The notes beneath the pieces are model-generated. The model was not told the DNA's origin and did no database searches. It saw only the letters and a list, made by a program, of their open reading frames with translations. The position numbers and the translations under genes were made by a program. A stretch of 46,623 nt of DNA from Cyclobacteriaceae bacterium. Lineage in GTDB: Bacteria; Bacteroidota; Bacteroidia; Cytophagales; Cyclobacteriaceae. Below are positions 1 through 46,623 of the stretch, piece by piece. The stretch is taken from contig JAKLJG010000017.1 in NCBI GenBank assembly GCA_023151255.1, positions 1 to 46,623 of the forward strand. The letters are read 5' to 3'. Numbering within the stretch: the first letter of the stretch is position 1; the number at the start of each line of letters is the position of its first letter.

Positions 1-2
1 AT

Positions 3-1433
3 GTGGTCTTTATTTCCTTTGTTGGGTTACTGGCGGCAGTATTTGTTTTAAAATGGCGTGATCAAAACGCTTCGCAAGCCCTTCAAAAGGCATTGGAAGA
101 TCGTGAAATCGTAAACATTGAATTAACAAACCAGAATAGAAAACTGGAGGCCATTTCCTCTGAAATGGCCGCACAAAATGAAGAGATGTTGCAGCAAAAT
201 GAAGAACTGCAAACTAGCCATGAAATGCTTGAACAGGCTAACCAACTGATAACTGAACAACGGGCGAAGTTATTAGAGTATAATGTGGAGTTGGAGCGCC
301 TGGTGCGTGAAAAAAGCGCTGACTTATATATTACCAACGAAGAATTGGTGAAATCCAATAATGAATTGCGCCAGTTTTCATTTACGGTTTCGCATAACTT
401 GCGCGGGCCGGTGGCCCGCCTGCTGGGCCTGACCAACCTGATACGCCATTCCGAGAATAAACATGAAATAGCTGAACTTACGCGGTTTATTCACCAGTCT
501 GCCGGTGAACTGGATACTATATTAAAGGACCTTTCGCAGATCATTGATATTCGCAATGACTTGTACCGTGTGCGCGAACGCATTGTGCTGAAGGACGAAT
601 GGGATAAAGCCTTGTCGCTGGTGGGCAACCATACAGAATCAGCCCTGTTAACCGTAAATTTTGAAAAAGCTCCTTACCTGTATGGTATCCGCCCTATGAT
701 TCAAAGTATTTTTTATAACCTCATTAGTAATTCCTTTAAATACCGTTCGCCTAACCGTGTTTTGGCTATCCAGGCACGCAGCCACATGCTCCATCCCGGT
801 AAAACCATCATTGAAATAAGTGATAACGGTTTGGGTATTGATTTGAATAAACAGGCTGAAAATTTATTCAGATTATACAAAAGATTTCACCACCATGTAC
901 CCGGTAAAGGGTTGGGGTTATACCTGGTAAAGACTCAGTTAGAAATTATGGGTGGAAAGATTGAGGTTGAAAGCGAACCGGATAATGGAACCCTGTTCCG
1001 GTTGATATTGCCGGTACCCACCGATGTTGACAAACAGGTATTTTTCGAAAACGATGCAGCCCAACTTTATTACGATGCCAACATCAACAATACGGTTATT
1101 GTGTGGAAACGAAATATTACCAGTGAAGATTACCACAAAGTATTCGAAACGGTTCTGCATACCATTAAAACCTACAAAACCCCGGGTTGGATTGCCGACC
1201 TTCGCAATCAGGGGGTTGTACTGATTGAAGATCAGCAGTGGTTTATTAATAACGTACTTAGAACAGCTCATGACAATGGCCTAAAACGGATAGGTACCCT
1301 TGGTTTTAGCGATCCAATTCGAAGCGATTATTTTGCCCGAATGAAAGCCGTAACAGCCGAACTGAATATTGAATTACGAAATTTTGATTCCGCTGAACTG
1401 GCGGTAGCCTGGATGAAAAAGTTTGTTGTATAA
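3..1433 (+). CDS. Sensor histidine kinase, 5'-truncated by window edge
   Basis: Transmits a signal by autophosphorylation on His; the ligand is unknown. The visible part begins inside a membrane segment (residues 1-17), followed by a long Gln/Glu-rich coiled coil (about 25-120). The HisKA H-box is SHNLRGPVARL with His131, then the N-box (NLISNSFKY, about 239-247), G1 (DNGLGID, about 274-280) and G2 (GKGLGLYLVK, about 301-310). The last 125 residues, after the ATPase fold, form an extra domain that looks like the STAS/SpoIIAA-like fold; that assignment is by overall pattern only. No receiver domain is present, so the partner regulator is elsewhere. The GTG at position 3 is simply the first in-frame start-like codon; the true start and the sensor domain lie outside the window. 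Confidence 0.85.
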   Translation: MVFISFVGLLAAVFVLKWRDQNASQALQKALEDREIVNIELTNQNRKLEAISSEMAAQNEEMLQQNEELQTSHEMLEQANQLITEQRAKLLEYNVELERLVREKSADLYITNEELVKSNNELRQFSFTVSHNLRGPVARLLGLTNLIRHSENKHEIAELTRFIHQSAGELDTILKDLSQIIDIRNDLYRVRERIVLKDEWDKALSLVGNHTESALLTVNFEKAPYLYGIRPMIQSIFYNLISNSFKYRSPNRVLAIQARSHMLHPGKTIIEISDNGLGIDLNKQAENLFRLYKRFHHHVPGKGLGLYLVKTQLEIMGGKIEVESEPDNGTLFRLILPVPTDVDKQVFFENDAAQLYYDANINNTVIVWKRNITSEDYHKVFETVLHTIKTYKTPGWIADLRNQGVVLIEDQQWFINNVLRTAHDNGLKRIGTLGFSDPIRSDYFARMKAVTAELNIELRNFDSAELAVAWMKKFVV

Positions 1434-1469
1434 CCTGTACCCTAATACGGATTTTTAAATCCTTTCTGG

Positions 1470-1477
1470 TATTTTTG
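1470..1477 (+). promoter_or_regulatory. Putative -7 box (TATTTTTG) for ahcY
   Basis: The octamer matches the Bacteroidota consensus TAnnTTTG and lies 64 bases before the ahcY ATG, in the 108-bp gap after the kinase gene. It implies a 5' leader of about 55-60 bases. No clear -33 TTG is seen at the usual distance. The leader lacks the conserved core of SAH riboswitches. Confidence 0.4.
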
Positions 1478-1541
1478 TGCCCCTTGCCATAACATTTACT
1501 GTTTTGGCGGGTTCTTTAAGAGGTGAAAAATCTTTAAAAAC

Positions 1542-2843
1542 ATGGTAGAAACATTGAAATACAAGGTAAAAGACATTTCGTTAGCCGAATGGGGCCGCAA
1601 AGAGATTAAACTGGCCGAAGCCGAAATGCCCGGCCTGATGGCCATCCGCGAAGAGTATGGCTCAAAAAAACCTTTAAAAGGCGCCCGTATTGCCGGCTGC
1701 CTGCACATGACTATCCAAACGGCTGTGCTCATCGAAACGCTGATTGAATTGGGAGCCGAGGTTAGTTGGTCAAGCTGTAATATTTTCTCAACCCAGGATC
1801 ATGCCGCTGCCGCTATTGCTGCTGCCGGCATACCGGTTTTTGCATGGAAGGGCATGAACGAACAAGAGTTTGACTGGTGCATTGAGCAAACCCTGTTTGC
1901 GTTTAAAGATGGTAAACCGCTGAATATGATTCTGGATGATGGCGGAGACCTGACCAATATGGTGCTGGATCGCTTCCCTGAATTGGTGCCAGGCATTAAA
2001 GGTATTTCTGAAGAAACTACAACCGGTGTACACCGGCTAATGGAACGTGAAAAGCATGGCAAACTGCCGCTGCCAGCCATTAATATCAACGATTCAGTAA
2101 CCAAATCGAAGTTTGATAATAAATACGGTTGCAAAGAATCGCTGGTGGATGCCATCCGCAGGGCAACCGATATTATGCTGGCCGGAAAGGTGGCCGTGGT
2201 AGCCGGCTATGGCGATGTAGGTAAAGGTTCGGCCGCTTCCTTGCGTGGTGCCGGTGCCCGCGTAATTGTAACGGAAATTGATCCTATCTGCGCACTGCAG
2301 GCCGCTATGGATGGATTTGCCGTTAAAAAACTGGATGATGTGGTGGGTGATGTGGATATTGTGGTTACCGCTACCGGCAACTGCGATATTGTGGTTGACC
2401 GCCACTTTATGAAAATGAAAGACAAGGCCATTGTTTGCAACATCGGCCATTTCGATAACGAGATTGATGTGGCCTGGCTTCGCAAGAATGGATCATGGGA
2501 TACCATAAAACCGCAGGTAGATTTAATTACCCTGAAAAACGGTAACCAGATAATTCTGTTGGCCGAAGGCCGGTTGGTTAACCTGGGCTGTGCCACCGGG
2601 CATCCCTCATTTGTGATGTCCAACTCATTCACCAATCAAACCCTTGCACAGATTGAGCTCTGGACGAATTCATCAAAGTATGAGAATAAGGTTTACACCT
2701 TGCCCAAGCACCTCGATGAAAAGGTGGCGCGTCTTCATTTGAGCAAAATCGGGGTTGACCTGGAAGAGCTTAACGACAAGCAGGCTAACTACATTGGGGT
2801 TGATAAGCAAGGGCCCTTCAAGCCTGATTATTACCGTTATTAA
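1542..2843 (+). CDS. ahcY: Adenosylhomocysteinase (S-adenosylhomocysteine hydrolase)
   Basis: Cleaves S-adenosylhomocysteine to adenosine and homocysteine in the cytosol, removing the product inhibitor of methyltransferases. At 433 residues it has the usual length. Visible hallmarks are [11 protein letters not shown] (about 129-139), the NAD-binding loop [10 protein letters not shown] (about 222-231) with TEIDP after the second strand, [11 protein letters not shown], and the C-terminal end KPDYYRY, whose Lys and Tyr reach the NAD of the neighbouring subunit in known structures. The ATG is preceded by an A-rich stretch, as usual in this phylum. It appears to be a single-gene transcript, with a promoter box at 1470-1477 and an intrinsic terminator at 2869-2894. 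Confidence 0.97.
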
Positions 2844-2868
2844 GGTCTGTTTTATTACATGAATGATG

Positions 2869-2894
2869 AACCCCGCAAAAAGCGGGGTTTTTCA
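2869..2894 (+). terminator. Intrinsic terminator after ahcY
   Basis: A perfect 8-bp stem AACCCCGC/GCGGGGTT (2869-2876 with 2882-2889) and a 5-base A loop are followed by a T run. It lies 26 bases after the ahcY stop codon. Confidence 0.85.
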
Positions 2895-2907
2895 TTTTGA
2901 AGCCTTC

Positions 2908-2915
2908 TATATTTG
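2908..2915 (+). promoter_or_regulatory. Putative -7 box (TATATTTG), leaderless type
   Basis: A full TAnnTTTG match ends four bases before the ATG at 2920, so transcription should start at or within a few bases of the start codon. It comes right after the ahcY terminator, which supports an independent transcript for the small gene downstream. Confidence 0.5.
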
Positions 2916-2919
2916 TACC

Positions 2920-3204
2920 ATGAAATTTTTAATTGCTAATGTGCTGATTGCAGTTGTTTTCCTGGGCTCTCCGGGTATGAAATCAAGGGTCGAGGATGAA
3001 GTTGAATTAGTCTGCATGCGTAAACAACATTCTACAAAAACCTGCCATTACAATTTTATGATAAATGGTATACCGTACCGCTATGTTGATAATGGCTGTA
3101 AGGAAACAAAAGAGGCCCTTATCAAAAAGGCCAAAGAAGGCAGACTTGCACTGGCAAAGGATTGGAAAGTAGATTGCCATCCGCAGAAAGAGACATCAAA
3201 CTAG
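2920..3204 (+). CDS. Small secreted protein of unknown function
   Basis: A 94-residue protein not recognised as any named family. Residues 1-20 (start MKFLIANVLIAVVFLG) form a signal peptide-like hydrophobic segment. The mature part is Lys-rich with four Cys: CMRK, CHYN, GCKE and a CHP near the end. These could pair as two disulfides in the periplasm. A longer frame opens at 2863, but that start lies inside the ahcY terminator; the ATG at 2920 sits directly behind a -7 box and begins the signal peptide, so it is preferred. The stop codon is only two bases from the end of the convergent anti-sigma gene. Confidence 0.6.
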   Translation: MKFLIANVLIAVVFLGSPGMKSRVEDEVELVCMRKQHSTKTCHYNFMINGIPYRYVDNGCKETKEALIKKAKEGRLALAKDWKVDCHPQKETSN

Positions 3205-3206
3205 CG

Positions 3207-3731
3207 TCACATCTGATGCATTTCGCGTCTGCGCTCAAACCAGGGTTTTAGTACGGTCCGGTCTAACACAATAAAGGCCAAAGCGATATTGGCAAGAATT
3301 ACCACGTTTACAATCAATCTCCCGTTAAAAGGGATAGCCGGGAGATTCCTTTCAAAATATGTATTAGGTATACCCAATTGATTCAAATTGATTGAGGAAA
3401 CGGTATCAAACATGCCGCTTGATAGGAGCAACGAGGCTAATCCAATCGTAAGCAGTGCACCGGCAAGCAACAAGATGCCGTTACGGGTTAAATAACCTGA
3501 TGATTGCGGTTGGTGCAGCCGGTTGATTACCCGTTCAGTAAAATTTTTTGAAGTTTCCTCTATGCGGACTGATTTCAGGAAGGTGTGGATTGTCCGGAGT
3601 TCCTCAAGGCGTTCTTTAGCCCGCTGGTTGCTTATGAGGGTTTGTTTAAGTGCATTTTGTTCCTCCGGATTCAGGCTTCCGTCAAGATAGTTCAGTAAAT
3701 AATCATCAGATATATCGGGTTGCTTTCCCAT
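3207..3731 (-). CDS. Membrane-bound anti-sigma factor-like protein
   Basis: Likely holds the adjacent ECF sigma factor inactive at the membrane. The N-terminus (ISDDYLLNYLDGSLNPEEQ, about 7-25) is the usual short helical opening of Bacteroidota anti-sigma proteins. It lacks the His-Cys-Cys zinc motif of ZAS proteins. Two membrane segments follow (about 84-105 and 137-160), with a loop of about 30 residues between them and a short basic tail. The gene starts 9 bases after the sigma gene stop, so the two are co-transcribed. The role is inferred from context and topology. Confidence 0.6.
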   Translation of the reverse strand: MGKQPDISDDYLLNYLDGSLNPEEQNALKQTLISNQRAKERLEELRTIHTFLKSVRIEETSKNFTERVINRLHQPQSSGYLTRNGILLLAGALLTIGLASLLLSSGMFDTVSSINLNQLGIPNTYFERNLPAIPFNGRLIVNVVILANIALAFIVLDRTVLKPWFERRREMHQM

Positions 3732-3740
3732 ACGTATTTT

Positions 3741-4298
3741 TTATAATGTTAATGCTTCCTTTTTTAATAACCGGGTAAGTTCATCGGCCAGGCGTTGCCG
3801 GGCACGGTGTATTCTTACTTTTACGGTGTTCGGTTGCATACCGGTTATTTCTGCTATTTCTTCCAGCGAGTGCTCCTTCAGGTAGAACAACGTAAGTGCA
3901 AGCCGGTCGGCTTCGTTTAAGATAGCCATCGCTGCGGTAATGAATTTCTTTTTATCATCCTTTTCCAACTGACTTTGGCTTTCCGCATACAGCCGCACAT
4001 CTGTTTTTTCTATTGACTGCAAAACTCCTTTTTGTTTTCGTTTATAACTCACAGCGGTATTGAAAACAATCCGGTAGAACCAGGTTGAAAATTTAGAATT
4101 ACGGTTAAAGTCCTTCAGGTGATGGTACGCTTTAACAAATGCATCCTGAGTTGCCTCTTCGGCCTCCGCACGGTCATTCAATATCTTTAATGCCAGTGTG
4201 AATCCATAGTTTTTATATTGGTCTACCAGCTCGGCATAGGCAAACTGGTGCCCGGCCAATACCTGGTCTATAATGGCGAACTCCTGTTCGGTTGTCAT
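3741..4298 (-). CDS. ECF-type RNA polymerase sigma factor
   Basis: A 185-residue ECF sigma factor. Region 2 is visible at about 15-90 (FAYAELVDQYKNYG, then AEEATQDAFVKAYHHL and FSTWFYRIVFNTAVSYKRK). Region 4 is at about 125-180 (LTLFYLKEHSLEEIAEITG with a helix-turn-helix, then VKVRIHRARQRLADEL). There is no region 1 or 3. It is first in a two-gene operon with the membrane anti-sigma-like gene, so release from that partner is the likely switch. The start was chosen at ATG 4298, the only one that retains the complete region 2. Confidence 0.92.
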   Translation of the reverse strand: MTTEQEFAIIDQVLAGHQFAYAELVDQYKNYGFTLALKILNDRAEAEEATQDAFVKAYHHLKDFNRNSKFSTWFYRIVFNTAVSYKRKQKGVLQSIEKTDVRLYAESQSQLEKDDKKKFITAAMAILNEADRLALTLFYLKEHSLEEIAEITGMQPNTVKVRIHRARQRLADELTRLLKKEALTL

Positions 4299-4433
4299 GA
4301 CGTACCGTTTGACGTTTCATTTTACGGATAAGTTACAGTATTTGCTTAGATTTAATAAGTAGCGATTTAGGTGTAACCCAGTAAACTGCTGAGGCGTCAA
4401 AGAGAAAAAATACAGCAATTAATTTTAAAAACT

Positions 4434-4796
4434 ATGGAAATCGTTCCCATTTTCGGCATTATGATACCTATTATAGGTATAATCGGTGCATTTATAATGA
4501 TCGTTTACCTGCGCAGGTTTGAAAATGCCGAGCGCATGGCCATGATTGAGAAGGGGGTTGATCCTTCGCTATTTACCAAAAAGGCAAGGCAGAGCAGTTC
4601 GGGTACACTTCGTGCCTCCCTGTTATTTATCGGGGCGGGAGCGGGGCTGCTTATTGCTTACTTTCTCGACAGGGCTTTTAATATGGAGGAGGTGGCCTAT
4701 TTTTCCATGCTCTTTATTTTTGGCGGCTTGGGTCTTGGCGCTGCCTACCTGATAGAAGAGAAGAAGATCAGGGAAGAGCGGAACGTAAACCATTAA
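4434..4796 (+). CDS. DUF6249-type small membrane protein
   Basis: A 120-residue inner-membrane protein with three hydrophobic segments (about 5-26, 59-78 and 86-107). Between the first two is a charged cytoplasmic loop containing ERMAMIEKGVDPSLF, a phrase recurring in Bacteroidota proteins annotated as DUF6249. Function is unknown. It is transcribed away from the ECF sigma gene across a 135-bp gap, so it may be a target or partner of that system; this is a guess from position only. The C-terminal tail is highly charged. Confidence 0.65.
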   Translation: MEIVPIFGIMIPIIGIIGAFIMIVYLRRFENAERMAMIEKGVDPSLFTKKARQSSSGTLRASLLFIGAGAGLLIAYFLDRAFNMEEVAYFSMLFIFGGLGLGAAYLIEEKKIREERNVNH

Positions 4797-4802
4797 CTAT
4801 TA

Positions 4803-4854
4803 AGTTGCAAGTTACTGCTTTGAGCTTGTAGCTTAATGGCTCTAACTTGCAACT
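4803..4854. terminator. Long hairpin between convergent genes
   Basis: Perfect 12-bp arms AGTTGCAAGTTA (4803-4814) and TAACTTGCAACT (4843-4854) enclose 28 bases that can form an inner GAGC/GCTC stem. The hairpin almost fills the 65-bp gap between two convergent stop codons and has a T run on the + side (4858-4862). It probably works as a bidirectional terminator. Confidence 0.6.
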
Positions 4855-4861
4855 AACTTTT

Positions 4862-6307
4862 TTACCAATACCACTCCATTATTGTTATGGAGACGAGCCA
4901 GATGATAAGAACTGAAATAATGTTCAGCAAAGCTCCGGCCTTGACCATATCCTGAATGCGGATGTGACCGCTGGAAAATACGATGGCATTAGGTGGTGTG
5001 GCAATGGGCGACATTAATGCAATGCTGGCTCCTAATGTTACTGGCAGTCCTAACAAAATGGGGTTCACCTGCATAACCTGTGCTATGCCAAATACGACAG
5101 GCACAAACACATTTACCAACGCCACATTGCTCATCACTTCTGAGAGCGAAACGGAGATGATAATCAGGCTTAGCGTTAACCATATACTGTACTGACTTTG
5201 CCCGGCAACCCAGGTGCCAACAGCCGGAATAATTCCGGAAACACTAAGTCCTTCGGCCAGACATAAGCCGCCACCGAAAAGAAATAAAATACCCCAGCCC
5301 ATTTTTTCGGTATCCGGCCAGTGCAAAATAAATTCACCACGTTTGAAGTTTATCGGAACAATAAACATCAGTACTCCGCCAAAAACAGCAATGGTGGTGT
5401 CATTAAGAAAATCCCAGGCTAATACGGAATTAATTGGCTGCTGGAACATCCACAGAAATGCAGTAATTGAAAAGACAATCAAAACCAGTTTTTCACTCTT
5501 TTGTAATGGTCCTAATGCGGTTAAACGTGTTAGTAACAACTGGTCTGAACCTGGAATTTTCGGTAGGCGGTTAGGAAATAAAATCCGGGTTACAACAATG
5601 TAATTAGCTAAAACCAACAATGTTGCCACCGGAAACCCAACAATAAACCACTCGGCAAACGAAATCTTGATTTGAAACATATCATTGAGAATACCGGCAA
5701 ATACCACGTTGGGTGGCGTACCGATAATGGTAGCCATGCCTCCCAGTGAAGCAGCATAGCCAACAGACAGCATAAGCCCCAAGGCAAAATTTCGTTCGCC
5801 CGGATGTTCAGTTCTTTGGGCATCCGCGGGATTGGTAATAATTAGCCGAACAACGGAAGTGGCAATGGGCAACATCATCATGGCTGTTGCGGTATTGCTT
5901 ATCCACATGCTTAGGAATGCCGTGGCAAGCATAAAGCCGAGGATGATTCCGTTACCCGAGGTGCCCGTTAACCGGATGAGGTTAAGGGCAATACGTTCGT
6001 GTAACCGGTGTTTTTCCAGTGCCAGGGCAATCATAAAACCGCCCATGAACAAAAATATTATCGGGTTAGCATAGGGCGCAGTAGCAGCGCTGATTTTCAT
6101 AACCCCCATCAATGGAAAGCCTATCATGGGCAGGAAAGCCGTTACCGGAATGGGCACCGCTTCAGTAACCCACCAGGTGAGCATCCATGCGGCAAGGGCG
6201 AGTACGGCAGGAGCTTTTGGCGAAATCAGGTCGGCCGGAAACAACAGTATGACGAGCACGAAGAGCAAAGGCCCCAGAAAAAATCCGATACGGTTTGAAA
6301 TGTGCAC
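4862..6307 (-). CDS. SLC13/DASS-family sodium:anion symporter
   Basis: An inner-membrane carrier of the divalent anion:Na+ symporter family (di- or tricarboxylates, sometimes sulfate); the substrate cannot be read from the sequence. Many hydrophobic segments are present, with two family-type hairpin motifs: SNTATAMMMLPIATS in the first half and SNVALVNVFVPVVF in the second, matching the SNT-type binding signatures. TPPNVV and TPPNAIVF follow the two motifs, again as in the family. The frame opens at a TTG at 6334, but that codon lies in the stem of a strong terminator; GTG 6307, giving VHISNRIGFF, is a better start (481 residues). Confidence 0.88.
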   Translation of the reverse strand: MHISNRIGFFLGPLLFVLVILLFPADLISPKAPAVLALAAWMLTWWVTEAVPIPVTAFLPMIGFPLMGVMKISAATAPYANPIIFLFMGGFMIALALEKHRLHERIALNLIRLTGTSGNGIILGFMLATAFLSMWISNTATAMMMLPIATSVVRLIITNPADAQRTEHPGERNFALGLMLSVGYAASLGGMATIIGTPPNVVFAGILNDMFQIKISFAEWFIVGFPVATLLVLANYIVVTRILFPNRLPKIPGSDQLLLTRLTALGPLQKSEKLVLIVFSITAFLWMFQQPINSVLAWDFLNDTTIAVFGGVLMFIVPINFKRGEFILHWPDTEKMGWGILFLFGGGLCLAEGLSVSGIIPAVGTWVAGQSQYSIWLTLSLIIISVSLSEVMSNVALVNVFVPVVFGIAQVMQVNPILLGLPVTLGASIALMSPIATPPNAIVFSSGHIRIQDMVKAGALLNIISVLIIWLVSITIMEWYW

Positions 6308-6332
6308 TGTATTTGATTTAGCAGCTAAAAAC

Positions 6333-6356
6333 AAACCCCGGAGGTTCCGGGGTTTT
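6333..6356 (-). terminator. Intrinsic terminator after RRM gene
   Basis: A perfect 10-bp stem, AAACCCCGGA (6333-6342) with TCCGGGGTTT (6346-6355), and a 3-base loop. Read on the minus strand it is followed by TTTGTTTTT-like sequence. It sits 9 bases past the RRM gene stop and separates it from the transporter gene. Confidence 0.88.
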
Positions 6357-6364
6357 AGATTTTG

Positions 6365-6622
6365 TTAGTCGTTACCCGATGGCTTTGGGTTAGCAGGTTT
6401 TACCACAATAACACGGCCATCAAACTCTTTTTCATTTAATCCTTCAATGGCCGCGCGGGCTTCATCATCATTGGGCATTTCTACGAATCCATATCCTTTC
6501 GAACGGCCGGTTTCGCGGTCTTTTACAATCTTTGCTGAAGTAACCTGTCCGTATTTTTCAAATTCCTTCTGCAGGTCTTCCGAGCGGGTTTTGAAATTCA
6601 GTTTAGCAACAAAAATGTTCAT
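6365..6622 (-). CDS. RRM-domain RNA-binding protein
   Basis: An 85-residue single RNA recognition motif protein, of the small type common in Bacteroidota and Cyanobacteria. RNP2 is IFVAKL (2-7) and RNP1 is KGYGFVEM (about 42-49). These aromatic residues stack on single-stranded RNA bases. The C-terminus is a short tail, KPANPKPSGND. The frame opens earlier, at 6649, but MNIFVAKL at 6622 is the canonical N-terminus of the fold. Its transcript has a -7 box at 6681-6688 and a stable hairpin in the leader (6653-6680), which may allow self-control. Its role may be post-transcriptional regulation; the RNA targets are unknown. Confidence 0.93.
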   Translation of the reverse strand: MNIFVAKLNFKTRSEDLQKEFEKYGQVTSAKIVKDRETGRSKGYGFVEMPNDDEARAAIEGLNEKEFDGRVIVVKPANPKPSGND

Positions 6623-6652
6623 GGTACAAGGTGAAATTAAGTAAAACAAACT

Positions 6653-6680
6653 TTTAGGCCGCTTTGCTGTTCGGCCTAAA
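6653..6680 (-). promoter_or_regulatory. 5' UTR hairpin of RRM gene / terminator of pgk operon
   Basis: A perfect 9-bp inverted repeat TTTAGGCCG (6653-6661) and CGGCCTAAA (6672-6680) with a 10-base loop. On the minus strand it is followed by a T-rich stretch, so it can end transcripts coming from pgk. It also lies immediately downstream of the RRM -7 box, so RRM mRNA must begin with it. Confidence 0.6.
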
Positions 6681-6688
6681 CAAATATA
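6681..6688 (-). promoter_or_regulatory. Putative -7 box (TATATTTG) of RRM gene
   Basis: A full TAnnTTTG match on the minus strand, about 60 bases before the start codon at 6622. No good -33 TTG is seen. The predicted start point falls at the first bases of the hairpin at 6653-6680. Confidence 0.5.
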
Positions 6689-6717
6689 GAATAAAAATTT
6701 TGTTACGCCAGTTGGCT

Positions 6718-7905
6718 TTACTGGTTCAACGCCTGTACACCCGGAAGGACTTTTCCTTCAAAATACTCAAGCAGGGCTCCGCCTCCGGTGGAGACATAAC
6801 TTACTTTTTCAGCCAGGCCAAACTGGTTTACGGCAGCAGCGGAATCGCCCCCGCCAACTAGTGAGAATGCGCCATGGTTGGTTGCCCGGACTACCGCTTC
6901 GGCCACCGCTTTTGTTCCTCCGGCAAATTTTTCCATTTCAAAAACACCCATGGGGCCATTCCACAAAATGGTTTTTGATTGTTCAATTACACCGGCAAAA
7001 ACCTGTGCAGCCTGCGGACCGATATCAAGCCCCATCCAGCCATTTGGTATTACATTGTTATTTGCAATATCGGTGTTGGCGTGGGCATCAAATTTATCGG
7101 CAATGATAGAGTCGATGGGCAGGTGTAATTCAACGTTTTTGGCCTTGGCCTGCTGTATTAACGATTTGGCTAAATCCAGTTTATCCGCTTCTACCAATGA
7201 GTTGCCCACGTTTCCGCCAAGCGCCTTGAAAAACGTGTACGCCATACCACCGCCTATTATTAAATGATTTATGTTGTTGAGTAATTGCTCAATGAGCAGG
7301 ATTTTATCGGAAATTTTAGCACCTCCCATAATGGCTGTAAACGGGCGCTCGGCATTCTCCATTACTTTTCTGGCATTAGCCAATTCGGCTGCCATCACAT
7401 ACCCGGCACATTTTTCTTTTAAAAACTTTGCCACAATGGTGGTGGAGGCATGGGCACGGTGGGCCGTTCCGAACGCATCGTTTACATACACATCGCCATG
7501 CCTGGATAATTTTTCTGCAAATGCTTCATCGCCTTTTTCTTCCTGTTTGTAAAAGCGAAGATTTTCGAGGAGCAGCACTTCGCCAGGTTTTAATGCAGCT
7601 GATAACCGGTAGGCCTCATCGCCAATACAATCCGGGGCGAACAGTACTTTTTTACCAAGTAGTTTTTCAGTAACAGGAATGGTATGTTTAAGTGAATATT
7701 TATCATCGGGCCCCTCTTTTGGGCGGCCCAGGTGCGACATGAGTACACAACTGCCGCCATCCTGAAGGATTTTTTTTAGTGTAGGTATGGTGGCACGTAT
7801 CCGGTTGTCATCGGTAACATTATACTGTTTATCCAGCGGTACGTTAAAATCCACACGGATTAACGCGCGTTTTCCTGAGAAATTAATCTGGTCAATGGTT
7901 TTCAT
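6718..7905 (-). CDS. pgk: Phosphoglycerate kinase
   Basis: Interconverts 1,3-bisphosphoglycerate + ADP and 3-phosphoglycerate + ATP in cytosolic glycolysis and gluconeogenesis. At 395 residues it is full length. The signature RVDFNVPLD is at 17-25, SHLGRPK at about 58-64, then the hinge and C-terminal nucleotide domain with [21 protein letters not shown] and the C-terminal GGGDSAAAV loop that binds ATP phosphates. It is the last gene of a tsaC-pfk-pgk operon (11 bases after pfk), which places two glycolytic steps under one promoter. Transcription probably ends at the hairpin 6653-6680. Confidence 0.97.
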
Positions 7906-7916
7906 GGTTCAATAAT

Positions 7917-9017
7917 TCAGTCTCCGAAACTTATACCCAATCCCTTCGCTGCTTTTACCAGGTAGGAATCTTTATTTATAAAGTTGTATTCGCGGGTGGC
8001 TTCTTCCAGGGATACGTACGTAATGGTATTGTTTTTTAGTGCAACCATTTTTCCGAATTCGCCATGGATTACCAACTCCATTGCCTTTACGCCAAATAAA
8101 GTGGCCAGTACCCGATCGAATGCAGTAGGTGTACCGCCCCGTTGGATGTGGCCCAGTACAGTTTCCCTTATTTCAGCCTGGCATCCGGCATCTTTCAATT
8201 GTTTTGATAGTTGAAACGCCACACCTCCAAGCCGCACATGCTCTGAACCTTTTTCACCAGCGCGTGCAACGATGGTACCGTCTTTGGGTTTTGCGCCTTC
8301 GGCTATGACCACATTTACAAAACCTTTACCGGCTTTGTACCGGGCGTCTATCCGCTTAACCAGTTTGGCTATATCGTAGGGTATTTCGGGTATAAGGCAA
8401 ATTTCGGCACCTCCCGCTATGGCCGTATGCAGGGCTATCCAACCGGCATCGCGGCCCATTACTTCCATAATCATAACCCGGTGATGACTTTCGGCAGTGG
8501 TAACCAGTTTATCAAAACTGTCGGTAGCAATTTGCACGGCCGTTTGAAAACCAAAGGTCATGTCGGTTGCCGAAAGGTCGTTGTCGATGGTTTTCGGAAC
8601 ACCAACTATGTTGAGGCCTTTCTGGTGCAAAACCTTCGAAATTTTCTGGGAGCCATCACCTCCGATGTTGATTACTGCGTCAAAGCCAAGGGTATTGATT
8701 TTTTCCACAAGTTCATCCGAACGATCAACTTCTTTAGTGGTTCCGTTTTTTTGCGGAAGCGGAAATTTCAACGGGTTCGATTTATTGGTGGTTTTTAAAA
8801 TGGTACCGCCCTTTACGTGAATGCCCGCAGTTTTCTGCGAGGTAAGCTTAATGATTTGCTGCGGTTCGTTCAATACACCATTAAAAGCCTCAATGCTGCC
8901 ATATACCTCCCAGTTTTTTTCTCTGCGTGCGCGTTTCGCAATGCCGCGAATTACGGCATTGAGCCCGGGGCAATCGCCTCCCCCGGTCAGTACAAGCACT
9001 TTTTTTAGTCCATTCAT
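7917..9017 (-). CDS. pfkA: 6-phosphofructokinase, Gly104/Lys124 type
   Basis: Phosphorylates fructose 6-phosphate to the 1,6-bisphosphate, the committed glycolytic step. At 366 residues it is longer than the 320-residue E. coli PfkA. The opening loop GGGDCPGLNAVIRG is at 12-25, the donor loop GGDGS at 119-123 and the catalytic PKTIDND at 141-147. Gly122 occupies the position that favours ATP, whereas PPi enzymes have Asp there. Lys142 occupies the position that is Gly in E. coli PfkA but Lys in PPi enzymes and in the Gly/Lys group of ATP enzymes. ATP is therefore the more likely donor, but allosteric behaviour should differ from E. coli. It starts 19 bases after tsaC. Confidence 0.93.
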   Translation of the reverse strand: MNGLKKVLVLTGGGDCPGLNAVIRGIAKRARREKNWEVYGSIEAFNGVLNEPQQIIKLTSQKTAGIHVKGGTILKTTNKSNPLKFPLPQKNGTTKEVDRSDELVEKINTLGFDAVINIGGDGSQKISKVLHQKGLNIVGVPKTIDNDLSATDMTFGFQTAVQIATDSFDKLVTTAESHHRVMIMEVMGRDAGWIALHTAIAGGAEICLIPEIPYDIAKLVKRIDARYKAGKGFVNVVIAEGAKPKDGTIVARAGEKGSEHVRLGGVAFQLSKQLKDAGCQAEIRETVLGHIQRGGTPTAFDRVLATLFGVKAMELVIHGEFGKMVALKNNTITYVSLEEATREYNFINKDSYLVKAAKGLGISFGD

Positions 9018-9036
9018 AATGTTGTAAGTTGGGTAT

Positions 9037-9990
9037 TCAAGGTTCGGCTGCAGCCGCCCGTCTTAACCGGTCGTTAATGGCTCTGCCCAGCCCCTGTTCT
9101 TCTACTAATTCGGCAAGGATAACATCTACCGGCATGGTTTCAAAATCGCGTAATGCCTGAAACAGGTTATGCGCGGCTTCATGCAGGTTACCGGTTGTCG
9201 ACAACATGCGCTGGTAGGGTGAATTAAAATTTTTAGAAAGAGTTAAAATACCAGAGCAATGAGCAGGGTACTGCTGCAGCAAATCTTCCATCTTTCCTAG
9301 AACTACTTTTTTTGATGGAGCATAATGACTTTTTAGCTGGCCCGGGGTTTTTGGATTTGCTGACGAGTGGGTATTTATAAAAACTTCTCCGATAACTTCT
9401 TGTAGTTGTTCAACGGTTATGCCGCCCAGCCTGTAAATAACGGGCCGGTTTTTTTCAAAGCCTACTATGGTTGACTCGATGCCTACTGTGCATAGGCCTC
9501 CGTCTAAAATGTAGGGGATGAGATGCCCCAGTTGTTCATTTACGTGTTCAGGCCTGGTAGGGCTAACACGCCCGAACAGGTTGGCGCTTGGTGCAGCCAA
9601 TGGAAAGGCAAGTTGGCTAAGTAGGTTGTGTGTTAATGGATGGTCAGGGCAGCGAAGACCTACCGTGTCCAATCCGGCTGTTACCAAATCGGATATAATC
9701 GTTTTTTTTTGGAGGACCAGGGTTAATGGTCCGGGCCAAAAGGCACGCGCAAGTTTGTCGGCAGGCTCTGGAAAATGCTGAACATATTTTTTTGCTGCCG
9801 GTACATCGGGTACATGTACAATAAGGGGATTGAAATGCGGCCGGTTTTTAGTTTCAAAAATTTTAGCAACTGCCTCCGGATTTAAAGCATTACCGGCCAG
9901 TCCATAAACGGTTTCGGTGGGTATGGCCACCAGTTCACCTGAACGCAGCAGGTGTGCGGCTTTTTCAATATGGGTACCGATTTCCGCCAT
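9037..9990 (-). CDS. tsaC: L-threonylcarbamoyladenylate synthase (Sua5 type)
   Basis: Makes threonylcarbamoyl-AMP from Thr, bicarbonate and ATP for the universal t6A37 tRNA modification. Residues 1-200 are the YrdC fold: IPTETVYGLAGNA near the N-terminus, KxR-type basic residues (KNRPHFNPLI), and the SAN motif in APSANLFGRVSPT. The C-terminal third is the extra Sua5 domain, starting with the linker at about 208-220 (SSANPKTPGQLKSHYAP). At 317 residues this is the long Sua5 form, not the short YrdC. It is first in the operon with pfk and pgk, which links translation quality and glycolysis by transcription only. A divergent small gene begins 37 bp away. Confidence 0.95.
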   Translation of the reverse strand: MAEIGTHIEKAAHLLRSGELVAIPTETVYGLAGNALNPEAVAKIFETKNRPHFNPLIVHVPDVPAAKKYVQHFPEPADKLARAFWPGPLTLVLQKKTIISDLVTAGLDTVGLRCPDHPLTHNLLSQLAFPLAAPSANLFGRVSPTRPEHVNEQLGHLIPYILDGGLCTVGIESTIVGFEKNRPVIYRLGGITVEQLQEVIGEVFINTHSSANPKTPGQLKSHYAPSKKVVLGKMEDLLQQYPAHCSGILTLSKNFNSPYQRMLSTTGNLHEAAHNLFQALRDFETMPVDVILAELVEEQGLGRAINDRLRRAAAAEP

Positions 9991-9999
9991 GCGAACTGT

Positions 10000-10007
10000 T
10001 ATATTTG
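10000..10007 (+). promoter_or_regulatory. Putative -7 box (TATATTTG) of 53-residue gene
   Basis: A full TAnnTTTG match in the 37-bp divergent gap after tsaC, 20 bases before the small gene's ATG. It predicts a leader of about 15 bases. Confidence 0.5.
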
Positions 10008-10027
10008 GAAAGTAAATACATCAGGCT

Positions 10028-10189
10028 ATGAATAACAAAAGTCGCTCAATTTTACGGGTAATTGCCGTGCTGCTGGTTTTGCTGGCGGTGTTAATGGAAT
10101 TGGATATCATTATCATCCCTGCGTTGGCCGGAATGAAATTCTGGATGATGGTAATTGCGTTTGGAGTAATGCTTATCAGTACCCGGTAA
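10028..10189 (+). CDS. 53-residue two-helix membrane protein
   Basis: Not recognised as a named family. It is too short for usual ORF cut-offs but looks real: a basic N-terminus (MNNKSRS), a first membrane helix (about 8-31, containing VIAVLLVLLAVLMEL and ending in four Ile), a short turn PALAGMKF, and a second helix (about 38-51). A perfect -7 box lies 20 bases upstream, and the frame fits almost exactly between tsaC and the convergent gene at 10194 (4-bp gap). Small double-helix proteins of this form recur in Cytophagales genomes, to my recollection. Function unknown. Confidence 0.6.
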   Translation: MNNKSRSILRVIAVLLVLLAVLMELDIIIIPALAGMKFWMMVIAFGVMLISTR

Positions 10190-10193
10190 CCGG

Positions 10194-10532
10194 TTACTGA
10201 ATCACTACGGTAATCTTGTTAATTTTATTTGCCTCCAGCCTGCTGGTTTGCTCTCCGCCACCGGCATTGTCTTTGTCGTCTTTCCGAACGATAATGTAGT
10301 ACGAGATGGCTTTGAGATCTTTAAATTTTGCAATACCTTTTTTATCGGTTACCCCTTCGGCAGCAACATTTTTTTCTGATTTGTAATCCTCCTCCCGTTC
10401 GAAGAGCATAACCGTTGCGCCTTCTTCGGTGTTGCCCAACTCATTTCGTACAGTTACGGTAAGTTGGGTTTTGATGATCTGAAAGCTCAATAGGAAAATT
10501 GAGATTAATACCAAGACAGTAATTTTTTTCAT
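10194..10532 (-). CDS. Small exported protein with CnaB/prealbumin-like domain
   Basis: A 112-residue protein. MKKITVLVLISIFLLSFQII is a signal peptide. The mature part reads like a carboxypeptidase regulatory or CnaB-type beta sandwich: LTVTVRNELGNTEEGATVMLF, then TDKKGIAKFKDL and ISYYIIVRK. This pattern (an opening strand, a D/NxxGxA turn and a closing strand) is common in Bacteroidota surface proteins. The role is unknown; the family call is by strand pattern only. The frame opens at 10607, which would overlap the hexosaminidase 3' end; ATG 10532, giving the signal peptide, is chosen. It lies 52 bases after the GH20 gene and is probably co-transcribed with it. Confidence 0.65.
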   Translation of the reverse strand: MKKITVLVLISIFLLSFQIIKTQLTVTVRNELGNTEEGATVMLFEREEDYKSEKNVAAEGVTDKKGIAKFKDLKAISYYIIVRKDDKDNAGGGEQTSRLEANKINKITVVIQ

Positions 10533-10584
10533 GGCAGTGAATTTACTAATCAAAAGTAATTGCCAGCCGCAAAGTTTGGTAGCC

Positions 10585-12174
10585 TTATTCAAAAATATGT
10601 TTGGCATAATTTACCTGTAAGTCGTCTAACAGCCACCGGTTGGCTTTCAGCCGCTTTACAAAATTGGCGTAATCCCGGCTATTGGCATCGGACCACACCA
10701 CTTCGGCCAGGGCACAGGCACGGGGGTAGGCCATGTATTCGGCATGAGCCGGAGTTTTGATGTACTCGGTCCACAGGTTGGCCTGGGCTCCCAGAATAAG
10801 TGTTGCTTCTTGTGCAGTTAATTGTGGCGGTATGGGTTCGTAGGAATATACCTCCCGCACGGGTGTAAATCCGCCAATAGCCAGCGGCTCGGTAGCGGTG
10901 GTATCCTGGTAATGATCAAAGTAACACCAGTTGCCGGGCGTCATAATGACACGGTGCTTTTGTTTAGCGGCTTCAATACCACCGGCTTCACCACGCCAGC
11001 TCATCACGGTAGCATTGGGTGCCAGACCGCCTTCCAGAATTTCATCCCACCCGATAATCTGGCGGCCTTTGCTGTTGAGGTATTTTTCAATGCGCTGGAT
11101 AAAGTAGCTCTGCAATTCGTGTTCGTCTTTCAGTTTCTCTTTTTTAATTCTTGACTGGCAGTGCTTGCATTTTTTCCAGCTCGCCTTCGGGCATTCGTCA
11201 CCACCAATGTGGATGTATTCCGATGGAAACAATTCAACTACCTCATCGAGTACATCTTGCAGGAAGTTAAACGTTTCTTCTTTGCCGGCACAGTACACAT
11301 TTTCAAAAACGCCCCACGTAGTGGCAACCTCGTAAGGCCCGCCTGTGCAGCCCAGTTCAGGGTAGGCCGCCAAAGCTGCCTGTGAATGGCCGGGCAATTC
11401 AATTTCGGGGATGATGGTAATAAAGCGTTGGCGGGCGTATTCAACAACATCTTTAATTTCTTCCCGGGTGTAGTATCCTCCATAGGGCGTACCATCATAA
11501 ACTTTCGATTTTCCGGCATGGCCGACAACGGTTTCTTTTCGGTATGCAGCAATCTGTTGGAGTTTCGGGTATTTTTTAATTTCGATGCGCCAGCCTTGGT
11601 CTTCGGTGAGGTGCCAGTGAAATCGGTTAAACTTAAACCGCGCCATCAGGTCGATGTATTTCTTAATAAAGTCAACCGGGAACATGTGCCGGCCCACATC
11701 AAGGTGAAGACCACGATAAGCAAAACGGGGCTGATCTTCAATTTCAACAAACGGAATCTGCTTGGCATCGGCTGCCAGTTGTATGAACGACTGCACACCG
11801 TAAAACAAACCCGCAGCGGTACCCGCCTGAATGGTTATGCCATTTTGATTTACGGTTAACCGGTATCCTTCCGGGTGATGATTTGTTTCGGTATTGATTT
11901 CCAGTTTTACAACATCTTCGTCAGTTGACTGTGAACTTATTGTAACTGCCAGCTCTTTCTTTTCAAGATGCGCTTTGAGTAATTCTGCTACGGCTGTTTC
12001 TTCTGCTGAACCGGCCACGATTGTAACTGCCTTTTCCCATTGCACAACATCAGCTCCGGGCTTTGCCGAAAAAGGCATTGGTATAATATTGATGAGCTGA
12101 TCGGTTTGTACTGGTTGTCTGGTTGAACAGGAAAGGAGTCCAACAAACACTGAAAACAGGAAAATTCGTCTCAT
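10585..12174 (-). CDS. Family 20 beta-N-acetylhexosaminidase, lipoprotein
   Basis: Releases terminal GlcNAc/GalNAc from chitin-like or glycoprotein glycans by substrate-assisted catalysis. N-terminal MRRIFLFSVFVGLLSCSTR ends in a lipobox-like LLSC, so it is probably a lipoprotein. A GH20b-type domain (about 30-145) precedes the catalytic barrel. The catalytic Asp-Glu pair is in HIGGDECPK (Asp326, Glu327). FHWHLTEDQGWRIEI, EIELPGHSQAAL and GWDEILEGG are further barrel motifs, and NLWTEYI closes the fold. The frame opens at 12243; ATG 12174 is chosen because it begins the signal sequence and has a -7 box 21-28 bases upstream. Confidence 0.95.
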   Translation of the reverse strand: MRRIFLFSVFVGLLSCSTRQPVQTDQLINIIPMPFSAKPGADVVQWEKAVTIVAGSAEETAVAELLKAHLEKKELAVTISSQSTDEDVVKLEINTETNHHPEGYRLTVNQNGITIQAGTAAGLFYGVQSFIQLAADAKQIPFVEIEDQPRFAYRGLHLDVGRHMFPVDFIKKYIDLMARFKFNRFHWHLTEDQGWRIEIKKYPKLQQIAAYRKETVVGHAGKSKVYDGTPYGGYYTREEIKDVVEYARQRFITIIPEIELPGHSQAALAAYPELGCTGGPYEVATTWGVFENVYCAGKEETFNFLQDVLDEVVELFPSEYIHIGGDECPKASWKKCKHCQSRIKKEKLKDEHELQSYFIQRIEKYLNSKGRQIIGWDEILEGGLAPNATVMSWRGEAGGIEAAKQKHRVIMTPGNWCYFDHYQDTTATEPLAIGGFTPVREVYSYEPIPPQLTAQEATLILGAQANLWTEYIKTPAHAEYMAYPRACALAEVVWSDANSRDYANFVKRLKANRWLLDDLQVNYAKHIFE

Positions 12175-12194
12175 TATCCAGGGGTTAATGAAAT

Positions 12195-12202
12195 CAAAAA
12201 TA
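12195..12202 (-). promoter_or_regulatory. Putative -7 box (TATTTTTG) of GH20 gene
   Basis: A full TAnnTTTG match on the minus strand, 21 bases before the GH20 ATG at 12174. No clear -33 element. Confidence 0.4.
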
Positions 12203-12220
12203 AGGATTACCTGCTTGTGT

Positions 12221-12473
12221 TCAGAAAAAAATCCACCAGGCAAAAGAAAACAGGAGCAGGGTAAGAAGCACAGAAATTATAAAGGCTATTCTTTTCTTCC
12301 TATTTACGTTCTCTTGCTCAGCTTGTACTAGTAAAAGCAACTGCCTTCTTTCGGTTTCGTTTAATGTTTTGGAGTCCAGAAGAAATTTTTTTTTGGGCTT
12401 TACGGAATTTTTTAGTTGGCTTACGTTTGAGTTTTTCGCGCAGATTCAGGTTATACCGGATGGTATCGTTCAT
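12221..12473 (-). pseudogene. Small membrane protein split into two frames at an A9 run
   Basis: Frame one starts at ATG 12473 (MNDTIRYNLNLREKLKRK) and is very basic; it runs on to a stop at 12318. A second frame has good coding character from the run of nine A (T9 on the + strand, 12386-12394): FLLDSKTLNETERRQ, then QAEQENVNRKKR, one membrane helix (IAFIISVLLTLLLF) and a stop at 12221. Removing one A joins them into an 83-residue protein with a basic cytoplasmic head and a C-terminal membrane anchor. It may be a frameshifted gene, a homopolymer sequencing error, or a gene expressed by slippage. An alternative start is 12500. It lies between the type IX cargo gene and the GH20 gene, on the same strand. 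Family not recognised. Confidence 0.55.
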
Positions 12474-12513
12474 CTGTTTTAAAAAACCGCCCAGCAGCAT
12501 AGGGGTAAATTTT

Positions 12514-15500
12514 CTATCGGAGCAACACAACGCCCCCGCGTTTCTCCTGTGGTCCATCCTCCGGGCGATAGGCGCTTCTGTATTTCACAATGTAGGTGTA
12601 GGTTCCGGCAGGGAGTAGTTGACTGGAGTTGTTGTTATACCCGCCATTCCATTTAAACTGCCGGTCGTTTGATTGAAACACTAACCCTCCCCAACGATCG
12701 AAGATAAAAATCTGAAAACCGGTGTCATCAACGAAGTAAGAAAAGATGCCAAATTCTTTATTCGGTGTATTACCCCCGCCATCAGTCAATTGGCTACTCG
12801 GCCTGAAAGCGGTAGGTGCAACAATACGCGGTTTGCATTCTTCAATAACATCGGTTTGATCAAATGAAGCACACCCGAACGAGTTTACCAAATCAACCCC
12901 GAAAACTCCTGGTTCAGTTACCAGCAGGGTACGGTTAGTCTCTCCCGTTAATAACACACCCCCCTGATACCACTGGTAGCTTTGAAAGCCGGCCCCGGCA
13001 TCAAGCAGCACTTCACGCGAATTTGGATCGGGGTTGGCCGGGTTGTTACAGATAAGTGCTTTTGATGGTAATGATCCTGGTGTAACCGGGAATAGAATAA
13101 TTTCCCGTTCGGCAAATTCGGTACAGCCGGGTATGGTGCCTGTAAGCCTGTACAAACCGGCCGTTGTACGGGTAAGTGTTGATGAGGTTGCTCCGGCAAT
13201 ATCCACCCCGTTTACTGCCCACTGAAAGGCAGTACCCGGAATAGTGCTGCTGCCGGTAAGTGTAAAAGGAGAACCGATGCATGGAGGCGTTGTAGTAAAC
13301 GTGATTTGCAAATCGCCTGCTACAAAAACAGTTTTGGACGTTGAACTAAAAACACATCCCGAAACAGAACTAACCACCTCCACACGGTACGTTATCCCGT
13401 TGTCAGCCAGGCTGGCCAAAATGGATTGGCCACCGGGTATAAGTAAACCGTTGCGATACCACCGGTACGTGTAGGTTCCTGCCGGGGTGGCCGTAGCCGT
13501 TAGCGTAACCTGGTCTTCGCATGGATCGGTTTGATTGAAATCAGTGACAACATTATTATTCACAAAAACGGTTACGGCAGTATCCAGCGGACAAAACCCG
13601 GCTTGAGTTACAAGTACATTGTACACCTGATTTCCCTGTGGTGGATTTGCCGAAATAGTTTGAAGGGTTGCTGACCCGATAATGTTGGGTCCGCTCCACA
13701 GCCAGCCGGTGCCTCCGGTAACGCCAACCGTTATGGGGTTGGTGCAAGGATTCACGGTAAACCCGGTGATTGCAACTACCGGATCCTGGTTGAACGTTTG
13801 AGCGGGTGAAGCAAAAAGACAGCCACCGGCAGTCATTTCAACAATGTATGTTCCGCTGGGCACTCCTGGCGTATCAAATGGCGAGCCTGATCCGCTGCCG
13901 GTAGCCACTACCTGAGCTGTGGTTGAATTGATAATCCGATAGGTAAAGGGCAATGCTGTGGTATGGGTTACCCGTAGTACCAGCGGGTCGCAGGTGTTTT
14001 GCCTGATAACCGAGGAAATCGTAAACGCATTATCATTGATGCTTACAACATTGATGCTTGTACAACCGGATATCTGGTCGGTTACGGTAATACCGTATGA
14101 TCCGGCACCAAGCCCGGTAAACGGAGGTAGTACTGGCCCTGCAGGGCGATCAACATCAGAGAGAGAGGTTGATGGTCCTGTAACAAAATAGGTAAACAAT
14201 GTTGAAGCAGGCGTGTTCAGTGTTAAAGCAATCTGCCCGGTTAATGTTCCGCAACCTGCCGTTGGCGAAGGAACAGCCGTAAACACAGGTGATTCGTTAA
14301 ATGTAAAGGTTACACTATCATGAACGGTACATAATGTAATCGGATCGGTAACCTGTACGCTGTATTCAAAAATTCCGGGGATGCTGGAGTCAACCGATCG
14401 GGTTTGTGCCGTACCGGCCGGTGCGCCATTGATTGTCCAGGCATAGGTTGTACCCGGATTTTGTGCATTGAGCGGAAATACCGGAGTATTCTGACATAAG
14501 GTTTGATTAGGCCCCAGTTCAACAATCGGTCGGTTATCGGCTACCAAAATGGAACCACTGGAACGGCAACTAGTTACGTTATTGGTAATAATTACGCTTA
14601 CAATACTTTGCTGACTGACACTGATAGTGCGGGTTGTATCACCGGTTGACCACAAGAAGGAAAGGTCGGCCAGATCCGGATTAGTTACCGGTGTCGCTTC
14701 GAGCGTCAGTGGCCCGTTACACAGTACGGGTTGAGGGATGCCGGCAGGTAAAAACGTAGGGTTTGCCGGTGGAGGAAAGATGGTAATTGTTTGTACGATG
14801 GTTGTATCTAAGCCGCAACGGTTAAAAACACGCAATGAAACAACGTAATTGGTAGGTATACCAACGGTCGGATAGGTATGCTCCACTTGTGATTGGGTTG
14901 ATCCGGTACCATCACCAAACGACCACTCAAATTCATCAATCGGGTCGGTGCCGAAAGCAAGGAACGAGGTGGGTGAACCTTCACAGAATCCTGCAATCTG
15001 CATACCTGCCGGTTGAACCACATTACCAACATTTTGGATGAAGTTAGGCAAACCCAACCGGCTTTGTGTTCCGGGAGCAAGCGGAAAGCCGTTAGGTATA
15101 AAACCTGAAAGCAATGTTGTATCGGCATTGAAGGTAATAGTTCCTACATAAGGTTTATTATTAACCGCAACGTAAAGTTGACCATCCGGACCAAGTTGTA
15201 TTGCGCCCAGCTCTTCATTTACTGCCGCCATCGGTGGCATTATCTGGTGTGGCCTGCCAAGGGAGTCGAAATAAAACTCAACCAGGGTGGATTGCCCCGG
15301 TGCGGAATTACGAATGGTGGCAAAGAATTTATTAAGCGCAAACTCAATCCCGTAAATCTGCCCAGCTGGTGCAGTTGGATAAGTCGGAACTATCGAACGG
15401 AAATTGGTAACCGCGCCCGTGGTGTCGACAAAATCAAAAATTTCAAGGGCTGCGATTTGATATGTTGAGGGCGCTACCGCTCTGCTTAGGGCTACCATCA

Positions 15501-17772
15501 GTCGGTTTTGTGCGCCAAGTTTCATATATCCTTGTGCCAGCCCTTCATCGGTTACCGTGTAATCCGAGCCAATGCTGCTGATAACCGGATTGCTGATCCC
15601 TGTTGGTGTAATCCGATAGGCCCGAAATGAATTGTTGCCATATTCATGGGCAATGAGCCAGTTTCCGTTTCCGGTTATTCGTTCGGTACTCCGTGAAAAC
15701 AAGAGTTGGTTTACCTGGGCCAGCCCGCCATCGCCACTGTTAAGTTTAATGTCGTAGAGCGAATAGCGTAGTTCATAGGTGTTTGCACCATGCACTTCCT
15801 GTGTGGTGAATATATAATAGAGCGTTTCATCGCCCGGAACAGGAATTATCAAGGCCGATTGAGTAGAGCCGTTTTCACCCCCGATGCCCGGAGGTACAGC
15901 CAGTGGGATTTCATTATCATTTCTGTCGTACACCCGCGTTCCGTCAGTGGATAGAATAACATTTCCGTTTCGGTCGCTGATTACCGCAACCCCTTCCGGA
16001 CTGGTTACCGGACCGGATATAGCCACGCGTGGTTGCTGGTTAAAATCAATACCCGCATTTTGGCCGAAGTACCAGATGTTGGCCCGTTGGTCCTGCAGCC
16101 CGTATTCGCGTACATTAACCCCTGCATAAGCCGAGCAACCCAGGCCATCAGTCACTACAACATAATAGTAACCTGCCGAATCGGGTGTAAGCACAGGCCC
16201 TACATCGCCATTGGACCAGATGACAGAAGCTGGTGTTCCGCCTTGTATGTTTACCGTTACCGAAAAGTCGTCAGCCGTGTTGTTCGGGCAGGGAGGTATA
16301 CCATTGTTAACCGGTAACTCACACTCGCAAGCGGTGGTGTCTTGTACAAGGGTAAGCTGAAGGTCGAACTGGTTGATGTTAACGACTCCACTTGATGAAG
16401 CCGATTGCCCATTAAGAAAGGCTGTAACCGTAACCGTATAGGAACTCCCGGTTTGGTAGCTATGAATAGGGCTCCACTGATTGGAGCCGTTCCCATCGCC
16501 AAAATCCCACACGAGGCTGTCGGCTGCAGGGCTAACAGTTGGATAAAAAGATATGGGCGTATTGGAGCAACTTCCCGATGAGACGAATGAAACCGTAAGA
16601 TTAATATCCACACCGGGAGAGAATGAGGAGAACTGCTGTGCGTTGAAGTTAGGGTTAGCGGCAAAGGCAACCGGGTTATATGCAATACTTGTTGCCACGC
16701 TATCGGTATTGGTCATGCGCCCAAGCCTGAAAATACCGGCACTCGATTCGTATAAATGGTAAATGGTGCTGTCGGGCGCCATTTGCAATCCCCAACTGCG
16801 GAAAACATTCGAAGGAAGAACAGGCAACAGGGAAGAAGTCGGATTCAATAAATCAAATTGTAGCACCTGCGCATCCGTACCGGAGTCGTTAAGCCTGGAT
16901 ATGTACAGGTACCGGCTGTTGGAACTCCATTCTGTATCATATAAGGCCTGCGCAGCTGTGTGTGCTGTGTTGAACACGAACTGGTTGAAGGATAAACCAC
17001 CAGTGGCGTTGTCAAAGTCAAGAATGATCACGTTGCGGTTGGCTGTTTGTGGTGTAACGGCAATCCGACCGGCAAGGCTGTCGTACGAAAAATTAGCTGC
17101 CGAAATATCAAGGCTGCCCGTGAGGTTGGTAAATGTGGTATGATTAAACGTACCGCCCGGCAGTACATGGGTTACGGTGTAGTTGTCGGTATTGTTTTCG
17201 TGGGTAATCAGCCAGTAATCAGTGCCGTTGGCATGAGGTATGGTGATCATCGCTTCCGACCGGCTGTTTGCCGCAATACCAAACGGCTGATTTTTTGATA
17301 TCACATCACCAATGGGCGGAGCCGGAAATACGGAATTTCCAAAAGCACCCATATCTACAATGCTTACTGCAACAGTTCCACCGGATGTAAAATTAGCCGT
17401 GTTGGTAAATACATAGTATTGATTAGGAACTCCGGGCACGGGGCAGATAGCCACATGCTGGTTGCCATTCAGGTTGGCGGTTAACCCGAAGCCGTTCGGC
17501 ATTTGGGTATTGGTTACGTCAAAAACCTGGTTGCCGTTGGTATAAAATAACAAGTTGGCGTTTGTCTGGTCGGTTGCTGTTGCGCTTCCGCCAAGGCCCA
17601 ACGGGTTAGGGTGTGCAACCAATACAGGGGAGTTATCGGTCCGGTTAAACCTGATGGCCTGTCCGCCATTGCCAAAATACCAGTTATGCCGGCTAAGATC
17701 CTGCGCGCCTGCAGTGATTGTCAGCCAACTGCATACCACCACTATCCATCGTTGCATACTCTTCAAATTCAT
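12514..17772 (-). CDS. Giant type IX secretion cargo with gliding-type C-terminal domain
   Basis: A 1752-residue surface protein. The signal peptide ends at about residue 23 (TAGAQ). Two homologous propeller-like halves begin at NWYFGNGGQAIRFN (about 30) and NIWYFGQNAGIDFN (about 565). Each is followed by a PKD domain, with WDFGDGNGS at about 424 and WSFGDGTGS at about 952. Residues 1015-1645 are Ig/SprB-like repeats with spaced Cys and Pro/Thr-rich linkers. The end (about 1650-1752) is the T9SS type B (CHU_C/gliding) sorting domain: PTAFRPSSQ, FQIFIFDRWGGLVFQ, WNGGYNN, LLPAGTYTYIVKYR. It should be exported through type IX secretion and fixed at the cell surface. It is divergent from a PorP/SprF gene, the usual partner. 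Adhesion or motility is inferred from architecture. Confidence 0.93.
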   Translation of the reverse strand: MNLKSMQRWIVVVCSWLTITAGAQDLSRHNWYFGNGGQAIRFNRTDNSPVLVAHPNPLGLGGSATATDQTNANLLFYTNGNQVFDVTNTQMPNGFGLTANLNGNQHVAICPVPGVPNQYYVFTNTANFTSGGTVAVSIVDMGAFGNSVFPAPPIGDVISKNQPFGIAANSRSEAMITIPHANGTDYWLITHENNTDNYTVTHVLPGGTFNHTTFTNLTGSLDISAANFSYDSLAGRIAVTPQTANRNVIILDFDNATGGLSFNQFVFNTAHTAAQALYDTEWSSNSRYLYISRLNDSGTDAQVLQFDLLNPTSSLLPVLPSNVFRSWGLQMAPDSTIYHLYESSAGIFRLGRMTNTDSVATSIAYNPVAFAANPNFNAQQFSSFSPGVDINLTVSFVSSGSCSNTPISFYPTVSPAADSLVWDFGDGNGSNQWSPIHSYQTGSSYTVTVTAFLNGQSASSSGVVNINQFDLQLTLVQDTTACECELPVNNGIPPCPNNTADDFSVTVNIQGGTPASVIWSNGDVGPVLTPDSAGYYYVVVTDGLGCSAYAGVNVREYGLQDQRANIWYFGQNAGIDFNQQPRVAISGPVTSPEGVAVISDRNGNVILSTDGTRVYDRNDNEIPLAVPPGIGGENGSTQSALIIPVPGDETLYYIFTTQEVHGANTYELRYSLYDIKLNSGDGGLAQVNQLLFSRSTERITGNGNWLIAHEYGNNSFRAYRITPTGISNPVISSIGSDYTVTDEGLAQGYMKLGAQNRLMVALSRAVAPSTYQIAALEIFDFVDTTGAVTNFRSIVPTYPTAPAGQIYGIEFALNKFFATIRNSAPGQSTLVEFYFDSLGRPHQIMPPMAAVNEELGAIQLGPDGQLYVAVNNKPYVGTITFNADTTLLSGFIPNGFPLAPGTQSRLGLPNFIQNVGNVVQPAGMQIAGFCEGSPTSFLAFGTDPIDEFEWSFGDGTGSTQSQVEHTYPTVGIPTNYVVSLRVFNRCGLDTTIVQTITIFPPPANPTFLPAGIPQPVLCNGPLTLEATPVTNPDLADLSFLWSTGDTTRTISVSQQSIVSVIITNNVTSCRSSGSILVADNRPIVELGPNQTLCQNTPVFPLNAQNPGTTYAWTINGAPAGTAQTRSVDSSIPGIFEYSVQVTDPITLCTVHDSVTFTFNESPVFTAVPSPTAGCGTLTGQIALTLNTPASTLFTYFVTGPSTSLSDVDRPAGPVLPPFTGLGAGSYGITVTDQISGCTSINVVSINDNAFTISSVIRQNTCDPLVLRVTHTTALPFTYRIINSTTAQVVATGSGSGSPFDTPGVPSGTYIVEMTAGGCLFASPAQTFNQDPVVAITGFTVNPCTNPITVGVTGGTGWLWSGPNIIGSATLQTISANPPQGNQVYNVLVTQAGFCPLDTAVTVFVNNNVVTDFNQTDPCEDQVTLTATATPAGTYTYRWYRNGLLIPGGQSILASLADNGITYRVEVVSSVSGCVFSSTSKTVFVAGDLQITFTTTPPCIGSPFTLTGSSTIPGTAFQWAVNGVDIAGATSSTLTRTTAGLYRLTGTIPGCTEFAEREIILFPVTPGSLPSKALICNNPANPDPNSREVLLDAGAGFQSYQWYQGGVLLTGETNRTLLVTEPGVFGVDLVNSFGCASFDQTDVIEECKPRIVAPTAFRPSSQLTDGGGNTPNKEFGIFSYFVDDTGFQIFIFDRWGGLVFQSNDRQFKWNGGYNNNSSQLLPAGTYTYIVKYRSAYRPEDGPQEKRGGVVLLR

Positions 17773-17951
17773 TGCAGCTTTATATCAAGGCTGATTTAAA
17801 AATTATAAACCGCACAGGGTTAATCAATAAACGAAACAGTGCTTGCGAAAATATACATTTTGACCAGAAATATCGTTAAAGAATCTGTAAACAGCGGCTT
17901 TTAAACAGTCCGGTGTTTTATTCCAACTATGAATCGCTTTAATTTGCTTTG

Positions 17952-19019
17952 ATGGATGTAAATGCATTGAGTTGCCGGTTTTGGAAAGAGCCACTTCTTG
18001 TGGTATTAATGCTGTTTTTCTTTGGGCCGGTAACTGCCCAGGATCCGCAGTTTAGTCAGTTTTATGCTGCCCCGTTATATTTGAATCCCGCGCTTACCGG
18101 TTCGACCGGTCAGGCCCGTGCCGGTATTAATTACCGCAATCAATGGCCGGCTATTGATGCCAATTTCACTACCATGTCGGCTTACTTCGACTATTTTATT
18201 GAGGACGTGAATAGCGGAGTAGGAATTATTTTGAATCGGGATGTTGAGGGATTGGCCGGGTTGCGGTCAACCCACATTGGGCTTCAGTATTCTTATGAGA
18301 TACAGTTTTCTAAAAATGTGGGCTTCAGACCGGGGGCGCAGGTTGCCTTGTACAACCGCGACATCAATTTCAACCGGCTTACATTTGGCGATCAATTTGA
18401 TCCGGTTACGGGCGAATTAATATCACCACAGACGGCCGAAACGTTCAACACCAATTTCAGTAAAACATTTATTGATCTGTCGCTGGGTGGCGTTTTCTTT
18501 ACCAAGATAGCCTACCTGGGCATTGCTGCCTTTCACCTGAATACGCCTAATCAATCCATTATTGATGAGAATAGTCCGTTGCCGGTTAAACTGTCAATAC
18601 ATGGAGGATTTAAATATTACATGAAGTCCGGAGTGAAAGGCTCGGGATTATATGCACAACAAGCTGAACGAAGCATTAGCCCTGCCTTTCAGTACCGCCA
18701 CCAGGGCCAGTTCGACCAGTTGGATTTAGGGGTTTACTATACAGCCGAGCCGGTGGTGCTTGGTTTGTGGTACCGGGGTGTTCCGTTTAAACAGGTAAAC
18801 GGCTTCGTTAATAATGAATCGATTGTTCTGCTATTGGGATTTACCAACATTGGTGCTAAAGAAGCCCTGAACATCGGCTATAGTTACGATTATACAATTT
18901 CAAAACTGGGCGCTGGAAGCGGTGGTGCGCATGAATTTAGTTTAGTGTACACCTGGCCCATGCGCGACCCGCGCAAACCACCTAAAGACAAGCTGGTCAT
19001 TCCCTGTCCTGATTTTTAG
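17952..19019 (+). CDS. PorP/SprF-family type IX secretion membrane protein
   Basis: An outer-membrane beta-barrel of the PorP/SprF family. Such proteins bring type B cargo to the surface and may anchor it. A signal peptide containing LLVVLMLFFFGPVTAQ ends at about residue 30, directly followed by the family opening QDPQFSQFYAAPLYLNPALT. RAGINYRNQWP and many alternating beta strands follow. It ends near KLVIPCPDF; PorP-type proteins often end with such a Cys/Pro motif. It is divergent from the 1752-residue cargo, as expected for a cargo/partner pair. The frame opens with a TTG at 17949; the ATG at 17952 is taken. A near-match -7 sequence (TTAATTTG, 17939-17946) lies just upstream. Confidence 0.92.
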   Translation: MDVNALSCRFWKEPLLVVLMLFFFGPVTAQDPQFSQFYAAPLYLNPALTGSTGQARAGINYRNQWPAIDANFTTMSAYFDYFIEDVNSGVGIILNRDVEGLAGLRSTHIGLQYSYEIQFSKNVGFRPGAQVALYNRDINFNRLTFGDQFDPVTGELISPQTAETFNTNFSKTFIDLSLGGVFFTKIAYLGIAAFHLNTPNQSIIDENSPLPVKLSIHGGFKYYMKSGVKGSGLYAQQAERSISPAFQYRHQGQFDQLDLGVYYTAEPVVLGLWYRGVPFKQVNGFVNNESIVLLLGFTNIGAKEALNIGYSYDYTISKLGAGSGGAHEFSLVYTWPMRDPRKPPKDKLVIPCPDF

Positions 19020-19023
19020 GAGT

Positions 19024-19638
19024 ATGTATTTTCAGTATCCGTTAGAACTCATCGGAACTTTTTTCTTTGCAATATCCGGTGCCTTGGCCATGCAGGATAA
19101 AGACCACGATTGGTTTGGTGCCGCCTTTACCGGTTTCGTAACAGCCATCGGAGGGGGTACCCTCCGCGATATCATGCTGGGCAGTTATCCGCTGGTGTGG
19201 ATTGGCGACATCAACTTTCTGTATGCGGTGCTGGTTGGGGTTGTAATGGCCATTCTTTTCCACCGGGTATTTATCAAACTACGCAGAACTTTTCTGCTGT
19301 TCGATACGTTGGGCATTGCTTTCTTCACTATTCTCGGCACAGAAAAGGCCATCGCCCTGGGTGTGCGGCCGGAGATAGCCGCCATTATGGGCATGTTTAC
19401 CGCGGTAATGGGTGGTGTTATCCGTGATACATTGACCAATGAAGTACCCGTCATCTTCCGTAAAGAAATTTATGCCACGGCCTGCCTGGCCGGTGCCATT
19501 GTTTACCTGGTGCTTGATTTGCACACTCCGCTTGAGCGTAACATCAACCTGGTGGTATCAATTGTGGTTATCATCCTTATCCGCTTGCTGGCTGTAAAGT
19601 TTAAGTTGGCGCTGCCGGGTTTCCGAAGGTCCGGCTAA
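19024..19638 (+). CDS. TRIC/UPF0126-family membrane channel
   Basis: A 204-residue inner-membrane protein of the trimeric intracellular cation channel family (formerly UPF0126, YadS-like). Two pseudo-repeats of three helices are seen, each with the GGG(T/V)xRD signature: GGGTLRDIMLG at about 40-50 and GGVIRDTLTNEVP at about 123-135. EKAIALGV lies between them. Prokaryotic members conduct monovalent cations; the physiological role here is unknown. It starts 4 bases after the PorP/SprF stop, so it is probably on the same mRNA. That pairing is likely incidental, since no functional link is known. Confidence 0.88.
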   Translation: MYFQYPLELIGTFFFAISGALAMQDKDHDWFGAAFTGFVTAIGGGTLRDIMLGSYPLVWIGDINFLYAVLVGVVMAILFHRVFIKLRRTFLLFDTLGIAFFTILGTEKAIALGVRPEIAAIMGMFTAVMGGVIRDTLTNEVPVIFRKEIYATACLAGAIVYLVLDLHTPLERNINLVVSIVVIILIRLLAVKFKLALPGFRRSG

Positions 19639-19679
19639 CCCTCGTTCGGATAAATTTTTAAGCTCTGTTGAAAAAATAG

Positions 19680-19712
19680 TTGTCATTTTCGTGATTTTAT
19701 CGTTTAACTTTG
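19680..19712 (+). promoter_or_regulatory. Promoter of the arginine operon (TTG - N22 - TAACTTTG)
   Basis: A -33 TTG at 19680-19682 and a full -7 match TAACTTTG at 19705-19712, 22 bases apart, within the spacing known for Bacteroidota primary sigma promoters. It predicts a start near 19718 and a leader of about 290 bases before the first enzyme gene. Confidence 0.6.
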
Positions 19713-19786
19713 TAATACTGTTTAAACTAAAACTAAAATCCGGATGCCTTTTATCTGACGTTCAACTTAAACCACTAATCAAGAAA

Positions 19787-19912
19787 TTGAAAACAACGAC
19801 CACCATTGCAGCAACTACGGTTGCTCACTACCCCAACAGAACTCTTCCGTTCTTCATCCCTGCCTGTTTGGTGTCCAGGCGTACCCGCCCTACGCGCTTC
19901 GTGCGTATTTGA
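19787..19912 (+). CDS. Putative Arg-rich leader peptide of the arginine operon
   Basis: A 41-codon frame in the leader of the arginine operon, starting with TTG 19787 behind an A-rich stretch (AATCAAGAAA). It reads KTTTTIAATTV near the start and ends RRTRPTRFVRI, so five of its last eleven codons are Arg (AGG, CGT, CGC, CGC, CGT). The stop is at 19910-19912. A terminator-like hairpin begins 26 bases later. This is the arrangement of a ribosome-sensing leader peptide: low charged tRNA-Arg would stall the ribosome in the Arg cluster. The open frame extends back to 19691, but that lies upstream of the predicted transcription start. No protein family is recognised; the call rests on codon content and location. 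Confidence 0.5.
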   Translation: MKTTTTIAATTVAHYPNRTLPFFIPACLVSRRTRPTRFVRI

Positions 19913-19920
19913 TGCATACC
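19879..19920 (+). promoter_or_regulatory. Alternative pairing segments in the arginine leader
   Basis: GCGTA (19879-19883), TACGC (19891-19895) and GCGTA (19903-19907) allow two mutually exclusive stems, because the middle segment pairs with either flank. In addition, 19901-19908 can pair with 19912-19919 around the leader stop codon, with one mismatch. All lie in or next to the Arg codons, where a stalled ribosome would block them. Confidence 0.35.
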
Positions 19921-19937
19921 CCCAACTTTTGTTGATA

Positions 19938-19987
19938 CAGGTCTGAGGTCAGGGACCTTGTGCCTGCTTTATTCAGTTTTTTATTTC
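19938..19987 (+). terminator. Terminator-like hairpin (attenuator) before arginine genes
   Basis: CAGG (19938-19941) pairs with CCTG (19963-19966), and the inner AGGTC (19946-19950) with GACCT (19954-19958). The four bases between them on each side form mostly G-U pairs, giving an almost continuous 13-bp stem with an AGG loop. A T-rich stretch follows (19967-19987, including TTTTTT). It lies inside the operon leader, after the promoter and before the first enzyme start, so it can only act as a regulated terminator or a partial one. Confidence 0.5.
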
Positions 19988-20010
19988 AGGTAATTAACTA
20001 CGAAGCACCA

Positions 20011-20763
20011 TTGGATAATCATAACATCATTGTCAGGCTGGCAACGCCTGACGACAAACATTATGCAGTAACCATAACCGATGAAATGGCCGAGTCGGCC
20101 AAAGCCCGCGGCACCGGTATTGCCAAACGCTCGCCCGAATACATTGAAAAGAAAATGGAGGAGGGTAAAGCTGTTATTGCCATTACGCCCGATGGCACCT
20201 GGGTGGGTTTTTGCTACATCGAAGCGTGGGAACACGAAAAGTATGTGGCCAATTCCGGCCTTATTGTGTCTCCGCCCTTCCGGAAAACAGGCGTGGCAAC
20301 GGCCATCAAGCGAAAGATATTTGAGCTTTCGCGCCAACGGTACCCGCAGGCCAAACTGTTTGGCCTGACTACCGGACTTGCCGTAATGAAAATAAACTCC
20401 GACCTGGGCTACGAGCCCGTTACCTATTCCGAACTTACTACCGATGAGGAGTTCTGGAAGGGCTGCCGCAGTTGCGTGAACTACGAAATCCTGATGAGCA
20501 AGGATCGGAAGAACTGCATGTGCACTGCCATGCTTTACGACCCGGCCGAAGCAGCAGCCAAAGCCTCCGTGCAACCCGTGCAGGTAGTTGTTAATTCGCA
20601 GGGTAAACTTAAACGCAAACGCAGGCGGATGTTTAAGGGGAACCTCCGGCTGTTCGAACGATGGGTAAAATTCAAACAATTTGTTTTGCTTCGTTCCCGC
20701 AGCAATGGCACCGGTACGGATGAGCCAAAGAAAAAATCCATCTTAAGTTTTTTCTTTTGGTAA
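20011..20763 (+). CDS. GNAT N-acyltransferase, probable N-acylglutamate synthase of arginine route
   Basis: Probably acylates glutamate (acetyl- or succinyl-CoA donor) to start arginine synthesis; no other synthase gene is in this otherwise near-complete operon. The GNAT fold is visible: motif A at VSPPFRKTGVATAIK (about 86-100, Arg91-x-x-Gly94-x-Ala96), then FGLTTGLAVM and the family-style NSDLGYEPV. A C-terminal Cys cluster is unusual for GNATs: C152-x2-C155 and C169-x-C171. It is followed by a strongly basic tail (KRKRRRMFKG). The frame is open to GTG 19960, but that codon lies in the attenuator stem, so TTG 20011 (250 residues) is preferred. It ends one base before argG. Confidence 0.75.
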   Translation: MDNHNIIVRLATPDDKHYAVTITDEMAESAKARGTGIAKRSPEYIEKKMEEGKAVIAITPDGTWVGFCYIEAWEHEKYVANSGLIVSPPFRKTGVATAIKRKIFELSRQRYPQAKLFGLTTGLAVMKINSDLGYEPVTYSELTTDEEFWKGCRSCVNYEILMSKDRKNCMCTAMLYDPAEAAAKASVQPVQVVVNSQGKLKRKRRRMFKGNLRLFERWVKFKQFVLLRSRSNGTGTDEPKKKSILSFFFW

Positions 20764-20764
20764 T

Positions 20765-21976
20765 ATGAAAAAGCGTGTTGTTTTGGCCTTTAGCGGTGGC
20801 CTTGATACCACCTACTGTGCAAAATACCTTGCCGAAGATCTGGGGTATGATGTACACACCCTTACGGTTAACACAGGCGGCTTTACTTCGGCCGAACTGG
20901 AACAGATTGAGAGACATGCCAACGCATTGGGTGTAGCCACGCACACAACAGTTGATGAGACGCGGAACTACTATGAAAAAGTAATCCGGTTTCTTATTTA
21001 CGGTAACGTGCTGAAAAATGGCACGTATCCATTAAGCGTAAGCGCTGAACGCATGTCGCAGGCATTGGCCGTGGCACGGTATGCCAAAGAAATAATGGCC
21101 GATGCCGTTGCCCACGGTAGCACGGGGGCCGGTAACGACCAGGTTCGGTTCGATATGGTTTTCAACATCCTCCTGCCAGGCGTTGAAGTAATTACCCCTA
21201 TTCGTGACAGAAAACTTTCGCGCGAAGAAGAGATAACCTACCTGAAGGCCAGAGGTGTTGAAATGAATTTTGAAAAGGCAAAGTACTCAATCAACAAAGG
21301 TTTATGGGGAACTTCTGTTGGAGGAAAAGAAACACTGGGCTCATTGGGCATGCTCCCCGAAGAAGCCTGGCCAACTCCGGTAACAAAATCGGGTAGTGAG
21401 GTTGTGAAACTACATTATTATCAAGGCGAGTTGACAGGCGTCAATGAAAAAGCATTTGCTCACCCTGTTGAAGCCATTACTTATTTACAAACTATTGCCG
21501 GACCGTACGGAATTGGCCGCGATATTCATGTGGGCGATACCATTATCGGCATAAAAGGCCGTGTAGGGTTTGAGGCCGCTGCCCCCGTGCTCATCATCAA
21601 AGCCCATCATGCGTTGGAGAAACACGTACTCACCAAATGGCAGCTAAGCTGGAAAGATCAGCTTGCCCAGTTTTATGGCAACTGGCTGCACGAAGGCCAG
21701 TACCTTGATCCGGTTATGCGCGATATCGAGTCCTTCCTGGTCAGTACGCAAAAACAGGTTACCGGTACAGTTACTATCCAATTGCATCCGTACCGCTACC
21801 AGGTGCTTGGTATTGAGTCGCCTTTTGATTTGATGTCGGCAAAATTCGGGAAGTATGGTGAAATGAACCTGGGCTGGACCGGTGAGGATGTTAAAGGGTT
21901 CACTAAAATCTTCGGTAACCAGGTTTCGATTTATCATCAGGTAAGAGAAGAAGCTGAAAACAAAAGCAATGGGTAA
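20765..21976 (+). CDS. argG: Argininosuccinate synthase
   Basis: Joins citrulline and aspartate using ATP to form argininosuccinate. At 403 residues it has the usual size. The PP-loop is AFSGGLDTTYCAKYL (8-22), followed by VAHGSTGAGNDQVRFD (about 117-132), the conserved citrulline/aspartate site. DRKLSREEEITYLKARG follows. Members of this Bacteroidota branch are somewhat divergent from E. coli ArgG but keep these sites. The start codon follows the acyltransferase stop by one base. The last eight bases, ATGGGTAA, also start argC, so translation of the two is likely coupled. Feedback and substrate residues look intact. Confidence 0.95.
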   Translation: MKKRVVLAFSGGLDTTYCAKYLAEDLGYDVHTLTVNTGGFTSAELEQIERHANALGVATHTTVDETRNYYEKVIRFLIYGNVLKNGTYPLSVSAERMSQALAVARYAKEIMADAVAHGSTGAGNDQVRFDMVFNILLPGVEVITPIRDRKLSREEEITYLKARGVEMNFEKAKYSINKGLWGTSVGGKETLGSLGMLPEEAWPTPVTKSGSEVVKLHYYQGELTGVNEKAFAHPVEAITYLQTIAGPYGIGRDIHVGDTIIGIKGRVGFEAAAPVLIIKAHHALEKHVLTKWQLSWKDQLAQFYGNWLHEGQYLDPVMRDIESFLVSTQKQVTGTVTIQLHPYRYQVLGIESPFDLMSAKFGKYGEMNLGWTGEDVKGFTKIFGNQVSIYHQVREEAENKSNG

Positions 21977-22946
21977 TAAGGTAAGGGTTGGAATAGTTGG
22001 CGGTGCAGGCTACACCGGTGGCGAAGCTATACGCATACTCCTTAACCACCCGGTTGCCGAAATTGTTTTTGTTCACAGCCGCAGCCACGTAGGGCAGCCG
22101 GTGAGTATGGTCCATCATGATTTGACGGGAGAAATCAACTTGAAATTTACCGGGAGTGTTTCTCACACGGTTGATGTACTCTTTCTTTGCCTGGGTCATG
22201 GCGAAAGTCGTAAATTTTTGCTCGACCATGAACTTCCGACTGACCTGAAGGTAATTGATCTGAGCAATGATTTCAGGCTGGGTGATTCGGTTAGCGGAAG
22301 AGAATTTGTTTATGGCCTGCCCGAACTGAACCGCGACAAAATAAGATCTGCGCAAAACGTAGCCAATCCCGGCTGCTTTGCCACAGCTGTACAAATTGGG
22401 TTGTTGCCACTGGCAGCACAGGGATTACTCACCGAAGTTTATGCAACAGCAATCACCGGTTCTACAGGGGCAGGCCAGCGGTTGCAGGATACCACGCATT
22501 TTAGCTGGCGGGCCAACAACATCTCGGCTTATAAAACGCTTACACACCAGCACGTTGGCGAAATCAATCGCTCGTTAAAGCAGCTTCAGCCTGCGTTCGA
22601 TGGTTCGCTGCACCTGGTACCCTGGCGCGGTGACTTTACCCGGGGCATTTTTGTGAGTTCAGTAGTTACGGTTAACAAATCTCTTACCGAAATCAAATCA
22701 CTGTTCAATGGCTACTACGCTTATCATCCGTTTGTGATTCTTGCTGATGAAATGATTAACATGAAGCAAGCAGTGAACACCAACAAGTGCTATGTTTTTC
22801 TTGAGTTGACAGGTGATAAACTGGTTGTACACTCCGCCATTGATAACCTGGTTAAAGGAGCATCAGGGCAAGCCGTGCAGAACATGAACCTGATGTTCGG
22901 ACTGGAAGAAACCGAAGGATTGAAATTGAAAACGATTGGATATTAA
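21969..22946 (+). CDS. argC: N-acetyl-gamma-glutamyl-phosphate reductase
   Basis: Reduces N-acylglutamyl phosphate to the semialdehyde with NADPH. The Rossmann opening is VGIVGGAGYTGGEAIRIL (6-23). The catalytic Cys136 is in NPGCFATAVQ, and LHLVPWRGDFTRGIF carries the conserved region around the active-site His. TGSTGAGQRL is another family motif. At 325 residues it is the type I short form. It overlaps argG by eight bases and is followed by a 54-base gap containing a G-rich repeat copy (22967-22996). In an acyl-ornithine pathway it may handle the succinyl rather than the acetyl derivative; the sequence does not settle that. Confidence 0.95.
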   Translation: MGNKVRVGIVGGAGYTGGEAIRILLNHPVAEIVFVHSRSHVGQPVSMVHHDLTGEINLKFTGSVSHTVDVLFLCLGHGESRKFLLDHELPTDLKVIDLSNDFRLGDSVSGREFVYGLPELNRDKIRSAQNVANPGCFATAVQIGLLPLAAQGLLTEVYATAITGSTGAGQRLQDTTHFSWRANNISAYKTLTHQHVGEINRSLKQLQPAFDGSLHLVPWRGDFTRGIFVSSVVTVNKSLTEIKSLFNGYYAYHPFVILADEMINMKQAVNTNKCYVFLELTGDKLVVHSAIDNLVKGASGQAVQNMNLMFGLEETEGLKLKTIGY

Positions 22947-22966
22947 AGACAAATTAAAACATCATC

Positions 22967-22996
22967 CTTCCACCGGAGAGGGGCTTGGGGCTGAGG
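22967..22996 (+). repeat. G-rich intergenic repeat element, copy 1
   Basis: Sequence of the type CCACCGGAGAGGGGCTTGGG followed by GCTGAGG occupies most of the argC-argD gap and ends 5 bases before the argD ATG. CCTTCC and GGAGAGG can form a small hairpin. A related piece lies before argB (25096-25126). It resembles the GGGGCTTGGGGTGAGGT-type words that recur between genes in Bacteroidota genomes; that comparison is from memory. Confidence 0.35.
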
Positions 22997-23000
22997 TTAT

Positions 23001-24143
23001 ATGAAACCATTTAATGTATATCCGCTTTTCGAAATCACACCAATAAAGGCCAAAGGCAGTTGGCTATGGGATGATCATGGAGATAAGTACCTCGATTTGT
23101 ACGGTGGTCATGCGGTAATTTCCATCGGGCACTCTCATCCGCACTACATAAATAGACTGGAGGAGCAACTTCGGAAAATGGGATTTTACTCTAATAGTGT
23201 ACAAAATCCATTACAGGAACAATTGGCCGAGAAACTCGGCAATATTTCGGGTTATCCGGAGTACCAGTTATTTCTTTGTAATTCAGGTGCCGAGGCGAAT
23301 GAGAATGCATTAAAAATAGCATCGTTTATTACCGATCGAAAAAAAATCATAGCCTTTCAAAAAGCCTTCCATGGCCGCACTTCCGGGGCAGTAGCAGCAA
23401 CCGACAATCCAAAAATCATGGCAGAATTTAATAAAGGTCATGAAGTGGTGTTTGTTCCGCTGAATGATGAATTTGCCTTTCTTCGGGCGTTGGATAATCA
23501 GGTTGCCGCTGTAATCATTGAAGGTATTCAGGGCGTTGGCGGTATTCATGTTCCGAATACAGATTTTTTACAACTTATATCAGCGCGTTGTAAGGCAAAC
23601 GGGTCACTACTGATTCTGGATGAAATCCAATCCGGGTACGGCCGCACCGGTAAATTCTTTGCCCACCAGCATGCCGGTATTAAACCCGATTTGGTTACCG
23701 TGGCCAAAGGCATGGGTAATGGGTTCCCGATGGGGGGCGTGCTCATACATCCGGATATCAAACCCTGGAGCGGCATGCTCGGCACCACCTTTGGCGGTAA
23801 TCACCTGGCCTGCGTTGCCGGGCTTGCCGTGCTGGACGTAATCGAAAACGAAAACCTGATGGCCAATGCAACCGTGGCAGGAAATTACCTTATCCATGAA
23901 CTGGAAGCATTGCCCATAATTACTGAAGTTAGGGGTATGGGGCTGATGATTGGATTTGACCTGCCCGATGAACATCATTCAGTTCGCCAGACTTTATTAA
24001 ATGAACACAAAATATTTACCGGTGAAGCCAAACCCAATACCATCCGGTTGCTTCCATCACTTGCACTGACAAAAGAAGAAGCCCGAATCTTTATCGAAGC
24101 ACTACAATCGTGCCTGACAACCCTTGAACCGGAATCAAAATAA
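23001..24143 (+). CDS. argD: Acetylornithine (N-acylornithine) aminotransferase
   Basis: A PLP enzyme that converts N-acylglutamate semialdehyde to N-acylornithine with glutamate as amino donor. It is a class III aminotransferase of 380 residues. SNSVQNPLQ and CNSGAEANENALK (about 94-106) form the phosphate-binding loop region, FHGRT is at about 120, and LILDEIQSGYGRTGKFFAH carries the PLP-contacting Asp. Lys236 in VAKGMGNGFPMGG is the Schiff-base lysine. TTFGGNHLAC follows. It is read directly after the G-rich element and ends 6 bases before argF'. Position in the operon sets the substrate as acylornithine rather than another omega-amino acid. Confidence 0.94.
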   Translation: MKPFNVYPLFEITPIKAKGSWLWDDHGDKYLDLYGGHAVISIGHSHPHYINRLEEQLRKMGFYSNSVQNPLQEQLAEKLGNISGYPEYQLFLCNSGAEANENALKIASFITDRKKIIAFQKAFHGRTSGAVAATDNPKIMAEFNKGHEVVFVPLNDEFAFLRALDNQVAAVIIEGIQGVGGIHVPNTDFLQLISARCKANGSLLILDEIQSGYGRTGKFFAHQHAGIKPDLVTVAKGMGNGFPMGGVLIHPDIKPWSGMLGTTFGGNHLACVAGLAVLDVIENENLMANATVAGNYLIHELEALPIITEVRGMGLMIGFDLPDEHHSVRQTLLNEHKIFTGEAKPNTIRLLPSLALTKEEARIFIEALQSCLTTLEPESK

Positions 24144-24149
24144 AATGCC

Positions 24150-25136
24150 GTGAAAAATTTTGTTTCCATAGCTGATGTTGCCGATGTTCAGTTGCTGATT
24201 GAAATGGGATTGAATTACAAAAACAACCCGTTAGCCGATCATACCCTTGGAAATGGTAAACGATTAGGCCTTGTGTTCTTAAATCCCAGTATGCGTACCC
24301 GTATCAGTACGCAGCTAGCCGCTCAGAATCTGGGCATGGAGGTCATTGTTTTCAATGTTGGGCAAGACGGCTGGTCGCTTGAGTTTGGCGATGGCGTAAT
24401 GGATGGTACCTCGGTTGAACATGTTAAAGATGCGGCCCCGGTGCTGGGTCAGTATTTTGATGTGCTCGGACTCCGCACTTTTCCTTCTTTGAAAAACCGT
24501 GATGAGGATTACAGCGAACTGGTTATCCAACAGTTTGTAAACTATGCCGGAATTCCGGTAGTAAGCCTGGAAAGCGCCACCCTGCACCCGCTTCAAAGCC
24601 TGGCCGACCTGATCACCATTACCGAAACATTCAACGAAAAAAGGAAACCAAAAGTAGTGTTAACCTGGGCGCCACACATCAAACCACTACCGCAATGTGT
24701 GGCCAACAGTTTTGCCCAGTGGATGACTGTGTGGGGCAGGGCTGAGTTCGTTGTTACGCATCCGGAAGGATATACATTGGATGAAAAGTTTACCAATGGT
24801 GCAGCCATCACCACCAACCAGGATGAGGCCCTTGCCGGAGCCGATTTTGTATATGTAAAAAACTGGAGCAGTTATACCGAGTATGGTAAAATTTTGAATA
24901 CCGACAGGTCGTGGATGCTGACCGCTGAAAAACTGAAGCTAACCAATAAGGCGCGCGTTATGCATTGCTTACCCGTGCGCAGAAACCTTGAACTGAGTGC
25001 CGAAGTACTCGATAGTCCGGCAAGTATAGTAACACAGCAGGCAGCCAACCGCGTGTGGGCTGCACAGGCCGTGCTGGCCAAAATTTTACAATGTAAGTTT
25101 AACCCCGTGAGGGGGGCAAGGGGAGTGTATGAATAA
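24150..25136 (+). CDS. argF': N-succinyl/acetylornithine carbamoyltransferase
   Basis: Transfers a carbamoyl group to N-acylornithine, giving N-acylcitrulline; this replaces ordinary ornithine carbamoyltransferase in the Bacteroidota route. The carbamoyl-phosphate loop is SMRTR (47-51), with HPLQSLADLITI mid-protein, WAPHIKPLPQ and HCLPVRRN toward the end. In Xanthomonas AOTCase, Glu92 (DTEEH) selects acetylornithine; the aligned residue here is Val89 (TSVEH). Non-Glu residues at this site are associated with succinylornithine, so succinyl specificity is inferred. The start is GTG 24150. The C-terminal tail FNPVRGARGVYE is encoded by a G-rich repeat copy, and the last eight bases overlap argB. 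Confidence 0.93.
   Translation: MKNFVSIADVADVQLLIEMGLNYKNNPLADHTLGNGKRLGLVFLNPSMRTRISTQLAAQNLGMEVIVFNVGQDGWSLEFGDGVMDGTSVEHVKDAAPVLGQYFDVLGLRTFPSLKNRDEDYSELVIQQFVNYAGIPVVSLESATLHPLQSLADLITITETFNEKRKPKVVLTWAPHIKPLPQCVANSFAQWMTVWGRAEFVVTHPEGYTLDEKFTNGAAITTNQDEALAGADFVYVKNWSSYTEYGKILNTDRSWMLTAEKLKLTNKARVMHCLPVRRNLELSAEVLDSPASIVTQQAANRVWAAQAVLAKILQCKFNPVRGARGVYE
25096..25126 (+). repeat. G-rich repeat element, copy 2, read into argF' tail
   Basis: TTTAACCCCGTGAGGGGGGC continued by AAGGGGAGTG. It is a shorter, diverged relative of the element at 22967-22996, again ending just before a start codon (argB at 25129). It is translated as the last residues of argF'. CCCC and GGGG around GTGA can form a small hairpin. 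Confidence 0.3.
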
Positions 25137-25917
25137 ACTATTCATTATAAAAATCGGAGGGAACGTGCTGGATGACCCGGCTTCGTTAACAAAATTTTTA
25201 GCTGACTTTGCTGCCATTAAAGAGCCAAAAATACTGGTGCACGGAGGAGGGAAACTGGCTACAAAAACCGGTGAGTTGTTGGGGATAAAGGCCAACATGG
25301 TCAATGGCCGCAGGATAACCGATGCGCCAACGCTGAACTTGGTCACCATGGTGTACGGTGGCCTGGTAAACAAACAACTGGTCGCACGGTTGCAGCAACT
25401 GGGCTGCAACGCACTGGGCGTAACCGGTGCCGATGGTAACCTGCTAAAAGCAACCAAACGACCGGTGGGCGAAATTGATTACGGTTTTGTTGGAGACATT
25501 CATCCAGCAGGTGTCAATTCAACTCTGCTTTATTTTCTACTGCAGCAAAATACGGTGCCGGTGTTTGCTTCGCTTACTCATGCCGATGGCGTAATGCTCA
25601 ACACCAATGCCGATACCATTGCCTCGGTATTGGCGATTGCATTAAGTAAACATTTTGATGTGCGGCTGATTTTTTGCTTTGAGAAAAAAGGCGTTTTGCG
25701 AAATATTCATGATGAAAACTCAGTTATCCGAACACTGACAACTAATTTATACCATGAACTTTTAATGCAGGGTGCGTTGGCCGATGGCATCCTGCCCAAA
25801 CTTGAAAATGCGTTTGCTGCCATTCGTTCGGGCGTGCGCGAAGTGCTGATTGGCGATGCAACGCATTTAACCAGTAATACCGGCCAGGAAACAATTGGCA
25901 CCCTGGTTATCAAATGA
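25129..25917 (+). CDS. argB: N-acetylglutamate kinase
   Basis: Phosphorylates N-acylglutamate on the gamma carboxyl with ATP. At 262 residues it has the amino acid kinase fold: IKIGGNVLDDP (6-16), LVHGGGKLATKTG (about 36-48), NGRRITDAPTLNLV for the substrate, and GVTGADGNLLKA. It lacks the extra N-terminal helix that makes many NAGKs arginine-sensitive and is close in length to the insensitive E. coli enzyme. Feedback by arginine on this step is therefore unlikely, which would put weight on control in the operon leader. The ATG lies in the eight-base overlap ATGAATAA with argF'; the stop overlaps the next gene by four bases. Confidence 0.94.
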   Translation: MNKLFIIKIGGNVLDDPASLTKFLADFAAIKEPKILVHGGGKLATKTGELLGIKANMVNGRRITDAPTLNLVTMVYGGLVNKQLVARLQQLGCNALGVTGADGNLLKATKRPVGEIDYGFVGDIHPAGVNSTLLYFLLQQNTVPVFASLTHADGVMLNTNADTIASVLAIALSKHFDVRLIFCFEKKGVLRNIHDENSVIRTLTTNLYHELLMQGALADGILPKLENAFAAIRSGVREVLIGDATHLTSNTGQETIGTLVIK

Positions 25918-27020
25918 TACTTAACACCGATACCGAAATTGCCGTGAACAAGGCCGTGCAGTTGTTAAAGCAACTGATTTCAACCCCGTCTTTCAGTCGG
26001 GAAGAAGCCGGTACGGCCGATGTTATTTATCATTACTTGAAAGAGGAAGGCGTGGAAGTTAATCGATCAGGTAATAATGTGTGGGCTGTAAACAAATTTT
26101 ATAGCAATTCAAGGCCAACCATCCTGCTCAATTCTCATCACGATACCGTTAAACCGAACTCCGGCTACACACGCGATCCGTTTAAGCCTGAGATGATTGA
26201 TGGTAAACTGTACGGATTGGGCAGCAACGATGCCGGGGGCGCATTAACCACCATGATTGAAGCCTTTCTGCATTACTATCGGCAGCCCGATCTGAAGGTT
26301 AATCTAGTACTTGCAGCAACTGCCGAGGAAGAGATTACCGGACTTGGCGGCATTGAAAGCATCTGGTCTTTGCTTCCGCATATTGATTTTGCTATTGTGG
26401 GTGAACCCACATTATGTAAAATGGCCATAGCCGAAAAAGGATTATTGGTACTGGATTGTGTTGCCAAAGGTAAGGCCGGCCATGCAGCACGCGATGAAGG
26501 CGATAATGCCATTTATAAGGCCTTGAAGGATATTGAGTGGTTCAGAACGTTCCAGTTTCCGCGTATTTCGCCAACCCTGGGCCCGGTTAAAATGACGGTT
26601 ACGCTTATTGAAGCCGGTAAGCAACACAACGTGGTGCCGGCAGAATGCCGGTTTACGGTTGATGTGCGTGTAACGGACGCCTACACCCTCGATGAAGTGC
26701 TTGCAGAAATTTCAAAACATGTTTTGTGCGAAATAAAACCCCGATCAGTGCGGTTAAAACCTTCCGGCATTGAGCCGGGCCATCCGCTGGTTAAAGCTGC
26801 GATGGCGCTGGGTATTCAAACCTATGGCTCGCCTACCACGTCTGACCAGGCGTTGATTCCGGTGCCGTCAGTGAAAATCGGACCGGGCGATTCGGCCCGC
26901 TCGCACATGGCGGATGAATTTATTTATGTGGATGAGATTAAAGAAGGTATTGCCATGTATATTCGATTACTAAATCAATGTTCAACATTGTTGCCCGCAC
27001 CGGTAGCAGGCAACCGGTAA
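25914..27020 (+). CDS. argE: M20-family N-acylcitrulline/ornithine deacylase (ArgE-like)
   Basis: A zinc peptidase-family enzyme expected to remove the acyl group from N-acylcitrulline, since carbamoylation here precedes deacylation. Metal-site motifs are in order: NSHHDTVKP (first His and catalytic Asp, about 74-82), GLGSNDAGG (bridging Asp, about 102-110), and ATAEEEITGLGG (catalytic Glu pair). The central dimerisation domain begins near KGLLVLDCVAKGKAGHAARD. A C-terminal His is in RSHMADEF. At 368 residues it is full length. It overlaps argB by four bases (ATGA). Exact acyl preference (succinyl or acetyl) cannot be read directly. argH starts 10 bases after its stop. Confidence 0.9.
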   Translation: MILNTDTEIAVNKAVQLLKQLISTPSFSREEAGTADVIYHYLKEEGVEVNRSGNNVWAVNKFYSNSRPTILLNSHHDTVKPNSGYTRDPFKPEMIDGKLYGLGSNDAGGALTTMIEAFLHYYRQPDLKVNLVLAATAEEEITGLGGIESIWSLLPHIDFAIVGEPTLCKMAIAEKGLLVLDCVAKGKAGHAARDEGDNAIYKALKDIEWFRTFQFPRISPTLGPVKMTVTLIEAGKQHNVVPAECRFTVDVRVTDAYTLDEVLAEISKHVLCEIKPRSVRLKPSGIEPGHPLVKAAMALGIQTYGSPTTSDQALIPVPSVKIGPGDSARSHMADEFIYVDEIKEGIAMYIRLLNQCSTLLPAPVAGNR

Positions 27021-27030
27021 CCAGTTTTTC

Positions 27031-28365
27031 ATGAGTAAGCTTTGGAGAAAAGACAAAGATTCACTGAAATCAGTAGAGGCCTTTACCATAGGTAACGACC
27101 GTGTGTTGGATATGCAACTTGCTGCATTTGATGTACTGGGGTCGCTGGCACATATCCGCATGCTTGAATCCATCGCTCTGCTCACCAACGAGGAATTAAG
27201 AAAACTATCGGATGAACTAAAGCTCATCTATGAGCGCATTAACAGGTGTGAACTAAGAATTGAAGAAGGCACCGAAGATATTCATTCGCAAATAGAAATT
27301 GAATTAACCCGTAAGCTGGGCGACATCGGTAAAAAAATACACAGCGGCCGATCGCGTAACGACCAGGTGCTGGTTGATATTAAGATGTTTGTGCGGTTTG
27401 AGATTGAACAGGTTGTTACCGAAGCAAAAAAGCTTTTTGATGTGTTGATAACTAAGAGTGAAAAGCACAAGGCCGACCTCCTTCCCGGCTACACCCATTT
27501 TCAACCGGCCATGCCCTCTTCATTCGGGTTGTGGTTTAGTGCCTACGCTGAAAGTTTGGTAGATGACCTGGTGATGCTGGAGGCCGCCTACCGGGTGGTA
27601 AACAAAAATCCGCTGGGTTCGGCTGCAGGATACGGTTCATCGTTTCCGCTAAAGCGGAAGATGACAACCCAACTACTCGGCTTTGATGATTTGAATTACA
27701 ATGTGGTTTATGCCCAAATGGGCCGGGGCAAAACCGAGCGCATCGTTGCCGGTGCGATGGCAGGTGTAGCCGCAACCCTGGGCAAGCTGGCTGCCGATGC
27801 CATTGTGTTGATGAATCCGAACTTTGGATTCATCAGCTTTCCGGATGAACTTACTACCGGATCCAGTATCATGCCGCACAAAAAAAATCCCGATGTGTTT
27901 GAAATTATACGGGCGCGGTGTAATCAGTTACAAGCTTTACCCACTACAATTACCGCGATTACAACCAATCTTTCTTCCGGTTACCACCGTGATTACCAAT
28001 TGCTTAAAGAGATGCTGTTTCCGGCCATTCAACACCTGAAGGAATGCCTGCAGATGATGTGCCTGATGATTTCCGAATGTCGGGTAAAGGAAAATATTCT
28101 GGATGATGAGCGATACGCACACCTCTTCAGTGTGGAAGAAGTAAACAAACTTGTACTTCACGGGGTGCCGTTTCGGGATGCGTACAAAAAAGTTGGGCAG
28201 GATATTGAAAAAGGCACTTATCGGCCTGAACGCAAGCTCAGTCATACGCACGAAGGGAGCATCGGTAATTTATGCCTTCCGGAAATTCAGCGGATGATGG
28301 AGGATGTGCTGAATCGGTTTAATTTTGCCGCGGTCCATCGGGCTTATGAAAAGCTGCTGGACTGA
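27031..28365 (+). CDS. argH: Argininosuccinate lyase
   Basis: Splits argininosuccinate into arginine and fumarate, the last step. The fumarase/aspartase fold is clear: SGRSRNDQVLVD (about 107-118), GYTHFQPAMPSSFGLW (about 153-168), and the signature GSSIMPHKKNPD (about 278-289) with the flexible catalytic loop Ser. At 444 residues it is normal in length. It starts 10 bases after the deacylase and closes the biosynthetic set in this operon. With the upstream genes, every step from glutamate to arginine except carbamoyl phosphate supply is covered in one transcription unit. Confidence 0.96.
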   Translation: MSKLWRKDKDSLKSVEAFTIGNDRVLDMQLAAFDVLGSLAHIRMLESIALLTNEELRKLSDELKLIYERINRCELRIEEGTEDIHSQIEIELTRKLGDIGKKIHSGRSRNDQVLVDIKMFVRFEIEQVVTEAKKLFDVLITKSEKHKADLLPGYTHFQPAMPSSFGLWFSAYAESLVDDLVMLEAAYRVVNKNPLGSAAGYGSSFPLKRKMTTQLLGFDDLNYNVVYAQMGRGKTERIVAGAMAGVAATLGKLAADAIVLMNPNFGFISFPDELTTGSSIMPHKKNPDVFEIIRARCNQLQALPTTITAITTNLSSGYHRDYQLLKEMLFPAIQHLKECLQMMCLMISECRVKENILDDERYAHLFSVEEVNKLVLHGVPFRDAYKKVGQDIEKGTYRPERKLSHTHEGSIGNLCLPEIQRMMEDVLNRFNFAAVHRAYEKLLD

Positions 28366-28372
28366 AATTACC

Positions 28373-29614
28373 ATGCAACCCCAGGAAATACTTTACCTCA
28401 TCATCGGCATCATTTCCATAAGCTTTCTGTTCGACCAGGTGTTGGACTACCTCAACCTGAAAGCCATGCGCACCAAGGTACCCGATGAAGTGGCCTTGTT
28501 TTATGATACAGAAAAATACGCGCGTGCACAGGCTTACCATCGCGAACTCACCCGCTTTGGTTTCCTGACCTCTTCATTCAGCTTTGTGCTTTCAATGGCC
28601 ATGCTCCTGCTGGGCGGCTTTGGGTGGATTGACGGGTTGTTGCGCACGGTAACCGACAATACCGTTGTACTGGCTTTACTTTTTTTTGCGGTAATTGGTG
28701 TTGCTTCTGACTGGCTTACCCTTCCTTTTCAGTGGTACAGCACCTTTGTTATTGAAGAGAAATACGGGTTCAACAAAACAACGCTTAAAACTTTTATAAC
28801 CGATAAACTGAAGGGTTATGTTTTAGGTGCGCTTATCGGGGGAAGTCTTCTTTCGGCATTACTTTACCTGATCGAAACACTGGGTGAACAATTCTGGATT
28901 TGGTTTGCGGTTATTGCTGCACTGTTTATGTTATTCATGAACATGTTTTATGCTTCGCTCATCGTGCCGCTGTTTAATAAACTTACTCCGCTTCCGGAAG
29001 GCGAACTTCGTTCTGCAATTGAAGCCTTTTCGAAGAAAATCAATTTTCCGATAACCAACGTGTTTGTTATTGACGGCTCGAAACGTTCGAAAAAGGCAAA
29101 TGCATTTTTTTCAGGCATCGGTCGTAAGAAAAAGATTGTTTTGTACGATACCTTGATAGCCAACCATACTACCGATGAACTGGTGGCTGTGCTGGCGCAC
29201 GAAGTAGGGCATTACAAAAAGAGGCACATCATCTGGAGTTATGTGTTCTCCGTTGTTCAGGTTGGTTTTACCCTGTTTATTCTTTCGCTATTGGTGTTTA
29301 ATGAGCATGTGTCGCTGGCTCTGGGGGGCAGCCAGTTGGCTGTCCATCTCAACCTGCTGGCCTTTACTATCCTGTTTTCACCAATTTCTGGTATTACTGG
29401 TTTGCTTATGAATATGTACAGCCGCAAAAACGAATATGAAGCCGATGCCTTTGCCAAAGAAACCTTTAATGGCGAAGCGCTTGCTTCAGCGCTGAAAAAA
29501 CTTTCGGTTGATAACCTGTCCAATCTGTATCCGCATCCGGCATACGTTTTCTTTCATTACTCGCATCCGCCTTTGTTAAAAAGACTGGCGAAGATTGCAC
29601 CCAACAATGCCTAA
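28373..29614 (+). CDS. M48-family membrane zinc metallopeptidase (Ste24-like)
   Basis: An integral membrane protease of the M48 family, 413 residues, closer to the CAAX-protease (Ste24) layout than to HtpX because it has a long N-terminal membrane region. The zinc site is HEVGHYKK (His276, Glu277, His280), and the third ligand Glu is in NEYEADAFA. Several membrane segments precede and follow it. Such enzymes in bacteria are linked to membrane protein quality control; no substrate is known. The frame opens at 28325 inside argH; ATG 28373 is chosen, 7 bases after the argH stop, giving the expected N-terminus MQPQEILYLI. It is likely the last gene of the arginine transcript. Confidence 0.92.
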   Translation: MQPQEILYLIIGIISISFLFDQVLDYLNLKAMRTKVPDEVALFYDTEKYARAQAYHRELTRFGFLTSSFSFVLSMAMLLLGGFGWIDGLLRTVTDNTVVLALLFFAVIGVASDWLTLPFQWYSTFVIEEKYGFNKTTLKTFITDKLKGYVLGALIGGSLLSALLYLIETLGEQFWIWFAVIAALFMLFMNMFYASLIVPLFNKLTPLPEGELRSAIEAFSKKINFPITNVFVIDGSKRSKKANAFFSGIGRKKKIVLYDTLIANHTTDELVAVLAHEVGHYKKRHIIWSYVFSVVQVGFTLFILSLLVFNEHVSLALGGSQLAVHLNLLAFTILFSPISGITGLLMNMYSRKNEYEADAFAKETFNGEALASALKKLSVDNLSNLYPHPAYVFFHYSHPPLLKRLAKIAPNNA

Positions 29615-29667
29615 CCTTGCAAAATGTTTGTGTGCAGAATTTATCCAGAATCCGTTCATTCCTTTTG

Positions 29668-30060
29668 TTATATCTTGCTGATTCTTTTAACAACAACCCG
29701 GTTACCCACCTTAATTTTACAAATATAAATTCCTTTCGCCTGACCGGTCAGGTTAATAAACACATCATGCTCACCATATGCAGGTTGAATGTGCCTGCGG
29801 TACACCGGTCTGCTCAACTCATCGTATGAAATGATTTTTTCTTTATGCCTGCATTACTGATTATCCCAAATTCATCCCAATCTGTAAAATCCGAATTGCT
29901 CCAGCCGGTATGCCAGACCACCTCGGCTCCCTTTGCCCAAAGCAGGCAGAGGCGCCTCCAAACATCGGCTGTCTGCTGATCTACAGAACTATAGGTGGGT
30001 GTAATGTGCTACTGAAATACTTGACACAAAAATTAAAACCTGAAATAACCTGTTTTTCAT
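29668..30060 (-). pseudogene. Degenerate type IX (type A) cargo gene remnant
   Basis: The 545-bp gap between the protease and oxyR holds coding remains on the minus strand. It starts with ATG 30060 and a signal peptide (MKNRLFQVLIFVSSISVA), which runs into a stop at 29989. A second frame continues (SVDQQTADVW, EVVWHTGWSNSDFTDWDEFG) to an A-rich run near 29850. A third frame then gives KIISYDELSRPVYRR and the typical type A sorting tail GIYICKIKVGNRVVVKRISK, ending with TAA at 29668. Two frame changes and a very short middle indicate a deleted, decayed secreted-protein gene. The original domain is not recognisable. Confidence 0.6.
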
Positions 30061-30159
30061 TTTGCTTTACATTGTCGTGTAAAAAAAATGATATGGTTCT
30101 GATTAATCATTAAAGTTACATAAGGTATTACAATAAGTCCAGGATTGTAGCCTAATCAA

Positions 30160-31095
30160 TCAGTAAGTAATCTCAACAATTTTTTTGTTCTGAAGTTTAC
30201 GCATGGACACGGGTACAAGTTGGAGTATTTCCTCTTTTATGGTTTGAATCAGCCTGGTTTTGATGTGATCCCGGTGTGTTACCAGGCTTACTTGCCGCGC
30301 AGGACTGGGTTCTTTCAGTCGCTTAACCTGCTTTTGCTGTGCTTTACCAAACTCCATAACGGCCAGTTCAGGTAGAATCGTCAGGCCATCACTTTTGTCA
30401 ACCATCCGTTTAAGTGTTTCAATGTTGCCGGTTTCGTACCGAATATGCAGTTCAGCATGTTTGCGCAATTCGCATAAGTTGAGTACCTGTGATCGGAAGC
30501 AATGGCCTTCTTCCAATAGCCAAAGCTGGTTGGGATCGATATCTGAAGGCAGAACATACTTTTTGTTATGCAAAGCATTCTTTTTTGAAACATAAACAAA
30601 CAACTCTTCATAAAACAGGATTTCTTCTTTAATGGCTGGGTCGCCCAGCGGGGTTACTACAATCCCGCAGTCGAGGCGGTTGCTTTTCAGTTCTTGCAGC
30701 AGGTCCTCAGTAATGAGTTCTTTAAGGGTAAGAGCTACCTGGGGATATTTTCCACGGATAGATTTTATCAGTTCTGGAAGCAGGTAAGGGGCCAGGGTCG
30801 GAATAATGCCCAGCCGGATTTCGCCAGCCATCGTGTTTTGTTGCTCCGCAATTAAGCTTTTAATAAGGCCGGCTTCGCGCAACACAATGCGTGCCTGTGC
30901 AATAATGCGCTCGCCTATTTCAGTTGGTATAACCGGTTGCTTGGTCCGGTCAAACAACTTAACTCCAAGCTCATCCTCCAGTTTCTGAATCTGCATACTA
31001 AGTGTGGGCTGTGTAACAAAGCACTTTTCCGATGCGAGCACAAAATGCCGCCACGTATCCAAAGCCACCAGGTATTCGAGTTGAGTTAAAGACAT
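30160..31095 (-). CDS. oxyR: Hydrogen peroxide sensor/regulator OxyR
   Basis: A LysR-family activator of peroxide defence. The N-terminal helix-turn-helix spans about 1-60 (LVALDTWRHFVLASEKCFVT, then QPTLSMQIQKLEDELGVKLF). The regulatory domain contains GHCFRSQVLNLCEL with Cys199 and Cys208, identical in number and context to the redox cysteines of E. coli OxyR. In the oxidised form they join and switch DNA binding. It is divergent from katG across 155 bp, with a perfect inverted repeat at 31102-31127 close to its own start, which suits autoregulation together with katG activation. At 311 residues it has the normal length. Confidence 0.95.
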   Translation of the reverse strand: MSLTQLEYLVALDTWRHFVLASEKCFVTQPTLSMQIQKLEDELGVKLFDRTKQPVIPTEIGERIIAQARIVLREAGLIKSLIAEQQNTMAGEIRLGIIPTLAPYLLPELIKSIRGKYPQVALTLKELITEDLLQELKSNRLDCGIVVTPLGDPAIKEEILFYEELFVYVSKKNALHNKKYVLPSDIDPNQLWLLEEGHCFRSQVLNLCELRKHAELHIRYETGNIETLKRMVDKSDGLTILPELAVMEFGKAQQKQVKRLKEPSPARQVSLVTHRDHIKTRLIQTIKEEILQLVPVSMRKLQNKKIVEITY

Positions 31096-31101
31096 AGATA
31101 A

Positions 31102-31127
31102 TGATTATATCTTTATAAATATAATCA
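31102..31127. promoter_or_regulatory. Putative OxyR operator
   Basis: A perfect 9-bp inverted repeat, TGATTATAT (31102-31110) and ATATAATCA (31119-31127), with an 8-base spacer. It lies 7 bases upstream of the oxyR start and just ahead of the katG -33 box, the place expected for a LysR-type activator site that also controls its own gene. Confidence 0.55.
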
Positions 31128-31128
31128 A

Positions 31129-33452
<2,324 letters not shown>

Positions 33453-33474
33453 TTTTTCAACTTTAGTACCGGTA

Positions 33475-33510
33475 AAGAGGCGCCTTTATAAATAGGTGCC
33501 TCTTCTTTTT
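33475..33510 (+). terminator. Intrinsic terminator after katG
   Basis: AAGAGGCGCCT (33475-33485) pairs with AGGTGCCTCTT (33494-33504) with one G-T pair, an 8-base loop, then CTTTTT. It lies 22 bases after the katG stop. Confidence 0.85.
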
Positions 33511-33618
33511 GGTACCCTTTCAAGGCGCACCAGTCGGCCATGCGGATATCCAGGCTTAATGCTTTTGGATTTCCTGCTGAACGTTAAAGAAAATGCAGTA
33601 TTCATTAGGAATATCCCC

Positions 33619-34377
33619 TCAGTTATGAATGATCTCTCCTCTCTTCATCTTTTTTTCAGTCATTTTAAATTTATGAAACACCCATAATACCAGGGTGTGA
33701 TAACTTGTAAACCGGTTATCACCGGTTTGGATAAACATATTCATGTAACCGCTCTGCAGTTGTATGTTCTTTTTCTGCAACCCTACCATGAGCGATGCTC
33801 TGTTTTGATTAAATGTGTTCCAGGTAACTGATTCTCCGAAATTGAGAAGCACTTCATTGCTTACTGCGACATACGGGATGATTATTTCATTAGCAGGGTT
33901 ACCCCATGTTAGTTTTAAGCTGGTAAGAAAGCGAATGCGGTTAGTAAATGTAAACTCATCTACCGGTTGTTCATTTCTTATATCCTGAATAAACCGTGCA
34001 TCATATCGCACCCGTTGCAATAATGCAAAATGATGGGTTACAGGTAGGTTAAATTGTATCTGGGCCCACGGCCTGTACTCATGTCGCTGTAATACCGTGT
34101 TAGCTGTGCTAACCGGAAGCCACAGGTGACCATACCCTGCTGTAATGGCTGTGTTGGTTAAATGGCGGGTAATGCCTGTGCGCAGTACAAAAAATCCTTC
34201 CGGAACATAATGAAAGTCATTCCACCACGAATAACGGCTGTTAATTTGTGTGGAAGTCATGTAGCCAAACCAGATGCGGCTATCTTCCGTTACTTCGCGG
34301 TTTTGCGAATAAATCAGTGGGCTGATTAACAAACCGATTACAACCAGAGTCAGTTTGATTGTGGTGGAGAATTTCAC
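33619..34377 (-). CDS. DUF2490 outer-membrane-type protein
   Basis: A 252-residue protein with a signal peptide (about 1-25, ending PLIYSQ) and alternating hydrophobic/aromatic strands such as DSRIWFGYMTSTQINSRYSW, RHEYRPWAQIQFNLPV and RVRYDARFIQ, the pattern of DUF2490, predicted to be a small outer-membrane beta-barrel. Function is unknown. It starts with GTG 34377; a near -7 sequence (TACATTTC) lies about 16 bases upstream. It is convergent with katG, separated by 166 bp containing the katG terminator. The tail is charged (KKMKRGEI). Confidence 0.75.
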   Translation of the reverse strand: MKFSTTIKLTLVVIGLLISPLIYSQNREVTEDSRIWFGYMTSTQINSRYSWWNDFHYVPEGFFVLRTGITRHLTNTAITAGYGHLWLPVSTANTVLQRHEYRPWAQIQFNLPVTHHFALLQRVRYDARFIQDIRNEQPVDEFTFTNRIRFLTSLKLTWGNPANEIIIPYVAVSNEVLLNFGESVTWNTFNQNRASLMVGLQKKNIQLQSGYMNMFIQTGDNRFTSYHTLVLWVFHKFKMTEKKMKRGEIIHN

Positions 34378-34517
34378 AACTATTGCTTTTGGAAATGTAG
34401 ATTAAGAAATAGGTATTCATCCTGACAAAAGCTGCTCGTCCGATTGATTTTGATCAGATAGGATAGCTGCGGTCCAAAATTCTTTAAAATGTAAGCAGAT
34501 AAATGTAATAAAGAGAG

Positions 34518-35102
34518 TCAAATTCTGAGTATACCCCGAAAGCCCCGAACGGCATAATACGACTCCGCCCCGTTATGGTATACAAACACCTGGCCGTAGC
34601 GGTAATCGCAGAAGAGTGCGCCACCCAGCTTACGGATGGCCTCGGGTGTTTTGATCCAACTGCTGGTTTTGGTATCGAAGGTTCCGAGTTGTTGAAGTTG
34701 CCGGTATTCTGCTTCGGTTAATAAGTCAATGCCCATCGCTGCAGCCATATCTGTAGCGTTGCTTTTGGGCTTGTGTTCTTTCCTCAACTCCCAAGCCTGC
34801 CGATCGTAGCAAAGACTTCTGCGCCCGGCCGGACTTTCAGGTGAGCAATCATAAAAAATGTACTCACCCGTTTTTTTGTCAACACCCACCACATCGGGTT
34901 CGCCACCCGTTTTTTCCATCTCGTGCAACGACCAGAGTTTATCGGCCTGTGCTTTTAGCCTGGCTTGTACGGTATCCCATTTTAATTCCTGATGGCGTTT
35001 CATGTTTTTCTCGAAACGGTTTTTAAGGATTGCGAGTAATTCCTCTTGCAACACTACTGGCAATGTCTTGTTCTTCTTTTTGGAGTTTTTTGTTCCCGGC
35101 AT
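34518..35102 (-). CDS. DUF4256 domain protein
   Basis: A 194-residue cytosolic protein matching the DUF4256 pattern: LLAILKNRFEKNMKRH, then WSLHEMEKTGGEPDVVG, YIFYDCSPESPAGRRSLCYD, and the C-terminal GGALFCDYRYGQVFVYHNGA and YYAVRGFRGILRI. The family is widespread in bacteria and has no established function, though invariant Asp, Cys and Arg residues suggest an enzyme. The frame opens at 35219, but MPGTKNSKKKNK at 35102 is the more typical start; the upstream part passes through a GC hairpin (35195-35210) that probably ends the preceding cytochrome transcript. Upstream and downstream gaps of about 140 bases suggest its own transcript. Confidence 0.85.
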   Translation of the reverse strand: MPGTKNSKKKNKTLPVVLQEELLAILKNRFEKNMKRHQELKWDTVQARLKAQADKLWSLHEMEKTGGEPDVVGVDKKTGEYIFYDCSPESPAGRRSLCYDRQAWELRKEHKPKSNATDMAAAMGIDLLTEAEYRQLQQLGTFDTKTSSWIKTPEAIRKLGGALFCDYRYGQVFVYHNGAESYYAVRGFRGILRI

Positions 35103-35194
35103 TCTGTATTTTAATGATGTTGCAGCCAACTTTAAGCTTCCTCTGGCTGTGAGGAAGACTTTAAAGCTACGCTTTTTATATAAGCACTCAACTG

Positions 35195-35210
35195 CCGGGC
35201 CGTGGCCCGG
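35195..35210 (-). terminator. GC-rich hairpin after cytochrome c gene
   Basis: CCGGGC (35195-35200) pairs with GCCCGG (35205-35210) around a CGTG loop, 31 bases past the cytochrome stop on the minus strand. There is no immediate T run, so termination is uncertain. Confidence 0.4.
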
Positions 35211-35240
35211 AGGTGCCAATCTAACAGAGAAACGCTTAAA

Positions 35241-36218
35241 CTATTTTACGGGTGTAAATTTTTCTACCGCATTGGTTACCGGGGCTATGCTCTGCAGGTA
35301 AGTGTAAATGGCCTGAAGGTCTTCCTGGCTCATACCGGCATACATCGTCCACGGCATAACGGTTTGAAATTCGCCTGGCCCTGTTGTTTGGGGTGCGTAG
35401 GTACTGTCGGCATACATTTTAAAACGCGCCACAAATTGGTCTTCTGTCCAGGCGCCCAGTCCCGTTTCCTTATCGGGTGTGATGTTGGAGGAACGAACCA
35501 CCGAACCATCAGGCAACGGAAATGCAAAGTTTCCGGCAAAGGGCTCGCCTACAAATTTGCCTTTATCCTGTTTGGTGTGGCAATCCATACAGCCTGCCGC
35601 TGTAACCAGGTATTTTCCGTAGGCAATTGCCTCAGTTGGTTGTGGCCGGGCGCTGAATTGCGGTTTTTTAGGAATCGTATTAATTATAAAATTCATCGGG
35701 AAGTCGGCCGAGGAGATGGCTGGTTTGTGTTCGATTGGCTTTAGCGTTCGGATGTAAGCAATAACAGCCTCAATGTCTCTTTGGTCGAGTTGGCCGTAGT
35801 TATGGTGAGGCATAATGTTAAACAGCGCTTTGCCGGTTTTAGAAACGCCCGCTGTAATAGCTCTGAAAATTTCACCGTCTGTCCAGTTTTGCAATGCAAC
35901 AGGGGTAATGTTGGGTGCAACGAATTTTCCGGGAAAGCCGAGTTTCTGGTCAAAAGTTTCTCCACCCTTGCCTTCTGTTCCGGCAATGATCGGTCCAGAA
36001 AAAGATTGCCAGTCGCGTGTGGAATGGCAATCCATACACAGCATAACATGGTGTGCCAGGTATTTTCCACGCTCCACGAGTTCATTGGTGGTTTGAATTT
36101 TTAAATCCGGTGGTGGCCCTACATCGGGCAGCATGGTTTTTACATAAGTGAGCAGGCCGATGAGCAACAGGCCAATCAGGCCAAGCCCGTAGGCTAAGTA
36201 TTTAACTATTTTTTTCAT
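35241..36218 (-). CDS. Membrane-anchored dihaem cytochrome c
   Basis: A 325-residue periplasmic electron carrier held by one N-terminal membrane helix (about 8-26). It has two c-type haem sites: CMDCH at 61-65 and CMDCH at 209-213, one in each of two homologous cytochrome domains. Each domain has GKYL upstream of the haem and a later Met (NIMPHHNYGQ, VMPWTMYAGM) suited as the sixth ligand. The pattern matches cytochromes that carry electrons between a dehydrogenase and the respiratory chain. No oxidoreductase gene adjoins it, so its partner is unknown. A 121-bp gap separates it from the AraC gene upstream. Confidence 0.88.
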   Translation of the reverse strand: MKKIVKYLAYGLGLIGLLLIGLLTYVKTMLPDVGPPPDLKIQTTNELVERGKYLAHHVMLCMDCHSTRDWQSFSGPIIAGTEGKGGETFDQKLGFPGKFVAPNITPVALQNWTDGEIFRAITAGVSKTGKALFNIMPHHNYGQLDQRDIEAVIAYIRTLKPIEHKPAISSADFPMNFIINTIPKKPQFSARPQPTEAIAYGKYLVTAAGCMDCHTKQDKGKFVGEPFAGNFAFPLPDGSVVRSSNITPDKETGLGAWTEDQFVARFKMYADSTYAPQTTGPGEFQTVMPWTMYAGMSQEDLQAIYTYLQSIAPVTNAVEKFTPVK

Positions 36219-36339
36219 GATGTGTACTGTTTACGAAGAAGCTTTATTTGGGTTTCATTTACACCTTGCTGGGCAGGATGGTTATTTAACAGCACGAAGT
36301 TCGAAGCAGCAGAAAAATATAATTGTATAAATCGGACAT

Positions 36340-37152
36340 TCATAAGAAGATATGCCCGGGAAGATCGCTGGCGGCATGCCGATATTGTCCGGGGGTAAGG
36401 TTTGTGTAGGTTTTAAATTCTCTTATAAAATGCGATTGGTCGTAGTAACCGGCTAAATGGCCAATTTCGGTAAGCGATTGCTTTGTGCTGTGTAGCAGGC
36501 TTAATGATAACAGGTATTTATGGTAATGGATAAACTGTTCGGTATTCATACCCAGCCATTCGCGCGAAAACCGCCTGAGGTGGCGATCCGACAGACAAAC
36601 GGCTTCACTCAGTTTTTTTGCCGACAGATCAGTTCCGTGCATCAGGCACTTTAGTTTTTCTGCCCGCCCCACTTCCTGCTGATGCCAACATTCCGGCAGC
36701 TGGCGATAAATCCATTTCAATATGGTTTCTACCCGGTGATGAAATATTTTTTTAAGGAAAAGAACAGGTGCCAGGTCAGCCAGGTCAGGGCACACCTGGT
36801 GCGCATCATAAACTCCATCGTTTAAGGTTTCGGCCGGCAATCGGAAAAGCAGCCGCAGCCCGATGCTGTTGAGTTGGATCCCCAAGAAATGCTGTTTACC
36901 GGTTTTGTTCAATTCAACAGGTTTAAAGTTGATTCCGTTTACAAACACTACCGGAAGTTTCTTCAAATCCAGGTTCGAAGAAATGTTGTAGTAAATTTCA
37001 TCCGAGAAATTGAAGATTATTTCAACCGTACCTTTGGGCAGGATAATTTCCTTCCGGTGGGCCGTATCGGTTTCCGACAACTGCCAGATGCAGTTGAAAA
37101 TGGATTTTTCAATTTTGTTTACCGGATAATAAACGTTTGTTGATGTGGCCAT
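36340..37152 (-). CDS. AraC-family transcriptional regulator
   Basis: A 270-residue regulator. The C-terminal DNA-binding domain (about 165-265) has two helix-turn-helix units: LSEAVCLSDRHLRRFSREWL and LTEIGHLAGYYDQSHFIREF, the latter ending in YTNLTPGQYRH, the AraC signature. The N-terminal part (YYPVNKIEKSIFNCIWQ, then ILPKGTVEIIFNFSD) matches the DUF6597 sensor domain found in many Bacteroidota AraC proteins. The ligand is unknown. It is divergent from the S10 peptidase, whose real start is 195 bp away, so control of that gene is possible but unproved. Confidence 0.9.
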   Translation of the reverse strand: MATSTNVYYPVNKIEKSIFNCIWQLSETDTAHRKEIILPKGTVEIIFNFSDEIYYNISSNLDLKKLPVVFVNGINFKPVELNKTGKQHFLGIQLNSIGLRLLFRLPAETLNDGVYDAHQVCPDLADLAPVLFLKKIFHHRVETILKWIYRQLPECWHQQEVGRAEKLKCLMHGTDLSAKKLSEAVCLSDRHLRRFSREWLGMNTEQFIHYHKYLLSLSLLHSTKQSLTEIGHLAGYYDQSHFIREFKTYTNLTPGQYRHAASDLPGHIFL

Positions 37153-37347
37153 TTGGTTATAGCGTTAGGCGTTTGTATCCGATGTGCCAGATTCATCCAT
37201 TACCTGTTAAAGTTACATAAACTATTGAGGTATTGGTTAATGGTGCACTTCCGGCCAGTTTGCCATAAAAAGCTACCGTTCAGCAAAAAGTTTATGGTTA
37301 TGCTTGTGATTGCATTAATTTACACGCCAGATAATCCCATACAATCT

Positions 37348-38823
37348 ATGAAATCATGCTTTACGCTTTTGTTGTTTATTTTGCTTACAGCCACCTGCAC
37401 GTTTGCGCAGCGCGTTCTTGAGGGCGAGTCAGCCGTAACCACCAACCACACCGTTACCATTAAGGGTAAACTGGTTCCCTACACAGCCACGGCCGGTACG
37501 CAACCGGTATGGAATGCCGAAGGGAAAGTAATTGCCTCCCTGTTTTATACCTATTATGAGCGTTCGGATGTAAAAGATCGTGCCTCCAGGCCGCTGGTAT
37601 TTTCGTATAACGGAGGCCCCGGATCGGCTTCGGTGTGGATGCACATTGCGTACACAGGTCCGCGCGTGTTGGAAATTGATTCCGAAGGTTACCCGGTACA
37701 ACCTTATGGCGTAAAGGAAAATCCCCACAGCATCCTGGATGTTGCTGATATTGTTTATATCGATCCGGTTAATACGGGCTACTCACGTATTCTCGATAAG
37801 GACGCCAAGCGCGAAGAATTTTTTGGCGTAAATGCCGACATCAAATACTTGGCGGAGTGGATGACTACTTTTGTAACCCGCAAAAACCGGTGGCCATCAC
37901 CCAAATACCTGATAGGTGAGAGCTACGGTACCACGCGAGTATCAGGCCTGGCGCTGGAGTTGCAAAATGCACAGTGGATGTACCTGAACGGGGTAATTCT
38001 GGTATCGCCAACCGAACTTGGACTTGAGCGCGGTCCGCAGGTAGAAGCTGCAAACCGGTTACCATATTTTGCAGCGGCCGCCTGGTACCAAAAGGCACTA
38101 CCCGCTGAACTGCAACGCAGAGACTTGAAAGATCTCTTGCCCGAGGTAGAGGAATACACGATAAATGAAGTGATACCCGCTATTGCCCGTGGCGGATTTC
38201 TGGATGATGCCAAACGCAAACAGGTAGCCGCTAAAATGGCCTACTACTCGGGCATCTCCGAAAAAGTAATTCTGCAGCATAATCTGGATGTGCCCACTTC
38301 TTTCTTTTGGAAAGAACTGCTTCGCGATAAGGGGTACACCGTTGGTCGTTTGGATTCACGTTACCTGGGCATTGATCGCAAAGAGGCCGGTGAGCGCCCG
38401 GATTATGCCGCTGAACTAACCTCCTGGCTTCATTCCTTTACCCCGGCTATAAACTATTACCTGCGTGAAGTACTTAAATACAAAACTGATGTGAAATACA
38501 ACATGTTCGGCCCGGTGCACCCGTGGGACCGCACCAACGACAACACCGGTGTAAACCTGCGGCAAGCCATGGCGCAGAACCCGTACCTGAATGTGATGTT
38601 TCAATGCGGCTATTTTGACGGAGCCACTACTTACTTCGAAGCGAAATATACTATGTGGCAGATTGATCCTAGCGGTAAGTTTCGCGATCGCTTCCGGTTT
38701 GAGGGCTATCGCAGCGGCCACATGATGTATCTGCGTGAAGAGGATCTGGCATCATCGAACGATCACCTGCGCGATTTCATTCTGAAGACTATGCCGAAGA
38801 AAGGACAACCCGCTAAATACTAA
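37348..38823 (+). CDS. Secreted S10-family serine carboxypeptidase
   Basis: Removes C-terminal residues from peptides outside the cytosol. A signal peptide is at 1-20 (MKSCFTLLLFILLTATCTFA). NGGPGSASVW forms the oxyanion region. The catalytic triad is Ser192 in GESYGTTR, Asp424 in CGYFDGATTY and His458 in SGHMMY. At 491 residues it matches the bacterial S10 branch related to yeast carboxypeptidase Y. A longer frame opens at 37153, but only ATG 37348 gives a signal peptide. It is convergent with the secreted third gene of the second ECF operon across a hairpin gap. Confidence 0.93.
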   Translation: MKSCFTLLLFILLTATCTFAQRVLEGESAVTTNHTVTIKGKLVPYTATAGTQPVWNAEGKVIASLFYTYYERSDVKDRASRPLVFSYNGGPGSASVWMHIAYTGPRVLEIDSEGYPVQPYGVKENPHSILDVADIVYIDPVNTGYSRILDKDAKREEFFGVNADIKYLAEWMTTFVTRKNRWPSPKYLIGESYGTTRVSGLALELQNAQWMYLNGVILVSPTELGLERGPQVEAANRLPYFAAAAWYQKALPAELQRRDLKDLLPEVEEYTINEVIPAIARGGFLDDAKRKQVAAKMAYYSGISEKVILQHNLDVPTSFFWKELLRDKGYTVGRLDSRYLGIDRKEAGERPDYAAELTSWLHSFTPAINYYLREVLKYKTDVKYNMFGPVHPWDRTNDNTGVNLRQAMAQNPYLNVMFQCGYFDGATTYFEAKYTMWQIDPSGKFRDRFRFEGYRSGHMMYLREEDLASSNDHLRDFILKTMPKKGQPAKY

Positions 38824-38832
38824 TTGGTTGTA

Positions 38833-38880
38833 GTTGTTGGTTATTCGTTGACTGGATGACACTCACGAATAACCAACAAC
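38833..38880. terminator. Long 16-bp hairpin between convergent genes
   Basis: Perfect 16-bp arms GTTGTTGGTTATTCGT (38833-38848) and ACGAATAACCAACAAC (38865-38880) with a 16-base loop. It fills most of the 67-bp gap between two convergent stop codons. No T run adjoins it, so it may block or protect both mRNA ends rather than act as a standard terminator. Confidence 0.55.
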
Positions 38881-38890
38881 GTACAGCATG

Positions 38891-40081
38891 TTACTGGATA
38901 GGTCCTTTTTTAATAACCACCTTCGAAGCAGCGGCTTCCTTCGACAGTTTACCGGACGCATAGTCTTTCAGCACACTGGCTTTAACAGAGGCCTCAATGG
39001 AGTAGGGGATGCCGCAGCCATCGCAGCGGGTGAGTTTAACATTGAAGATCAAGTGTTCATCGTCATTCAAACTTTTGATAGTCCGTCCGTACTCGATCAT
39101 ATTCTCTTTTAATTCCTTCTCAAAGGCCGGATAGAGTTCCTTCACTTTTTTATCGCGCGTGGCCTGGTCCAGATCATCAAGCTTAAGCGTAGGCATCGAG
39201 TACTTAAACATATCGCCTTGGTTGCTGCTGTACACTTTCATGTAATATACTGCTCCGAAATTTTTAAGACGTTCGTAGTAAATGCTGTTATCGGTAAAGT
39301 AGGTCTTCGAGAGATCGGATCGGTAAAGCCGGTTAAAAATGCTGGACAACAATTCAAGGTCGGGCTCGGGTGCCTCTACCGATTCGGTATTAACTATGGA
39401 AATCCTGGATAGCATTTGCTCGCGTGTCAGCTTACCTTGTTTGTATTGCAGGAGGTCCGATTTTAATGCCTCCACCGAAATATGCGAGCGTTTTGATGAA
39501 GTGAAGTACCGGTTAACCCACATGCGGGGCTGGTCGCCTTGGTTAGTGATCATAATGCGTTCGTTAGGGGCAAGCTGGCTTAGCAATTCGTTGTAATCAA
39601 GGATGAAATTTTTAGCCGCTTCAATCACTTTCAGGTTATAATCATTGCGCATGCTATCGAGGTTGATGCGCCTGTTGGCGGCCTTGGCTTTCTCTTTTAG
39701 CCGGATGGCATCCTCCTGGATTTCAACGCGGGCACGATCATGCCGTTCACGACCGGTGTATTGCCAAACTCCGCCACCGGCCGCGTTACCGTCAAGAATC
39801 ACAATGTTGTCATTATCGCCTGAAAAGGAGATGGCCATAGGCGTGGTGTAATCAGGCGGCAGCCGGAAGGTTACGCCAAATCCTTCCTGGTAGCTGCCTT
39901 CAATTTCCAACGGGAAAAACATACGCTGCGAAACGAACTGCTGCTTGATAAGTGTTTGCAAAGCATTTTCGGCCACTTCAATGTCGCGGTCCATCCGGGC
40001 CAGGTCAATCTTCTGGGCATAAACGGAAGCAGCCAGCACAATAAATAAAAAGCTTATGGAAGTGTTTATTTGATTTTTCAT
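38891..40081 (-). CDS. Exported protein of unknown function in ECF operon
   Basis: A 396-residue protein not recognised as a named family. A signal peptide at 1-22 (ending AASVYAQ) is followed by a charged, largely helical region. The centre holds a short hydrophobic beta part (GVTFRLPPDYTTPMAIS, DNIVILDGNAAGGG). The C-terminal third has a CDGCG motif (LTRCDGCGIPYSIEASV) and ends with a helical segment (ASGKLSKEAAASKVVIKKG). It starts 15 bases after the anti-sigma gene, so it is the third gene of the operon. In such operons this is often a periplasmic partner or the output of the sigma system; that is inferred from position only. Confidence 0.6.
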   Translation of the reverse strand: MKNQINTSISFLFIVLAASVYAQKIDLARMDRDIEVAENALQTLIKQQFVSQRMFFPLEIEGSYQEGFGVTFRLPPDYTTPMAISFSGDNDNIVILDGNAAGGGVWQYTGRERHDRARVEIQEDAIRLKEKAKAANRRINLDSMRNDYNLKVIEAAKNFILDYNELLSQLAPNERIMITNQGDQPRMWVNRYFTSSKRSHISVEALKSDLLQYKQGKLTREQMLSRISIVNTESVEAPEPDLELLSSIFNRLYRSDLSKTYFTDNSIYYERLKNFGAVYYMKVYSSNQGDMFKYSMPTLKLDDLDQATRDKKVKELYPAFEKELKENMIEYGRTIKSLNDDEHLIFNVKLTRCDGCGIPYSIEASVKASVLKDYASGKLSKEAAASKVVIKKGPIQ

Positions 40082-40096
40082 GGGATGTTAACTTCT

Positions 40097-40927
40097 TTAA
40101 TTTCTGATTTCTTTGGTGTTTCCTCCTTCAACCGAAGCAATAATGCTGGTTAAAATCTGTTCGGTTTCCTGTTTAAACAGGTCGGTATTTTGTTCAATGG
40201 CGGTCAGTCGGGTTTGTAAGGTTTGCAGGTCGGTGGCGCGTTGCTGATTAAGGTACCGGCTGAAATCAATTAACAGTTCTTCAATTACCTGTTGTTGCTC
40301 GTTGGCTGAGAGGGTAAGGTATTCTTTCATCATTCGCGCATTTTCTTCCTGCAGGGCAGCAACATAGTTACGTACCTGATCGTGTGTGGCGTTTGCTACC
40401 TGTTTTACCAGGGCATCGCGGTTTGCGATGCCGTTGGATGCCAGCGATTGCCTGATGGACTCTGCAAGTCGCAGTTCGGCCGAAGTCCAGTCGGAGGTCA
40501 GGGCCCGGTTATTTTCTTGTAATGATGCAGTAATCATGCGTTGCACTTCCTGGGCAGTAAGCGATTCAATTTTTTGAGTTTGTTCTCCAAAGCCAATGTG
40601 CAGTTCGCCACCGGCAAGCCTCAGGTTCAGGCCTGTCAGCCAGCCAACCATGATCAGCAGGGTAAGACTTGCCGCAATGCCAATACTTGTTTTGAAGTAC
40701 GGAGCATGCCATAACCGGCTGCCGGCCGGCTCCCACACCATCGGTGGAGGAATTACTTCCTTATCGGTTATAGCCGAAAGGCCCTTTCTTACTTGTTGAA
40801 GTGCCTGAATTTCTTTTAAAACCTCGGGGTTAGTGGCCAGGTATTCTTCTACGCGCCTCTTGTCGTCTGTGCCGAGCTCACCATACAGGTAAGCCGTCAG
40901 CAAGCCTTCATCGGGTTTAAAGTTCAT
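40097..40927 (-). CDS. Anti-sigma factor-like membrane protein
   Basis: A 276-residue protein. The N-terminal 50 residues (DEGLLTAYLYGELGTDDKRR) match the opening of Bacteroidota anti-sigma proteins; no zinc-binding His-Cys-Cys set is seen. A single membrane helix (about 81-100) separates it from a periplasmic part that is almost wholly coiled coil (LTAQEVQRMITASLQENNRA, EELLIDFSRYLNQQR, LQTRLTAIEQNTDLFKQETE). The long coiled coil suggests an oligomeric or protein-contact sensor. Its start overlaps the sigma gene by 11 bases, so the two are translationally coupled. Confidence 0.7.
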   Translation of the reverse strand: MNFKPDEGLLTAYLYGELGTDDKRRVEEYLATNPEVLKEIQALQQVRKGLSAITDKEVIPPPMVWEPAGSRLWHAPYFKTSIGIAASLTLLIMVGWLTGLNLRLAGGELHIGFGEQTQKIESLTAQEVQRMITASLQENNRALTSDWTSAELRLAESIRQSLASNGIANRDALVKQVANATHDQVRNYVAALQEENARMMKEYLTLSANEQQQVIEELLIDFSRYLNQQRATDLQTLQTRLTAIEQNTDLFKQETEQILTSIIASVEGGNTKEIRN

Positions 40928-41549
40928 AACTTAATGTTTCTTTGGTAATGTTTTTCATTTCTAAAATGCGCTTCAGTCCGTCCAGCCCGTAATACATTCT
41001 CGATTTTACGGTGTTCTCTGAGATGTTCAGGATTTCTGCTATCTCGCGGAATTTCAGCCCTTCGTATTCTTTCATAATCACCACTTCGCGTTGTTCGGCA
41101 CTCAGTTCCAGCAGGCATTGTTGCAACAGGTCGGCCAGTTCCTGCTGCTGGTACTGGCGTTCGGGGTTTTCGTACCTGCGCGAAGATTTTTCCCACCGCG
41201 GGGAGTTTTCATCATCCGGATTGGAAGCCTGATCAAGCGGTATGGCCCGCAATTTTTTTAGTTTCCGTGCCTCCTCCCGGCATCCGTTTACGCAAATGGT
41301 GTACAGCCAACTTTTAAACCGACCGGTGTCCTGCAAGGCGTGCATGTTGCGGCACATGGCAATAAATGTTTTCTGCGATACCTCCATAGCCAGGTCGTGG
41401 TCCATAAAGAATTTATAGCAATAGTTGTAAATCCGTTTATACCACAGTTGCACAAGCCGGCCCTGGGCTACCTGGTCGCCTTCACGGGCGCGGGTTATCA
41501 GGCTGTCAGCGTGCATCATAGTGCTATCCGGCAACGTTTTCGCATGCAT
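40917..41549 (-). CDS. ECF-type RNA polymerase sigma factor
   Basis: A 210-residue ECF sigma factor. Region 2 runs about 22-100 (LVQLWYKRIYNYCYKFFMDH, AMEVSQKTFIAMCRNMHAL, FKSWLYTICVNGCREEARK). Region 4 runs about 140-195 (LLELSAEQREVVIMKEYEGL, FREIAEILNISENTVKSRMY). The linker between them is long and acidic to basic (PDDENSPRWEKSSRRYENPE). It heads the three-gene operon with an anti-sigma partner and a secreted protein. Start choice is uncertain: ATG codons at 41549, 41519 and 41516 all retain region 2. This is the second ECF system in the window and is unrelated in operon layout to the first. Confidence 0.92.
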   Translation of the reverse strand: MHAKTLPDSTMMHADSLITRAREGDQVAQGRLVQLWYKRIYNYCYKFFMDHDLAMEVSQKTFIAMCRNMHALQDTGRFKSWLYTICVNGCREEARKLKKLRAIPLDQASNPDDENSPRWEKSSRRYENPERQYQQQELADLLQQCLLELSAEQREVVIMKEYEGLKFREIAEILNISENTVKSRMYYGLDGLKRILEMKNITKETLSYEL

Positions 41550-41670
41550 GGTATTCGGGTCAGGCTGCCTAAAGCCGTTTACGGCAGTAAGATGACTTGA
41601 AAGTTAAAAAAGTTTTAACCCGATTGTAAGTTTGGCTGTAGTAGCACAGGCTTTATCTTAGCGCTCCTTA

Positions 41671-42438
41671 ATGAAAAGGGTTATTTCCTGGTTGATTCGG
41701 TTTGTTCCGCGTACCTTGTTGCAGCGCGCGGGTGGTTTTGGTTTAAAGGTTATCGGACTTTTTTATCGCGGGAGCGCTGTGGTGTGCCCGATTTGTTCGG
41801 CCGGTTTCAGAAAATTTCTTCCATACGGGCGCATCAGCCCGCGCGAAAATGCCTTGTGTCCGAATTGTTTATCGCTTGAGCGGCACCGCCTCCTTTGGCT
41901 GTATCTGTATGAACGTACTGATTTTTTTAAAAAACCGATGAAGGTTTTACACATTGCGCCCGAAGCCTGCTTTATAAAGCGGTTTGAAAATGTTCATGGC
42001 GAGGGCTACATCACGGCCGACATCGAATCGCCTTTAGCGAAAGTTAAAATGGATATTCTGGCCATCCCGTTTAACGAAAACACATTCGATGTTGTACTGT
42101 GTAACCATGTACTGGAGCACGTTGATGATGACATTGCCGCAATGAAGGAAATTAGGCGTGTGCTTAAGCCGGGCGGCTTTGCCATTTTGCAGGTTCCTTT
42201 TTTTAATCCTGTGCCTGATAAAACCGTTGAGAATAAAACCGTTACTGATAAGCGTGAGCGTGAACGATTGTTTGGCCAGGCCGACCATGTGCGCAGGTAT
42301 GGAAGCGATTATGCCGGGCGCATCCGCGAGGCCGGATTGCAGGTTATTGAAGATAGCTTTGCAACTCAATTTTCAAGTGATGAAGCACGGAAATTCGGTA
42401 TTACAAAAAGTGAGATTATTTACACAGGTATAAAGTGA
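41671..42438 (+). CDS. Class I SAM-dependent methyltransferase with N-terminal zinc-ribbon Cys
   Basis: A 255-residue methyltransferase. An N-terminal segment has two CxxC pairs (Cys39/Cys42 in CPIC and Cys63/Cys66 in CPNC), suited to bind zinc. The Rossmann fold has MKVLHIAPEACFIKRF (about 90-105), the acidic second-strand GEGYITADIESPL, DVVLCNHVLEHVDDD (about 140-154) and VLKPGGFAILQVPF. These make it a methyltransferase type 11 protein; the substrate is unknown. Similar proteins are often near glycosyltransferase genes, but here none is close. Its last four bases (GTGA) overlap the start of the HAD gene, so they are co-transcribed. Confidence 0.87.
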   Translation: MKRVISWLIRFVPRTLLQRAGGFGLKVIGLFYRGSAVVCPICSAGFRKFLPYGRISPRENALCPNCLSLERHRLLWLYLYERTDFFKKPMKVLHIAPEACFIKRFENVHGEGYITADIESPLAKVKMDILAIPFNENTFDVVLCNHVLEHVDDDIAAMKEIRRVLKPGGFAILQVPFFNPVPDKTVENKTVTDKRERERLFGQADHVRRYGSDYAGRIREAGLQVIEDSFATQFSSDEARKFGITKSEIIYTGIK

Positions 42439-43094
42439 GTACGGTTGCGGTTATCTTCGATATGGACGGTGTTATTGTAGACACTAACCCGTTTCATAAA
42501 AAAGCTATTGATCAATTTTGCGCAAAGTATGGCTTTCGGTTAACCGAAGACGAGTTGCGCTTCAGAATTTACGGAAGAACCAATAAGGACTGGATTACGA
42601 ATTTATTCGGAGCGCTTACCCCCAGGCAACTGGAACACTACGCGAATGAGAAGGAACAACTTTTTCGCCATTTATACGAACCGCATATTAAGCCGGTCGA
42701 GGGACTGATTGAATTACTTGAGCAATTAAGTGCAGCCGATGTGCCCTGTGCCATCGCTACCTCAGCGCCCGCGGCCAATGTTGATTTTGTGCTGAAGCAC
42801 ATTCCTATAAGAAAATACTTTACAGTGATACTGGATGAACGCTCGGTAACGCACGGTAAGCCCCATCCTGAAATTTACCTGAGCACGGCCCGTGCACTTG
42901 GCTTACCTGGCAGGCAATGTGTTGTCTTTGAAGATTCCCTGTCGGGAGTGGAGTCAGCACGGGCTGCCGGCTGTAAAGTAATCGGTATCACAACAACGCA
43001 CGCAGCGGCTGAACTAAAAGAAACAGACCTTGCTGTGAGCAACTTCACCGGCTTAACAGTTGCCGGTATTAAGTGCCTTGTGCAAGGTCTGTAG
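42435..43094 (+). CDS. HAD-superfamily phosphatase/phosphoglucomutase-like protein
   Basis: A 219-residue haloacid dehalogenase-type enzyme of the beta-phosphoglucomutase subfamily. Motif I is FDMDGVIVD with nucleophile Asp9 and acid/base Asp11, motif II is IATSAP, motif III is THGKPHPEIYL with Lys, and motif IV is VFEDSLSGVESARAAG. A helical cap lies between motifs I and II. It could isomerise a sugar phosphate or dephosphorylate one; the sequence does not decide this. It starts at a GTG in the four-base overlap with the methyltransferase gene. Its stop is 14 bp from the convergent mdh stop. Confidence 0.9.
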   Translation: MSTVAVIFDMDGVIVDTNPFHKKAIDQFCAKYGFRLTEDELRFRIYGRTNKDWITNLFGALTPRQLEHYANEKEQLFRHLYEPHIKPVEGLIELLEQLSAADVPCAIATSAPAANVDFVLKHIPIRKYFTVILDERSVTHGKPHPEIYLSTARALGLPGRQCVVFEDSLSGVESARAAGCKVIGITTTHAAAELKETDLAVSNFTGLTVAGIKCLVQGL

Positions 43095-43108
43095 AAATAC
43101 TTCGGGTA

Positions 43109-44038
43109 TCAGCCTAATTTTTCTAGCACGTCCATTACTTCGCGTACGGCTTTGCGGCTGGATTCGAGCAAGGCTTTTTCTTCTGTATTCAGGTCGAGCT
43201 CAATGATACGTTCCACGCCATTTTTGCCAAGGATAACCGGCACACCCAGGTAGCAGTCTTTAATACCATATTCGCCTTCTAGTTTTACACACACCGGAAA
43301 TACCCTGCGCTGGTCACGCACAATCGCTTCAACCATTTGCGCAGCAGCCGAGCCGGGTGCATACCAGGCTGAGGTGCCCATCAGTTTAACCAGTTCGCCA
43401 CCGCCTACTTTGGTACGCTCAAGGATGGCGTTAAGTTTATCGCGATCGATGAGTTCAGTTACCGGAATGCCCGCAACGGTAGTGTAGCGGGGCAGGGGCA
43501 CCATCGTATCGCCATGGCCGCCCAGCAACATGGCCTGAATGTCCTTGGGCGATACGTTCAATGCCTCGGCCAAGAAAGCGCGGTAGCGGGCGGTATCCAG
43601 TATGCCGGCCATGCCAAAAACTTTTGTGCGTGGTAATTTGGAGGTAAGGTGAGCCTGGTAGGTCATCACGTCCAGCGGGTTGGAAACTACAATAATGATG
43701 GCATTGGGCGAGTGCTTGATAATATTTTCGGTAACCGATTTTACAATACCGGCATTGGTGCCAATCAGGTCATCGCGGCTCATGCCAGGTTTGCGGGGCA
43801 GGCCTGAGGTGATAACCACCACATCGGATTTTGCTGTTTTGGAATAGTCGTTAGTTGAGCCGATGGTCCGTGTATCGTACAGATCAATAGGCGCCTTTTG
43901 CCAGATATCGAGCGACTTGCCTTCGGCCAGGCCTTCTTTAATATCAATTAATACAACTTCATTTGCGATTTCGCGATAAGCCAGTACATCGGCACAGGTT
44001 GCACCAACATTACCGGCACCAACAACGGTAACTTTCAT
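43109..44038 (-). CDS. mdh: Malate dehydrogenase (LDH-like type)
   Basis: Interconverts malate and oxaloacetate with NAD in the TCA cycle. At 309 residues it is the LDH-like MDH form. The NAD loop is VVGAGNVGATCADVL (4-18), with the acidic LIDIKEG at the strand end, selecting NAD over NADP. SGLPRKPGMSRDDL carries the substrate-contacting Arg residues; an Arg rather than Gln in this loop indicates malate rather than lactate. The catalytic His is in GGHGDTMVPL, with Asp upstream in GILDTARYR. It stands alone, with a 93-bp gap to tilS upstream and a convergent HAD gene downstream. Confidence 0.97.
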   Translation of the reverse strand: MKVTVVGAGNVGATCADVLAYREIANEVVLIDIKEGLAEGKSLDIWQKAPIDLYDTRTIGSTNDYSKTAKSDVVVITSGLPRKPGMSRDDLIGTNAGIVKSVTENIIKHSPNAIIIVVSNPLDVMTYQAHLTSKLPRTKVFGMAGILDTARYRAFLAEALNVSPKDIQAMLLGGHGDTMVPLPRYTTVAGIPVTELIDRDKLNAILERTKVGGGELVKLMGTSAWYAPGSAAAQMVEAIVRDQRRVFPVCVKLEGEYGIKDCYLGVPVILGKNGVERIIELDLNTEEKALLESSRKAVREVMDVLEKLG

Positions 44039-44131
44039 ATCAGGTAAGGTTTATTTAAATGAATAATCAATTTAGCGGTTGCTTGAAAAAGCCTGCCAAT
44101 TTATTAATCGGGTCGGCAAAGAAAAAGGATA

Positions 44132-45454
44132 TTATATAAAATGTGGATGGAGGGCAAACTGCAAGACCTGTTTGGTGGCGGATGTAACCTTAAAGCGATT
44201 GTCAATACGATAACCGACTACCCACATAATTTGCCCGGCCGACTCCAGTACGGTTACATGGGGTTTATCGGAAAGCGGCACTTTGTTATCAACCAGAAAG
44301 TCGCTGATTTTCTTCTTATTAGTCATTCCCAGCGGGTAAAAGTAATCGCCCGGTTTCCAGGGGCGCCATATTAGCGGAAATTTTACCAGGTCTTTATCCA
44401 GCCGGGCGCTATCGGCATCAGCAGAGATAGCTTGACTGGTAGCGGTTTCGATGGTCATATCCCATGGCCCGAGTGAGGCTGACGTTTGCTTGGATGTGAT
44501 TTGCACCGGTTTCCAGAAATTTTGATGCAGGGTGATAATGAGCGTTGTGCGATCAATAACAAGTTGGTGCGTTGGGCTAAGAAATCGCTTACCCGGCTGT
44601 GCCCGAAGGGCCTGCACAATATCGTTACAAACGGCCGCTGTAAAATGATATTCGCGGAGGAGGTACCACAACATCAGCGGATGGTGAATTTTTTCGAATA
44701 TTTTTTTAAGGATAATGATCTTGCTTCCTTCGCGTTTAAAGTAGGCTTCACGTAGTTGGTTAATAGCCAACGCTTCAAACGCATAACTTGCCTTCAGTTT
44801 TTCGAGTCCGTGTTGAAAAGTTTCTTCCAGCGAAGGGTTGAGCGCCTGCAGTTTTGGGATCACCTGATGTCGTAAAAAATTTCGCGGGTAGTCATCCGTC
44901 TGGTTGCTGGCATCTTCGCGCCAGGCGATTTTTTTTTCAGCGGCATATGCTTCAATCATCTTACGCGAAGCAAACAACAGCGGCCGGATGATGGGGCCGT
45001 TCTTTACCGGTATACCGAGCAGCCCTTCGGAAGCACCGCCATGGATCCAGTTCAGTAAAACGGTTTCGATGGAATCATTCAGGTGGTGTGCAGTAGCCAG
45101 GTGGGTGTATTTTTCTTTTTCCAATAATTCATTAAACCACGCATAGCGCAGTTCGCGTGCAGCCAGTTGGATGGATTGGTTGTTAAGTGCTGCATAGTGG
45201 GTGGTGTTGAATTGCCCGGCAAAGAAGGGAATACCTTTGCCTTGACAAACGCTTTTCACAAACAATTCGTCATGTTCCGAATCTGTACCGCGGAGTTGAA
45301 AGTTTGCATGCGCTACGCCAACCGTGTAGCCTGCCGCGAGGAACAAATCCAGCATCACCATCGAGTCCACACCACCGCTTACAGCCAGTAGTATCCGGTC
45401 AGTCTTTCTGCAAAGCTGGTGCTGTTCGATATGGTTCAGAAATTGCTCAAGCAC
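44132..45454 (-). CDS. tilS: tRNA(Ile)-lysidine synthase
   Basis: Attaches lysine to C34 of tRNA-Ile(CAU), allowing AUA decoding; essential in most bacteria. At 440 residues it is full length. The PP-loop AVSGGVDSM is at 24-32, followed by GVAHANFQLRG and THLATAHHLNDSIETVLLNW, typical of the N-terminal domain. The C-terminal TilS-C part contains WRPWKPGDYFYPLGMTNKKK and the end region MWVVGYRIDNRFKV. The start is a GTG at 45454. A perfect -7 box (45459-45466) ends four bases before it, so the mRNA is probably leaderless. Confidence 0.95.
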   Translation of the reverse strand: MLEQFLNHIEQHQLCRKTDRILLAVSGGVDSMVMLDLFLAAGYTVGVAHANFQLRGTDSEHDELFVKSVCQGKGIPFFAGQFNTTHYAALNNQSIQLAARELRYAWFNELLEKEKYTHLATAHHLNDSIETVLLNWIHGGASEGLLGIPVKNGPIIRPLLFASRKMIEAYAAEKKIAWREDASNQTDDYPRNFLRHQVIPKLQALNPSLEETFQHGLEKLKASYAFEALAINQLREAYFKREGSKIIILKKIFEKIHHPLMLWYLLREYHFTAAVCNDIVQALRAQPGKRFLSPTHQLVIDRTTLIITLHQNFWKPVQITSKQTSASLGPWDMTIETATSQAISADADSARLDKDLVKFPLIWRPWKPGDYFYPLGMTNKKKISDFLVDNKVPLSDKPHVTVLESAGQIMWVVGYRIDNRFKVTSATKQVLQFALHPHFI

Positions 45455-45458
45455 AGTG

Positions 45459-45466
45459 CAAAGATA
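45459..45466 (-). promoter_or_regulatory. Putative -7 box (TATCTTTG) of tilS, leaderless type
   Basis: A full TAnnTTTG match on the minus strand with only four bases (CACT) between it and the GTG start. Transcription should begin at or beside the start codon. Confidence 0.55.
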
Positions 45467-45498
45467 TAATGGTAAACCCGGGTTCCTTTGATTTTAGC

Positions 45499-45506
45499 TA
45501 ATTTTG
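45499..45506 (+). promoter_or_regulatory. Putative -7 box (TAATTTTG) of OstA-like gene
   Basis: A full TAnnTTTG match with seven bases before the ATG at 45514. It is back to back with the tilS box in a 59-bp divergent gap. Confidence 0.55.
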
Positions 45507-45513
45507 AACGAGC

Positions 45514-46623
45514 ATGCGTGTATTCATTTTAGTTTTTCTTGTTCTGACTGCAGGTTCAGTGGTTGCCCAAAGCAAAGTGAACCTGAAGCAGGCCGACCAG
45601 TTGAAAGGCGGCCTGAAGGATGGTGAACGGTATGACCGCGTGCTGGGCAACGTTATCTTTATTCAAAACCGCACTACCATTTACTGCGACTCGGCCCATT
45701 TCTTTCGTGCCCGAAATACCGTTGAAGCCTACGGGCGGGTGCGCATCACCGAGGGCGACTCGGTAACGATTACGGCAGCCCGTGCGGAGTATGATGGCGA
45801 TAAACGGGTGGCCAGGCTTCGGAGAAATGTAGTATTCACAAAACTGGCAACCGCCACCCTGTACACCGATTTTCTGGATTTCGATCGAGAAAAGAATGAA
45901 GCATATTACTTTAATAACGGCAGACTGGTTGACAGCATTAATGTACTGACCAGCAACAAGGGCTATTATGATGTGAACTCCGGCATGGCTTCCTTTAAAC
46001 GGAATGTTCATGTAAAAAACCCGGATTACACGATGACGTCCGACAGCCTGCAATATAACTCCCGAACGAAGATTATCTACTTCAGAACCGAAACTACTGT
46101 TGTGGATAAAGATAATAGTAAAGCAATTTATGAAGGTGGGGAATATGACACGAGAACAAAGCAATCCGACCTAAAAAAGGGACAGGCCGAAACAAAGACC
46201 TACACCCTGAGCGGTATAAAAATTTCGCTGGATGATGCCCGGAAATTTTATCGGGTTAAAGGTAATGCCGTGATGACCTCCAAAGAAGAGAACCTTACTA
46301 TTTACGGAGATGATGTTTTGTATGACCGGCAGCGCAACACCGGGAAAGTATTTGGCAACGCCTGGATGGCCAAGGTAACCGATGAAGGCGATACACTTTT
46401 TCTTTCGGCCGATACATTGGTTTCCATTGATCATCCGGAACCAACAAAAAAACGACTGCTGGCTTACAATAACGTAAAGATCTATAAATCCGATTTGCAG
46501 GGCCTGGCCGATTCGGTGGAATACCGGCAGGCCGACTCCACCCTGATTTTTTACCGAAACCCCGTGCTGTGGACGGAAGGAAACCAAATGGTGGCCGATA
46601 CGATTACCATGTTGATTGAAAAC
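45514..46623 (+). CDS. OstA/LptA-like LPS transport protein, 3'-truncated
   Basis: The frame is open for 370 codons to the window end and has no stop. A signal peptide is at about 1-19 (MRVFILVFLVLTAGSVVAQ). The rest is made of repeated beta-jellyroll units of the OstA-like (LptA/LptD-N) fold: GNVIFIQNRTTIYCDSAHFF, EAYGRVRITEGDSVTITAAR, VHVKNPDYTMTSDSLQYN and GNAVMTSKEENLTIYGDDVL. Each pairs an outer strand with a D-S/A-H/L motif. In Gram-negative bacteria this fold carries LPS across the periplasm to the outer membrane. Two long open frames on the opposite strand are shadows of its coding bias. The C-terminus lies outside the window. Confidence 0.9.
   Translation, partial: MRVFILVFLVLTAGSVVAQSKVNLKQADQLKGGLKDGERYDRVLGNVIFIQNRTTIYCDSAHFFRARNTVEAYGRVRITEGDSVTITAARAEYDGDKRVARLRRNVVFTKLATATLYTDFLDFDREKNEAYYFNNGRLVDSINVLTSNKGYYDVNSGMASFKRNVHVKNPDYTMTSDSLQYNSRTKIIYFRTETTVVDKDNSKAIYEGGEYDTRTKQSDLKKGQAETKTYTLSGIKISLDDARKFYRVKGNAVMTSKEENLTIYGDDVLYDRQRNTGKVFGNAWMAKVTDEGDTLFLSADTLVSIDHPEPTKKRLLAYNNVKIYKSDLQGLADSVEYRQADSTLIFYRNPVLWTEGNQMVADTITMLIEN

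Follow-up and report, generated by a model that had tools for sequence, protein, structure and literature searches.

In the orf34 (speFL)/speF system of Salmonella, rare Arg codons within a short ORF are read by the ribosome (PMC6386406), and in Staphylococcus aureus the rare Arg codons of the leader peptide rbfL sense arginine limitation (PMC13009471), as described in the available portions of the two papers. For Bacteroidota, the regions ahead of amino-acid operons in Flavobacterium psychrophilum are reported to hold strong clues for attenuation by leader peptides (PMC9723704), and short ORFs are mentioned for long 5′ UTRs of Bacteroides thetaiotaomicron (PMC7366714). A Bacteroid-trp motif is listed in PMC2864571, and an unrelated uORF motif with Arg-Leu-Arg appears in PMC8632094, both seen in excerpt; the main text of PMC2965389, in a term search, contains no arginine, argG, or Bacteroides. 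Among the titles and abstract openings listed from the arginine-leader, attenuation, and Bacteroidota literature, none describes an arginine-operon leader of the kind reported here. Rfam gives no match at gathering score for the window and 20 loci, and it also missed the his and trp leaders introduced below (7 loci, three his loci among them).

The window—the whole stretch of 46,623 nucleotides of DNA analyzed—belongs to a Cyclobacteriaceae genome (G000) of 3.17 Mb. The C-terminal domain of the arginine repressor ArgR (PF02863) is found in 0 of 59 genomes, a set made up of the genome with the window and of relatives at the genus, family, and order levels; the same search, confined to this domain, is positive in 8 of 14 control genomes, one of them a Bacteroides.

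The arginine operon and its leader

The arginine operon of the window is separated from a predicted membrane protein gene (19024–19638, Pfam Gly_transporter) by a gap of 372 bases, which contains a promoter and two short ORFs:

19680–19712, + strand, Bacteroidota-type promoter: TTG at 19680–19682 and TAACTTTG at 19705–19712, 22 nt between
19744–19758, + strand, four-codon ORF ATG CCT TTT ATC TGA (MPFI-stop), from clade comparison
19787–19912, + strand, Arg leader ORF of 41 codons with TTG start and TGA stop: LKTTTTIAATTVAHYPNRTLPFFIPACLVSRRTRPTRFVRI-stop
19877–19906, + strand, Arg cluster AGG CGT. CGC.. CGC.. CGT, from codon positions
20011–20763, + strand, GNAT acetyltransferase, first gene of the operon, by homology
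20765–28365, + strand, argG, argC, argD, N-acetyl/succinylornithine-type carbamoyltransferase, argB, argE-like M20 peptidase, and argH, by best NCBIfam matches

The promoter call is based on its boxes, which we take to be of the Bacteroidota type; the −7 box is retained in the alignment of the window's clade as judged by eye, and a generic sigma-70 scan is not informative at the arg locus. The GNAT start is most likely TTG 20011, since this codon aligns with the ATG and TTG starts of relatives. Among the downstream genes, argC, argB, and argH exceed the curated NCBIfam cut-off; argG, argD, the carbamoyltransferase, and the argE-like gene stay below it. An ORF at 28325–29614, which matches HtpX proteases weakly, overlaps the listed argH at its end.

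The leader carries five Arg residues within its last 11 codons: AGG 19877, CGT 19880, CGC 19886, CGC 19895, and CGT 19904. All elements that the first-pass annotation had placed before the first enzyme gene—promoter, TTG frame, Arg cluster, and a stem with a T-rich tail—are present.

Conservation of the leader frame

The leader frame and its Arg-rich end occur in 16/16 other genomes of the same genus, and a search of the 17 genus genomes for a second copy of the leader found none: every match with E<0.01 lies at the arg locus. Relatives lacking the frame or the hairpin had been named beforehand as the observation that would speak against a leader; looked for within the genus, they bring no refutation. 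One-base codon differences, counted pairwise and hence not independent among equal-length pairs from a set of 16 leaders (14 from the genus, two from sister genera), are 541 synonymous versus 436 nonsynonymous in the true frame; the other two frames feature synonymous-to-nonsynonymous counts of 154:631 and 227:605. Pro36, Phe39, and Ile42 are retained with synonymous changes inside the clade. Leaders of the window's clade begin with TTG; among further relatives, ATG, GTG, and TTG interchange at the aligned start as judged by eye. The leader looks translated on these sequence comparisons, with selection apparently acting on the frame at the codon level, and the frame-specific synonymous substitution bears out the TTG-started frame of 41 codons with five Arg in the last eleven that had been annotated.

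Distribution among relatives and use of Arg codons

GNAT is found in 47 of 59 relatives, in 211 of 291 genomes of the order—for which the upstream regions were read in part only—and in 61 of 148 genomes of the phylum. The 194 loci reduce to 190, since L071 and L112 have no match in the fetched stretch and L019 and L131 come without upstream DNA; removal of five N-containing, short, or duplicate regions leaves 185. The loci are related, and their counts are not independent. No residue accumulates at the C-termini of upstream ORFs as strongly as Arg does: its best-ORF mean over the last 14 codons of the 185 regions is 3.30, compared with 2.01 for Phe as the next residue and 1.34 for Arg on the reverse strand. 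At least three Arg in the last 14 codons are featured by 139/185 regions versus 20/185 on the reverse strand; with the same Arg criterion applied to a slightly tighter stretch, 138/185 pass and 47/185 fail. Taken singly against 100 dinucleotide shuffles, 95 of the 185 loci reach p≤0.05 and 90 do not. Among the loci that fall short, L021, L042, L055, and L078 have no upstream ORF with more than one Arg at its end. The upstream alignment across relatives that had been proposed as a check thus yields a conserved short frame with Arg codons at the same operon in 138/185 regions, and the observation of an Arg leader is correct and reaches wider than the earlier reader could see.

The leader endings are clade-specific: RPTRFVRI in the window's genus; RRPRI in Chitinophaga; RRGF or RRGC in Sediminibacterium; RRFRNSFRA or RRYRFFFRV in Algoriphagus-like genomes; and RQNYTPRI in some Pedobacter. 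Between clades, the leaders share mainly the Arg positions, and the rest of the peptide differs. A phylum-wide draw of 26 loci, judged by eye, contains TRRRP ends in L260 and L266 and RRPYMPRA in L249 and L253; no such end is seen in L245, L251, L255–L257, and L263–L265, among others. L174, a MAG labeled Ignavibacteria, and L244, a genome in the phylum but outside the class, have an identical leader (LKTQTTRF...RITRI-stop) close to that of the window's clade, and are possibly one organism.

The less-used Arg codons AGG and CGA are enriched in the leaders compared with the start of GNAT: AGG (198) and CGA (139) account for 337 of 528 leader Arg codons, and for 156 (94 AGG and 62 CGA) of 797 Arg codons within the first 200 codons of GNAT. 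Part of the AGG excess may reflect a need for base pairing, as this codon is located in hairpin arms.

TnaC, SpeFL, and the fungal arginine attenuator peptide are models for an arginine-dependent arrest peptide, in which free arginine instead of tRNA charging would stall the ribosome at the R-I-stop end. The penultimate residue is indeed Arg in 92/138 leaders, with Ile as the last residue in 47, and the synonymous retention of Pro36, Phe39, and Ile42 in the clade also fits such a peptide; however, the remaining peptide varies between clades without any conserved family-wide sequence, and several less-used Arg codons suit tRNA sensing, which makes this explanation quite improbable. To our knowledge, known arrest peptides are not that variable in sequence.

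The four-codon ORF upstream of the leader

In 26/27 loci of the window's clade, a four-codon ATG ORF ends 17 to 29 nt before the leader start; shuffled regions carry such an ORF in 3.4%. Its third codon is TTT in 25/26, and its stop codons exchange (TGA in 11, TAA in 11, and TAG in four), which argues for translation. A frameshift joining this ORF to the leader was discarded: the frame relation varies between species. In the window's clade, the four-codon ORF may load ribosomes near the 5′ end, followed by reinitiation at the leader TTG. Bacteroidota rely little on Shine–Dalgarno pairing. Genome statistics that cover Bacteroidetes among others have been used to argue for reinitiation at leader genes (PMC4833913).

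Hairpins of the window's clade

The leader and the sequence following its stop codon fold into a series of hairpins:

19811–19824, + strand, hairpin a inside the ORF, GCAACTACGGTTGC, by folding, with compensatory versions seen by eye in the alignment
19839–19852, + strand, hairpin b inside the ORF, by folding
19862–19880, + strand, hairpin c, 3′ arm over the first Arg codons, by eye
19891–19907, + strand, hairpin d over the last codons, TACGCGC-TTC-GTGCGTA, by folding
19923–19934, + strand, small hairpin A′ past the leader stop, by folding
19938–19966, + strand, hairpin B, candidate weak terminator stem, conserved in position and covarying, by clade tally
19967–19982, + strand, T-rich tail CTTTATTCAGTTTTTT, from the sequence

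Three segments inside the Arg cluster had been reported to pair in mutually exclusive ways, and they are recovered as hairpin c, hairpin d, and a weaker pairing of the 3′ arm of d with the sequence past the stop. The stem claimed ahead of the first gene is likewise found, at 19938–19966 with 12 bp and one mismatch, followed by CTTTATTCAGTTTTTT.

The stretch past the stop is organized in the window's clade as a row of the hairpins A′, B, and C. Hairpin B has 9 to 13 pairs in 26/26 clade loci, and each of the eight apical positions tallied features at least two Watson–Crick pair types; the covariation was tallied from the longest hairpin in each sequence's own fold, a procedure that leans toward pairing. 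The compensatory changes that had been proposed as a check on the large hairpin are thereby seen as covariation across the 26 loci. The loop of B is AAG, CAG, TAG, or AGG in 22/26. RNAalifold on a MAFFT alignment of the window's clade returns no structure.

Folding energies relative to shuffles correspond to z values of −2.47 for 19700–20010, −2.49 for 19877–19987, −0.72 for 19912–19990, and −1.87 for 19935–19990. The window's energy alone is unremarkable to moderate, and the case for hairpin B comes from covariation. The 60 nt following the stop have a mean z of −1.94 in the window's clade (22 loci) and −1.09 overall (138 loci), compared with −0.47 for the stretch 60 to 120 nt before the leader end. 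Two further pairings were rejected by eye: that of the 5′ arm of hairpin c with the loop of B, which relatives do not keep, and that of the first Arg codons with the 3′ arm of B, which is absent in the more distant clade members looked at.

RNA elements in other families

Other families feature a different hairpin after the leader, P2, with stem ends CC..GG and a YAYGY loop. The pattern occurs in 46/190 regions, in 2/190 on the reverse strand, and zero to two times in ten single-base shuffles. After dropping two off-motif matches and one duplicate, 43 copies were aligned, and compensatory changes are found at five of seven pairs. In L035, L041, L084, L172, and others, the CC-YAYGY-GG-tipped P2 with its freely covarying stem lies 47 to 172 nt before GNAT. 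A P2 model search of 19 genomes gives one match with E<1e-5 in 14 of them: 13 of these matches lie beside GNAT, the fourteenth being in G322. The model included 12 of the 14 matched loci (G036 and G147 stand outside), and arg-specificity of P2 is not shown by this search alone. In the remaining five genomes, the window's own included, the best P2 model E is 0.0128 or worse. Mimicry of the anticodon loop of tRNA-Arg(ACG) by P2, compared with what we take to be that loop, was discarded: U replaces C at the key position in approximately one-third of the loops.

In Sediminibacterium-like loci, the leader stop codon lies inside an 8-bp helix in 24/25, a count from a pattern that fixes most letters and in which one of the eight pairs varies. 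L128, L140, L142, L149, and their kin carry a very strongly conserved CTGATAGGACGAGCAA..TTGCCCCTATCAGTGRAAA with the stop codon in the stem; L142 has no Rfam match. The z value of +0.82 for the 60 nt after the stop of these loci is explained by the helix starting before the stop.

The conserved RNA could in principle be an arginine riboswitch or a protein-binding element that overlaps the short ORF, the Arg codons then being incidental. Conserved loops (AAG, CAG, TAG, or AGG in 22/26 for B; YAYGY in P2) and the strong conservation of the post-stop sequence in Sediminibacterium-like loci would suit such an element. Arg clusters, however, persist while the RNA elements differ between clades, selection on the leader is seen at the codon level, and Rfam gives no match—although it misses the his and trp leaders too. 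We regard this explanation as highly improbable.

Terminator, antiterminator, and the his and trp leaders

The his and trp operons of the window's genome serve as references. Upstream of hisG on contig 40 (L226) stands a textbook His leader, MTNRKSINNHHHHHVNTMLRGRFMF (HHHHH), which features a strong GC-rich stem, a T tract, and a computed antiterminator; His-rich leaders are also present in the five relatives read. The his leader is located upstream of hisG in 6/6 genomes, four of which were run in the switch test described below (the window's genome and three relatives). Upstream of trpE on contig 2 (L272) stands a Trp leader, MKGITNTAWWWHISGFDM (WWW), with a strong GC-rich terminator stem and a T tract; its stop-codon region is complementary to the 5′ arm of the terminator as judged by eye, and WWW leaders are also present in the three relatives read. 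Near trpE of a genome of the same genus, a Bacteroidales small SRP RNA is located at 654–756 of L271 on the − strand. No clear regulatory-codon leader is seen upstream of the leuA, ilvD, and homoserine dehydrogenase genes. G000 and G014 have no IlvD match and weak LeuA matches, G011 and G031 have both, and the species pair of G000 and G014 may have lost branched-chain amino-acid synthesis.

Textbook transcription attenuation would have stem B or C act as an intrinsic terminator, with a mutually exclusive antiterminator forming upon stalling at the Arg codons, as the his and trp leaders of the same genome exemplify. Of 22 loci of the window's clade, 15, the window included, have a hairpin with a T tract within 130 nt before GNAT that outscores 11 or more of its 12 shuffles. 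The close sibling L002 has no good hairpin–T tract in this shuffle test. Elsewhere, the same test is passed by 5/24, 4/13, 4/25, 0/11, and 24/90 loci, where approximately 15% are expected by chance. The groups used in this test and in the stability, start-accessibility, and composition counts (g1, algo, chit, sedi, and pedo) were assigned by eye, with near-duplicates and some members (e.g., L004, L006, L007, L015, and L115 of the window's genus) counted under "other." Leaders are still present outside the window's clade, and intrinsic terminators are enriched there little or not at all. On a scale of the d'Aubenton-Carafa type, for which we assumed the constants, stem B with its tail scores −13 in the window and −20 and −10 in the two closest siblings; the his terminator of the same genome, scored with the same assumed constants, reaches +20 or +46 depending on the stem cut.

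The switch test computes how far the 5′ arm of the terminator is sequestered in a transcript that ends after this arm and has the ribosome footprint masked. Every Arg codon and the stop were taken as ribosome positions, both for full and for cut transcripts; only the cut version was used because the full-length version missed the his switch too. In 4/4 genomes, sequestration of the his 5′ arm amounts to 0.76–0.90 when the ribosome occupies the His cluster and to 0.49–0.55 when it is at the stop; for two isolated His codons of L229 that lie outside its cluster, the values are 0.64 and 0.54. The trp control switches in only 2/4, so the test can miss real attenuators. On average, the 5′ arm of B does not switch as the ribosome moves: stalled minus stop has a mean of −0.025 over 26 loci of the clade, with one locus above +0.15 and three below −0.15; the same holds for the 5′ arm of C in 25 loci (mean −0.015; four above +0.15 and three below −0.15).

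The first-pass annotation had admitted the lack of an antiterminator partner as its weak point, and this weak point is genuine: sequestration of the B arm is on average independent of ribosome position in the 26 loci. Its Proteobacteria-type attenuation is supported as to the translated, conserved Arg-codon leader before the arg operon and unsupported as to a control logic shared with the his and trp operons. Weighing the terminator-like hairpins of the clade against the low scores of B, the sibling L002, and arms that do not switch where his switches in 4/4, attenuation of the textbook type is unlikely to operate here.

Sequestration of the GNAT start codon was rejected as an output as well: its accessibility does not vary with where the ribosome stands (the difference averages 0.007 over 138 loci), with one locus above +0.15 and one below −0.15. 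A position-dependent switch is found neither at the terminator arms nor at the GNAT start, which counts against the sensor model proposed below.

Between the leader stop and GNAT, C exceeds G in 129/138 loci, compared with 91/138 upstream of the leader and 8/100 at the GNAT start. This C-over-G bias would suit Rho; composition alone proves nothing.

Proposed mechanism

Arginine sensing by the leader is strongly suggested by its codon content and conservation. It is quite likely, judging from these sequence features, that the leader is a ribosome-read arginine sensor, namely a leader that senses Arg-tRNA and is accompanied by clade-specific conserved hairpins. Scarce charged tRNA-Arg would cause the ribosome to stall in the Arg cluster, and plentiful arginine would let it reach the leader stop and leave. 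These two ribosome outcomes would set the extent or level of operon expression, with high expression at low arginine—a direction we infer from the pathway. Arg codons placed directly ahead of the stop, together with hairpins that start at it or shortly behind it, suggest that clearing of the leader end by the ribosome matters.

In the window's clade, a possible read-out is a weak terminator formed by hairpins B and C and the T-rich tail. The coupling of ribosome position to this candidate terminator is not, as far as folding tells, made by a classic antiterminator. Candidate couplings are Rho-dependent termination in the C-over-G-biased leader, a factor reading the conserved hairpin loops, and a ribosome on the last Arg codons that would directly block the helix around the leader stop. 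Of the earlier interpretation, the sensing is probably right and the read-out unproven or wrong.

A wider model is offered tentatively, at rather below even weight: arginine leaders throughout the phylum Bacteroidota would sense arginyl-tRNA by stalling, and their read-out would be neither an antiterminator nor start-codon sequestration; instead, clade-specific hairpins around or after the stop would be read by Rho, RNA polymerase, a nuclease, or an RNA-binding protein, with the leader of the window's clade fed by the four-codon ORF via reinitiation. An arginine leader of the kind described here would account for the control of arginine synthesis in Bacteroidota groups without ArgR. Through the conserved hairpins and the four-codon ORF, the coupling of leader translation to output becomes directly testable.

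Comparison with known systems

The arg leader resembles orf34 of Salmonella in being a short ORF with rare Arg codons, and speF is controlled through Rho and RNA structure without an intrinsic terminator, according to the portion of the paper available (PMC6386406). The difference is that orf34 controls an ornithine decarboxylase and belongs to Gammaproteobacteria; no resemblance of its peptide, as given in that portion, to the arg leader is seen. With S. aureus rbfL, as excerpted, it shares the use of leader-peptide Arg codons as an arginine sensor, whereas rbfL extends over the ribosome-binding site that follows it and, at low arginine, represses a biofilm regulator (PMC13009471). The hints from Flavobacterium psychrophilum come from the same phylum, Bacteroidota, but the accessible text names no arginine leader (PMC9723704).

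The his and trp attenuators share with the arg leader the general layout: a translated short leader with codons for the operon product, followed by hairpins before the first gene. In contrast to them, the arg leader features no detectable antiterminator switch, and its intrinsic terminator is weak or absent; the his leader of the same genome has both switch and terminator. A single genome offers a clean comparison: its his and trp leaders conform to the textbook, and its arg leader does not.
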